Source: Candidatus Saccharibacteria bacterium CG_4_10_14_0_2_um_filter_52_9
GTDB lineage: Bacteria > Actinomycetota > Acidimicrobiia > Acidimicrobiales > RAAP-2
NCBI GenBank assembly: GCA_903970515.1
Contig: CAJCJA010000042.1
Span: 1-45,025, forward strand
Direction of reading: 5' to 3'
Length of the DNA: 45,025 nt
The notes under the pieces were generated by a model. It ran no database searches. It saw only the letters and a list, made by a program, of their open reading frames with translations, and was not told the origin of the DNA. Positions 1 to 45,025 of the stretch are shown here, piece by piece. Each line of letters starts with the position of its first letter. Position 1 is the first letter of the stretch. Position numbers and translations under genes: made by a program.

Positions 1-1171
1 CCGGCTCGCACACGCGGTGATCAAAGGAGAGACCCAGCACCAGGCGACGTCCCGCGACAACCGTGTCCTTGCCGTTCTTCGCGACGACGACCGGCACCTT
101 TCGAACGGCCCCGACGCTCAACGCCGCGACCTCGGGTTGAATGATGATCGGCTCGGTGAACAACGTGTTCGCACTGGGCGCACCCACTATCGTGAACGTG
201 CCGCCCATGAGGTCATCGGTCGTCAACTGTCGTGACGCCAGTCGCTCGCCCAACTCACTCACCCGTCGCGCGAGGGCACGAAGCGTGAGACCGGCCGCCG
301 CGTGCACGACCGGCACCAGCATGCCGTCCTCGGCGACGTGACGCATGACGCCGAGGTTGACCGTGCGGTGAAGGGTGAGCTGATCCTCGTTAAACGTTGC
401 GTTCAAGAATTCGAATTCGGCGAGTGCGCGCACCGCGGCCAGGCTGACGACCATCTCGTCGCTGATGGTGACGCCATCGCGCGTCACGCGACCCACCGCC
501 TCGAGAGCCGCGAAGACCGCGCCATCGACTTCAATGGCGACGAATCCGTGCGGGGTACTCTGCGTCGACACCGACATGTGCTGGCCCATCCGACGCTGAC
601 CGTTCGAAAGCGGGACGACTACTTCTTCAATGGGCCCGTTGAGTACCGCACGCTCGGCGTCGCGGCGGGTGATAGCTCCTCCCGGACCCGAGCCCTGGAT
701 CGTCGAGGGCTCGACGCCCCCGTCGCTCAAGATTCTTCGCACGACGGGTGAGACAACGACGCCACTTTGTCCGTTGGCTTCAACCGTCGACGGTGGCGCC
801 AGCGCTGGCGCGGGCGTCGTTGCTGGAGCGACTGGGGGCACTGGCGCCACGTCACCCGTCGCGTCCTTGGGAGCGGCCGACGACGTCTCGACGGGCGCGG
901 CCGAACCGGCAGTCGGACTTGGCGCCGTTGCATTGGCGTTCTCGTCGATGACCGCGACACGTGACCCGGTTTCTACCGTGTCACCCTCGCCAGCGAGGAT
1001 CTGGACCAACACCCCCGCGGCGGGCGACGGCATCTCGGAGTCGACCTTGTCGGTCGAGACCTCGAAGAGTGGTTCGTCACGCGCGACGGCGTCGCCGATC
1101 TTCTTGAACCATTGCGTGATGATCCCTTCGGTGACCGACTCACCCAGCGACGGAAGGGTGACGTCAACCAA
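1..1171 (-). CDS. Dihydrolipoamide acyltransferase (E2) of a 2-oxo acid dehydrogenase complex, 3' end cut by window edge
   Basis: E2 core enzyme that carries acyl groups on a swinging lipoyl arm between E1 and CoA; its product is reoxidised by the lpd product encoded just upstream. About 390 residues are visible. Residues 1-78 form a lipoyl domain with the lipoylated lysine in a TDK motif at K42. An Ala/Pro/Thr-rich linker follows (about 80-125), then a short peripheral-subunit-binding domain, then the catalytic domain. I chose the TTG start because it gives the usual E2 N-terminus (VDVTLPSLGESVTEG) and overlaps the lpd stop by 8 nt, with a GAGGG upstream. The gene runs off the left edge just after the active-site DHR motif. 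Oddly, DHR is followed by VCEP where most E2s have xxDG. Whether it is the SucB or the pyruvate type cannot be decided from the visible part. Confidence 0.93.
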   Translation of the reverse strand, partial: MVDVTLPSLGESVTEGIITQWFKKIGDAVARDEPLFEVSTDKVDSEMPSPAAGVLVQILAGEGDTVETGSRVAVIDENANATAPSPTAGSAAPVETSSAAPKDATGDVAPVPPVAPATTPAPALAPPSTVEANGQSGVVVSPVVRRILSDGGVEPSTIQGSGPGGAITRRDAERAVLNGPIEEVVVPLSNGQRRMGQHMSVSTQSTPHGFVAIEVDGAVFAALEAVGRVTRDGVTISDEMVVSLAAVRALAEFEFLNATFNEDQLTLHRTVNLGVMRHVAEDGMLVPVVHAAAGLTLRALARRVSELGERLASRQLTTDDLMGGTFTIVGAPSANTLFTEPIIIQPEVAALSVGAVRKVPVVVAKNGKDTVVAGRRLVLGLSFDHRVCEP

Positions 1172-2585
1172 CGTGCAGCCCTCGTCCCGCGAGTGCAATC
1201 AGCGTCTCGCCGAAGGTCTCGGAGAGTGACGGGTGTGGTTGGATGAGCGCCGCCGCTTCCTCGGCGGTCGCCTCCCAGTTGACGGCGAAGTAGCCCGCGC
1301 CGAGTTGTTCGGTGACCCAGGGACCCGCCATGTGGACACCGAGTATCTGACCCGCGCTCCCGTCGGCCCTCTTTTCGGCGATGATCTTGACGACGCCCTC
1401 GGTATCACCAATGATTTGCGCTCGACTGTTTCCCCCGAAGGGGTCCTTCTTCACGACGACGTCGTAGCCCTTCTCCTTCGCAGCGACTTCGGTGAGCCCG
1501 CAGAACGCAACCTCTGGATTGGAATAGATCGCCCACGGCACTCGGTCGTAGTCAACGGGTACGACCGGCTCTCCAAGAATCGATTTGATCGTGACGATCG
1601 CTTCGGCGAAGCCCACGTGCGCGAGCTGTGGCGTGTTCGCTACGACGTCACCGACGGCGTAGACGTTGGGATTGGACGTGCGCATGTACGAATCCGCGAC
1701 GACGAATCCACGGTCGTTGATCTCGACGCCCGTACCTTCACCTAAGAGGCCTTCGGTGCGTGGACGACGACCAACCGAAACGACGACCATGTCGACCTTG
1801 ACGTCCTCGGCCCCTTCGATGTTCACCGAGGTGCCACCCTTGTTGGGTTTGTGACCGGTGATCTTGACACCGACTTGAATCTCGATGCCACGCTTCTTGA
1901 AGGCGCGCTCGACGACCTTGGCGACCTCGGCGTCACAGCCCGCGAGGATCGAAGGAAGACCTTCGAGCACCGTGACCTTGGTGCCCATGTCGGCCAACAT
2001 TGACGCGAATTCACAGCCAATCGCCCCACCGCCAATGACGGCGGCCGTTTCGGGAAGCGACTCTAGGTTGAGGAATTCGTCCGAGGTGTAGACGATCTTG
2101 CCGTCGACGTCAAAGCCGGGCAGCGTGCGCGGTACGGACCCCGCCGCGATGATGACGTTCTTCCCCTTCGCGACCACGCCCGCGTCGGCGCCGTCGAGCA
2201 CGGTCACCGTCAAGTCCTTGTCGAGACGTCCAGTGCCCTCAAAGATCGTGACCTTTCGACCCTTCAAGAGGCCCGACAAGCCCTTGTAGAGCTTGTCGAC
2301 GATGTCGTTCTTGCGAGCTTGACTCACGGCGAAGTCGGTCTTGATCTCGCCTGTGCTGAAACCGAACGCGCTCGAATGCTCGAGTGTGCGATGCACGTGC
2401 GCGGTCTCGAGGAACTCCTTTGCCGGGACGCATCCCCGATGCAGACAGGTGCCGCCGACTTTGTCGCGTTCGATGATCGCGATGTTTAGTCCGGCACTCG
2501 CGCCGTAGAGAGCGGCGGCGTATCCACCGGGCCCTCCTCCGATGACGACAACATCGAACTGTTGGACCTCGTTAGCCACGGCCAT
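1164..2585 (-). CDS. lpdA: Dihydrolipoyl dehydrogenase (E3)
   Basis: FAD-dependent disulfide oxidoreductase that reoxidises dihydrolipoamide and passes electrons to NAD+. The N-terminal FAD-binding motif GGGPGGYAAA lies within the first 30 residues. The redox-active cysteine pair is in GGTCLHRGCVPAKE, a second GGGAIGCEFA marks the NAD-binding domain, and the C-terminal dimer interface carries the catalytic HPSLSE. Length of about 473 aa is normal for the family. Candidate starts are TTG 2594, ATG 2585 and GTG 2579; an AAGGGA motif is best spaced for GTG 2579, and an AGGAAGA motif serves 2594 or 2585. ATG is given here. It overlaps the E2 gene by 8 nt, so the two are surely co-transcribed. Confidence 0.96.
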   Translation of the reverse strand: MAVANEVQQFDVVVIGGGPGGYAAALYGASAGLNIAIIERDKVGGTCLHRGCVPAKEFLETAHVHRTLEHSSAFGFSTGEIKTDFAVSQARKNDIVDKLYKGLSGLLKGRKVTIFEGTGRLDKDLTVTVLDGADAGVVAKGKNVIIAAGSVPRTLPGFDVDGKIVYTSDEFLNLESLPETAAVIGGGAIGCEFASMLADMGTKVTVLEGLPSILAGCDAEVAKVVERAFKKRGIEIQVGVKITGHKPNKGGTSVNIEGAEDVKVDMVVVSVGRRPRTEGLLGEGTGVEINDRGFVVADSYMRTSNPNVYAVGDVVANTPQLAHVGFAEAIVTIKSILGEPVVPVDYDRVPWAIYSNPEVAFCGLTEVAAKEKGYDVVVKKDPFGGNSRAQIIGDTEGVVKIIAEKRADGSAGQILGVHMAGPWVTEQLGAGYFAVNWEATAEEAAALIQPHPSLSETFGETLIALAGRGLHVG

Positions 2586-2643
2586 TCCCTTCAATCTTCC
2601 TAGCGCTCTACCCCCTGGGGAATCCTAATGTTCTACGCACTAG

Positions 2644-2656
2644 CCCAGGCGCTGGG
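2644..2656. terminator. Short GC hairpin downstream of rnhA
   Basis: A 5-bp stem (CCCAG/CTGGG) with a 3-nt loop lies just after the rnhA stop and before lpd. There is no T-run after it on the - strand, so it could be a weak terminator, a pause site or chance. Low confidence. Confidence 0.25.
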
Positions 2657-2658
2657 TC

Positions 2659-3096
2659 CTAGGAATGACGGCCGCGCTGGGTGTCGGCGGCCTGGGTCGC
2701 CAGCTCGTCGACGAAGTCGTTCATGACGTCACCCGAATGACCCTTCACCCAGCGAAACGTGACGTCGCGGTCTGCTTCGAGGGCGAGTGCGAACAACTCC
2801 TCCCACAGGTCCCGATTGGCGACGGGCTGACCCTGGGAGTTCTTCCAGTTACGGCGCAACCATCCGACGTACCATTTGTCGTTGAAGCACTTGACGACGT
2901 AGTTCGAGTCACTCACGATCTCGAGCGGGTTCTCGGGGTTCTCCTTCAACGCTTCGATGACGGCGAGGACCTCCATTCGCTGGTTGGTCGTATGCGCGTC
3001 GGCCCCACTTGCGAAGGTCTCGACGCCACTCGCCCACGCCCATCCCCCCGGACCCGGGTTACCGCGGCACGCGCCGTCGGTATGTATGCGTTTCAT
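2659..3096 (-). CDS. rnhA: Ribonuclease HI
   Basis: Endonuclease that cuts the RNA strand of RNA-DNA hybrids (R-loops, primers) in the cytoplasm, using two metal ions. The carboxylate set of the family is visible: Asp in HTDGACRGNPG near the N-terminus, Glu in QRMEVLAV, Asp in VSDSNYVV, and the His/Asp pair in VKGHSGDVMNDFVD. The 145-aa length suits a single-domain RNase HI with no hybrid-binding extension. The ATG at 3096 shares an ATGA with the rrf2 stop, so translation is probably coupled; an in-frame upstream ATG at 3114 is possible but would overlap rrf2 more. Confidence 0.95.
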   Translation of the reverse strand: MKRIHTDGACRGNPGPGGWAWASGVETFASGADAHTTNQRMEVLAVIEALKENPENPLEIVSDSNYVVKCFNDKWYVGWLRRNWKNSQGQPVANRDLWEELFALALEADRDVTFRWVKGHSGDVMNDFVDELATQAADTQRGRHS

Positions 3097-3551
3097 ATGG
3101 TCCGAGTGACCCACGCATCTGGATCAGAGGTGAAACGCGTCACCGCCAGTGGCATCTCACCGCGCAACACCTGTCCGAGGGTGACGTGCTCGAGCACCTC
3201 GCGCAGCGCACCGCGCACCGCGACCCATACGTCGCGCAAGTGTTTGGCTTCCCCCTCGTAGATCAGCGTCTCGGGTCGCATCCCGCGAACCCCGGCCATT
3301 GGTCCACTCACCACGCGAAGGATGTCGGCGATCATGATCGAGTCGGGATCCCTCGCGAGTTTGAAGCCTCCCTCGGGGCCGCGCTGGGAGGTGACCAGTC
3401 CGCCTCGGCGCAAATCGGACATAATCGCCCCGAGGAACTTCGCGGGAAGTTCCTGTTCCTGCGCTAGATGTTCGGCGCTGATGGAGTTCGTCGTGGCGGC
3501 CAGGGTCAAGAGCGCGCGTATCGCGTATTCGGCCTTGGCGGGAATCTGCAC
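3093..3551 (-). CDS. Rrf2-family transcriptional regulator
   Basis: Small winged-helix DNA-binding regulator of about 152 aa. The N-terminal segment (PAKAEYAIRALLTLA) and the wing region (GPEGGFKLARDPDSI) are typical of the Rrf2/IscR/CymR family. No cysteine is present anywhere in the protein, so it cannot hold an iron-sulfur cluster in the way IscR or NsrR do. GTG at 3551 is the only good start, because further upstream the frame runs antisense to thiE. It is divergent from thiE with a 66-bp gap and is translationally coupled to rnhA. The regulon is unknown. Its closeness to the SUF genes (about 3 kb) is suggestive but proves nothing. Confidence 0.85.
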   Translation of the reverse strand: MQIPAKAEYAIRALLTLAATTNSISAEHLAQEQELPAKFLGAIMSDLRRGGLVTSQRGPEGGFKLARDPDSIMIADILRVVSGPMAGVRGMRPETLIYEGEAKHLRDVWVAVRGALREVLEHVTLGQVLRGEMPLAVTRFTSDPDAWVTRTI

Positions 3552-3617
3552 AGGACCATTCTGCCCCACGATGGCCCTCAAAACAGCGAGCGAACCCAAA
3601 CTCCTAAGGTGGAGACC

Positions 3618-4262
3618 GTGTTCGATCTGCGCTCGCGTCACCTCTATCTGTGCGTACCAGCGCGCGAGGACATGGCGACGTTTCTCCCCCAAGTCCTTCG
3701 AGGCGGCGTCGACGTCGTCCAACTTCGTGAAAAGCACCTCTCGGACGAGATTCGCGTCGCCACCGCCCGGTTGATGGCTCCGATATGTCGCGACTTCGGC
3801 GTTCCCCTCGTGATGAACGATTCGCCCGAACTCGCCCTCCAAGCCGGCGCCGACGGCGTGCACGTGGGCCAAGACGACGTAAGTGTGGAGCGGTGCCGTC
3901 AACTCCTGGGCGACGACGCCATCATCGGGCTCTCCACGCACGCGAGCGAAGAGTTCGCTTTGGGTCTCGCGACTCGGGCCAGTTATCTCAGCGCCGGACC
4001 CATCGTGCCCACGCCCACGAAACTTGGTCGCGCGGGCACCGGGATCGCGTACGCACTCGAATGCGAACGGCAAAGTGATCGGCCCGTCTTCGTCACCGGC
4101 GGCGTCAATGAACAAAACATCGCTTCTCTCGTCGGCCAAGGTCTTCGCCGCTTCGTCGTCGTGCGCTCTTTGACCCAAGCGAACGAACCCGAAAAGGCCG
4201 CGCGACTACTTCGCGAAGCACTCGAGCGTGCCCTCTCAACGGTGACGGTCGAGCCAACCTAA
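3618..4262 (+). CDS. thiE: Thiamine-phosphate synthase
   Basis: TIM-barrel enzyme joining hydroxymethylpyrimidine diphosphate and thiazole phosphate into thiamine phosphate. Visible family motifs are VQLREK, ADGVHVGQDD (Mg/pyrophosphate binding), GLSTH, the phosphate-binding GPIVPTPTK loop, and VTGGVN near the end. Length 214 aa is typical. The GTG start has an AGGTGGAG ribosome-binding site. No other thiamine gene is nearby. Its last 27 nt overlap the 3' end of the convergent alpha/beta hydrolase gene. Confidence 0.92.
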   Translation: MFDLRSRHLYLCVPAREDMATFLPQVLRGGVDVVQLREKHLSDEIRVATARLMAPICRDFGVPLVMNDSPELALQAGADGVHVGQDDVSVERCRQLLGDDAIIGLSTHASEEFALGLATRASYLSAGPIVPTPTKLGRAGTGIAYALECERQSDRPVFVTGGVNEQNIASLVGQGLRRFVVVRSLTQANEPEKAARLLREALERALSTVTVEPT

Positions 4263-4982
4263 CAAGGTCGCGACCATTCGAGGATCGGCGCGTAGTTGAT
4301 GCCCCGCTCCTTGGATGATGCGAAGTTCCGCCCGCCCCTCGGCGCTCGCGAGCAGATCGCGCGCATCCCCCACGGGAACTTCAAGGTCATCGGCACCGTG
4401 GCCAATGAGCAGACGCCTGGGCGGCACCAGCGCGATTGATCCAAGTGGATCGATTCGCAGTACGTCGTCGCGCAGTGCCTCGGGGGCGAGTAGGTCGACC
4501 TTATTGCCGACGACACCGGCAACCTGGACCGCGCGGTGGAACTCTTCGGCACTCGAACACCAGTAGTCGAGGTGCGCGGGAGCGGCGAACGTGGCAACCC
4601 CGCGAACACGATCATCGCGCGCGGCGAGCGCGAGGGCGAGCGAGCCGCCGAACCCGAAGCCAGCGAGTGATATTCGCCGGTCGTCTTGGTCGACGCGCTC
4701 GAAGATGACCTGGAGGTCAGCCAACCACTGACTCGCGGAGAATGTGCCGGTGCTGCCGCCCACTCCCGAGAGGGTGCCCGTCGCGACAATCCACCCCGAC
4801 TCGTTCGCGAGGTGCTCAGCGAGTTCGGGGAGGAGTCCCGCCGCTTGGCGTCCCATTCCCAACGAGAGCGGAAGTCCGTGCACCAAGATGAGCACGTGGC
4901 CCGTGACTGGTCGCGCACTCGAGGTCGCGATGCGCAAATCCAACGTCGAGGTCGCACCCTTGAGTTGCTCGTGCGCGAGCAC
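4236..4982 (-). CDS. Alpha/beta-hydrolase-fold protein lacking the nucleophile serine
   Basis: About 248 aa with an alpha/beta hydrolase plan: an oxyanion-type HGLP motif near residue 40, a nucleophile-elbow position, then a late Asp (GHGADD) and His (GAGHQL). At the elbow the sequence reads GFGFGG, where active relatives have G-x-S-x-G-G, so Ser is replaced by Gly. The codon there is GGG, read clearly in frame. The protein may be a non-catalytic member, or use another residue. GTG 4982 starts just after the stop of the upstream acyl-CoA dehydrogenase gene, so the two probably form an operon. It overlaps thiE tail to tail by 27 nt. Confidence 0.8.
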   Translation of the reverse strand: MLAHEQLKGATSTLDLRIATSSARPVTGHVLILVHGLPLSLGMGRQAAGLLPELAEHLANESGWIVATGTLSGVGGSTGTFSASQWLADLQVIFERVDQDDRRISLAGFGFGGSLALALAARDDRVRGVATFAAPAHLDYWCSSAEEFHRAVQVAGVVGNKVDLLAPEALRDDVLRIDPLGSIALVPPRRLLIGHGADDLEVPVGDARDLLASAEGRAELRIIQGAGHQLRADPRMVATLLGWLDRHR

Positions 4983-4986
4983 GCCG

Positions 4987-6102
4987 TTAGATGTCCAGGT
5001 GCTGGGCGAGTAGTTCTCGGTGGTACGCGGGGTCGCCCAAGAACAACTCAGAACTCTTCGCTCGCTTGAAGTACAGGTGTGCGTGGTGCTCCCAGGTGAA
5101 ACCAATGCCCCCGTGGATTTGGATGTTCTCCGCGGCACAGTGGAAGTACGCCTCGGAACAGAACGACTTCGCGAGGCTCGCGGCGATGGGTAGCTCGTCG
5201 TTCAGTTCTTGTGACGCCCACGCGGCGTAGTACGCGGCCGACTTCGCCGATTCGACATCGAGCAACATGTCCGCACACTTGTGCTTAATCGCCTGAAACG
5301 AACCGATTGGGCGACCGAACTGCACGCGGGTCTTCGCGTAGTCAACTGCGTTGTTCAAGACCCGTTGTGCACCACCCACCTGCTCGGCGGCGAGCGCCGA
5401 TTCAGCAACTTGGAGCATGGTCGTGAGTCCACCAAGCGCCTCTCCTTCAGTGCCGACCAACGTCGCCGAAGCGTCGTGCAATTCGATGCGACTCTGCTTG
5501 CGCGTTTGATCCATCGTCGCCAACGCCGTTCTCGACACGCCCTTCGCGTCACCCTTCAGCGCGAACAGTGAAAGACCCTTCGCGGTTTTTGCCGGTACGA
5601 AGATGATCGAGGCGAGGTTCCCGTCAGTGACGTAGTTGACGACGCCGTTGAGCTCGAAACCGTCGCCCTTGGGCGTCGCGGTCGCTGAGGTCGCGCTGAG
5701 GTCCCAGTTGCCAGTGTCATCGGTCAGTGCCACGGTCGCGATCGTTTCGCCCGACGCGATGCCGGGCAGATACGTGGCCTTGTCGTCGTCGTTGCCCACG
5801 AAGAGGACGGCGTTCGCGGCGAGCGCCACCGTAGAGAAATAGGGCGAGCAGAACAGTGCGGCGCCCATCTCTTCAAAGACCACGTACAGTTCGACCGGCC
5901 CGAAACCTTGGCCTCCGAACTGCTCGGGGATGCCCAAACCCTGCAGGGCGAGTTCCTTCGCCATCAACTCCCAGACATTGGGGTCGTAGCCCTCGGGTGT
6001 CGCCATGAGGCGGCGTACTTCAGTCTCTGGCGACTTCTCTTCCAAGAACCGCCGGACCATCTTTCGCAGTTCTTCCTGCTCTTCGCTAAAGCCAAAGTTC
6101 AT
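4987..6102 (-). CDS. Acyl-CoA dehydrogenase (FadE-like)
   Basis: FAD enzyme of 371 aa that introduces the alpha-beta double bond in an acyl-CoA. It starts MNFGFSEEQEELRKMVRRFL, the usual ACAD N-terminus, and has the C-terminal helices with QIHGGIGFTWEHHAHLY, a form common in actinobacterial FadE proteins that act on steroid side chains or branched acyl-CoAs. The YEG-type catalytic glutamate of medium-chain enzymes is not present at the C-terminus. The substrate is not known. It lies upstream of the serine-less hydrolase with a 4-nt gap and is divergent from the metallo-beta-lactamase gene (92-bp gap). Confidence 0.9.
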   Translation of the reverse strand: MNFGFSEEQEELRKMVRRFLEEKSPETEVRRLMATPEGYDPNVWELMAKELALQGLGIPEQFGGQGFGPVELYVVFEEMGAALFCSPYFSTVALAANAVLFVGNDDDKATYLPGIASGETIATVALTDDTGNWDLSATSATATPKGDGFELNGVVNYVTDGNLASIIFVPAKTAKGLSLFALKGDAKGVSRTALATMDQTRKQSRIELHDASATLVGTEGEALGGLTTMLQVAESALAAEQVGGAQRVLNNAVDYAKTRVQFGRPIGSFQAIKHKCADMLLDVESAKSAAYYAAWASQELNDELPIAASLAKSFCSEAYFHCAAENIQIHGGIGFTWEHHAHLYFKRAKSSELFLGDPAYHRELLAQHLDI

Positions 6103-6194
6103 CGCGATCCCTTTTCCCCCTACCGGAGAGTAACGCCGGTGGCTTCGACATTAGCCAAAGTTCGACCTGTGCCGATTCGTGGCAATCTACTTGG

Positions 6195-6812
6195 ATGGAC
6201 AACGTCGAACTCGTCTGGTCGGACGCCAGCGCTGAGGTGCACCGCTTCGTCGTCGGACCCGTCGAGAACAACGTGTACGTCGTTCGCTGTCGACGAAGCG
6301 GCGTCGCCACACTCATCGACGCAGCGAACGAACACGACCGACTGCTTCGCGTGGCGAAGCGTCTCGGTGTTACGTCGGTCCTCGAGACCCACGGGCACTG
6401 GGATCATATTGGCGCCGTCACCGAGGTCCGAGACGCAGGTATCGACGTCTGGGTGCGCGACGAGGATTCGAGCATGCTGCCCAGTTACGACCATCTTCTC
6501 GAAGACGACGCCGTGCACGCAGTGGGGGATCTTCGCCTGCGCACCGTGCACACCCCGGGTCACACGCCCGGTTCCATCTCGTTCGCGCTCGAGAACACCC
6601 CAATTCTGTTCACGGGCGACACGCTCTTTCCCGGAGGACCCGGCAACGCCACGTTCGACGGCGGCGACTTTCCCACCATCATCAACTCGATCGAGCAACG
6701 CATCTTTCGTGTCTACTCGCCCGACACCATCATCTGGCCGGGCCATGGCGCCAACTCCACGCTCGGCACCGAGTCACCGCACCTCGATGAGTGGGTCGAG
6801 CGAGGCTGGTAA
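6195..6812 (+). CDS. Metallo-beta-lactamase-fold hydrolase (glyoxalase II-like)
   Basis: A 205-aa stand-alone MBL-fold protein. Metal ligands are clear: HGHWDH, the second His in HTPGHTPG, Asp in FTGDTLFPGG, and a C-terminal GHG. Relatives hydrolyse thioesters such as S-lactoylglutathione or related thiol conjugates, but the substrate cannot be read from the sequence. It lies 42 nt upstream of sufC1 on the same strand and may be the first gene of that operon. Confidence 0.9.
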   Translation: MDNVELVWSDASAEVHRFVVGPVENNVYVVRCRRSGVATLIDAANEHDRLLRVAKRLGVTSVLETHGHWDHIGAVTEVRDAGIDVWVRDEDSSMLPSYDHLLEDDAVHAVGDLRLRTVHTPGHTPGSISFALENTPILFTGDTLFPGGPGNATFDGGDFPTIINSIEQRIFRVYSPDTIIWPGHGANSTLGTESPHLDEWVERGW

Positions 6813-6854
6813 CCACGTTCTTGTGCGAAGGCACCACCGATAGGCTGCTACTCG

Positions 6855-7613
6855 ATGTCTGCACCCCTCTTGGAACTGCGAAATCTCCACTGCGAGGCGG
6901 ACGGCGCGAGCATTCTGCGTGGCGTCGACCTCGTCGTGCACGAGGGCGAAGTACACGCCCTCATGGGCCCCAATGGCGCGGGAAAATCCACGATTGCAAA
7001 CATCGTCATGGGACACCCGGGTTACACCCTGAGCGCCGGCGAGATACTCCTCAAGGGTGAGGACATCGCGAAGTGGAGCCCCGACGAGCGGGCGAGGGCC
7101 GGCATCTTCCTCGCTTTTCAATACCCCGAAGCCATCAGTGGGGTTTCGGTAGTGCAGTTCTTGCGCCAAGCGATCGCCGCACGAAAAGGACTCGACGAAC
7201 TCAGTGTCCTTGAAGTGCGACTGGATCTGATGGAGTGGATGGACCGATTGGGCATGGACCCCGCGTTCGCCGAGCGGCATCTGAACGACGGATTCTCCGG
7301 TGGGGAGCGCAAGCGCAACGAGATATTGCAGATGGCCCTGTTGGAGCCCGCGATCGCGTTTCTCGACGAGACCGATTCGGGCCTCGACATCGACGCGTTG
7401 CGCGTCGTTGCTCGAGGGGTGCGCACGGTCCGTGACGAACACCCCGCCATGGGCGTCATCGTCGTCACGCACTACGTGAAACTCCTCGAAGAGATCGAAC
7501 CCGATCACGTGCACATCCTCGTCGACGGCCAGATCGTCGAGTCGGGCGACGCCGATCTCGCCCAGCGAATTGAACACGAGGGCTACGACGCGTGGCGACC
7601 GGTCAGTCTGTGA
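6855..7613 (+). CDS. sufC: SufC-type ABC ATPase, copy 1
   Basis: Soluble ABC ATPase (252 aa) that powers the SufBCD iron-sulfur scaffold. Walker A is GPNGAGKST at residues 38-46, the signature is FSGGERKRNE, and Walker B reads FLDETDSGLD, where SufC usually has LDEIDSGLD. The H-loop is in VVTHYVK. It overlaps sufS by a GTGA. A second sufC (10673-11401) sits with sufD on the other strand. Of the two, this copy has the less typical Walker B neighbourhood, but both look intact. Confidence 0.93.
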   Translation: MSAPLLELRNLHCEADGASILRGVDLVVHEGEVHALMGPNGAGKSTIANIVMGHPGYTLSAGEILLKGEDIAKWSPDERARAGIFLAFQYPEAISGVSVVQFLRQAIAARKGLDELSVLEVRLDLMEWMDRLGMDPAFAERHLNDGFSGGERKRNEILQMALLEPAIAFLDETDSGLDIDALRVVARGVRTVRDEHPAMGVIVVTHYVKLLEEIEPDHVHILVDGQIVESGDADLAQRIEHEGYDAWRPVSL

Positions 7614-8845
7614 CCAGTTTCGATCCCCGCCTCGTTCGCGCCGACACGCCCGCGCTCGCGCGCATCATCAACGGTCGACCAATCACGTATCTCGATTCGG
7701 CGGCGTCGTCGTTGCCACCTCGCCCCGTGATCGACGCCATGAGTCGTCACTACGAGCGTCAGCACGCGAACGTGCACCGGGGCGTCTATCAGACAGCAAA
7801 TGAGTCCACGCAGAGCTACGAAGGCGCTCGCGAGGCGATCGCTCGATTCATTCACGCACCCGACGGTGCCGAGGAGATCGTCTTCACCAAGAACGCGACC
7901 GAGTCGTTCAACCTGCTCGCAAAATCATGGGGGGCCAAGAACCTCGGGGTCGGTGACGTCGTCCTGCTGAGCGTGATGGAACATCACGCGAACATCGTGC
8001 CGTGGTTCCAACTTCGCGACGCCGTTGGTATCGAAGTTCGTTTCATCCCCGTCGGCGACGACTACCGCCTCGACCTGAGCAACATCGAAGAGTTAATGAA
8101 GGGCGTGCGACTGGTCTCGGTCACCGCGATGTCCAACGTACTGGGGACGGTGACACCCTTGCAGGAACTCGCGCGCATCGCGCACGAGCACGGTGCGCTC
8201 ATCGCCGTCGACGCCGCCCAGTTGGTCGGGCACGCGCCGAGCAACGTCGTTGACCTGGACGTCGACTTCTTCATGTTCTCCGCGCACAAGATGCTTGGAC
8301 CCACGGGGCTCGGCGTCTTGTGGACGCGACGCGACATCCTCGCTGAAATGCCCCCGTTCCTGGGCGGGGGCGGCATGATCGCCGACGTATCGACGAGTGG
8401 CTACGTGCCCGCGAAGGGCCCAACTCGTTTTGAGGCGGGCACGCCTCCGATCGCCGAGGCCGCGGGTCTGAGCGCAGCCGTCACCTTCCTCGAGGGTCTC
8501 GGGATGCAGAACATCGCTCAACACGACCGCGACCTGACGCGTGACGCACTCGCCCGCATTGACGACGAGTTCGGTGGGCGCGTGAGAATAATCGGACCCC
8601 GCGACACCGAACAACGCGGGGGCGTGATCAGCATGGACGTCGAAGGCGTGCACGCCCACGACGTCGCCCAAGTGCTCGACCAGTTCGGTGTGTGTGTGCG
8701 ACCCGGTCACCACTGCGCCAAACCCCTCATGAAACGCTTCAACCTCACTGCAACGGCTCGAGCGTCCTTCGGACCCTATTCGTTGGTGAGCGACACCGAC
8801 GTCCTGATCGAAGCGCTCAACGACGCCGTCAAACTTTTCGGGTGA
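7610..8845 (+). CDS. sufS: Cysteine desulfurase, SufS type
   Basis: PLP enzyme that takes sulfur from cysteine as a persulfide for iron-sulfur cluster assembly. The N-terminal YLDSAASS, the PLP lysine in SAHKMLGPTG (K227) and the active-site cysteine in RPGHHCAKP (C369) match group II desulfurases. I chose GTG 7610 because it shares GTGA with the sufC1 stop; an in-frame GTG at 7592 would add six residues. With sufU two nt downstream, it forms the sulfur-transfer half of the SUF system. Confidence 0.95.
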   Translation: MTSFDPRLVRADTPALARIINGRPITYLDSAASSLPPRPVIDAMSRHYERQHANVHRGVYQTANESTQSYEGAREAIARFIHAPDGAEEIVFTKNATESFNLLAKSWGAKNLGVGDVVLLSVMEHHANIVPWFQLRDAVGIEVRFIPVGDDYRLDLSNIEELMKGVRLVSVTAMSNVLGTVTPLQELARIAHEHGALIAVDAAQLVGHAPSNVVDLDVDFFMFSAHKMLGPTGLGVLWTRRDILAEMPPFLGGGGMIADVSTSGYVPAKGPTRFEAGTPPIAEAAGLSAAVTFLEGLGMQNIAQHDRDLTRDALARIDDEFGGRVRIIGPRDTEQRGGVISMDVEGVHAHDVAQVLDQFGVCVRPGHHCAKPLMKRFNLTATARASFGPYSLVSDTDVLIEALNDAVKLFG

Positions 8846-8847
8846 CG

Positions 8848-9318
8848 ATGTCGAACCTCGAAGACCTCTATCGAGAAGTGATCCTCGACCACTACCGCTC
8901 GCCGCGCAATCGAGGCGAGCTGGAGACGCCCCCGGCACATCGCGTAGAGGGGTTCAACCCCTTGTGCGGTGACGAAGTCACTGCCTACCTGCTGGTTGAC
9001 GACGGCGTCCTCACCGACATCAAGATGACCGGGCACGGGTGTTCGATCTCACAGTCGTCATCGTCGCTCATGAGTGCCGCCGTAAAGGGCAAACCAATCG
9101 AACAGGTGCGAGCACTCATCACGACGTTCAAGAAGTTAATGACGGTGCACGAATCGTCCATTGAGTCAACGGATTCCGCGCCGCTCCAAGATGTGCGCTC
9201 GCTCGGTGAGCTCGCGGCATTGCAGGGCGTCGTAAAGTTCCCGGTGCGCATTAAATGTGCGACCCTCGCGTGGAACACGCTCAACCAGGGACTCGACGAG
9301 CTCGACGCGACACCTTAA
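8848..9318 (+). CDS. sufU: SufU-type zinc-dependent sulfurtransferase
   Basis: Takes persulfide sulfur from SufS and passes it to the SufBCD scaffold. The 156-aa protein has the expected ligands: C40 and D42 in NPLCGDEV, C65 in GHGCSISQSS, and a C-terminal Cys in VRIKCATLAW. The stretch between the second and third Cys is longer than in IscU, as is usual for SufU. Its TAA stop shares four bases (TTAA) with the stop of the convergent LCP gene. Confidence 0.95.
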   Translation: MSNLEDLYREVILDHYRSPRNRGELETPPAHRVEGFNPLCGDEVTAYLLVDDGVLTDIKMTGHGCSISQSSSSLMSAAVKGKPIEQVRALITTFKKLMTVHESSIESTDSAPLQDVRSLGELAALQGVVKFPVRIKCATLAWNTLNQGLDELDATP

Positions 9319-10637
9319 GGCGTGCACGGCACGGGATCGAAGTACGGCACGACCTGTGATGGATTGATCGTCGTCGTGGTCGTAGGTGACGTCCCGTGCT
9401 TCTTCTTCTTGTGAGGTGCCAGCGTCGTCGTGGTCGTTGGTAACACGACCGGTGGCAGAGGTGTCTGCAACGCGGTATTCGGGGGTGGGTCGGTCGGGGT
9501 GAGCAACTGCGAGCCGAAGATATTGACGAGCATCTGTTGCGCGTCGGGTTGCTGCACGAACAGCACGTCACCGATGCCGCTGACCTGCGCGTCGGTCACC
9601 GGCATCGTGTAGGTGAGCATCTTGGCCGGATTGAGTCCGTGGAACTTCACCGCGAGCGCGATCAGTTCGTTCAGAGTGAAATTGCTATCCAACGTGATTC
9701 CTTGGGGAATCTTTGAGAGGAACGTGTTGATCGAGAGGGGGTTATAGAGACCCTTCAAGCGACTAATCATCGCTCGCAGGAAGGCGTTCTGGCGATCGAT
9801 TCGCCCGAAGTCACTCGTGCCGTCATAGTTCCACACGCCGTTCTGGAACCACTGGTAGTGGCGACTGCGCACGACCGCCAGTGCCTGGAATCCCGTCACG
9901 AGCTGACAACCCGCCTGCTTTATGTTGAGACCCGAATAGGCATCCTTCGCCGGGAAGGGAAAGTCAAGGTACACCCCGCCAATGGCGTCCGCGGCGTTGA
10001 TGAGACCACCGAAACTCACGACGATCGTATGCGTGATGGGGATACCAAAGTTCGCGGTGATGGTTTGGGCGAGCAGCGACGGCCCACTTCCAAAATTGAC
10101 GTTGATCCGATTGAATTTGCCATACAGCGCTTGATTCGCGAGCAACGTCGTCATGGTGTCGCGAGGGATGGAGAGAATTGTTATGGTGCCGGCCGCCGGA
10201 TCGATGTGCATGACCTTGACGACGTCACTTCGCTGTCCGGAGACCGAGCCGGTCGAGGCTCCCGTTTGGGCGGCGACCGCGCCGCTGAGCCCGACGCGCG
10301 AGTCTGAGCCCACCTCCAAGATGTTAAAGGGCTTTCCGCTCAATTGGGGGAGTTCACCCGCCACGTGGATCTTCTTGATCTGGCTGAATCGCCACTGCGC
10401 GTAGAGATATCCGCCGCCGATGACCCCGACGAGCAGGGCCACGAGGACCACGAACGTGATGATGACGCGCCGACGAGTTCGACCGGGTCTGCGAGGACGC
10501 TTCCTTCGCGGTGCACCCGACTTCTCGTCGACGGCCGCGCCCAGCGCCATGAGCCGATGCTCGTTGGCGAGACGCTTTCGCTCGCGCCGCGATTCTCGAG
10601 AACGGCTTGTAGCGTCGCCGTCACCCTGATCGCTCAT
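9315..10637 (-). CDS. LytR-CpsA-Psr (LCP) family cell-wall glycopolymer ligase
   Basis: Membrane-anchored enzyme expected to attach lipid-linked glycopolymers to peptidoglycan outside the cell. Of 440 aa, residues 1-57 are cytoplasmic and rich in Arg/Lys, one TM helix spans about 58-80, and the LCP domain follows. The domain has the family Asp/Arg set: VGSDSR, RSDVVKVMHID, SIPRDT and FGRIDRQ. The C-terminal 50 residues are rich in Pro and Thr with a HKKKKHG stretch and no known domain. It lies within the SUF region with no clear link to it. Its stop shares TTAA with the sufU stop. Confidence 0.92.
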   Translation of the reverse strand: MSDQGDGDATSRSRESRRERKRLANEHRLMALGAAVDEKSGAPRRKRPRRPGRTRRRVIITFVVLVALLVGVIGGGYLYAQWRFSQIKKIHVAGELPQLSGKPFNILEVGSDSRVGLSGAVAAQTGASTGSVSGQRSDVVKVMHIDPAAGTITILSIPRDTMTTLLANQALYGKFNRINVNFGSGPSLLAQTITANFGIPITHTIVVSFGGLINAADAIGGVYLDFPFPAKDAYSGLNIKQAGCQLVTGFQALAVVRSRHYQWFQNGVWNYDGTSDFGRIDRQNAFLRAMISRLKGLYNPLSINTFLSKIPQGITLDSNFTLNELIALAVKFHGLNPAKMLTYTMPVTDAQVSGIGDVLFVQQPDAQQMLVNIFGSQLLTPTDPPPNTALQTPLPPVVLPTTTTTLAPHKKKKHGTSPTTTTTINPSQVVPYFDPVPCTP

Positions 10638-10672
10638 TGTGCAACTTTACTCGCCGCACAATTGTAAGAAAC

Positions 10673-11401
10673 TTAAGAATCCAAATGACGAAAGGGTTCG
10701 TAGCCGTCGCGTTCGAGAATTTCGGAAAGTTCCGGTCCGCCCGTCGCCACGACTCGACCATCGCTCACCACGTGGATCTTTGTCGGCGTGAGTTCTTGCA
10801 ACAAACGTCGGAAGTGCGTGATGGCGAGCACGCCGCAATTCCACTCGGTCGTTGCGGCGAAGAGACGTCGCGCGACGGCGCCGAGTGCGTCGACGTCAAG
10901 TCCGGAGTCAATCTCATCGAGCACGGCGAACTTCGGTCGAAGGATTCCGAGTTGCACCATCTCGGCGCGCTTGCGCTCACCTCCCGAGAGGTCCACGTTC
11001 ACGAAGCGGTCGAGGACGTCACGTCGCAATTCGACTCGCTCCGCTTCTTCACTCATTCGAGAACGAAGATTGGTCGGGTCCGCGCCCGCCGCGACCAGCA
11101 GGTCGAATGGTCGAACCCCCGGCACCTCCATGGGATGTTGCAACGCCAGCAGTAGACCGTGGCGTGCGCGCTCGGTCGCCGAGAGACTCAAGAGTTCCAC
11201 GCCGTCGAGCAGCACCGATCCGCCGAGCACCTTGTAGCCGGGGTGTCCACTAAGCGCGTGTGCGAGCGTGGATTTTCCAGAACCATTGGGCCCCATTATC
11301 ACGTGCACTTCGCCAGAATCCATGGTCAGGTCGAAGCCCTTCAACACTTCCTTGCCCGACACCTCGACGCGAAGTCCCTCGATACGCAGCGTCGAAGTCA
11401 T
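10673..11401 (-). CDS. sufC: SufC-type ABC ATPase, copy 2
   Basis: 242-aa SufC in the canonical place after sufD and the Rieske gene. Walker A is GPNGSGKST at residues 37-45, the signature is LSGGERKRAE, and Walker B is VLDEIDSGLD, exactly the SufC consensus. The H-loop is in AITHFRRLL. Its ATG shares ATGA with the Rieske stop. This copy is the likelier partner of the SufB and SufD in this window; the role of copy 1 is open. Confidence 0.94.
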   Translation of the reverse strand: MTSTLRIEGLRVEVSGKEVLKGFDLTMDSGEVHVIMGPNGSGKSTLAHALSGHPGYKVLGGSVLLDGVELLSLSATERARHGLLLALQHPMEVPGVRPFDLLVAAGADPTNLRSRMSEEAERVELRRDVLDRFVNVDLSGGERKRAEMVQLGILRPKFAVLDEIDSGLDVDALGAVARRLFAATTEWNCGVLAITHFRRLLQELTPTKIHVVSDGRVVATGGPELSEILERDGYEPFRHLDS

Positions 11402-11712
11402 GGAAGGACCACTTCGAGGCGACCGTCCTGGTGGGTGACGTCGTAGCGCGCAACGGGTCGAGTCGCTGGAAACGACATTGGTTCGCCGTCTCGAAGACGG
11501 AACATCGCTCCGTGACGAGCACACTCGATCTCGAGCGTCTCTACGTTCACTTCGCCTTCGGCGAGACTGAAATCCTCGTGGCTGCATCGATCGTCCAAGA
11601 CGTAGACCTCGGCACCGATTCGAACGACCACCAACACCCGGTCGCTGACGTGCACTTGTCGCGGTTCGCCGTCGACGAAGTCATCAATGACACCGAGGTC
11701 GAAACTAGTCAC
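11398..11712 (-). CDS. Rieske [2Fe-2S] ferredoxin of the SUF operon
   Basis: A 104-aa Rieske protein with the two-His two-Cys set CSH and CARH separated by 16 residues. It belongs to the non-haem oxygenase ferredoxin class. A gene like this lies between sufD and sufC in Streptomyces-type SUF operons; its role there is not settled, and electron supply to cluster assembly is a guess. It starts at GTG 11712, sharing GTGA with sufD, and its stop overlaps sufC2 by ATGA. Confidence 0.93.
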   Translation of the reverse strand: MTSFDLGVIDDFVDGEPRQVHVSDRVLVVVRIGAEVYVLDDRCSHEDFSLAEGEVNVETLEIECARHGAMFRLRDGEPMSFPATRPVARYDVTHQDGRLEVVLP

Positions 11713-12950
11713 GGTGCCACCATTTGTAGGGATGCGAGCGCCGCGGTCACGTCATCTTCTACTAGGGCGGCGAGCTCGACCGGCAACGTCGTGAGCATCT
11801 CGTAGAAGAAACCTTGAATGATCAAACGCTCCGCGTCGGCGCGGGTGACACCGCGCGACTCGAGATACCAACGCTGCAACTCATCGAGTGGTCCCACGCT
11901 CGACGCGTGCGCGCACATCACGTCGTTCTCTCGAATGTCCAGATTCGGCACGCTGTCCGCGTGCGCGTGGGGCGAGAGTAGGAGATTGTGGTTCGTCTGG
12001 CGGGCATCGGTGCGCTTGGCACCCTTTTCGATCTCGATCAATCCCGTGTACACCGACCTCGACTCGTCGGCGACAGCTCCCTTGGAGAGCAACGTCGATC
12101 GGCTGCGCTGCGCCTTATGGAACTGGTGTGTTCGAAAATCGTGCACCTGTCGACCCGCGCCGAGGAACGTGGTGCGCAGTTCGTTCTCCGCACCGGTTCC
12201 CAGGAGCTCGGCGTCGTTACGCGAACGGTTGTAGTGCGCACCCATCCCAATGACTGCCTGGCGAAGTCGCGCATCCTTGCGGACCAGTCCCGTCGTTCGT
12301 GCGACGTGCCACGCGCTGTCCTCGAGGCGTTGGTAGGTGATGAGTTGCAGCGACGCGTCCGCACCCACTTCATATTCGCTCAGCGGCACCACCAACGCTT
12401 CTGCGCCCCCTTCGAAATACTCGACGACCGTGGCGCTGCTCGCGTCACCGAGCTTCACCTGCGTCTGAGAGAACGAAACAGATCCCGTCGTCTCGTAGAG
12501 GACCACGATTGTCTGGGCGACGTTCACCCGTTCGGCGATCTCAACGACCGTCGTCGCGGGCGCCAGTGCAACGTTCAAGAGCGCGAAGGCATCGCTCTGG
12601 TAGCGCTCGAGGGGATTCTCACCACGCAGCGTCAGCGTGCTCTCAGAACTCGCGACACTCACGCCCTCGAGCGCCCCACTCACCGAGGCGAGGTGACCAT
12701 CGACGATACGAATCACGAGTCCACCCGTCGCGCGCAATTGCTCCGCGAACGAAGACACCTCACGAACGAGGGGCTGCGCCGACACCTCGAAGTGATCGAG
12801 CACGAACTCACTCAACGGCGCGTAACGCCACACTTCATCAGACGTGGTCGGGAGTCCTATCTCTTGAAAACTCTCCCAGGCGCGCTCACGCTCGCGCGCG
12901 CTCGGTGACGAGGAAATGAAGGAGTGAGCGGACTGAGCGAAGGATTTCAT
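11709..12950 (-). CDS. sufD: SufD scaffold subunit
   Basis: Partner of SufB in the SufBC2D scaffold. The 413-aa product has the SufB/D beta-helix core and ends with the family C-terminus (NHNLLLSPHA, then SVGPLDELQRWYLESRG). I chose ATG 12950 because it gives an ordinary SufD N-terminus; the reading frame continues upstream without a better start. An inverted repeat lies just upstream. sufB is not adjacent but 1.5 kb upstream on the same strand, separated by the crotonase gene and a small cysteine protein. Confidence 0.92.
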   Translation of the reverse strand: MKSFAQSAHSFISSSPSARERERAWESFQEIGLPTTSDEVWRYAPLSEFVLDHFEVSAQPLVREVSSFAEQLRATGGLVIRIVDGHLASVSGALEGVSVASSESTLTLRGENPLERYQSDAFALLNVALAPATTVVEIAERVNVAQTIVVLYETTGSVSFSQTQVKLGDASSATVVEYFEGGAEALVVPLSEYEVGADASLQLITYQRLEDSAWHVARTTGLVRKDARLRQAVIGMGAHYNRSRNDAELLGTGAENELRTTFLGAGRQVHDFRTHQFHKAQRSRSTLLSKGAVADESRSVYTGLIEIEKGAKRTDARQTNHNLLLSPHAHADSVPNLDIRENDVMCAHASSVGPLDELQRWYLESRGVTRADAERLIIQGFFYEMLTTLPVELAALVEDDVTAALASLQMVAP

Positions 12951-12959
12951 AGATTTAGG

Positions 12960-12980
12960 GACCAATGCAGTGTAATGGTC
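12960..12980. promoter_or_regulatory. Inverted repeat between sufD and the crotonase gene
   Basis: GACCA and TGGTC arms are separated by 11 nt in the 85-bp divergent gap upstream of both sufD and the crotonase gene. A TACACT that could serve as a -10 for sufD lies inside the repeat on the - strand. This could be an operator for a repressor. The arms are short, so chance is possible. Confidence 0.3.
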
Positions 12981-13035
12981 TAGGAGGCGTTCTCCCCGAG
13001 CGACGTAGGCTGCGCAGAGAGCGAACGGGGGCCTC

Positions 13036-13872
13036 ATGAGTTTCAAGTCCGACGTATTGACCCTTGAAGTCAATGAACACATCGCCACGCTATGGCTCGA
13101 CCGCGAGAGCGCACGTAACGCAATGGGTAGTGCGCTCTGGCAAGGACTGAGCGAAGTCGCCGAGGAGATCGCGAGTGACGAGAGCATCCGCGTTCTCGTC
13201 ATCGCGGCCAAGGGACCTCACTTCACGGTGGGTCTCGACCTCAAGGAATTCGGCGGAAGCCTGACGGGAGGACTGGGCGGCGAGGACCCGCCGTCAAGGG
13301 CCAGCGCAAACGCGTCGAGCTACAGGGCGGTGCGGCGAATGCAAGAGTCAGTGACGTCCATCGCCAAGCTGCCAATACCAGTCATTGCCGCGGTTCACGG
13401 CTACTGCATTGGGGGCGGCGTAGACCTGATCAGCGCGTGCGACATCCGCCTTTGTTCGAGTGACGCGATCTTCTCGGTTCGCGAAGCGAAGGTCGCCATC
13501 GTCGCGGACTTAGGGACCCTACAGAGACTGCCGCGCATTGTGAGTGCCGGACACGTCGCCGAACTCGCGTTCACGGGTAAAGACATCACCGCCCAGCGCG
13601 CGAAGGAAATCGGTCTCGTGAATTCGGTACATGGCGCCAGCGCACCTGACGCACTCGCGGCGGCCTACGACCTCGCGAGCGAGATCGCGTCGAACTCACC
13701 TCTCGCGGTACAAGGCACGAAAGCGGTCCTCGCCGCGAACGATGGCAGGACAGTCGACGAGGGACTCGAATTCGTGGCGCGTTGGAACACGATGTTCCTC
13801 CAAAGCAACGACCTGCGAGAAGCAATGACCGCGTTCATCGAACGACGCGCGCCAAAATTCGTCGGCAACTAA
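13036..13872 (+). CDS. Enoyl-CoA hydratase/isomerase family protein (dienoyl-CoA isomerase-like)
   Basis: Crotonase-fold enzyme of 278 aa. The oxyanion-hole segments are GPHFTVGLDL and VHGYCIGGGVD. The segment ADLGTLQRLPRI after the second one resembles delta(3,5)-delta(2,4)-dienoyl-CoA isomerases, whose catalytic Asp sits in DVGTLQRLP, so isomerase activity on unsaturated acyl-CoAs is the best guess. It interrupts the SUF genes on the opposite strand, divergent from sufD, and shares CTAA with the stop of the small cysteine protein. Confidence 0.88.
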   Translation: MSFKSDVLTLEVNEHIATLWLDRESARNAMGSALWQGLSEVAEEIASDESIRVLVIAAKGPHFTVGLDLKEFGGSLTGGLGGEDPPSRASANASSYRAVRRMQESVTSIAKLPIPVIAAVHGYCIGGGVDLISACDIRLCSSDAIFSVREAKVAIVADLGTLQRLPRIVSAGHVAELAFTGKDITAQRAKEIGLVNSVHGASAPDALAAAYDLASEIASNSPLAVQGTKAVLAANDGRTVDEGLEFVARWNTMFLQSNDLREAMTAFIERRAPKFVGN

Positions 13873-14222
13873 CGTCGCCAGAACTTCCAGCCCGTGCGGC
13901 CCCTTTTCTCCATCTCATCGAGTTGACGGCGTCGCTCTTCGAGTAGTTCCGGCGCGACTGAGTTGACGATCTCACTCGCCATGTCGAGCACTTCGCGTCG
14001 CTCTTCGAGCGGCACCGTTGATTCGGGCGCTTTCTCCACGGGCTTGTCGACGAGGGTGCCGTGGGACCAGCCCACGTCGGCGAAGCGGCGTTCGTAGGTG
14101 ATGCAGTCGGCGGGACACGACCACGGCTGATCGGGGGCATTGCCCAAGACGCAAAACCGTGCAACTTCGCCCGACTTATAGGTTCGACTCTGAAAGTGCT
14201 TGCATTCCTCGCGCATCGCCAT
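13869..14222 (-). CDS. Small conserved-looking protein with four N-terminal-half cysteines, next to sufB
   Basis: 117 aa, not assigned to a known family. Four cysteines lie in the first 50 residues: EECKHF, RFCVLG and WSCPADC. This C-x20ish-C-x11ish-C-x3-C spacing could bind zinc or an iron-sulfur cluster. The second half is charged and helical (EERREVLDMA, LLEERRRQLDEM) and ends in WKFWRR. ATG 14222 has a GAGGAG ribosome-binding site 6 nt upstream. It lies about 220 nt after sufB on the same strand, which makes a role with the SUF system possible. I believe similar proteins occur in other actinobacteria but cannot check it here. Confidence 0.75.
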   Translation of the reverse strand: MAMREECKHFQSRTYKSGEVARFCVLGNAPDQPWSCPADCITYERRFADVGWSHGTLVDKPVEKAPESTVPLEERREVLDMASEIVNSVAPELLEERRRQLDEMEKRGRTGWKFWRR

Positions 14223-14325
14223 CAGCAACTCCTCATCGAATCCTCGACGGGGCGAACTGGCAAGGGATCTCGGTCTTCAGCGTTCACGTTCGCTCCTCTG
14301 GCGACTGGCGTCACACGTCAAAATT

Positions 14326-14344
14326 ATGGGCAACCGCCGCCCAT
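14326..14344 (-). terminator. Hairpin with short T-run downstream of sufB
   Basis: A 6-bp stem (ATGGGC/GCCCAT) with a 7-nt loop, followed on the - strand by AATTTTG, about 100 nt past the sufB stop. It could be a partial terminator between sufB and the small cysteine protein gene. The rest of the 222-nt gap shows nothing I can name. Confidence 0.35.
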
Positions 14345-14444
14345 CATGCAATTCGTCTTTCGACGAGATAGTAGGGAACCCGTCAACCCGGTGGCCCACT
14401 GCGGCTCGACATCGATTCGCGCCACACTTTCGACGCGAGGGGTG

Positions 14445-15845
14445 TCAACCGATCGAGCCTTCCATTTGCAGTTCGATCAACCGAGACCATTCCACCGCGT
14501 ATTCCATTGGCAAGGTGCGCGTCACGGGCTCGATGAAGCCGTTCACGATCATGCCCATGGCTTGGCTCTCGGTCAGTCCCCTACTCATCAGGTAGAACAA
14601 CTGGTCGTCGCCGATCTTTGACACGGTCGCCTCGTGTCCAATGGACGCGTCTTTTTCGCCAACTTCCATGTACGGCTTCGTCTCGGACGTCGAGCGCTCG
14701 TCGAGCAGCAACGCGTCACAACGCACGAAACTCTTCGCGCCGGTGGCCCCTTCTTCAACTTTGACGAGCCCGCGGTACGTCGTGAGACCGCCGTCCTTGG
14801 AAATCGACTTTGACACGATCGTTGACGTCGTCTCCGGTGCGCAGTGCACCATCTTCGCGCCCGCGTCTTGAATCTGTCCCGGACCGGCGTAGGCGACCGA
14901 AAGGACCTCGCCCGACGCTTTGGGTCCCATGAGGTACACCGAGGGGTACTTCATCGTGAGGCGCGATCCGATGTTGCCGTCAATCCACTCGACGTGCGCT
15001 TCCTCCTCAGCGCGTGCGCGCTTGGTAACAAGGTTGTACACATTGTTCGACCAATTTTGAATTGTCGTGTACGTGATGCGTGCCCCCTTGAGGGCCACGA
15101 GCTCGACAACCGCCGAGTGCAGGGAATCTGTCGAGTAAACGGGCGCTGAGCAACCTTCGACGTAGTGAACTTGGCTACCCTCGTCGGCGATGATGAGGGT
15201 GCGCTCAAACTGACCCATGTTCTCGGTGTTGATGCGAAAGTAGGCCTGTAGAGGCTGGTCGACCTTCACCCCTGGTGGGACGTAGATGAATGAGCCACCG
15301 CTCCACACCGCGGAGTTGAGCGCGGCGAACTTGTTGTCGTTGGGCGGGATGATGGTCCCGAAGTACTTGCGTACGAGCTCGGGATACTCGCGCACCGCCG
15401 TGTCCATGTCACAGAACAACACACCGAGACGCTCGAGGTCCTCACGATTTCGATGAAACACCACTTCGGATTCATACTGCGCGGTGACGCCCGCCAAGTA
15501 CTTTCGCTCCGCCTCGGGGATCCCGAGTCGTTCGTACGTGTTCTTGATTGCGTCGGGCAGGTCTTCCCAGCGTTCCACTCGATTCTCGGTGGGCTTGATG
15601 TAGTAGTAGATGTCGTTGAAGTCGAGGTCGGGCATCCGGTCGGCGAACCACGGCAGCATCGGTTTCTTCTCGAAGCGCTTGAGCGCGTTCAACCGGAAGT
15701 CGAGCATCCACTGCTCTTCGTTCTTAATCCCGGACATTTCTCGCACGATCGCTTCGTTGATGCCCTTCTTTGGCTTAAAGACGGGAATCTGCTCGTCGGA
15801 CCATCCCAGCTGGTAACGGCTGAAGTCCAGATTTTCGATCGTCAT
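14445..15845 (-). CDS. sufB: SufB scaffold subunit
   Basis: Core subunit of the iron-sulfur scaffold, 466 aa, well conserved along its length. The segments EGCSAPVY and [10 protein letters not shown] hold the two cysteines used for sulfur acceptance and cluster building in the E. coli protein. The YVPPGVKV and [14 protein letters not shown] segments are family hallmarks. The ATG has a GAAGGAG ribosome-binding site. It is transcribed away from a 222-nt gap shared with the peptidase gene, which holds a repeated 8-mer and probably its promoter. Confidence 0.96.
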
Positions 15846-15879
15846 TGCGCTCCTTCGGGATTAACCCTACGTCCATAGT

Positions 15880-15912
15880 AGTAACTGAAGGGGGCCCCTA
15901 TTCAAGTAACTG
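15880..15912. repeat. Direct repeat AGTAACTG x2 with GGGGCCCC between, upstream of sufB
   Basis: The 8-mer AGTAACTG occurs at 15880-15887 and 15905-15912, a 25-nt period, with a GC palindrome between the two copies. It lies 35-67 nt upstream of the sufB start in the gap with the divergent peptidase. Paired repeats at this place could be regulator binding sites or promoter parts. Function is inferred only from position. Confidence 0.4.
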
Positions 15913-16067
15913 GGCCGGACGCCGACACGCTCTGGGGAGACGGGTCGTGGAACCGGACGCAGAGGGAGTTGATCAAAGGCGAGTCCACCCTAGTCCACGC
16001 GAGCCGCCACTCACCACCACGACACGTCTCCGGCAGTCGACGTTCCCAAGTCTGGCAGAGTGGAGCG

Positions 16068-18233
16068 GTGCCCAACGCCCCAAAGGCCCCCCAGCGACCA
16101 CATTCGATCATCCGACACGATGACGAACGGACGGACCCCTATTACTGGTTGATGGACCGCGAGAACCCCGAGGTCCTCGAGCACCTACGTAGCGAAAACG
16201 CCTACCTCGCTGAATCCCTCGCTCCACTCAAGCCACTGGAGAACGAACTCTTCGACGAGATCAAACGTCGCATCGAAGAGACGGATATTTCTGTACCGGT
16301 GCTGCGCGGGGCATGGTGGTACTTCGAGCGCACGCGCGAAGGCCTCGACTACGCGATCAGTTGTCGGGTCCCGAGCGTCGCGGGCGACCTTACGCCTCCC
16401 TCGATCGATCCCCTCGGCACGCTCGAGGGTGAGCAGGTGATTCTCGATGAGAACATCGAAGCTCAGGGTCACGACTTCCTTTCCGTGGGCGTACTGGCGG
16501 TGAGTCCCGATGACGCGTGGGTCGCGGTAGGCACTGATTTCGAAGGCCACGAACGACACCGCGTGACCGTTCGTCCCCTCGCGGGCCAAACGCCGATAGA
16601 CGACGAGCTCCTCGACGTCTACTACGGCTTCGCGTGGGCGGGCGATAGTCGCCACTTCTTCTACACGCGCATCGACGACGCCATGCGACCTTGGCAGGTG
16701 TGGCGCCACGAGCTCACGACGGCGCCCGAGGACGACGTACTCGTCTACCAGGAAGACGACGCACAGTTCAACGTCTCGGTCGGACGGAGTCGCGACGACG
16801 CTGTCATCGTGATCCACGTGGGATCCTCGTCGACGACCGAAGTCCGTTACCTTGACGCCCAACGCCCCACCGAGGGATTCAGCCTGCTCGAGGCGCGTCG
16901 CCACGGGATTGAATACGGCGTCGAACACTTCGTCGACGCACGAAACAAAACGTGGTGGCTCAAAGTCACGAACGAAGAGGCGACGGATTTTCGCCTCCTC
17001 GCCAGAGGCGACACCGATGAACAATGGCGAGAACTCATCGCCGAACGTCCAGGGAACCGACTCGACGGCGTCGACGCGTTCAAGTCCTTCCTCGCGATCA
17101 GCGAACGCTACGACGGCTGTAGTGCGGTGCGACTCGTTCCGATCCTCGACGGCGAGGACCCTTTCGGCGACGACCTCGTCGAGAGGTCACACTTCGTCGA
17201 AGCCGACACCAATCCCAGTACCGTCTCGCTCTCGGCGAACGCAACGTTCGATACGCCACAAGTGCGAGTGATGATCACGTCGCTCGTCACCCCTCGCCTT
17301 GTCGCTGACGTCGTCGTCGCGACCGGGGAGCGGATTTTGCGCAAGCAACAACAGGTGCTGGGCGGCTACGACGCGTCCCAATACGTCACGGGCCGACTCT
17401 GGGTGAGCGCCAGTGACGGCATCAAGATCCCCGTGTCGATCGTGGCGAAGCGGAGTCTGGTCAATGTCAAAGAGGACGGCCAGCTCAGCGCGACGTCACC
17501 GCTCCCCCTTCTCCTCTACGGCTATGGAAGCTACGAGATATCGATTGACCCCGCATTTTCGTCACTTCGCTTGTCCTTGCTCGATCGAGGCGTCGTCTTC
17601 GCCATTGCCCACGTGCGAGGTGGCGGCGAGATGGGGCGCTCCTGGTACGAGATGGGAAAACTCTCCCAAAAGCCCACGACCTTCAGCGATTTCGTGCGAG
17701 TGGCCCGCCAATTGGTGAGTGACGGCTGGAGCACGCCGGATCAACTCGCCGCTCGCGGTGGATCGGCGGGCGGACTTTTGATGGGTGCGGTGATGAACCT
17801 GGCGCCCGAGTTGTTCAAGTGCGTCGTCGCCGAAGTACCCTTCGTCGACGCGTTGACGACGATGTTGGACGACACGCTCCCCTTGACAATTGGCGAATGG
17901 GAGGAATGGGGAAATCCTGACGCGAGCGCGAGCGCGTATCGAACGATGAAGAGTTACTCGCCCTACGACAACGTGCGTGGGCACAATGACGACGGCTCGG
18001 CGCGGCACTATCCCGACGTCTTCGTCGCCGGCGGACTCAACGACTCACGAGTGGGATTCTGGGAGCCCGCCAAATGGGTCCTTCGGCTCCGCGACGCCAA
18101 TGACGCCAACGTCGCGTACCTCAAGACAGAGATGGGTGCCGGTCACGGTGGCCCCTCTGGTCGCTACGACGCGTGGCGCGACGAGGCCCAAGTACTCGCC
18201 TTTGTCTTGGACGAGATCGCCCCGAGGACCTAA
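16068..18233 (+). CDS. Prolyl oligopeptidase family serine peptidase (oligopeptidase B-like)
   Basis: S9A-type peptidase of about 721 aa, cutting short peptides, often after basic residues. The N-terminal half is a beta-propeller and the C-terminal half is an alpha/beta hydrolase. The catalytic triad is visible: Ser in RGGSAGGLLMG, Asp in GGLNDSRV, His in GAGHGGPSGR. The N-terminal DPYYWLMDRENPEVL is typical of oligopeptidase B. I chose GTG 16068, with GGAG just upstream; an ATG at 15969 would add 33 unlikely residues. No signal peptide is seen, so it is likely cytosolic. Confidence 0.93.
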   Translation: MPNAPKAPQRPHSIIRHDDERTDPYYWLMDRENPEVLEHLRSENAYLAESLAPLKPLENELFDEIKRRIEETDISVPVLRGAWWYFERTREGLDYAISCRVPSVAGDLTPPSIDPLGTLEGEQVILDENIEAQGHDFLSVGVLAVSPDDAWVAVGTDFEGHERHRVTVRPLAGQTPIDDELLDVYYGFAWAGDSRHFFYTRIDDAMRPWQVWRHELTTAPEDDVLVYQEDDAQFNVSVGRSRDDAVIVIHVGSSSTTEVRYLDAQRPTEGFSLLEARRHGIEYGVEHFVDARNKTWWLKVTNEEATDFRLLARGDTDEQWRELIAERPGNRLDGVDAFKSFLAISERYDGCSAVRLVPILDGEDPFGDDLVERSHFVEADTNPSTVSLSANATFDTPQVRVMITSLVTPRLVADVVVATGERILRKQQQVLGGYDASQYVTGRLWVSASDGIKIPVSIVAKRSLVNVKEDGQLSATSPLPLLLYGYGSYEISIDPAFSSLRLSLLDRGVVFAIAHVRGGGEMGRSWYEMGKLSQKPTTFSDFVRVARQLVSDGWSTPDQLAARGGSAGGLLMGAVMNLAPELFKCVVAEVPFVDALTTMLDDTLPLTIGEWEEWGNPDASASAYRTMKSYSPYDNVRGHNDDGSARHYPDVFVAGGLNDSRVGFWEPAKWVLRLRDANDANVAYLKTEMGAGHGGPSGRYDAWRDEAQVLAFVLDEIAPRT

Positions 18234-18240
18234 CGCGGGC

Positions 18241-18256
18241 GACGTTCTAGAACGTC
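18241..18256. repeat. 16-bp perfect palindrome at a convergent gene end
   Basis: GACGTTCTAGAACGTC lies just after the peptidase stop and spans the stop codon of the convergent two-TM protein gene. It could fold as a hairpin in either transcript, but there is no T-run. Confidence 0.4.
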
Positions 18257-18735
18257 GTCGTCGTTACGGTGCTCGTCGTGTTCGAGGAGTGATGCTTCGC
18301 GTGAGTGTGCTCGTAGTAGCCCACGAAGCCGAGCGCGATGACGAGCACGACGACGAGAGCGACGACTCGAACTCCCGTCAACGTCCAGTTGGACCGGGTC
18401 GCCGATCGCGAGAGGGCCCATTCGGTATCGCGTCGCGAAGAACTGAGCGCGGCGAAGTCTGGATTGGACGGGTGATAATCGCTAAAGACGTACTTTTTGT
18501 CGGGCTCGAGTCGAGGTCGCGGCGGCTCCATTGGCTGCTTGGGTTTTTCCGTCTCGTCGAGCAGGCGAAAGCCCCGCGACGGCGCATAGGGCGACGTAGG
18601 AGGAACCATGAGACGTGGGTCGCGACCACGTTGAAGCCGTCGTTCCTCGTCGCGACGGACTTTTCTCACCCTAAGCGCAACGCCGATCAACAACAAAACC
18701 AGCAGCACTGCCAAGGAAATCTTGATGGCGGTCAC
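18247..18735 (-). CDS. Hypothetical two-TM membrane protein
   Basis: 162 aa, not recognised. A TM helix at about 5-22 is followed by a basic stretch, then a Pro-rich, charged cytoplasmic region of about 90 residues. A second TM helix spans about 125-143, followed by a His/Ser/Thr-rich tail. With both helices placed, the central loop is probably cytoplasmic because of its Arg/Lys content. GTG start. It is downstream of the flavin reductase gene on the same strand (75-nt gap) and convergent with the peptidase gene (13-nt gap). Confidence 0.65.
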   Translation of the reverse strand: MTAIKISLAVLLVLLLIGVALRVRKVRRDEERRLQRGRDPRLMVPPTSPYAPSRGFRLLDETEKPKQPMEPPRPRLEPDKKYVFSDYHPSNPDFAALSSSRRDTEWALSRSATRSNWTLTGVRVVALVVVLVIALGFVGYYEHTHAKHHSSNTTSTVTTTTF

Positions 18736-18810
18736 GACCGGAGTGGTATCACTACGTCGCTGTGGGTTGCTCGCCAGGTCACGATTCGAATCGTAGTGAA
18801 CCCGCCTGCG

Positions 18811-19284
18811 CTATTGGAGGACGTCGAATCCGCCACGGTAATAAATCAAGGGATCGCCCGGCTGTGACGCGACATAGTTGATCTGCACGACGGCGATGTC
18901 ATGATCACCGTGTGTCGAACACGAAAGAATTTCACCTTCGAGGTGCGCAACGGCGCCTTCGAGCAACGGGGTGCCGTTCGGACCGGGCTCCCAACGAATA
19001 CCTTCGAACTTGTCGATTCCGGTTGTCGCGAAGACGCGCGCTACTGGTTCTTGCAGCGACGAGAGAATGTTGATGCCCACTGTTTTGACATCTCGCACCT
19101 TGGACCAGGAGTGACCATTCGCGTTCGCCGAGAAGGAGACGAGTATTGGGTCAAGGGAAAGTGAACCGAAGCTTTGACACGTGAATCCCACGGGACCTTC
19201 GCTCGTACGCGCACTGACGACGACGATGCCCGTGACGTAGTGACCTATGACCTCTTTATAGTGCGCGATTTCCAAGGAACTCAC
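18811..19284 (-). CDS. Flavin reductase-like FMN-binding protein
   Basis: 157-aa protein of the flavin reductase-like domain family, which reduce FMN or FAD with NAD(P)H, often for a partner monooxygenase. The segments YVTGIVVVSA, GFTCQSFGSLSLDPILVSF and GINILS are typical of this split-barrel fold. GTG 19284 is chosen because an AAGGTG lies 6 nt upstream. It is divergent from the epoxide-hydrolase-like gene with only about 35 nt between them. No partner oxygenase is seen nearby. Confidence 0.88.
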   Translation of the reverse strand: MSSLEIAHYKEVIGHYVTGIVVVSARTSEGPVGFTCQSFGSLSLDPILVSFSANANGHSWSKVRDVKTVGINILSSLQEPVARVFATTGIDKFEGIRWEPGPNGTPLLEGAVAHLEGEILSCSTHGDHDIAVVQINYVASQPGDPLIYYRGGFDVLQ

Positions 19285-19318
19285 GGATGGCACCTTACCG
19301 GTGCGGTTGAGTACCGTG

Positions 19319-20194
19319 ATGTACATGAGGGTGCAGCGAGTTGAGCTAAAGGACGTGACACTCGAGTGCGAGATCCTCGGTCCGAGCGCCGGGCCATTGG
19401 CCCTGTGCCTGCACGGATTCCCCGACACCGCGCACACCTTTCGCTATCTCGCCCCTCACTTGGTCCAACACGGCTATCGGGTCGTGGTGCCATCGATGCG
19501 TGGTTATGCGCCTTCGTCGCTTTCCAAATCCAACATCTATTCGCTGAGTGCGCTGGCGCTCGACGCCATCGAGCTCCACGATGTCTTCGAAGGTGACGAA
19601 CGCGCAGTGCTCGTTGGACACGACTGGGGAGCCGCGGCGACGTACCTCGCGACCGCGGCCGAACCATCTCGCTGGAGCCGAGCCGTCACGATGGCGCTGC
19701 CGCCGTTCATCGTCTTCGCGACAGCGCTCGGGAGCTACCGACAACTCGCGGCGAGTTGGTACATGACCTTCTTTCAGAATCCAGGTGCTGAGCAAACCGT
19801 CGCCAATGACGACTTTGACTTCATCTCACAATTGTGGGCGACGTGGTCTCCCCACTACGACGCGAGAGACGACGTCGCATTGGTCAAGCGCGCGCTCGAT
19901 GAGCCCGAACATTTGACCGCGGCGATCAACTACTACAGAGCAATGAATGGTCCGGCGCCGAATGATGCCCGACTCGCGCGCCTTGACGCCGCCATGGCGA
20001 ACGCGCCTGCCGTGCCCACGCTCTACTTGCACGGTCGAGACGACGGTTGCATCCTCTCTTCGGGCGTCGCGGACGCCTTGGCTTACCTCGCCCCGCAATC
20101 ACGAATGGAAATCATCGATGACGCGGGTCACTTCTTGCACCTCGAACGACCCGACTGCGTCCATTCCCTGATCGACACGTTTCTTCGAGGCTAG
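19319..20194 (+). CDS. Alpha/beta hydrolase, epoxide-hydrolase-like
   Basis: About 291 aa. The nucleophile elbow reads VGHDWGAAA, so Asp is the nucleophile, as in epoxide hydrolases and haloalkane dehalogenases. The oxyanion motif is HGFPD, and the acid and base are in HGRDDGC and DAGHFLHLE. Two ATGs (19319, 19325) and two GTGs compete as start, none with a strong ribosome-binding site. Its stop shares CTAG with the mutY stop. The substrate is unknown. Confidence 0.87.
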   Translation: MYMRVQRVELKDVTLECEILGPSAGPLALCLHGFPDTAHTFRYLAPHLVQHGYRVVVPSMRGYAPSSLSKSNIYSLSALALDAIELHDVFEGDERAVLVGHDWGAAATYLATAAEPSRWSRAVTMALPPFIVFATALGSYRQLAASWYMTFFQNPGAEQTVANDDFDFISQLWATWSPHYDARDDVALVKRALDEPEHLTAAINYYRAMNGPAPNDARLARLDAAMANAPAVPTLYLHGRDDGCILSSGVADALAYLAPQSRMEIIDDAGHFLHLERPDCVHSLIDTFLRG

Positions 20195-21072
20195 GACTGA
20201 GCGAGTCGCAACCTCGTTGCGCGACGTTCGATGAGCCCGTCGCGGAGGAGTCCTTCGACGATGGAATCGACGCGCGATTTGTCGGAGGTGGCGAGACGCT
20301 TCCTCACGGTACGAAATTCCGCGTCGTTCTCACGCAAGAGTGCCAGGACCTTTCCGCGCAACTGTCGATCGGAACCTTCGAAGGTTGATTGGCGACGCGA
20401 GACGCCGGCGCTCTGAGGCGCGGGGTCGTCGCCCCCTTCGTTTTTCCAACGACACACCCTGGCGACGGGGCAACGCTCGCACGCGGGCGCGGCCTTGCAG
20501 TGCTGCGCGCCCAAATCGAGCATCGCCTGATTGAACGACGCGACACCGCTCTTGGGCAAGAGACGGGTCGCGAGGTCGCGTGCCTCGGCGCTCGACAACG
20601 TTCGATTCGCGATCGCACGAGCGAGGACTCGTCCGACGTTCGTATCGAGCACCGCCACCTTTTGATCGAACGCGAAGGAGGCGACTGCGTTCGCGGTGTA
20701 CTCGCCCACGCCGGGAAGTGAGCGCAATGCCGCGACTGACGAGGGCACCTCGCCGGCGAACTCGTCCCTGATCGTTTTAGCTGCCTCGTGCAGCGCCTTC
20801 GCTCGCCGGTGGTACCCGAGGCCGGCCCAGAGTTGTAGCACCGAGGAGAGTGGCGCCTCCGCACAATCCTTCGGCGTGGGAAAGGCGTTCACGAAACGGC
20901 GCCACGGCTCGAGCACGCGCGACACTTGGGTTTGCTGCAGCATGACTTCGCTCACGAGAATCGCCCACGAATCCTCGTGATGTATCCACGGCAGCGGACG
21001 ACTTAATTGGGGGGCATGGCGACGTAGCGCGCGACGAAACGGCGCGTAGTCGTCACTCCCAGACGTCGTCAC
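20191..21072 (-). CDS. mutY: A/G-specific adenine glycosylase
   Basis: DNA repair enzyme that removes adenine paired with 8-oxoguanine. In 293 aa it has the catalytic Glu (E42, SEVMLQQTQV), the helix-hairpin-helix (LPGVGEYTANAV) and the catalytic Asp (D143, LDTNVGRV). The [4Fe-4S] cysteines are C192, C198, C201 and C207, giving C-x5-C-x2-C-x5-C; the family rule is x6 in the first gap. It ends without a NUDIX-like 8-oxoG domain, as in other short actinobacterial forms. GTG 21072 overlaps the MaoC gene by 20 nt. Confidence 0.93.
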   Translation of the reverse strand: MTTSGSDDYAPFRRALRRHAPQLSRPLPWIHHEDSWAILVSEVMLQQTQVSRVLEPWRRFVNAFPTPKDCAEAPLSSVLQLWAGLGYHRRAKALHEAAKTIRDEFAGEVPSSVAALRSLPGVGEYTANAVASFAFDQKVAVLDTNVGRVLARAIANRTLSSAEARDLATRLLPKSGVASFNQAMLDLGAQHCKAAPACERCPVARVCRWKNEGGDDPAPQSAGVSRRQSTFEGSDRQLRGKVLALLRENDAEFRTVRKRLATSDKSRVDSIVEGLLRDGLIERRATRLRLAQS

Positions 21073-21565
21073 CGTAGGGGCGCCGACGCGGCGGGGCGAA
21101 CTCTTTCTTCCACACCATCACCTTTCGTCGGAAGTAGCAGACTTCGAGTCCGTCTTGATTGAAACCCTTCGATTCAACGAGTACGACTCCTCGATCGTTC
21201 TTCGACGTCGATGGCGTTTTCTCCAACACCCGAGTTTCGGCGTAGATCGTGTCGCCGTGGAAGGTCGGATAGCGATGGATAAGCGTCTCCACCTCCAAAT
21301 TGGCAATGGCGGAACCCGAGACATCGGGCACGCTCATGCCGAGCACCAACGAGTACACGAGGTTGCCTACGACCACGTTCCTCTTTTGGACGCTTTCGTG
21401 TTCGGCGAACCACGCGTTCGTATGAAGGGGATGGTGATTCATGGTGATCATGCAGAACAGATGATCGTCAGCTTCGGTGATTGTCTTGCCCGGCCAATGC
21501 TTGAACACGTCGCCAATCTCGAAGTCCTCGAAGTAGCGCCCGAACGGTCGATCGAATGTCGTCAT
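21053..21565 (-). CDS. MaoC-family hydratase, mesaconyl-CoA hydratase-like
   Basis: 170-aa hot-dog-fold hydratase. The N-terminus GRYFEDFEIGD and the following TITEADDHLF...NHHPLHTN resemble mesaconyl-CoA (beta-methylmalyl-CoA) and itaconyl-CoA hydratases rather than general (R)-enoyl-CoA hydratases. Rhodobacter Mch is about twice as long, so this is the short actinobacterial type. With an Mcd-like dehydrogenase and a CitE-type lyase within 5 kb, hydration of mesaconyl-CoA to methylmalyl-CoA is the best reading. Itaconyl-CoA hydratase is the main alternative. ATG 21565 is used. Confidence 0.8.
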   Translation of the reverse strand: MTTFDRPFGRYFEDFEIGDVFKHWPGKTITEADDHLFCMITMNHHPLHTNAWFAEHESVQKRNVVVGNLVYSLVLGMSVPDVSGSAIANLEVETLIHRYPTFHGDTIYAETRVLEKTPSTSKNDRGVVLVESKGFNQDGLEVCYFRRKVMVWKKEFAPPRRRPYGDDVWE

Positions 21566-21614
21566 AGTCGTAGTCTGCCCCAACTCAACGCGCATCAGTT
21601 GCTTCGACGTCGAC

Positions 21615-22058
21615 CTAGGCGGTCTCAGACTCGATCTCCACTCGTGGTCGGGTCGTGAAGGACACCGACGCTCCCGGGAGTGATTCGCCATCGATCACGA
21701 GACGCCACGTGAATCGTGAACCCGGTTCGAGAGGAATGGGTCCGAAGTTGACGGCAATCGGCACGTCGACCGGTGTGCCCTGTGGCACGTCACTCGGTGT
21801 CGACGTCGTGAAGTCGCCTCGAACCTCAATCGTTTGCGTTCCCTCGGGAGTTTCGAAACGCACCAACTGACCATCCGCATCCTCCAAGACGAGTTCCCAG
21901 TGATGCGACAAGTTGAACTCGTGCCAATCCACACCGACCTTCATCGCCACCGCCGACGGAACGGGGTCGGGACCAGTAACGGACCAGCCGCCTCCGAGTA
22001 TGTAGAGCTTGCCCTCCGCCACTTGGGCCGAGTCGGCGAGAAGCATCGTCACGTTCAT
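21615..22058 (-). CDS. DUF6941-family protein
   Basis: 147 aa. The opening MNVTMLLADSAQVAEGKLYILGG and the later immunoglobulin-like beta-strand pattern (FNLSHHWELVLEDADGQ, RFTWRLVIDGE) match the actinobacterial family I know as DUF6941. No signal peptide, membrane segment or catalytic motif is seen. The function is unknown. It lies between the MaoC gene (same strand) and the divergent mcd-like gene. Confidence 0.75.
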   Translation of the reverse strand: MNVTMLLADSAQVAEGKLYILGGGWSVTGPDPVPSAVAMKVGVDWHEFNLSHHWELVLEDADGQLVRFETPEGTQTIEVRGDFTTSTPSDVPQGTPVDVPIAVNFGPIPLEPGSRFTWRLVIDGESLPGASVSFTTRPRVEIESETA

Positions 22059-22099
22059 GTCCTCAGCCTAGGCCGAGCGCGTACGCGTCCGACAAGCGA

Positions 22100-22105
22100 T
22101 ACATT
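22100..22105 (+). promoter_or_regulatory. Candidate -10 element for a leaderless mcd-like transcript
   Basis: TACATT fits TANNNT and ends 6 nt before the ATG of the mcd-like gene, which would start the mRNA at or next to the start codon. No good -35 and no ribosome-binding site are seen. Leaderless mRNAs are common in actinobacteria. Confidence 0.4.
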
Positions 22106-22111
22106 TCAACT

Positions 22112-23722
22112 ATGTCGTCAACTTCCCTTCAACTCAACGTCGCCTCAGACGTGATTGCACACGCCGACGACGTCATTCGCGCAGCGGTGAAGGAACTGCA
22201 CGATCGTGGTGGCGTCGACGAGAATGAGACACTGGCCTACGACCTTGCGCACGCGGCGAGCGCGATCGCGACGGCGCGAGCGTGCCTCCCCTACGCGGTA
22301 CGTGGCGACAACGAGGCGGCACTCACTTTCGCGTTCCTAGCGATTGCCCTGAGCGATCTCGCGACGAGAATTCTCGGACGCGAGGAGCTCTGGGGCGTGT
22401 CCAAGGATTGGTACGAACCGTTCACGCACTTCGTCAACACCTATCGTGCTCCCGCGTTTCTCGCCGCGCTCGCCGAAAGCCCTGGCGATCGGCACTTGGA
22501 CCAAGACTTTCAGATGGTCGCCGACATGTTCCATCGCTTCGCTCTTGAGGAGGTCCGACCCCACGCCGAGCACGTGCACCGCACGAATGGCGACATACCC
22601 GAGTCCATCATCAGTGGTCTCAATGAGTTGGGCGGATTCGGTCTTTCGGTGCCCGAGGAGTTCGGCGGTTTCGCGACCGGCGGCGAATCCGAATACCTCG
22701 GCATGGTCATCGCGACCGAGGAACTCTCGTGGGGCGGACTCGGCATCGGTGGTTCGCTGATCACGCGCCCCGAGATCGTCACGCGCGCGCTCGTGCACGG
22801 CGGGACCGACGACCAGAAGAAATACTGGCTCCCTCGCCTGGCGTCGGCCGAGACGCTGACGGCGATCGCCGTGACCGAACCCGATTTCGGCAGCGATGTC
22901 GCGGGGCTCATCACCTCGGCGACCAAGACCGCAGGCGGATGGCTGATCAACGGCACCAAGACCTGGTGCACGTTTGCCGCCCGTGCGAACGTTTTGGCCC
23001 TCCTCGCGCGCACCGACCCTGACCGCGCCAAGACTCATCGCGGACTTTCGCTCTTCTTGGTGGAGAAACCCTTGGGCGACAGCAACGGTTTCCTCTTCAC
23101 GCAAGACGCCCAGAGCGAAGGTCGAGGCGACGACGATGGTCGGCTGGAGGGGCGACCAATCGACACGATTGGCTATCGCGGAATGCATTCGTACGAACTC
23201 AGTTTCTCCAACTGGTTCGTGCCTAACGACAATCTGGTGGGCGGTGACGAAGGTCTCGGCAAGGGCTTCTACCTCCAAATGGCGGGCTTCGAGAACGGTC
23301 GCATCCAGACGGCGGCGCGTGCGGTGGGTGTCATGCAGGCCGCCTACGAAGCAGCCCTCGAGTACGCGCGCAATCGAGTCGTGTTTGGTGAAGCGATCAT
23401 CAACTTCGAACTCACGCGCGTGAAACTCGCGACGATGGCGGCGATCATCCAGTGCTCGCGACAGTTCTCGCTCGAAGTCGCCCGACTCATGGGGCGCGGC
23501 GAAGGCTCTATGGAAGCCTCGATGGCAAAGGCCTACGTTTGTCGAGCCGCTGAATGGGTCACGCGCGAGGCGATGCAGATCCACGGTGGCATGGGTTACG
23601 CCGAGGAGTACCCCGTGAGCCGCTACTTCGTCGACGCGAGAGTGCTGTCGATTTTCGAGGGCGCGGACGAGACGCTATGCCTGAAGGTCATCGCTCGACG
23701 ACTGCTCGAAGGCGTCAAATAA
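22112..23722 (+). CDS. mcd: Acyl-CoA dehydrogenase with N-terminal extension, methylsuccinyl-CoA dehydrogenase-like
   Basis: 536 aa, about 150 longer than a normal acyl-CoA dehydrogenase. Residues 1-130 form an extra helical domain, and the ACAD core starts near residue 131 (DQDFQMVADMFHRF). It has TEPDFGSDVAG for FAD/substrate binding, QIHGGMGYAEEYPVSR, and the catalytic Glu in SIFEGADETL. Such an extension is a hallmark of (2S)-methylsuccinyl-CoA dehydrogenase of the ethylmalonyl-CoA pathway (548 aa in Rhodobacter). MaoC and CitE neighbours support this. Substrate assignment is inferred. The 3' end overlaps the convergent Ni/Co permease gene by 48 nt. Confidence 0.8.
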   Translation: MSSTSLQLNVASDVIAHADDVIRAAVKELHDRGGVDENETLAYDLAHAASAIATARACLPYAVRGDNEAALTFAFLAIALSDLATRILGREELWGVSKDWYEPFTHFVNTYRAPAFLAALAESPGDRHLDQDFQMVADMFHRFALEEVRPHAEHVHRTNGDIPESIISGLNELGGFGLSVPEEFGGFATGGESEYLGMVIATEELSWGGLGIGGSLITRPEIVTRALVHGGTDDQKKYWLPRLASAETLTAIAVTEPDFGSDVAGLITSATKTAGGWLINGTKTWCTFAARANVLALLARTDPDRAKTHRGLSLFLVEKPLGDSNGFLFTQDAQSEGRGDDDGRLEGRPIDTIGYRGMHSYELSFSNWFVPNDNLVGGDEGLGKGFYLQMAGFENGRIQTAARAVGVMQAAYEAALEYARNRVVFGEAIINFELTRVKLATMAAIIQCSRQFSLEVARLMGRGEGSMEASMAKAYVCRAAEWVTREAMQIHGGMGYAEEYPVSRYFVDARVLSIFEGADETLCLKVIARRLLEGVK

Positions 23723-24904
23723 CGCCCCCTTCAAGGCTCCATTCGGTGCAACGAACGCGCGCTCGTCGCGCTCGACAGCGAGGTTGTTGCTCGCGAGCAA
23801 TCTGGCTCCCCACTTCTCTTCAATGTGACCCACACGCCAGAACACTGCCGAGCCGGCCCATACCGCGATGAACATTCCCACAATCACATAACCCGCAGTA
23901 TTGATGTTGAACCTCTCGGAGAAGTTCCAGAACGCTCCGCGCCAGTGGAGTTCCTCCGGGAGCAGACCCATCAACTCGATGGCCCCAATGAAGACACAGA
24001 TGAAGATCGAGAGACCGGTGATCATCAAGTTGTAATAGATGCGCCGAATCGGATTGAAGAGGGCGTGCGAGTACGCCACGTTCATGAACAGACTGTCGAT
24101 GGTGTCCATCAGGGACATGCCTGCCGTGAAGAGGATAGGCAGACACATAATCGAATACCACGGCAGCGCCTTGGAAGCGAGGAGCGCGGTCGTGGCGAGG
24201 AGACTGACCTCGGTCGCGGTGTCAAAGCCCAAACCAAACACGACGCCCACGGGATACATCTGCCATTCCTTGGTGATTGACTTCATCCACTTGCCAAAGA
24301 TTCGAAAGAACATTCCGCGATTGTTGAGTTGGCGTTCCAGCTCCTCTTCGTTGTACATGCCGTTTCGCATGGAACGAAATACCCGGATGATGCCGGCGAG
24401 AATGACGATGTTGAGAGTGGCGATGAGGAACAAGAACGCGGCCGACACCAGCGTTCCGAAGATTCCGCCAAACTGCTCGAGACCCGATCCGTTGTTCGAC
24501 ACCGCCGCGAACACTGTCCGTTCGGCGATGACCAGACCAGCACCGATGAGGACGACAATCGTCGAGTGACCCAACGAGAAGTAGTAACCAACGCTGAGCG
24601 GCCGGCGTGGCTCGGGCTCGTCGATTCGGTCATTCATGAGCTTTCTCGTGGTGTTGTCAATCGCCGCGATGTGGTCGGCGTCGAAGGCGTGACGAAGCCC
24701 AAGCGAATAGGCCAAGCCGGCGATGCCAATTCCGAGGCCCTTGTAGTGACCGGGCAGGACGAAACCAATGAAGATGCCAAAGCCAACGAGGTGGAGCAGC
24801 GAAATTGTCCCCACCATCCAACCCGCACGTCGCCACTCTTTTTTCGTCAGCGACTCTCGAACCTGCTGGCGCCGTCCGATCTTGGGAACTGAAAGGGTCG
24901 TCAT
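23675..24904 (-). CDS. NiCoT-family nickel/cobalt permease
   Basis: Membrane permease of 409 aa with about eight TM helices, moving Ni2+ and/or Co2+ inward. The signature RHAFDADHIAAIDN (H-x4-D-H) is perfect, with LGHSTIV and LGFDTATE as further family motifs. ATG 24904 has an AAGG ribosome-binding site 8 nt upstream. The setting between genes of the ethylmalonyl-CoA pathway, which needs B12 mutases, favours cobalt, but no riboswitch is seen upstream and no Ni enzyme is in the window, so metal choice is inferred. Confidence 0.94.
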   Translation of the reverse strand: MTTLSVPKIGRRQQVRESLTKKEWRRAGWMVGTISLLHLVGFGIFIGFVLPGHYKGLGIGIAGLAYSLGLRHAFDADHIAAIDNTTRKLMNDRIDEPEPRRPLSVGYYFSLGHSTIVVLIGAGLVIAERTVFAAVSNNGSGLEQFGGIFGTLVSAAFLFLIATLNIVILAGIIRVFRSMRNGMYNEEELERQLNNRGMFFRIFGKWMKSITKEWQMYPVGVVFGLGFDTATEVSLLATTALLASKALPWYSIMCLPILFTAGMSLMDTIDSLFMNVAYSHALFNPIRRIYYNLMITGLSIFICVFIGAIELMGLLPEELHWRGAFWNFSERFNINTAGYVIVGMFIAVWAGSAVFWRVGHIEEKWGARLLASNNLAVERDERAFVAPNGALKGALFDAFEQSSSDDLQA

Positions 24905-24952
24905 AGGCGCCACCTTACTGGGAGGCGTTCCTAATAAGCCAACTTTTCGCGG

Positions 24953-25903
24953 TTAATTCTTGGTGCGCTCCATGCCCGAGCGCAGGCCCCTCGCGACGAA
25001 GGAATTGGCGATCTTGGCCGACGCCTCATCGATCATCTCGTCACCGAACATCACTGCGCCGGTGTGCTGTTGCTCGGTCGCTACGCGATACGTGTCCAAA
25101 ATGTCGTAAGACTTGTCAAAGAGTTCCTGGCTCGGTGAATAAACCTCGTTGAGCACCAATGCCTGGTCCGGCGTGAGTGCCCATTTCCCATCAAAGCCGT
25201 AGGAATAGGAAATCTTGGCGGCGTAACGAAGGGCGTCGAGGTCGCGGACCTTGAGAAACGGACCGTCGATGACGTGCAGACCGTTCGCGCGTCCCGCCAT
25301 GAGGATCTTCGCGAAGACGTAGCTGAAGGGATTCGATGGCCCGTCGTGGATCGTTTCATCGATCGTCGTCACGGGCATCCCGATCGACGCGGCAAAGTCG
25401 GCGGGGCCGAACACGATCGTCTCGAGTCGCTCGGACGATGCACAAATCTCTTCCACGTTAATCAGGCCTTCGGCGGTCTCGATCTGGGCTTCGATACCAA
25501 TGTGACCCAGCGGCAAGCCCGCGTTCTTCTCGACTTGGGTGAGCAGTAGGTCCATCGCCACGACGTCGGATGCTCGTTGGACCTTGGGCATCATGATCTC
25601 GTCGAGTCGCGTGCCGGCCTTGCTGACGACGTCAATGACGTCGCCATAAGTCCACGGTGTGTCCCAGGCGTTCACCCTCACGCACAGCACCCGTTCGCCC
25701 CAGTCGAGCGTGCGGATGGCGTGTACAACCTTCTCGCGCGCGGCCACCTTCTCGTTCGGGGCGACGGAGTCCTCGAGGTCGAGAAAACTCATGTCCGCCG
25801 TGCTAGTCGGTGCCTTCGCGAGGAAGCGGTCCGACGATCCTGGCGTCGAGAGGCACGACCGACGAGGAAGGGAGCGCGAACGTGCGGACATGCGTTCGAG
25901 CAT
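24953..25903 (-). CDS. CitE-family acyl-CoA lyase, malyl/methylmalyl-CoA lyase-like
   Basis: About 316 aa, TIM-barrel lyase of the HpcH/HpaI-CitE class. The phosphate-binding Arg region STPGSSDRFLAKA, the metal-binding FLDLEDSVAPNEK, the Arg in VRVNAWDTPW and the Glu in IEAQIETAEG are seen. It is longer at the C-terminus than citrate lyase beta and has GFDGKWALTPDQ, typical of the actinobacterial malyl/beta-methylmalyl-CoA lyases. With the MaoC and Mcd-like genes it would split methylmalyl-CoA into glyoxylate and propionyl-CoA. ATG 25903 is taken; ATG 25891 is also possible. Both lack a clear ribosome-binding site. Confidence 0.85.
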   Translation of the reverse strand: MLERMSARSRSLPRRSCLSTPGSSDRFLAKAPTSTADMSFLDLEDSVAPNEKVAAREKVVHAIRTLDWGERVLCVRVNAWDTPWTYGDVIDVVSKAGTRLDEIMMPKVQRASDVVAMDLLLTQVEKNAGLPLGHIGIEAQIETAEGLINVEEICASSERLETIVFGPADFAASIGMPVTTIDETIHDGPSNPFSYVFAKILMAGRANGLHVIDGPFLKVRDLDALRYAAKISYSYGFDGKWALTPDQALVLNEVYSPSQELFDKSYDILDTYRVATEQQHTGAVMFGDEMIDEASAKIANSFVARGLRSGMERTKN

Positions 25904-26045
25904 ATTCAAGTGAGAAGCCGGGCTCGAAACCACGCCCTCTCAATCTCGAGGCGCCCTAGAATTAATGCTCTTTTATCAGGTAGTACAGAAGTTCTTATGT
26001 TGGTGTTTGCCCCTTTGACACGTCCAAGCCGGTAGCCTTCTCTAG

Positions 26046-27152
26046 GTGACCGACGTCGAGCGCCTCGAGCGCCATTCGACGCTACGGCCGGCAAGGGGAC
26101 ATCAGCGGTTCCGGTGGATGAAGTCCGCTCTGGCTGTCGTCGCAGTGTGTTCGAGCACTGTGGCAGTTTCGTCACGCCCCGCCGGTGCCTCGTCAATCAC
26201 CAATGACCGGGCCAAGGCGAATCAGCTCTACAACCAGATCCAGTCCATTAACGGGCAGGTGGAGCTTCTCGGTCAGAAGTACGACGAAGCCCAGATCAAA
26301 CTGAACAACTTCAACAATCAAATCACCCACACCAAACAAACGGTCGCCGCCATCAAGAACAAGGTGAACAACGGCACCACCGAACTGGAACAAGACGCCA
26401 TCTTCGCCTACGTGACCAATGGTTCCGCGGCGAGTAACAATCCCCTCTTCACTTCCAACGCGTCAAAGATCGGCGCCACCAACGTCTACAACCAAATCGC
26501 CGAAGGCAACGTGAGCTCGACCATTGCGAACTTGAAGAACTACCGCATTGAGCTCACCCAAGAGCGCAGCATCTTGAATTCCGAAGACGATCAGGCTCGC
26601 GCCGCCACTCGGGTCGCCGCCAACGCGTTCCACAAGGCCAAGGTTCTCCAAGCGGCGCTCCAGTCAACACTCAATCAGGTCAAGGGTCAGATCGCGGTCT
26701 ACGTCGCTGAGGCGGCAGCGGCGGCGGCAGCGAAGTCCGACGGGGCCCTCAAGGACGCGAAACCTATTGACGGATTTCCCGCACCGCCTCCCGATTCGCG
26801 AGCGAATGTCGCGATTCGCGCAGCGTTGTCCTACCTCGGCACGTGGTACTGCTGGGGTGGCGCCTCGCACAGCTGCGTCGACTGCTCGGGACTGATCATG
26901 CTCGCCTACCAAGCCGCGGGCATTGACTTCCCCCACTATTCGGGGGCCCAGTATGAGGACACCGAGCGTGTACCGCTCTACGACATCGAGCCCGGCGATC
27001 TTTTGTTCTACGGTTGGCACGGTGACGAACACGTCGCGATGTACGTGGGCCACGGTGACATGATCGAAGCTGAGGAGACCGGTACGCGCGTGCACATCAC
27101 GCCGATACGTCTCGGATACGGATTCGTTGGTCTCGGCCGCCCTCGGGCCTAA
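26046..27152 (+). CDS. Secreted NlpC/P60 peptidoglycan endopeptidase (RipA-like)
   Basis: Cell-wall hydrolase acting outside the cell. A hydrophobic signal segment (ALAVVAVCSSTVAVSS) is near residues 28-43. A long coiled coil follows (about 50-235, QLYNQIQSINGQVELL and after), then an Ala-rich hinge and the NlpC/P60 domain. Catalytic Cys is C280 in VDCSGLIM and the His is in GDEHVAMYVG. The GTG at 26046 is used; ATG 26118 would give a shorter, more usual signal peptide and may be the true start. The Lgt-like gene starts 2 nt after its stop. Confidence 0.92.
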   Translation: MTDVERLERHSTLRPARGHQRFRWMKSALAVVAVCSSTVAVSSRPAGASSITNDRAKANQLYNQIQSINGQVELLGQKYDEAQIKLNNFNNQITHTKQTVAAIKNKVNNGTTELEQDAIFAYVTNGSAASNNPLFTSNASKIGATNVYNQIAEGNVSSTIANLKNYRIELTQERSILNSEDDQARAATRVAANAFHKAKVLQAALQSTLNQVKGQIAVYVAEAAAAAAAKSDGALKDAKPIDGFPAPPPDSRANVAIRAALSYLGTWYCWGGASHSCVDCSGLIMLAYQAAGIDFPHYSGAQYEDTERVPLYDIEPGDLLFYGWHGDEHVAMYVGHGDMIEAEETGTRVHITPIRLGYGFVGLGRPRA

Positions 27153-27154
27153 GC

Positions 27155-27940
27155 GTGTCGGGCGTACCCACTTCGTTTCATCTGGGACCATTGGTCTTTC
27201 ACACCTACGGCTTCGGTCTCGCGATTGCCGCGTACGTTGCCTATCTCTACTCTCGGCACCGACTCGAAAGAGCCGGATTCGACGTCGAACCGTTCGGGCG
27301 TTTCGCTGCGGCGCTCGTCGTCAGTGGATTGGTCGGCGCGAGAATCGCCAACATTGCGACGAACTGGTCCTACTACGAGGAACACCTCAGCCGCTGGATC
27401 GCCGTGTGGCAAGGCGGTCTCGCGAGCTTCGGTGGCATCGCACTGGCACTCCCGGTCGCGATCGTCCTGCAACGTCGTTGGTGGCCGAAGAGTTCCCTCG
27501 CCCGCTTTTGTGACGCGATGGTGCCGGCGCTCGTTCTCGGTTGGGCCCTCGGTCGCTTTCTCGGTCCCCAATTCATGGTCAACGGTGGAGGGCACCTGAC
27601 GCACCAGTGGTTCGGGATGCGCTACGCGGGCCAATCAGGAAAGCGAGTCCCCGTGCCCCTCATCCAAGGAATCGAAGACGGATTGCTGTGGGGCCTACTC
27701 CTCCTGGTCGAGAAGAAGTGGACGACTCGCGCAGCAGGAATCCTCAGCGCCATCGCGATGATGGTCTGGGGTCTCGTGCGCGCCTACGACGAGCACTGGC
27801 TGCTGGGCGATGAGTCGCACAGTGGTTCACTCGGTGTCCAATATGCGGGACTCGCGTTGGCTCTTGCGGGATCAATCATCTTCGTACGCCAACTCGCCAT
27901 GCGCCAGCGTCAACGCGACCTGCAAGAGAGCGACGTGTAG
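27155..27940 (+). CDS. Divergent Lgt-like integral membrane protein
   Basis: 261 aa with about seven hydrophobic segments, laid out like prolipoprotein diacylglyceryl transferase: VFHTYGFGLAIAAY at the start, WQGGLASFGGI in the middle. The catalytic signature is degenerate. Where Lgt has GRxGNFxNxE, this has GRFLGPQFMVNGGG, so the signature Asn and Glu are not in place. The HPxQLYE motif reads VPLIQGIED. It may be a paralogue without transferase activity or one with a shifted substrate. GTG start, 2 nt after the NlpC/P60 gene. Confidence 0.75.
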   Translation: MSGVPTSFHLGPLVFHTYGFGLAIAAYVAYLYSRHRLERAGFDVEPFGRFAAALVVSGLVGARIANIATNWSYYEEHLSRWIAVWQGGLASFGGIALALPVAIVLQRRWWPKSSLARFCDAMVPALVLGWALGRFLGPQFMVNGGGHLTHQWFGMRYAGQSGKRVPVPLIQGIEDGLLWGLLLLVEKKWTTRAAGILSAIAMMVWGLVRAYDEHWLLGDESHSGSLGVQYAGLALALAGSIIFVRQLAMRQRQRDLQESDV

Positions 27941-28004
27941 TCCCGTGTCTCGGTGCAGCGCCTGCTCTCTTCGACCGTGCGTCAATTGAATCGACGCCAT
28001 CGAC

Positions 28005-29009
28005 CTAGAACAACGAGTTCCACTCTTCGTCATTCAGACGCCCTAATCGTTCCGCGTCGCTAGGTGCGAGCGCGACGGCGGTGCGCTCGCTCGCCACATA
28101 AGAGACGTGCGCGAGTCCGAGTTTGCGCCACGGCTGGAAAAGGGACCTCGTAGGCGAAGCGTTGGAATAAACACCGCGAACCAAGACCGCGTCGTCACTC
28201 GCGGCGACGACGACGGCCGGGCGCACTTTGGACCGTTGCTCGGGAAGAAGAGGATCGGTCGCGTCAAAGGGCACGTCGGCGAGGATCACAGTTCCGACGA
28301 GTGAATGTGAAGGGTCAAACGTACTCAGTTCGACGGGCGTGAAGAGAACCTTGCGGCGCGCGACTTCCAGCGCCGGTTCAGCCTTCGTCACGGCCACCGA
28401 TTCGACTGGCCCTGGACTCTTGTCGGAGCGTTTCGCCTTGGGCGAGCGGTTGGCGCGCACGCCCTGCGCGGTCTTCTTTTTCTTTTCTTCCTCTCGACGA
28501 ATGCGCCGCTGCTCTTTGACCTCGTTGCTGACTTTTTTGGGTACGACGAGTGATGACGCCGCGTGACTCGCTAACTCCGGCAAAGCCAGTTCGGGTCGCT
28601 CATCAAGGAGTTGTCGGCAGTGAGGTGCCGCGGGGAATCCCTCGCCAATCGCGAAGGTGAGTACCGCGAGCACGTCGTCATTCGTCGCACCCTCTGCGAT
28701 GATGCGATCGACTGCTCCCCTCAGTTGTTCGTACGTCGGCGCGTTCGCGTGATCCCCTAACGCTTCGATGATCTTTTCGAGCGGATCGAGAGCGAGTAAC
28801 TCAAGCATCGCCCGCACGGCCGCAATTGGTGCGCCGGTGGCGAAACTTGCCACGTCACGCTTTTGCTGGAGGGAGCGCAACGGCATCGCCACGACCGCGC
28901 TCAGTTTCGTGTTTCCCTTGAGGTTCAAGTTGTCAACGGTCTCGAGCACGCACCCTTCGCTGATGCCCGCGATTCCTTGACGAACGACGTCGTTTGGATT
29001 CGTGGTCAT
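28005..29009 (-). CDS. Three-part protein with a MazF/PemK-like C-terminal domain
   Basis: About 334 aa. Residues 1-155 are helical and without a known motif. A strongly basic linker (about 160-215) carries EEEKKKKTAQ and a run of Lys, Arg and Ser. The last 100 residues resemble the PemK/MazF barrel: VGTVILADVPFD, SKVRPAVVVAAS and VLVRGVYSNAS match the first strands and the catalytic-Arg strand of MazF toxins. No antitoxin-sized gene is adjacent, so it is not an ordinary toxin-antitoxin pair. An RNA-binding or RNase role is a guess. GTG 29018 is an alternative start. Confidence 0.7.
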   Translation of the reverse strand: MTTNPNDVVRQGIAGISEGCVLETVDNLNLKGNTKLSAVVAMPLRSLQQKRDVASFATGAPIAAVRAMLELLALDPLEKIIEALGDHANAPTYEQLRGAVDRIIAEGATNDDVLAVLTFAIGEGFPAAPHCRQLLDERPELALPELASHAASSLVVPKKVSNEVKEQRRIRREEEKKKKTAQGVRANRSPKAKRSDKSPGPVESVAVTKAEPALEVARRKVLFTPVELSTFDPSHSLVGTVILADVPFDATDPLLPEQRSKVRPAVVVAASDDAVLVRGVYSNASPTRSLFQPWRKLGLAHVSYVASERTAVALAPSDAERLGRLNDEEWNSLF

Positions 29010-29023
29010 CACTGACACGTCAT

Positions 29024-30166
29024 CTACTTCAACAGGTGTTTCGCCACGACCACGCGCTGCACCTGATTCGTGCCTTCGTAGATCTGGGTGATCTTGGCGT
29101 CGCGCATGAAGCGCTCAACGGGGAATTCCTTGGTGAAGCCATAGCCGCCCAGTAATTGGACCGCGTCGACGGCGACACTCATCGCGGTGTCGGACGCGAA
29201 TGACTTTGCTGCCGCGCCGAGGTAGCTCAATTGATTGTCAGGATCACCCGCGTCAATAGTGGCGCAGGCGCGATACACCAGCGCGCGAGCCGCTTCGGTG
29301 CGAATGGCCATGTCGGCGAGCATGAACCTGAGTCCTTGCAGGTCAGCGATTGGGGCACCGAACGCCTTGCGCCCCTTCATGTAGGAACCCGCGTAGTCGA
29401 TCGACGCTTGTGCGATGCCCACGGCCTGAGCGCCGATGGTGGGGCGCGAGCGATCCAGCGTGTGCATGGCGATCTTGAAACCCTCACCCTCGGCGCCAAT
29501 GCGGTGACTCATGGGTACTCGCACGTCGCGCAGGACAACCTCACCCGTCGGCGACGCGCGAAGACCCATCTTGTCCTCGTGCTTGGGGAACTGCAGTCCC
29601 CACGCCTTTTCCACCAAGAAGCAGGTGATGCCGTGACTTCGCGCCTCGGGGTCGGTGCTCGCGAACACGGTGTAGGTGTCGGAGACCCCAGCGTTCGTGA
29701 TCCAGTACTTCGAGCCATTGAGGATGTAGTCGTCACCATCGCGAACGGCTCGACAGCGCATCGCCGCTACGTCCGAACCGGCGTCCGCCTCGGAAAGGCA
29801 GTAACTCGCTTGAATGTCGCCTTTGGCGATGCGTGGAAGATACTGGTGCTTGATCTCCTCGGAGGCGAAATTGATGATGGGCAACATCCCCAATTTGGAG
29901 ATCAGCATGGTCACCGAGGTCGACGCACAACCCCTCGCGAGTTCTTCGGCCATGATCGCCTGGGTGATCATGTCGGCACCAGCGCCGCCGTACGCCTCGG
30001 GCACCCCCAGCGACGGCAAGTCCATCTCCACACACGCATCGAAACTCTTTTGCGGAAACACTTGCTCCCGGTCGTAGTACTCGGCGTGAGGAGCGACTCG
30101 CTCATCGACAAAGCCGCGCATAACGTCGCGGAACGCGCGTTGCTCCGGATTGAGATCGAAACTCAT
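29024..30166 (-). CDS. Acyl-CoA dehydrogenase (short/branched-chain type)
   Basis: 380-aa FAD enzyme, close in plan to butyryl/isobutyryl-CoA dehydrogenases. Markers are CLSEADAGSDVAAM and the flavin-binding YWITNAGVSD. Near the C-terminus are QLLGGYGFTKEFPVERFMRD and the catalytic Glu in IYEGTNQVQR. Electrons go to ETF. The chain length or branching of its substrate cannot be told from sequence alone; the nearby leucine genes are biosynthetic, so they do not decide it. The MazF-like gene follows within 15 nt on the same strand. Confidence 0.93.
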   Translation of the reverse strand: MSFDLNPEQRAFRDVMRGFVDERVAPHAEYYDREQVFPQKSFDACVEMDLPSLGVPEAYGGAGADMITQAIMAEELARGCASTSVTMLISKLGMLPIINFASEEIKHQYLPRIAKGDIQASYCLSEADAGSDVAAMRCRAVRDGDDYILNGSKYWITNAGVSDTYTVFASTDPEARSHGITCFLVEKAWGLQFPKHEDKMGLRASPTGEVVLRDVRVPMSHRIGAEGEGFKIAMHTLDRSRPTIGAQAVGIAQASIDYAGSYMKGRKAFGAPIADLQGLRFMLADMAIRTEAARALVYRACATIDAGDPDNQLSYLGAAAKSFASDTAMSVAVDAVQLLGGYGFTKEFPVERFMRDAKITQIYEGTNQVQRVVVAKHLLK

Positions 30167-30189
30167 GCTGCTTCTTTCGATAGTGGGGA

Positions 30190-30651
30190 CTATGGAGAGA
30201 CGTGACCGGGGACGAGTTCGTCAACCGAGACCGCATCGACGAAACGACGTTGGGCGACGTAACTGTGAGCAATGCCCGCGAACTTTGCGCACTTATCGTG
30301 GCTCACGATGGGCCCCTCGAGCCCGAAGTGCGCCATCGCGACCTTCACGTCACTGGGAATGGGGCCGCGCCCCACGATGCTCGCACGCTTGGCGGCGACC
30401 AACCCGATGCCGAGTTCGACGTCGTGACGGTCGTGCTCGTATTCAAAGCGAAGCGCCCCGAGAATATGGTGGGCGATCGTTAACGCGTAGCCTTCGCCCG
30501 GGGCGGGCGTGCCGTAACTGGCGCCGGTGGGCGGATGAGCGGAGCGCTGGAGACCGGCTTTCGCGACGCGTCCGAGTTCCGGGGTCGACGTCTCCATCGT
30601 GGGTCGTACCTCGCCGGCCTGGGGGACGGGGGCAAAGGTTGGTTGGGTCAC
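30190..30651 (-). CDS. Hypothetical actinobacterial protein
   Basis: 153 aa, soluble, not assigned. The Pro-rich N-terminus contains EVRPTMETSTPELGR. A helical region follows (GEGYALTIAHHI to VAMAHFGLEG). I recall proteins with the same GxGYAL...DV.xAxxxFG pattern in other actinobacteria but no function. GTG start without a clear ribosome-binding site. It follows ilvE after 25 nt on the same strand, so co-transcription is likely. Confidence 0.7.
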   Translation of the reverse strand: MTQPTFAPVPQAGEVRPTMETSTPELGRVAKAGLQRSAHPPTGASYGTPAPGEGYALTIAHHILGALRFEYEHDRHDVELGIGLVAAKRASIVGRGPIPSDVKVAMAHFGLEGPIVSHDKCAKFAGIAHSYVAQRRFVDAVSVDELVPGHVSP

Positions 30652-30676
30652 GCTTCGAGACTACCTTCGAACGCAA

Positions 30677-31603
30677 CTACACCCGGTCGAGCCAACTCTC
30701 GTACTGGGGCAATTCACCGCGAACGGTTTGGTGGTAGATCCCTTGAATCTTTTTCGTGATGGGACCCGGCTTGCCTTCACCCACGACGCGGTCGTCCACC
30801 GAGGCGATTGGCACCACTTCCGCGGCGGTGCCCGTGAGGAACGCTTCGTCGGCGAGATAGAGATCGTCGCGACGCATGGGCTCGTAACGTACCTCGTAAC
30901 CGAGGTCGTTCGCGATGCGCTCGATGCTCGATTGGGTGATACCGCGAAGTGCGCCCGCTTCAGAAGGTGGAGGACTTATCAAGAGTCCGTCGCGCACGAT
31001 GAAGAGATTCTCCCCGGTGCATTCCGAGACTCTGCCGTCGGGGCCTAGCATGATCGCCTCGTCGTAACCAGCGTTCATCGCCTCGACTTTCGCGAGGCCC
31101 GAGTTCACGTACCCCCCTACCGTCTTTGACGCGGTGGGCATGGCATTGGGCGCGTGGCGAACCCACGAGGAGATCTTCATCCGCACCCCGTTCTCGGCGC
31201 CCTCGTCGCCGAGGTAGGCGCCCCAGGGCCACACGGCGATCGCCACGTTCACGGGCGAGGGCTTCGGGTTGACTCCCATTTCGCCATAGCCCAAGTAGAC
31301 GAGAGGTCGGATGTAACAACCGTTGGGCACGTCATTGACGCGAACGACTTCCTTCGTCGCTTCGACGAGTACTTCGAGCGAATAGGCCAGGTCGATCGAC
31401 AGGACTTTGCAGCTGTTCAAAAGGCGCTGCGTGTGGTCAACCAGTCGAAACACCGCCAGTCCCTTATCGGTCTTATAGGCGCGAATACCCTCAAACGCTC
31501 CCGTGCCGTAGTGCAGCGTGTGCGTCAAGACGTGGATCGTCGCCTGCTCCCAATCGACGAACTTCCCGTCCATCCAGATCTTCTGCGTGGGGGTAATTGG
31601 CAT
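30677..31603 (-). CDS. ilvE: Branched-chain amino acid aminotransferase
   Basis: PLP class IV aminotransferase (308 aa) for the last step of Leu, Ile and Val synthesis. The PLP lysine is in PTASKTVGGY. Other hallmarks are HYGTGAFEGIRAY near the N-terminus and SECTGENLFIVRDG. The ATG directly abuts the leuB stop (0-nt gap), so leuB and ilvE form an operon and are translated in tandem. Confidence 0.96.
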   Translation of the reverse strand: MPITPTQKIWMDGKFVDWEQATIHVLTHTLHYGTGAFEGIRAYKTDKGLAVFRLVDHTQRLLNSCKVLSIDLAYSLEVLVEATKEVVRVNDVPNGCYIRPLVYLGYGEMGVNPKPSPVNVAIAVWPWGAYLGDEGAENGVRMKISSWVRHAPNAMPTASKTVGGYVNSGLAKVEAMNAGYDEAIMLGPDGRVSECTGENLFIVRDGLLISPPPSEAGALRGITQSSIERIANDLGYEVRYEPMRRDDLYLADEAFLTGTAAEVVPIASVDDRVVGEGKPGPITKKIQGIYHQTVRGELPQYESWLDRV

Positions 31604-32623
31604 CTACAAGTTCTCCATCAATTGTTTGGTAATCCCGGTGGTTCCCAGCGCCGCGACGTCTCCATCGAATTCTTGCACAGCGCGAGCGATCCTCGTCGCC
31701 GCGTCGAGCTCACCGAGGTGTTCGAGCATCAACACCGCCGAGGAGACCGCGGCGAGGGGATTCGCCTTACCGGTACCGGCGATATCGTGCGCCGCACCAT
31801 GGACGGGCTCGAATAATGACGCCGATGTGCGCTCCGGGTTCAGATTCGCACTGGCGGCATAACCAATCCCGCCCGTGACGGCTCCCGCGAGGTCTGAGAG
31901 TATGTCGCCAAAGAGGTTGTCGGTCACAATGATCCCGTAGCGCTCGGGACTTTCGACGAGGTAGATACACGCCGCGTCTACGTGGTTGTAGTCAACGTCG
32001 ACGTTCGGATACAGCGTACCGATCTCGCGCACGACTCGACTCCACAATTCACCGGCGAACGTCAACACATTGGTCTTGTGCACGAGCGTGAGTTTCGGTG
32101 TCGCGAGTTTTGACGCGCGCTCGAAGGCGTAGCGCACGCATCGCTCGACGCCAAAGCGCGTATTGACCGATCCTTGCGTCGCCACTTCGTGAGCCGTGCC
32201 GTAGCGAAGCACGCCGCCTTCACCCGCGTACGGTCCCTCGGTATTCTCGCGCACGATGGCGAAATCGCAACCTTGCGCGATTGATCCCCGCACGCCATGG
32301 AACGGTCGGTAGTTGATGTAGAGGTCAAGACCAAAGCGCATCCGCAGCAGGAGCCCGCGCTCGAGGACCCCACCTGGTATGCGCGTATCACCAATCGCGG
32401 GACCAATGGCCCCCAGGAGAATGGCGTCAAAACCCCGCAGTTGTTCGAGGGTTGGCTCGTCAAGGACGAAACCGTCTCGAAGATAGCGAGCGGCGCCAAG
32501 GTCGAACGTCATCGTCGCAACGTTGACGCCCGCGGCGTTCACGACCTCGAGGGCCGCATCAATGACTTCGGGTCCAATGCCGTCGCCGCCGAGCACGGCC
32601 ACGCGATAGCTGCGCTGGTTCAT
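31604..32623 (-). CDS. leuB: 3-isopropylmalate dehydrogenase
   Basis: NAD-dependent oxidative decarboxylase of leucine synthesis, 339 aa. Opens with VAVLGGDGIGPEV. The Lys in VHKTNVL and the metal-binding Asp residues in VTDNLFGDILSDLAGA are in place, as is the NAD-binding HGAAHDIAGTGKANP. ATG 32623 has a GGAG 10 nt upstream; the frame is open further upstream but the extra residues are Arg-rich and unlikely. Divergent from greA with a 122-nt gap. Confidence 0.95.
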   Translation of the reverse strand: MNQRSYRVAVLGGDGIGPEVIDAALEVVNAAGVNVATMTFDLGAARYLRDGFVLDEPTLEQLRGFDAILLGAIGPAIGDTRIPGGVLERGLLLRMRFGLDLYINYRPFHGVRGSIAQGCDFAIVRENTEGPYAGEGGVLRYGTAHEVATQGSVNTRFGVERCVRYAFERASKLATPKLTLVHKTNVLTFAGELWSRVVREIGTLYPNVDVDYNHVDAACIYLVESPERYGIIVTDNLFGDILSDLAGAVTGGIGYAASANLNPERTSASLFEPVHGAAHDIAGTGKANPLAAVSSAVLMLEHLGELDAATRIARAVQEFDGDVAALGTTGITKQLMENL

Positions 32624-32709
32624 TGCTCGTCGTCTCCTCGTTTCGCTCCATTTTGGTCGCTGACGCACGCACGGGGCAAACTCGATGCGGTTATGCGGCG
32701 TCGTCTCAG

Positions 32710-32715
32710 TAGAAT
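32710..32715 (+). promoter_or_regulatory. Candidate -10 element of the greA-leuCD transcript
   Basis: TAGAAT fits the sigma-70-like -10 and lies 30 nt before the greA ATG in the gap with leuB. No convincing -35 is seen 16-18 nt upstream. Confidence 0.4.
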
Positions 32716-32745
32716 TGGGGCTTCTCCACTAGTTGAGGTTGCACC

Positions 32746-33222
32746 ATGGCGGGCGAAATTCATCGAATCACCCAGGAAACACTGGACAAACTCCGCGCCG
32801 AATACGAACACCTCACGACAGTCGGACGCACGGAGATTGCCCGCGTGATCGAAGCAGCTCGGCTCCTCGGTGATCTGAGCGAGAACGGTGACTACCACGC
32901 CGCGAAGGACGAGCAGGGAAAGATGGAGTCGCGTATTCGCCAAATCGACAACGTCTTGCGTCATCACGAGATCGTCGAGCGAGACGGCAACGTCGATGTC
33001 GTCCAGTACGCGTCGATTGTGCGCGTCGTGTACGAGGGCGACGCCAACGACGACTTCCAAGAATTCTTCGTGGGATCGATTGAAGAAAAACCGGAGGGCG
33101 TCCTCGTCGCGTCGCCCACCTCGCCCCTCGGTGCGGCATTGCTCGAGAAGAAGATCGGTGAACTCGTCGAGTACGAGGCGCCGTCGGGAGTGCTCCGCGT
33201 GAAGATCGTAGGAATTCGCTAG
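32746..33222 (+). CDS. greA: Transcription elongation factor GreA
   Basis: Binds in the RNA polymerase secondary channel and stimulates cleavage of backtracked RNA. The 158-aa protein has the N-terminal coiled coil with the acidic tip [14 protein letters not shown] and the C-terminal FKBP-like domain ([17 protein letters not shown]). It is the first gene of a tight run: leuC starts 2 nt after its stop, leuD overlaps leuC, and the deacetylase-family gene follows 9 nt after leuD. Confidence 0.95.
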
Positions 33223-33224
33223 CC

Positions 33225-34631
33225 GTGCCGTCAACGACCCTCTTCGAGAAATTATGGGATGAACACGTCGTCGCCTCGCCCGAGGGAGAACCGACCCTTC
33301 TCTACATCGACCTTCATCTCGTCCATGAGGTCACCAGTCCCCAGGCCTTCGACGGACTTCGCCTGAACGGGCGAACGGTGCGCCGACCTGATCGGACCCT
33401 CGCTACGGCCGATCACAACGTGCCCACCGATCCAATCTCCACTCCGGTGAAAGATCCGGTTTCGCGACGACAACTCGAGGCACTCGAGGAGAACTGCGAG
33501 GAGTTCGGCATCACGGTATTTCCTCGTGGTCACGAGAATCAGGGCATCGTGCACATCATCGGACCCGAGCTCGGTGTCACACAACCCGGCATGACCATCG
33601 TGTGTGGTGATTCGCATACGTCCACGCACGGAGCCTTTGGTGCGTTGGCCTTCGGGATTGGCACGAGTGAAGTGGAACACGTGCTCGCGACCCAGACGCT
33701 CCCGCAACAAAAGGCGAAGTCCATGTCGGTGACCTTGAAGGGCAAGGCACCCGAAGGCGTCAGCGCGAAGGACATCGCCCTCGCCATCGTGTCGCGACTT
33801 GGCACGGGCGGAGGGGCGGGTTACGTCCTGGAATATCGAGGTGACGCGATACGCGAACTCTCAATGGAAGGTCGAATGACGATATGCAACATGAGCATCG
33901 AGGCCGGAGCTCGAGCCGGTCTGGTCGCGGTGGACGAGGTCACGATTGACTATCTCCGGGGCCGGCCAGGTGTGCCCCAAGGCATTGACTTCGACGAGGC
34001 CGCGGCGCGTTGGCGACGTTACGTCAGCGACGACGACGCCTCTTTCGACAACGAGGTCGTTATCGACGCACGCGAACTCACGCCCTACGTCACGTGGGGA
34101 ACCAATCCGGCACAAGTCGTTGCGCTCAGTGGCCGCGTCCCTTCGCCCGACGACTATGACGACGCCGACGAGAAAGCTGCGACGGCGCGTTCGCTCGCCT
34201 ACATGGACTTAACACCTGGCACGCCAGTGCGCTCGATCCCCGTCGACGTGGTCTTCATTGGTTCGTGCACCAATTCTCGTATTGAGGATTTGCGCGCCGC
34301 TGCCCACGTCGCCCAGGGCCACCGCGTCGCAAGTGGTGTACGTGCGCTCGTCGTTCCCGGGTCGCATCGCGTGAAACGACAAGCCGAGGACGAAGGACTC
34401 GACCAAATCTTCCTGTCCGCCGGATTCGAATGGCGTGAACCGGGATGTTCAATGTGTCTAGGTATGAACCCCGATCAACTGCAGCCAGGTCAGCGAAGCG
34501 CGTCAACATCGAATCGAAACTTCGAGGGTCGCCAAGGACGAGGGGGACGGACGCACCTCGTATCACCGGTCGTCGCCGCGGCGACCGCCGTGAAGGGACG
34601 ATTCGCGACGCCCGAGGAAGTGACGTCATGA
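33225..34631 (+). CDS. leuC: 3-isopropylmalate dehydratase large subunit
   Basis: Aconitase-type [4Fe-4S] enzyme that isomerises 2- to 3-isopropylmalate with LeuD. The cluster ligands are the Cys in IGSCTNSR and the two in [12 protein letters not shown]. The N-terminal [11 protein letters not shown] and [15 protein letters not shown] are family hallmarks. 468 aa is the usual length. GTG start 2 nt after greA. It depends on the SUF system encoded upstream in the window for its cluster. Confidence 0.96.
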
Positions 34632-35251
34632 AGCCCGTGCGAGTCCTCGAAGGCCGCGCCGTCCCTCTGGAACGTTCCGACGTTGACACCGATCAAATCA
34701 TTCCGTCCGACTGGTTAAAGCGCGTCGAGCGAACGGGATTCGGTCGAGGTCTCTTCAGCGAATGGCGTGACGACCCCGGATTCGTTCTTAACGATCAACG
34801 CTACGTTGGCGCGAGCATTTTGATCGCGGGCTCGCGTTTCGGTACCGGTTCCTCACGAGAACACGCGGTATGGGCGTTGATGGACTATGGGTTCGAAGCG
34901 ATCATCGCCCCTTCGTTCGGTGACATCTTTCGCAACAACTCGTCCAAACAGGGCCTGGTCATTGTCCAGCTCCCTTCGAGCGACGTCGAAGAGCTCAACG
35001 CGCTGATTCGAGAGGATTCGACCCGACTCGTCGTCGTCGACGTCGATGACCTGCGCGTAGAGGTTCCCGAGGCTGGTTGGCAGCGGACCTTCAGTTTGGA
35101 TCCGATGATCCGTGAACGCCTGCTCAACGGCTGGGACGACATTGGTCTCACTATGCGGCGCGAATCCGCCATCACGACCTTCGAGCGGGGGCACGTTTCG
35201 CCCACACTCACTGGCGTCTTCGACCACGAAGGCCATGCGCTCGCACAGTAG
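34628..35251 (+). CDS. leuD: 3-isopropylmalate dehydratase small subunit
   Basis: Swivel-domain subunit of isopropylmalate isomerase, 207 aa. The [13 protein letters not shown] segment, the [17 protein letters not shown] loop and [14 protein letters not shown] are typical. ATG 34628 shares ATGA with the leuC stop, giving translational coupling and equal subunit supply. Confidence 0.96.
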
Positions 35252-35260
35252 CGAGAGGTC

Positions 35261-36328
35261 GTGGTTTCTGGTCCGTCGTGGACTGCGACCGTGGTCGTGA
35301 CGCTCATCATCAATGGCCCCACGGATGACGCCGGTCACGAGGACGTTGGCCACCCCGAACGTCCCGAGCGACTTCGTGCGGTCATGAGGGGCGTCGGCGA
35401 CCTTCACCTTGGCGACGACCTTGTCACGGTGGCGCCCCACATCGCCTCGCGCGCTGAACTCGCTCGTGTGCACGATGTCGCGTATTTCGACGAACTCGGC
35501 GCCTACTGCTACGAAGGCGGTGGCGACCTCGACGCCGACACCTATGCGACCTACGACTCCTGGTCGGTCGCCCAGTACGCGGCGGGCGCCGGACTCGCCG
35601 TCATCAAGGAGTTGCAGATCAGAAAGAGTGGCGTGGGTTTTGTGGCCGTGCGACCACCGGGACATCACGCGTCGCGCGGACGCGCGATGGGTTTCTGCCT
35701 GCTGAACAACATCGCCGTCGCGACGGCCGAATTGACGAGTCAAGGTGAGCGAGTATTGATCGTCGACTGGGACGTGCACCACGGCAACGGCACACAGTCG
35801 ATCTTCTGGGACGATCCCAACGTCATGTACGTCTCGACGCATCAGTGGCCGTTCTATCCCGGGAGCGGCGCACCCTACGAAATTGGCGGCTTGGGTGCGC
35901 TCGGCACCACCGTGAATCTCCCCCTTCCCGCGGGGGCGACCGGCGACGTCGTCCGCCAAGCATTACTGGAGACGGCGGCCCCTGCTATCGATGAGTTCGA
36001 TCCCACCTGGGTGCTCGTGTCAGCTGGTTTCGACGCGCATCGAGCGGACCCGATGGCCGACCTCGCGCTCTCCAGTGGCGACTTCGCGGAGCTCGCCATC
36101 CTCACCGCAAGCTTTGCACCGCAACCAGGTCGTCTCGCGCTGTTTCTTGAAGGCGGCTACGAACTTGATGCGTTGCAATCCTCGGTCACGTCCTCGCTCG
36201 GCGCGCTACTCGGGGCACAACTCGCCTCGGAGGAGCCAACCAGTGGTGGTCCAGGCACCGAGGTGGTCGCGAACGTCAAAGAAGCGCGACTCGCTGCACT
36301 TCGTGTCGCGAACGACGTCGGACAATAG
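35261..36328 (+). CDS. Histone-deacetylase-family amidohydrolase
   Basis: Zn-dependent deacetylase of the AcuC/acetylpolyamine amidohydrolase class, 355 aa. Active-site parts are GHPERPERL, RPPGHHAS, the Zn ligands in VDWDVHHGNGTQ, and SAGFDAHRADP, with LEGGYE near the end. Substrates in bacteria include acetylated polyamines and acetyl-lysine in proteins; which applies here is unknown. GTG 35261 has GAGAGG upstream and lies 9 nt after leuD, so it is probably the last gene of the greA-leuCD run. Confidence 0.92.
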   Translation: MVSGPSWTATVVVTLIINGPTDDAGHEDVGHPERPERLRAVMRGVGDLHLGDDLVTVAPHIASRAELARVHDVAYFDELGAYCYEGGGDLDADTYATYDSWSVAQYAAGAGLAVIKELQIRKSGVGFVAVRPPGHHASRGRAMGFCLLNNIAVATAELTSQGERVLIVDWDVHHGNGTQSIFWDDPNVMYVSTHQWPFYPGSGAPYEIGGLGALGTTVNLPLPAGATGDVVRQALLETAAPAIDEFDPTWVLVSAGFDAHRADPMADLALSSGDFAELAILTASFAPQPGRLALFLEGGYELDALQSSVTSSLGALLGAQLASEEPTSGGPGTEVVANVKEARLAALRVANDVGQ

Positions 36329-36380
36329 AGAAATCCATTCCCACTCGGACTGCGCTGCGACGAGGCAGGTGTGGCGAGAC

Positions 36381-36413
36381 CGCGCGTCCGCGTGGCGTCG
36401 AAGTGGACGCGTG
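36381..36413. terminator. Hairpin between convergent deacetylase and aldo/keto reductase genes
   Basis: A 9-bp stem with one G-T pair (36381-36389 with 36405-36413) and a 15-nt loop, in the 157-nt convergent gap. There is no T-run, so it may stop transcription weakly in both directions. Nothing else is visible in the gap. Confidence 0.4.
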
Positions 36414-36485
36414 TTCGGCGATATCGAAAGTGATCAAACGAAAAGCGGTTGTGGAGTCTCCATCGACATCGCGCCGCGATCGTCG

Positions 36486-37514
36486 TCAGTCTTCGGCGAC
36501 GCTTCGCCAAAGGTCGATGTGACCTTCAACGGCGTAGACGTCGATCTCCGTTAGTTCATCGGAAGAGAAATGAGTATTTCTCAATGCATCAAGGTTCTCG
36601 TCTAGTTGAGCAACGCTGCTCGCCCCCAACAGGACCGAGGTCACTCGAGTGTCGCGCAGCGCCCACGCGATTGCCATCTGGGACAGCTTCTGTCCACGTC
36701 GGCGAGCGATCACGTTGAGGGCCTGAACCCTTGCGATGTTCTCGTCGCTCAACATGTCCGTCGTAAGTGACGTTGACTTCGAAGCGCGTGAACCTTCTGG
36801 CACGCCGTGAAGATAGCGATCGGTCAGTAGTCCTTGGGCCAGAGGTGAAAAGGCAATGCATCCCACGCCCTCCCTGGCGAGCACGTCGAGAAGCCTCGTC
36901 TCGATCCAGCGATTGAACATCGAATACGAAGGCTGATGGATAAGCAGTGGCGTGCCCAACTGGCGCAGGATCTCGATGGCTTGCGTCGTCCGTTCATCGG
37001 AATACGACGAGATTCCGACATAGAGAGCCTTGCCTTGGCGCACCGCCGCGTCGAGCGCACCCATGGTCTCTTCTAGGGGCGTGTCCTTGTCGAAGTGATG
37101 ATGGTAGAAGATGTCGACGTACTCGAGACCCATCCTCGCGAGGCTCTGGTCGAGGCTCGAAAGGAGGTACTTACGAGACCCGAAATTCCCGTAGGGTCCG
37201 GGCCACATGTCCCATCCGGCCTTGGTCGTGATGACCAATTCATCACGTAGCGCCGCGAAATCCTCGCGCACGATGCGACCGAAGTTGATCTCGGCGCTCC
37301 CGTAAGGGGGGCCGTAGTTGTTCGCCAAGTCGAAGTGCGTCACTCCACGGTCGAACGCCCTCCGAAGCACCGCACGTTGCACGTCGAAGGGTTGTTCGTC
37401 GCCAAAGTTGTGCCATAGACCAAGCGAGATGACCGGGAGCAACAAACCGCTTCGCCCCGTGCGTCGATACGTCATCGCATCGTAGCGATCGAGCGCTGGT
37501 CGATAGGTGCTCAC
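36486..37514 (-). CDS. Aldo/keto reductase, YghZ/Kv-beta type
   Basis: 342-aa NADPH-dependent carbonyl reductase. The tetrad is visible: Asp in THFDLANNYG, Tyr in NNYGPPYG, Lys in ITTKAGWDMW and His in FYHHHFD. The GPYGNFGSRKYLL segment is typical of YghZ, which reduces L-glyceraldehyde 3-phosphate and methylglyoxal. A second aldo/keto reductase of a related type starts at 44481. The upstream gap holds unusual inverted repeats. Confidence 0.93.
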   Translation of the reverse strand: MSTYRPALDRYDAMTYRRTGRSGLLLPVISLGLWHNFGDEQPFDVQRAVLRRAFDRGVTHFDLANNYGPPYGSAEINFGRIVREDFAALRDELVITTKAGWDMWPGPYGNFGSRKYLLSSLDQSLARMGLEYVDIFYHHHFDKDTPLEETMGALDAAVRQGKALYVGISSYSDERTTQAIEILRQLGTPLLIHQPSYSMFNRWIETRLLDVLAREGVGCIAFSPLAQGLLTDRYLHGVPEGSRASKSTSLTTDMLSDENIARVQALNVIARRRGQKLSQMAIAWALRDTRVTSVLLGASSVAQLDENLDALRNTHFSSDELTEIDVYAVEGHIDLWRSVAED

Positions 37515-37559
37515 GAGAGCATCGTACTTGTCACGAGCCGCGCACCACGAAGAGACGTA

Positions 37560-37615
37560 TGCATCGTCGGACCACGGTGTCGAAGAATTCTCGCGACCGG
37601 GTCACGAACGATGCA
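37560..37615. repeat. Spaced inverted repeat upstream of the aldo/keto reductase gene
   Basis: TGCATCGT at 37560-37567 and ACGATGCA at 37608-37615 are perfect 8-bp arms 40 nt apart. They lie 46-101 nt upstream of the aldo/keto reductase start, next to the larger hairpin at 37621-37654. They may be paired operator sites, or may pair in RNA. Confidence 0.4.
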
Positions 37616-37620
37616 ACGTG

Positions 37621-37654
37621 GTCACGCGAATTCTCGCGAGAGATTTCGCGTGAC
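37621..37654. terminator. Strong nested hairpin after the DoxX-like gene
   Basis: Arms GTCACGCGAA and TTCGCGTGAC (10 bp) enclose a T-T mismatch and a self-complementary TCTCGCGAGA. It lies 7 nt past the stop of the DoxX-like gene on the - strand. No T-run follows, so it is a terminator candidate of the tail-less type or an RNA-stabilising element. Confidence 0.5.
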
Positions 37655-37661
37655 CGTCGCA

Positions 37662-38351
37662 CTACTTTGTGGTGGCGGGAACCTTCTTTGCCGCCGGCGC
37701 CTTCTTAGCAACCGGAGTTTTCTTGACCGTCCCCGACGGGGCGTTGCCGTCGCCATCGGTCGTCACGGACACTTCCACCATCGCGACCGGGGTCACATCA
37801 CGCATCGCGTCATCGACGAGCATTTTGATATGACGTTGACGAAAACCAGTAATGATGCCGTCGGCGCCAATCCAACCCGACGTCCTCCAAAAGGCGAGCA
37901 AGATGACCGCGAAGAGCGCGTAGAACGCGCACACGCTGGCCGTGCCCGACATAACGTAGGTGAAAAGCAAAATCAGACTGCCGATCAGCGCGATTGGCGT
38001 CAACAGGCCCAATGCCAAACACACCCCGATGGCGAACTCGCTCACCGCGATGAGCACTCCAATCCAGCCGGCGTTGGGAACGACAAAGCCGTGAAGAAAG
38101 TGTCCCCACCAGCTGTACGCAGCGGTGCCGTGCAATGCGAATCCTTTGACACCAGCGCCTCCATTGTGCATGAATGCCGCGTTCTCCGCTCCCCACAATT
38201 TTGCCACTCCCGTTTGCAGCCACACGACGCCGAGCCACACGCGCATCGCGGTCCATATCACTGCGGCACTCTTGGACCGCGTGAGCCAATGCCAGACGGT
38301 TGGCTCTTCTATCTTTGAGGGATTTCCCAATAACTGTTCAGGTGAATACAT
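37662..38351 (-). CDS. DoxX/DoxD-like membrane protein with Lys/Ala/Pro-rich tail
   Basis: 229 aa with about four TM helices between residues 30 and 165. The WLGVVWLQTGVAKLWG, GVLIAVSEFAIGVCLALGL and FAVILLAFWRTSGWIGADG segments are typical of DoxX/DoxD-like quinone-associated proteins. The last 25 residues form a repeat-like basic tail (VKKTPVAKKAPAAKKV), like histone H1-type tails in actinobacteria. What the tail does is unknown. ATG start. A 77-aa gene lies upstream on the same strand. Confidence 0.85.
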   Translation of the reverse strand: MYSPEQLLGNPSKIEEPTVWHWLTRSKSAAVIWTAMRVWLGVVWLQTGVAKLWGAENAAFMHNGGAGVKGFALHGTAAYSWWGHFLHGFVVPNAGWIGVLIAVSEFAIGVCLALGLLTPIALIGSLILLFTYVMSGTASVCAFYALFAVILLAFWRTSGWIGADGIITGFRQRHIKMLVDDAMRDVTPVAMVEVSVTTDGDGNAPSGTVKKTPVAKKAPAAKKVPATTK

Positions 38352-38413
38352 CGCGGAACCAACTTTCCAGATTCAATGACGAGAATTTCGCCACGTCGCT
38401 TCGCACAAACTTC

Positions 38414-38647
38414 TTAAAGCAGCACTTCAGACGATGAGCAAAGTCCCGACTCTTTCGTAGTTAAAAGAGGTTCCGAAACCGGAGTCGTCGTGACGTCAGC
38501 GCTGACAATGGCGTCGGCGTTATGCGGAAACTGCGACTTGGGAACTTCGATCCAATTCGATTGTCCATGGTCGTCGACGAGCGCGGACGACGTTGTGTTG
38601 GCGTCGCTCGGACGTTCGTTCTCGACGAAGGTGGGATTTTTCGACAT
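38414..38647 (-). CDS. Small hypothetical acidic protein
   Basis: 77 aa, no known family. It is polar and acidic with many Ser/Thr and ends SGLCSSSEVLL. There is no signal peptide and no TM segment. The main support is an excellent ribosome-binding site, GGAGG 5 nt before ATG 38647, one of the best in the window. It is 62 nt upstream of the DoxX-like gene on the same strand. The 224-nt gap upstream, shared with the PLP enzyme gene, shows no clear promoter. Confidence 0.55.
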   Translation of the reverse strand: MSKNPTFVENERPSDANTTSSALVDDHGQSNWIEVPKSQFPHNADAIVSADVTTTPVSEPLLTTKESGLCSSSEVLL

Positions 38648-38871
38648 TGATTCCTCCAGATGAAGGAGGCGTCGAGCCCGACCGAGCGACAATCGTCTAG
38701 ATCGTCCAACCCGAACTGGCGTCTCAGGTGCGCGAAGCGAGCCGCACGCAACTCCACCATAGTCGGTATTGATAACTCCAGACCGCGGACTCTCACGTAA
38801 CGCTGACGATTCGCAGCGACTGGTGCAATCGAATCGCTCTACTCTTGAGACATTCTTCGATTGGAGTGACA

Positions 38872-40251
38872 GTGAGTGACTACCCGTACGCCGACAGGTT
38901 CGCCATCAACCGCAGTCTTCCCCAAGAGGGTACCGGGCGCGACGAAATCCTGGCGATGCTCTCTGAGATATCGAGCGCCGAGAACGAGGCATGGGAGTCG
39001 GGTCAGTGTTCAGGAACCATGTACTGCGGCGACCACGATCACTACGACTTCCTCAACGAAGCCTTCGCCAAATTCTCCTACGTCAACTCTCTCCAACGCG
39101 ACCTCTGTCCGAGTTCTACGAAGTTCGAATCAGAGATCATCGCAATGACCCTGGACTTACTTGGTGCGTCCGCGTTGCGCGACACATCGCCCGTAGGGCT
39201 GGTGACGAGCGGGGGCAGCGGATCGATCGCCCACGCGATGCTCGCCTATCGTGAGCTCAACTGCGCGTCCGTACAGCGACCCAACGTCATCAAGCCCGAA
39301 ACTGCGCATCCAGCCTTCGCCAAAGCGTGCCACCTCTTCGGTATCGAACTCCGCGTCGCGCCGATCGACCCTATCTCGACGCAAGTCGACGTGCAATGGG
39401 TCGACGACCACATCGACGCGAACACCGTCGCCATCATTGGTTCTGCGTGCAACTACGGTTACGGCACGATCGACCCGATAGAAGAACTTGGACGAGTCGC
39501 CCTGCAGCGAGGGGTGGGGCTGCACGTCGACGGCTGTCTCGGAGGTTTCATTCTTCCCTTCGGTCGCGAGCTGGGCTATGACATCGAGGCCTTTGATTTC
39601 AACGTCCCCGGTGTCACCTCGATCTCCGCCGACACCCACAAGTACGGCTACGCCTTGAAGGGAACGAGCGTGCTGTGCTTCGCCAACAAGGAACTGCGCA
39701 ACAGCCAGTACTTCTACCAGCCCGACTGGTCCGGTGGAAAGTACTGCTCGCCAGGAATGGACGGATCACGTTCCGCCGGATTGCTCGCGGCGACCTGGGC
39801 CGCCATGGTCCAGTTGGGCCGCTCGGGATATCGACGATACGCGGAGCAGATCTTCTCCACGGCGTTCGAAATGCAAGCCGCCGTCAAGAGTCACGAGTCA
39901 CTTCGCATCATGGGTTCGCCGAGTTTCCTCTTCTCCTTCACCTCGGATGACTTCGACGTCTATCACGTCAACGACTTCCTTCGCACGAGGGGATGGCGCC
40001 TAAACGGTCAGCAGTACCCGAACGCTCTGCACATGGCCGTCACACGACCCCAAACCCAGCCCGGGACCGTTGAGCGATGGCGTGAGGACCTCGGCGACGC
40101 CGTTGAGTACGCGCTCGCCCATCGCGACGAAGCTCCCAAGTCCGGGGCCATCTACGGAGGCGTCGCGGGAGGACCCAATGACGAGGCCGACGCCTTCATA
40201 AAGATGTTCATGGCCATAATGATGGATCAACAGTCCTCAATACCTGCGTGA
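38872..40251 (+). CDS. PLP-dependent lyase/decarboxylase, sphingosine-1-phosphate-lyase-like
   Basis: 459-aa group II PLP enzyme. It resembles sphingosine-1-phosphate lyase along its length: the GTMYCGDHDH and YVNSLQRDLCPSSTKFESE segments match the N-terminal substrate region, and the PLP lysine is in SISADTHKYGYALKG. These enzymes cleave phosphorylated amino alcohols by a retro-aldol step; other members decarboxylate amino acids. No N-terminal TM anchor is present, unlike the eukaryotic enzyme. GTG 38872 has GGAG 6 nt upstream. It overlaps the FGGY kinase gene by 1 nt, so the two act together. Confidence 0.88.
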   Translation: MSDYPYADRFAINRSLPQEGTGRDEILAMLSEISSAENEAWESGQCSGTMYCGDHDHYDFLNEAFAKFSYVNSLQRDLCPSSTKFESEIIAMTLDLLGASALRDTSPVGLVTSGGSGSIAHAMLAYRELNCASVQRPNVIKPETAHPAFAKACHLFGIELRVAPIDPISTQVDVQWVDDHIDANTVAIIGSACNYGYGTIDPIEELGRVALQRGVGLHVDGCLGGFILPFGRELGYDIEAFDFNVPGVTSISADTHKYGYALKGTSVLCFANKELRNSQYFYQPDWSGGKYCSPGMDGSRSAGLLAATWAAMVQLGRSGYRRYAEQIFSTAFEMQAAVKSHESLRIMGSPSFLFSFTSDDFDVYHVNDFLRTRGWRLNGQQYPNALHMAVTRPQTQPGTVERWREDLGDAVEYALAHRDEAPKSGAIYGGVAGGPNDEADAFIKMFMAIMMDQQSSIPA

Positions 40252-41798
40252 TGACTTTGAGCAACCTCTGCCTCTGTGTCGACCTCGGCACGGGTGGACC
40301 CAAGGTCGGGCTGGTGAACTTCGACGGCGAGCTGATCGCGCACGAGCTACACCACGTCGTGACGCGCTTCGACGATCGTGGCGCGGCGACCCAAGACGCC
40401 AACGAATGGTGGGAACTCATTCGCTCGACGTCTGCTCGACTGCTGAGCGAGAAAAGCGTTGACCCCTCGCTCGTCAAAGCAGTGGCGGTGACGGGCCAGT
40501 ACGCGTCGACCGTGCCCGTCGACGAGCAGGGCCTTCCCACGGGTCCGTGCATCACCTGGCTCGACACTCGCGGGGGTCCGTACAGTCGTCGAGCCGTTGG
40601 TGGAAGGCTCCAGGGTTACAGTGCGCGAAAATTACGTCGTTTCGTCCAGCGAAGTGGTGGCGCGCCGTCGACGTCAGGCGCGGATCCGGTGGGCCAGATC
40701 CTCTTCCTGCTCAACGAACATCCGCACATCTGTGCCAACACTCGCTGGTTCATGGAACCGGTCGACTACCTGACGATGCGCTTTTCGGGTGTCGCGTCGG
40801 GTTCGCACGCGTCACGCCTCGCGATGTGGATGACCGACAACCGACATCTCGAGACGCTTGACTACGACGACGTGCTCCTCTCGTCGGTCGGTCTCACCAA
40901 GGAGAAACTGCCACCGCTCGTGCGCGCCGCAGGCGTCCTCGGACCAGTAAAACCAGACCTCGCCAAGGAACTCGGACTCTCTATGGACACGCTCGTCATC
41001 GCGGGACTACCCGATCTCCACGCCGCCGCCTTCGGCGCGCGAGCAACCGCAATGTACGCGACGCATATGGCGCTCTCGACTACCTCGTGGATCAGTTGTC
41101 CGATCCCCAAGAAGAAGACGGACCCAATTCATTCCATCGCCGCCGTGCCGGGACTCACGAACGATTCCTACGTCGTCATCGACAACCAAGAGACCGGCGC
41201 GAAGGCCCTCGAGTGGTTCCAGCACGTCCTCGCAAGCGGCGGCGAACGTATGAGCTTCGAGCAGATGACTGCACTCGCCGCGACGTCACCGCCCGGCGCC
41301 AACGGCGTACGTTTCACGCCCTGGCTCGCGGGCGAGCGCTCGCCGATTGACGACAAGCGCGCACGTGCGGGTTTCACCAATCTCTCCATCACGACCAATA
41401 CAGCCGACATGATCCGTGCCGTCATGGAAGGTGTCGCCGCGAACAGCGCGTGGCTCCTCGGTTACGTCGAGAAATTCACCGGACGTACGTTGTCGCCCCT
41501 GCGACTCGTGGGTGGCGGCGCCCAATCCGAACTTTGGTGCCAGATCCTCGCCGACACTTTGGCGCGAGAGGTCCACCAAGTAGCGAGTCCGATGACCGCT
41601 CAGTTACGGGGCATGGCGCTCGCCGCGTCGGTGTCGCTGGGTTATCGAACACTCGAACAGGTCGACGACGTCGAGACATCAGTGCAGGTCTTTCACCCCG
41701 ACGCGACTCTCGCCGACCTCTACCGCGGTCGTGTCAAGGACCTCGCGGGGCTTTACCAGCGCGACAAGAAATGGTCCCGGCGAGCGACGAAACCCTAG
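40251..41798 (+). CDS. FGGY-family carbohydrate kinase (xylulokinase-like)
   Basis: 515-aa kinase with two ribonuclease-H-like domains. The phosphate-binding VDLGTGGPKVGLV, VTGQYAS, the catalytic-base Asp in GLPDLHAAAFGA and the ATP-site LVGGGAQSELWCQ are seen. FGGY members phosphorylate pentuloses, glycerol, erythritol and others; the sugar here is unknown. The ATG overlaps the lyase stop by 1 nt (TGATG), so kinase and lyase are made together. Its stop shares CTAG with the convergent SWEET-like gene. Confidence 0.92.
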   Translation: MTLSNLCLCVDLGTGGPKVGLVNFDGELIAHELHHVVTRFDDRGAATQDANEWWELIRSTSARLLSEKSVDPSLVKAVAVTGQYASTVPVDEQGLPTGPCITWLDTRGGPYSRRAVGGRLQGYSARKLRRFVQRSGGAPSTSGADPVGQILFLLNEHPHICANTRWFMEPVDYLTMRFSGVASGSHASRLAMWMTDNRHLETLDYDDVLLSSVGLTKEKLPPLVRAAGVLGPVKPDLAKELGLSMDTLVIAGLPDLHAAAFGARATAMYATHMALSTTSWISCPIPKKKTDPIHSIAAVPGLTNDSYVVIDNQETGAKALEWFQHVLASGGERMSFEQMTALAATSPPGANGVRFTPWLAGERSPIDDKRARAGFTNLSITTNTADMIRAVMEGVAANSAWLLGYVEKFTGRTLSPLRLVGGGAQSELWCQILADTLAREVHQVASPMTAQLRGMALAASVSLGYRTLEQVDDVETSVQVFHPDATLADLYRGRVKDLAGLYQRDKKWSRRATKP

Positions 41799-42418
41799 TC
41801 GGCGAAGACCTCGACGGCAACGAATTGGCGACGCGATTGGTCGTGACGCCACGCTGCGAGCAGAACGATTGTCAGGTTCGCCACACCCGCCACCAGCGTT
41901 GAGACGAGCGCCGCCCACAGATGGACTCCGGAGTAGTAAGACGCCCAAAGAATCGAACCAGTCACCCCGAGAACCCACGAACTCACCGACACCCCACTCG
42001 CGTCCTCGTGTCGAATCAACTCGACGATCTGGGGACCACGATTCGCCGTCATGGCAATACCGGTGCCGAAGACGCCACCCGCCCAGCCCCAGAGCATCGT
42101 GGGTACCACGCAACACACGACGAAGAACGCGAAACACCGCAAGGTCACGTTCCACCGTCGCCACGGCTTCAGTCGAAAGACGATTGCGAGTTGGAACGGC
42201 AGCACCGTCAAGCTGCCGAGGATGACTTCCCACGAGTGCGCGGACACCGCACCGTACATGATCCAAAAACATCCCATGAAGGAGAACAGAACCCACGTCG
42301 CGAGTGAGATCCCTTCCACCCCGAGTCGCTTCGCGCGCCCGTATTGGGCCAGTGTCCCCACGAGTCCCAGAAATACCGCAGCCCATCCCGCGCTGATGAG
42401 CAGAGTATGGAGGGTCAC
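41795..42418 (-). CDS. Two-repeat SWEET/PQ-loop transporter-like membrane protein
   Basis: 207 aa, about seven TM helices. Two three-helix bundles are seen: residues about 7-88 with TLAQYGRAKRLGVEGIS, and about 117-195 with NRGPQIVELIRHEDASGVS. Each has the PQ-loop pattern followed by a Ser-rich turn and a W/F-rich helix. A linker helix lies between, the layout of eukaryotic SWEET sugar transporters; most bacterial SemiSWEETs have a single repeat. It is probably a facilitator for a sugar or small polyol. Convergent with the FGGY kinase, sharing the stop bases CTAG. GTG start. Confidence 0.82.
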   Translation of the reverse strand: MTLHTLLISAGWAAVFLGLVGTLAQYGRAKRLGVEGISLATWVLFSFMGCFWIMYGAVSAHSWEVILGSLTVLPFQLAIVFRLKPWRRWNVTLRCFAFFVVCCVVPTMLWGWAGGVFGTGIAMTANRGPQIVELIRHEDASGVSVSSWVLGVTGSILWASYYSGVHLWAALVSTLVAGVANLTIVLLAAWRHDQSRRQFVAVEVFAD

Positions 42419-42443
42419 CGTGCCATTTTAGTTGAAGCGCTCG

Positions 42444-44129
<1,686 letters not shown>

Positions 44130-44150
44130 CTAGTAGACAAAACGAGAAAC

Positions 44151-44176
44151 AAAAAACCCCCGCCAAACGCGGGGGT
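44151..44176 (-). terminator. Intrinsic terminator (attenuator) in the leuA leader
   Basis: An 8-bp perfect GC-rich stem (44156-44163 with 44169-44176), a 5-nt loop and a run of six T on the - strand. It lies 34 nt before the leuA start and 23 nt after the leader peptide stop. It is the strongest terminator in the window and lies upstream of leuA, so it must be conditional. Confidence 0.85.
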
Positions 44177-44179
44177 GAC

Positions 44180-44199
44180 GGACGAGAACGATCTCGCCC
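44180..44199 (-). promoter_or_regulatory. Second leuA leader hairpin
   Basis: An 8-bp stem with one G-U pair (44192-44199 with 44180-44187) and a 4-nt loop. Its first base is the last base of the leader peptide stop codon, so a ribosome at the stop or on the Leu codons would melt it. It does not overlap the terminator stem, and I could not find a clear antiterminator pairing. Confidence 0.6.
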
Positions 44200-44234
44200 T
44201 ATCGAAGAAGTAGCTCGCTCTGGCAGTTGTTCAC
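44199..44234 (-). CDS. leuA leader peptide (11 aa)
   Basis: A GTG-started reading frame encoding MNNCQSELLLR. Three Leu codons in a row (CTA CTT CTT) end just before the stop and the leader hairpins. This is the layout of a transcription attenuator that senses charged tRNA-Leu. The predicted mRNA start falls on the G of the GTG, so the peptide would be translated without a ribosome-binding site. Such leuA leaders have been described in actinobacteria. Confidence 0.8.
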   Translation of the reverse strand: MNNCQSELLLR

Positions 44235-44240
44235 GTTTAC

Positions 44241-44269
44241 ATTGTACAGTCCTTTCGCTCCGTGTCCAA
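44241..44269 (-). promoter_or_regulatory. leuA promoter (-35 TTGGAC, 17-nt spacer, -10 TACAAT)
   Basis: The -35 (44264-44269) and -10 (44241-44246) are near-consensus for the housekeeping sigma factor with the ideal 17-nt spacer. The transcript would start about 7 nt past the -10, at position 44234, the first base of the leader peptide. It is the best promoter I can find in the window. Confidence 0.8.
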
Positions 44270-44286
44270 TGAATTCAGGAAGTAAC

Positions 44287-44448
44287 GTGGCGTCCATGGG
44301 CGCCTTCAAAGCAGTCAAGAGATTCCTTTTCCTCTCGGTACTCCTTTCGGTGATCGCGAGCGTCGTCGCGACGATGAAACAAAACAAATCGAGCGCGCCG
44401 ACGTCATACGAAGAATGGCCCGACGTTCCCCAAAATCCTGAGGCGTAA
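44287..44448 (+). CDS. Small single-TM protein
   Basis: 53 aa: a short basic N-terminus (MGAFKAVKRF), one TM helix (about 14-30), then a polar tail ending SYEEWPDVPQNPEA. It recalls the actinobacterial DLW-39-type small membrane proteins with a Trp/acidic tail, but the match is loose. GTG 44287 has GGAAG upstream. It is divergent from leuA and lies 32 nt before an aldo/keto reductase gene. Confidence 0.55.
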   Translation: MASMGAFKAVKRFLFLSVLLSVIASVVATMKQNKSSAPTSYEEWPDVPQNPEA

Positions 44449-44480
44449 AGCCCTTACACCTGTCCCAATAAGGAGAAATC

Positions 44481-45025
44481 ATGGCTGCAATGGAGTATCG
44501 CCGACTCGGTCGCTCGGGATTACGCGTGAGCGTGTTGTCGTTCGGTAGTTGGGTAACGTTCGCCAACAACGACCAACTCGCAACCGCGAAGCAGGCGGCG
44601 GAGTGTCTAAGCGCCGCCAAGGACGCGGGTGTCAACTTCTTCGATAATGCGGAGGGCTACTCCGCGGGCGAGTCCGAGCGAGTCATGGGCGCCGCATTTC
44701 GAGAACTCGGTTGGAAGCGCCACGAATACGTGGTGTCCACCAAGTTGTTCTGGGGCCTCTACGACGTGCCCAACATGAAGAACACCCTCAATCGAAAGTA
44801 CCTCTCCCAGGCGATTGACGGCTCGCTCGAACGATTTGGACTGGATTTCGTGGATCTAGTGTTCTGTCACCGCCCCGACGCAAGGACGCCGATCGAAGAG
44901 ACGGTTTGGGCAATGAGTGACATGATCGCGCAAGGAAAGGCCCTCTACTGGGGAACGTCCGAATGGAGCGCCGACGAGATTCGCGCCGCCTACGACATCG
45001 CCGATCGCCACCACTTGCACAAGCC
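44481..45025 (+). CDS. Aldo/keto reductase, Kv-beta type, cut by window edge
   Basis: The first 181 residues are visible. It starts [17 protein letters not shown] with an AAGGAG ribosome-binding site. The tetrad is in place: Asp and Tyr in [12 protein letters not shown], Lys in STKLFWG and His in VFCHRPD. The [16 protein letters not shown] segment matches voltage-gated potassium-channel beta-subunit-like reductases. The C-terminus lies outside the window. It differs from the reductase at 36486, so it is not a recent copy. Confidence 0.93.

Follow-up and report, generated by a model that had tools for sequence, protein, structure and literature searches.

A candidate leucine-responsive attenuator upstream of leuA in Acidimicrobiia, with a predicted leaderless leader peptide and a stop-anchored hairpin abutting the terminator

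In the window, the whole stretch of 45,025 nucleotides of DNA analysed here, leuA is preceded by a short leader that is probably best explained, taken as a whole, as a leucine-responsive, ribosome-mediated attenuator with a leaderless leader peptide, in which a hairpin at the stop codon (P1) abuts the terminator (T) and would serve as a steric antiterminator. The parts of this statement differ in strength. We consider it very likely that the element is a leucine-sensing attenuator, for which we infer the leucine response and the direction of the switch; the step in which P1 acts sterically on T is put forward tentatively, and since the whole combines these two parts, it is graded between them. 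The leaderless geometry, the Leu codons, the conservation and covariation of P1 and T and the lack of a competing fold come directly out of the computation.

The leader is encoded on the minus strand. It occupies the gap that separates leuA (44117-42444) from a small, divergently oriented plus-strand ORF (start 44296), and its parts follow one another as promoter, leader ORF and two hairpins:

44263-44268, minus strand: -35 box TGGACA (promoter scan and direct reading; recurs in relatives)
44241-44246, minus strand: -10 box TACAAT, 6 nt 5´ of the GTG (promoter scan and direct reading; recurs in relatives)
44199-44234, minus strand: leader-peptide ORF, VNNCQSELLLR and stop, predicted leaderless (reading and conservation in relatives)
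44205-44213, minus strand: candidate regulatory Leu codons CTA CTT CTT, one codon 5´ of the stop codon (Leu conserved in relatives)
44180-44199, minus strand: hairpin P1, the proposed sensor, 8 bp (folding, covariation)
44151-44176, minus strand: intrinsic terminator T, stem of 8 bp, loop of 5, six T (folding, terminator scan, covariation, recurrence in relatives)
44121-44131, minus strand: purine-rich AGGAAAGGAAG, likely the leuA ribosome-binding site (direct reading)
42444-44117, minus strand: leuA, 2-isopropylmalate synthase, 557 aa (NCBIfam)

All elements claimed in an earlier note on this DNA (promoter, GTG frame, hairpin, terminator and leuA) were found on this strand. The promoter is a strong match as claimed, TGGACA-16 nt-TACAAT agreeing with the consensus at 10/12 positions, and it is the sole promoter-like site found in 44000-44500 (mean of 0.3 in shuffles); the -35 box needs correction, the best one being TGGACA at a spacing of 16 nt and not TTGGAC. 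The leader ORF reads GTG AAC AAC TGC CAG AGC GAG CTA CTT CTT CGA TAG, with the GTG at 44234. A hairpin is present at the stop codon, with the refinement that P1 overlaps the codon by one base, the first base of P1 being the third base of the stop codon. After 3 nt the hairpin of T follows (44176-44156), ending in T6 (44156-44151); this strong terminator with six T before leuA is the sole terminator-like site found in 44000-44500 (shuffles: mean 0.4). The folding energy of 44200-44145 is -31.6 kcal/mol compared with -16.6 in shuffles (z -5.3). The LeuA of the window is recognised by NCBIfam models PRK03739.1 (E 2.1e-263) and TIGR00970 leuA_yeast, both over the cut-off. The divergent small ORF (44296-44448, plus strand; MGAFKAVKRFLFLSVLL...YEEWPDVPQNPEA, 50 aa) begins at a distance of 62 nt from the start of the leader. 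Twelve genus relatives were read at the corresponding position for WP or hydrophobic words: 9/12 have small hydrophobic proteins with a WPxVPxxP ending, and two more have ones that end in WPDxAxK.

The same arrangement recurs in related genomes. LeuA matches were obtained in 49/61 near genomes (E<=1e-100) and in 118/296 genomes of the class (E<=1e-150); among the matches listed, the best eight named contigs are from Acidimicrobiaceae or Acidimicrobiales MAGs, and lower ones bear titles such as Actinomycetes, Acidobacteria, Chloroflexi and Proteobacteria. From these titles the class is taken to be Acidimicrobiia. In a first detection, 192/218 upstream regions showed a leader with two Leu codons close to its stop codon, where P1 is located, plus a second hairpin; the 26/218 loci without the element include two that are truncated and four with Proteobacteria titles. 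Since this detection demanded LL near the stop codon, it is circular with respect to Leu conservation and was repeated without a reading-frame criterion, searching for the hairpins and the U-run only. The frame-free search recovered the tandem of P1, T and U-run in 163/202 unique leuA upstream regions, with 39/202 lacking it. In all 163 tandem loci a stop codon starts between -6 and +2 of the P1 base, in 101 of them at -2, which puts the start of P1 on its third base, and it is preceded by Leu at codon -2 in 159 (98%), at codon -3 in 161 (99%) and at codon -4 in 146 (90%). CTG, CTT, CTC, CTA and TTG are all used, so that the amino acid and not the codon is conserved. The Leu codons, on whose conservation in related genomes the earlier note had made its reading depend, are thus kept with synonymous variation.

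The spacing of the parts is narrow as well. In 115/174 leaders the first base of P1 coincides with the last base of the stop codon, one codon separates the Leu run from the stop codon in 143/171, and the linker from P1 to T measures -1 to 4 nt in 156/174, with a median of 2 nt. If P1 and T are extended maximally, they share bases in 19/174 leaders and abut exactly in 58/174; because the search for T started 1 nt before the end of P1, a larger overlap becomes visible only by this extension. Duplicates, i.e. a public contig and a second genome of one species, were common, and identical stretches were removed for the counts of -10 spacing, geometry, the frame-free search and the forbidding of T, in which close relatives remain. 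One genus relative (G022, locus L024) has a close leuA with no leader element found upstream. Two MAGs titled Gammaproteobacteria (L105 and L106) have leuA after a Leu-rich ORF and a terminator-like hairpin, with no P1 at the stop codon; the Leu-rich ORF also looks leaderless (in L105: TAGGAT, 7 nt, ATG).

The GTG at 44234 lies six nt past the -10 box, so transcription is expected to start on the start codon itself, and translation of the leader peptide from the 5´ end of the mRNA is predicted from this promoter spacing. A -10-like box located 4-8 nt 5´ of an in-frame ATG or GTG is present in 97 out of 177 unique leaders, compared with 0-5 in each of 20 shuffles, and the spacing is 6 or 7 nt in 85 of the 97. 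Because shuffling also destroys start codons, the spacing profile over all 275 in-frame starts is the better control: spacings of 6 and 7 nt stand out with 50 and 37 boxes, and the other spacings hold 9-12 each (8-10 nt), 7 (1 nt), 5 (4 nt) or 0-3 (all others). Leaders with no -10 box by this spacing rule number 80/177. A -35 match of at least 4/6 accompanies 67 of the 97 leaderless-type leaders, compared with about 13 in shuffles, and it is TGGACA in 31. An SD-like word stands upstream of 15/97 starts, in DNA preceding the predicted mRNA start.

Both hairpins are supported by covariation. In a MAFFT alignment of 72 diverse leaders (A1), the pairs of P1 and T are standard pairs in 92.1% of the cells, a percentage biased upward since the 75 leaders initially picked were selected for good P1 and T scores; L143, L200 and L215 were dropped from these by hand because the first detection had misplaced T. 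Changes on both sides in at least one sequence were seen for 16/21 pairs of P1 and T, and cells with such changes number 139, compared with 33.6 in shuffles and 14-48 in slid controls. RNAalifold without a given structure returned the helices of P1 and T and no others. The stem of P1 has a GGCGAG-like consensus, and its loop carries the word CACAT in 36/171 leaders, in class members outside the genus (e.g. L062, L071 and L167). Pairing of the P1 loops with the T loop, downstream sequence or the leader is not above that of randomly dealt loops, and none of these pairings accounts for CACAU.

The recurring loop word and the stem consensus would suit a binding site for a protein or another trans factor that causes readthrough of T, the site being removed by a ribosome on the stop codon; for the LEU element of actinomycetes, a protein has been suggested by Seliverstov et al. 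in the available part of their article (PMC1262725). The loop word is, however, not common to all leaders, the loops in the genus of the window being unrelated to it in the rows inspected, and the P1 stem covaries, and we regard such a factor as quite unlikely.

To follow the structures along the path of the ribosome, RNA was masked as by a ribosome and partition functions were computed for five states in 192 leaders. T has a mean pairing probability of 0.94-0.95 in all five states, and in each state its probability is below 0.5 in about 3% of the leaders. Mean pairing of P1 depends on the A site: it falls from 0.97, when the A site is still 12 nt short of the stop codon, through 0.42 at 6 nt to 0.00 on the stop codon itself. 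In this prediction P1 forms while the ribosome is at the first Leu codons, and it is opened once the ribosome occupies the stop codon.

Several features of a classical attenuator are present: a short leader ORF whose codon run specifies the product of the pathway (also a feature of the LEU element), an intrinsic terminator between leader ORF and gene and, in the folding prediction, a structure (P1) that forms on stalling and is masked at the stop codon. An antiterminator that shares bases with the terminator and excludes it was not found in the masked foldings or in the column covariation. If T is forbidden, the energy penalty is at least 14.4 kcal/mol for every one of 171 leaders and in all three ribosome states considered. 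In the column covariation of 149 leaders, the strongest complementary covarying columns are T and P1 themselves, and none of the 45 listed pairs links a P1 arm or the leader to a T arm. A classical antiterminator was rejected on this basis, the masked partition functions speaking against it and the covariation giving it no support, and since this feature was sought and is lacking, we do not file the element as a classical attenuator, though it would work like one. The earlier note had failed to see the expected antiterminator pairing and suspected a departure from the trp-type scheme; masked folding, covariation and the forbidding of T led to the same result on the first point and support the second. 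A trp-type attenuator whose antiterminator was missed, for instance a pseudoknot or a shift by a few bases, is accordingly improbable in our view. Direct reading shows that, in some members of the genus, P1 contains a GGGCG that could also pair with the basal CGCCC of T, and a few weak complementary column pairs join the linker with the T 3´ arm and, in two cases, the leader with P1 (scores up to 0.112); against this stand the energy cost of removing T, the lack of listed pairs between P1 or leader and T, and the P1 loops, which pair no better than random ones.

We likewise rejected a mechanism suggested for S. aureus ilv-leu, in which the U-tract would pair with sequence lying 5´ of T. The mean of this pairing is 0.10, 0.19 and 0.18 across three states and lowest where the ribosome is stalled, which leaves a pairing of the S. 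aureus type unsupported. Before the T 3´ arm emerges, the T 5´ arm pairs upstream with 0.24 if the ribosome is on the stop codon compared with 0.05 if it is 12 nt before, and the U-tract does so with 0.18 compared with 0.10. As modelled, such transient pairing runs opposite to what antitermination by a stalled ribosome would require. By thermodynamics alone, transcription would terminate at whichever of the tested positions the ribosome stands. This prediction would also fit an unregulated terminator through which a constant share of transcripts passes, the short peptide having no regulatory role. Such an absence of a switch is, however, very improbable given the conserved Leu identity with synonymous variation, the fixed spacing and the match between leader codons and the product of the downstream gene. 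Furthermore, the ORFs of the window upstream of leuA read away from it, so T is not simply the end of an upstream gene's transcript.

How would a ribosome then control T? According to the model we favour, RNA polymerase would transcribe the leaderless ORF first and P1 next. A shortage of leucyl-tRNA would stall the ribosome on the Leu codons, and P1 would form directly in front of it. With ample leucine, the ribosome would move on to the stop codon, its footprint over the P1 5´ arm would hold P1 open, T would form and transcription would end before leuA. In classical logic a structure behaving like P1 prevents termination, and P1 is therefore proposed as the antiterminator; as P1 and T share few or no bases, it is proposed to act by its position. 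P1 would be a rigid helix 0-4 nt from the base of T, hindering the closing of the last pairs of T in the RNA exit channel. An early departure of the ribosome from the stop codon would let P1 re-form, so the model requires the ribosome to stay in place during the synthesis of T. An additional role of P1 may be to pause RNA polymerase, giving the ribosome time to catch up.

Such pausing could be the whole function of P1. Pauses in the his and trp leaders hold RNA polymerase until the ribosome arrives, and if P1 were only a pause hairpin, the polymerase would be halted inside the T 5´ arm and the kinetics of coupling between transcription and translation would set termination or readthrough. A UGYG motif, which we take to resemble the pause consensus, is placed so that its Y lies 11-12 nt past the P1 3´ end in 54 instances among 164 unique leaders (a count made without a shuffled control), and 11-12 nt is the distance for hairpin-stabilised pauses. 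Of 117 leaders not of the CCCCGC type, 87 hold (Y)CCUG, the next base being a pyrimidine in 76 and then G in 73, although the Y is bulged in T. On the other hand, the G and CC after this Y also pair in T, the T 5´ arm in the genus of the window is mostly CCCCCGC, the motif is not general, and a pause by itself leaves the origin of readthrough unexplained. A role of P1 in pausing only is therefore rather unlikely, and the steric model, tentative as it is, is the one we retain.

The element is not confined to the type of leuA found in the window. A covariance model (R1), whose training set includes the window sequence, matches this site with E = 5e-11; it is the sole match reported in its own genome at E<=1, where 120 of 1861 first-look candidates were scored, and the site is thus not due to chance. 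At E<=0.01 R1 finds the element in 180/296 genomes of the class, a number that includes weak matches (e.g. G114, 0.0051) and misses some elements, 16 candidates having been scored per genome; genome G321 has the element by the first detection (L119) and no R1 match. Twenty further R1 matches were fetched, with their leaders chosen by a rule requiring Leu, Ile or Val: 16 class loci not located before a LeuA of the window type (PRK03739/TIGR00970) and 4 outside the class but in the same phylum, the latter from six matches with E below 1e-6. By sequence reading, 15/16 class loci precede another LeuA subfamily, three of them named as PRK00915/TIGR00973 type by NCBIfam; the sixteenth (L251) was read in a wrong frame and is excluded from the count of downstream genes. 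Outside the class, one leader ending in SLLLT and stop (L257) precedes leuS, and three ending in SIVLR, LVLIT and VVVVVLVT precede ilvB. In this small set of fetched loci, the identity of the leader codons thus appears to follow the product of the downstream gene.

Two genomes (G139 and G170) have strong R1 matches before both LeuA subfamilies (loci of the other subfamily: L241-L256), suggesting that the leader persists across gene replacement or duplication. The window's own genome also contains an ilvB (L261, contig C52) with a leaderless-looking GTG leader, VTFQNILLSVVVGAWRR followed by stop, with Ile, Leu and Val codons; read by eye, a CCGGUA/UACCGG hairpin spans its stop codon and a terminator follows directly. 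R1 does not detect this leader. R1 gave 0/20 matches in leuA upstream regions from outside the class. Rfam 15 at the gathering threshold gave 0 matches in 12 loci, including the window leader (L001), one leuS and three ilvB leaders; the best sub-threshold match in 43000-45025 of the window is anti-hemB, with 20.2 bits compared with 49.5.

Textbook attenuation is based on two mutually exclusive folds that share bases, and the layout described here shows no such overlap. It is widespread in the class, with a regularity at the stop codon close to a single nucleotide, and the choice of sensor codons fits the regulated gene's product. Should the layout be a switch, the ribosome would gate the terminator solely through the neighbouring hairpin, and the working mode of actinobacterial leuA leaders would become testable. 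It is conceivable, though doubtful, that there is a family of amino-acid attenuators without antiterminator pairing, in which a hairpin anchored at the stop codon of a leaderless peptide abuts the terminator and, unless covered by the ribosome, blocks its closing by position; members of such a family would control leuA in the class, and in further branches of the phylum they would control leuS and ilvB.

Among the papers listed in a literature search that covered few subscription journals, none was seen to describe the Acidimicrobiia element, nor a hairpin anchored at a stop codon and abutting a terminator. The portions consulted of PMC1262725, PMC8079986, PMC4046766, PMC11857589 and PMC13236596 already describe Leu-codon leader peptides upstream of actinobacterial leuA, as well as the LEU pseudoknot and attenuator peptides that are leaderless. 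In S. lividans, the leader peptides of leuA (MRFGLLLLSCRGEGL) and leuS are located on leaderless transcripts according to the available text (PMC8079986), and a leaderless Leu peptide before leuA is therefore not new in itself. The leuA of S. lividans is without a typical terminator, whereas here a terminator directly follows.

A close parallel before leuA is the LEU element of actinomycetes (PMC1262725, in part), where a Leu run in a short ORF is likewise followed by a conserved structure. For the LEU element, the available text proposes a pseudoknot together with a stem that involves the ribosome-binding site of leuA, in contrast to the hairpins found here. Indirect tests gave no sign of a LEU-type pseudoknot in our leaders, the P1 loops having no excess pairing and R1 matching 0/20 regions outside the class; one fold computed for 44212-44118 of the window pairs UUCUUC with GGAAGA, a possible counterpart of the LEU base stem that joins the Leu codons to the leuA ribosome-binding site. 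A point against our model is that Seliverstov et al. 2005 cite changes in the leuA leader peptide of S. coelicolor that did not fit classical attenuation and conclude, in the part available, that changes of the Leu codons are without influence on leuA regulation there (PMC1262725).

Among systems with a terminator, the ilvBNC attenuator of C. glutamicum resembles the present leader in having a leader peptide by the mRNA start, branched-chain codons, a nearby hairpin and a terminator; in the available text (PMC11857589) its antiterminator and terminator share a GCC trinucleotide, whereas P1 and T share bases in only the minority of leaders given above. The S. aureus ilv-leu leader has a Leu-rich peptide followed by a terminator, and its proposed antiterminator spares the T stem, as described in the accessible portion of PMC5794164; there it is proposed to pair with the poly-U tail, whereas here no pairing of the right sign was seen. 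LeuL2, the leuS leader of S. lividans (MRAVRLLLSEPR; PMC8079986, in part), shares the leaderless Leu peptide, the hairpin and the U stretch. The leuS leaders of Streptomyces are located before leuS and are called a classical candidate attenuator with an antiterminator in the text available (PMC1262725), unlike the leader described here. The leaderless poly-Cys ORFs of mycobacteria (Canestrari 2020, as cited in the accessible text of PMC13236596) are also leaderless, amino-acid-sensing short ORFs, and differ from the Leu element in responding to cysteine and in using translation attenuation. Finally, in M. tuberculosis ilvB1 a short ORF (with LVVI codons) precedes a structure that prevents termination and is masked by a ribosome on the stop codon, much as proposed for P1; the excerpt of PMC13236596 calls antiterminator and terminator mutually exclusive there, whereas P1 and T lie side by side.
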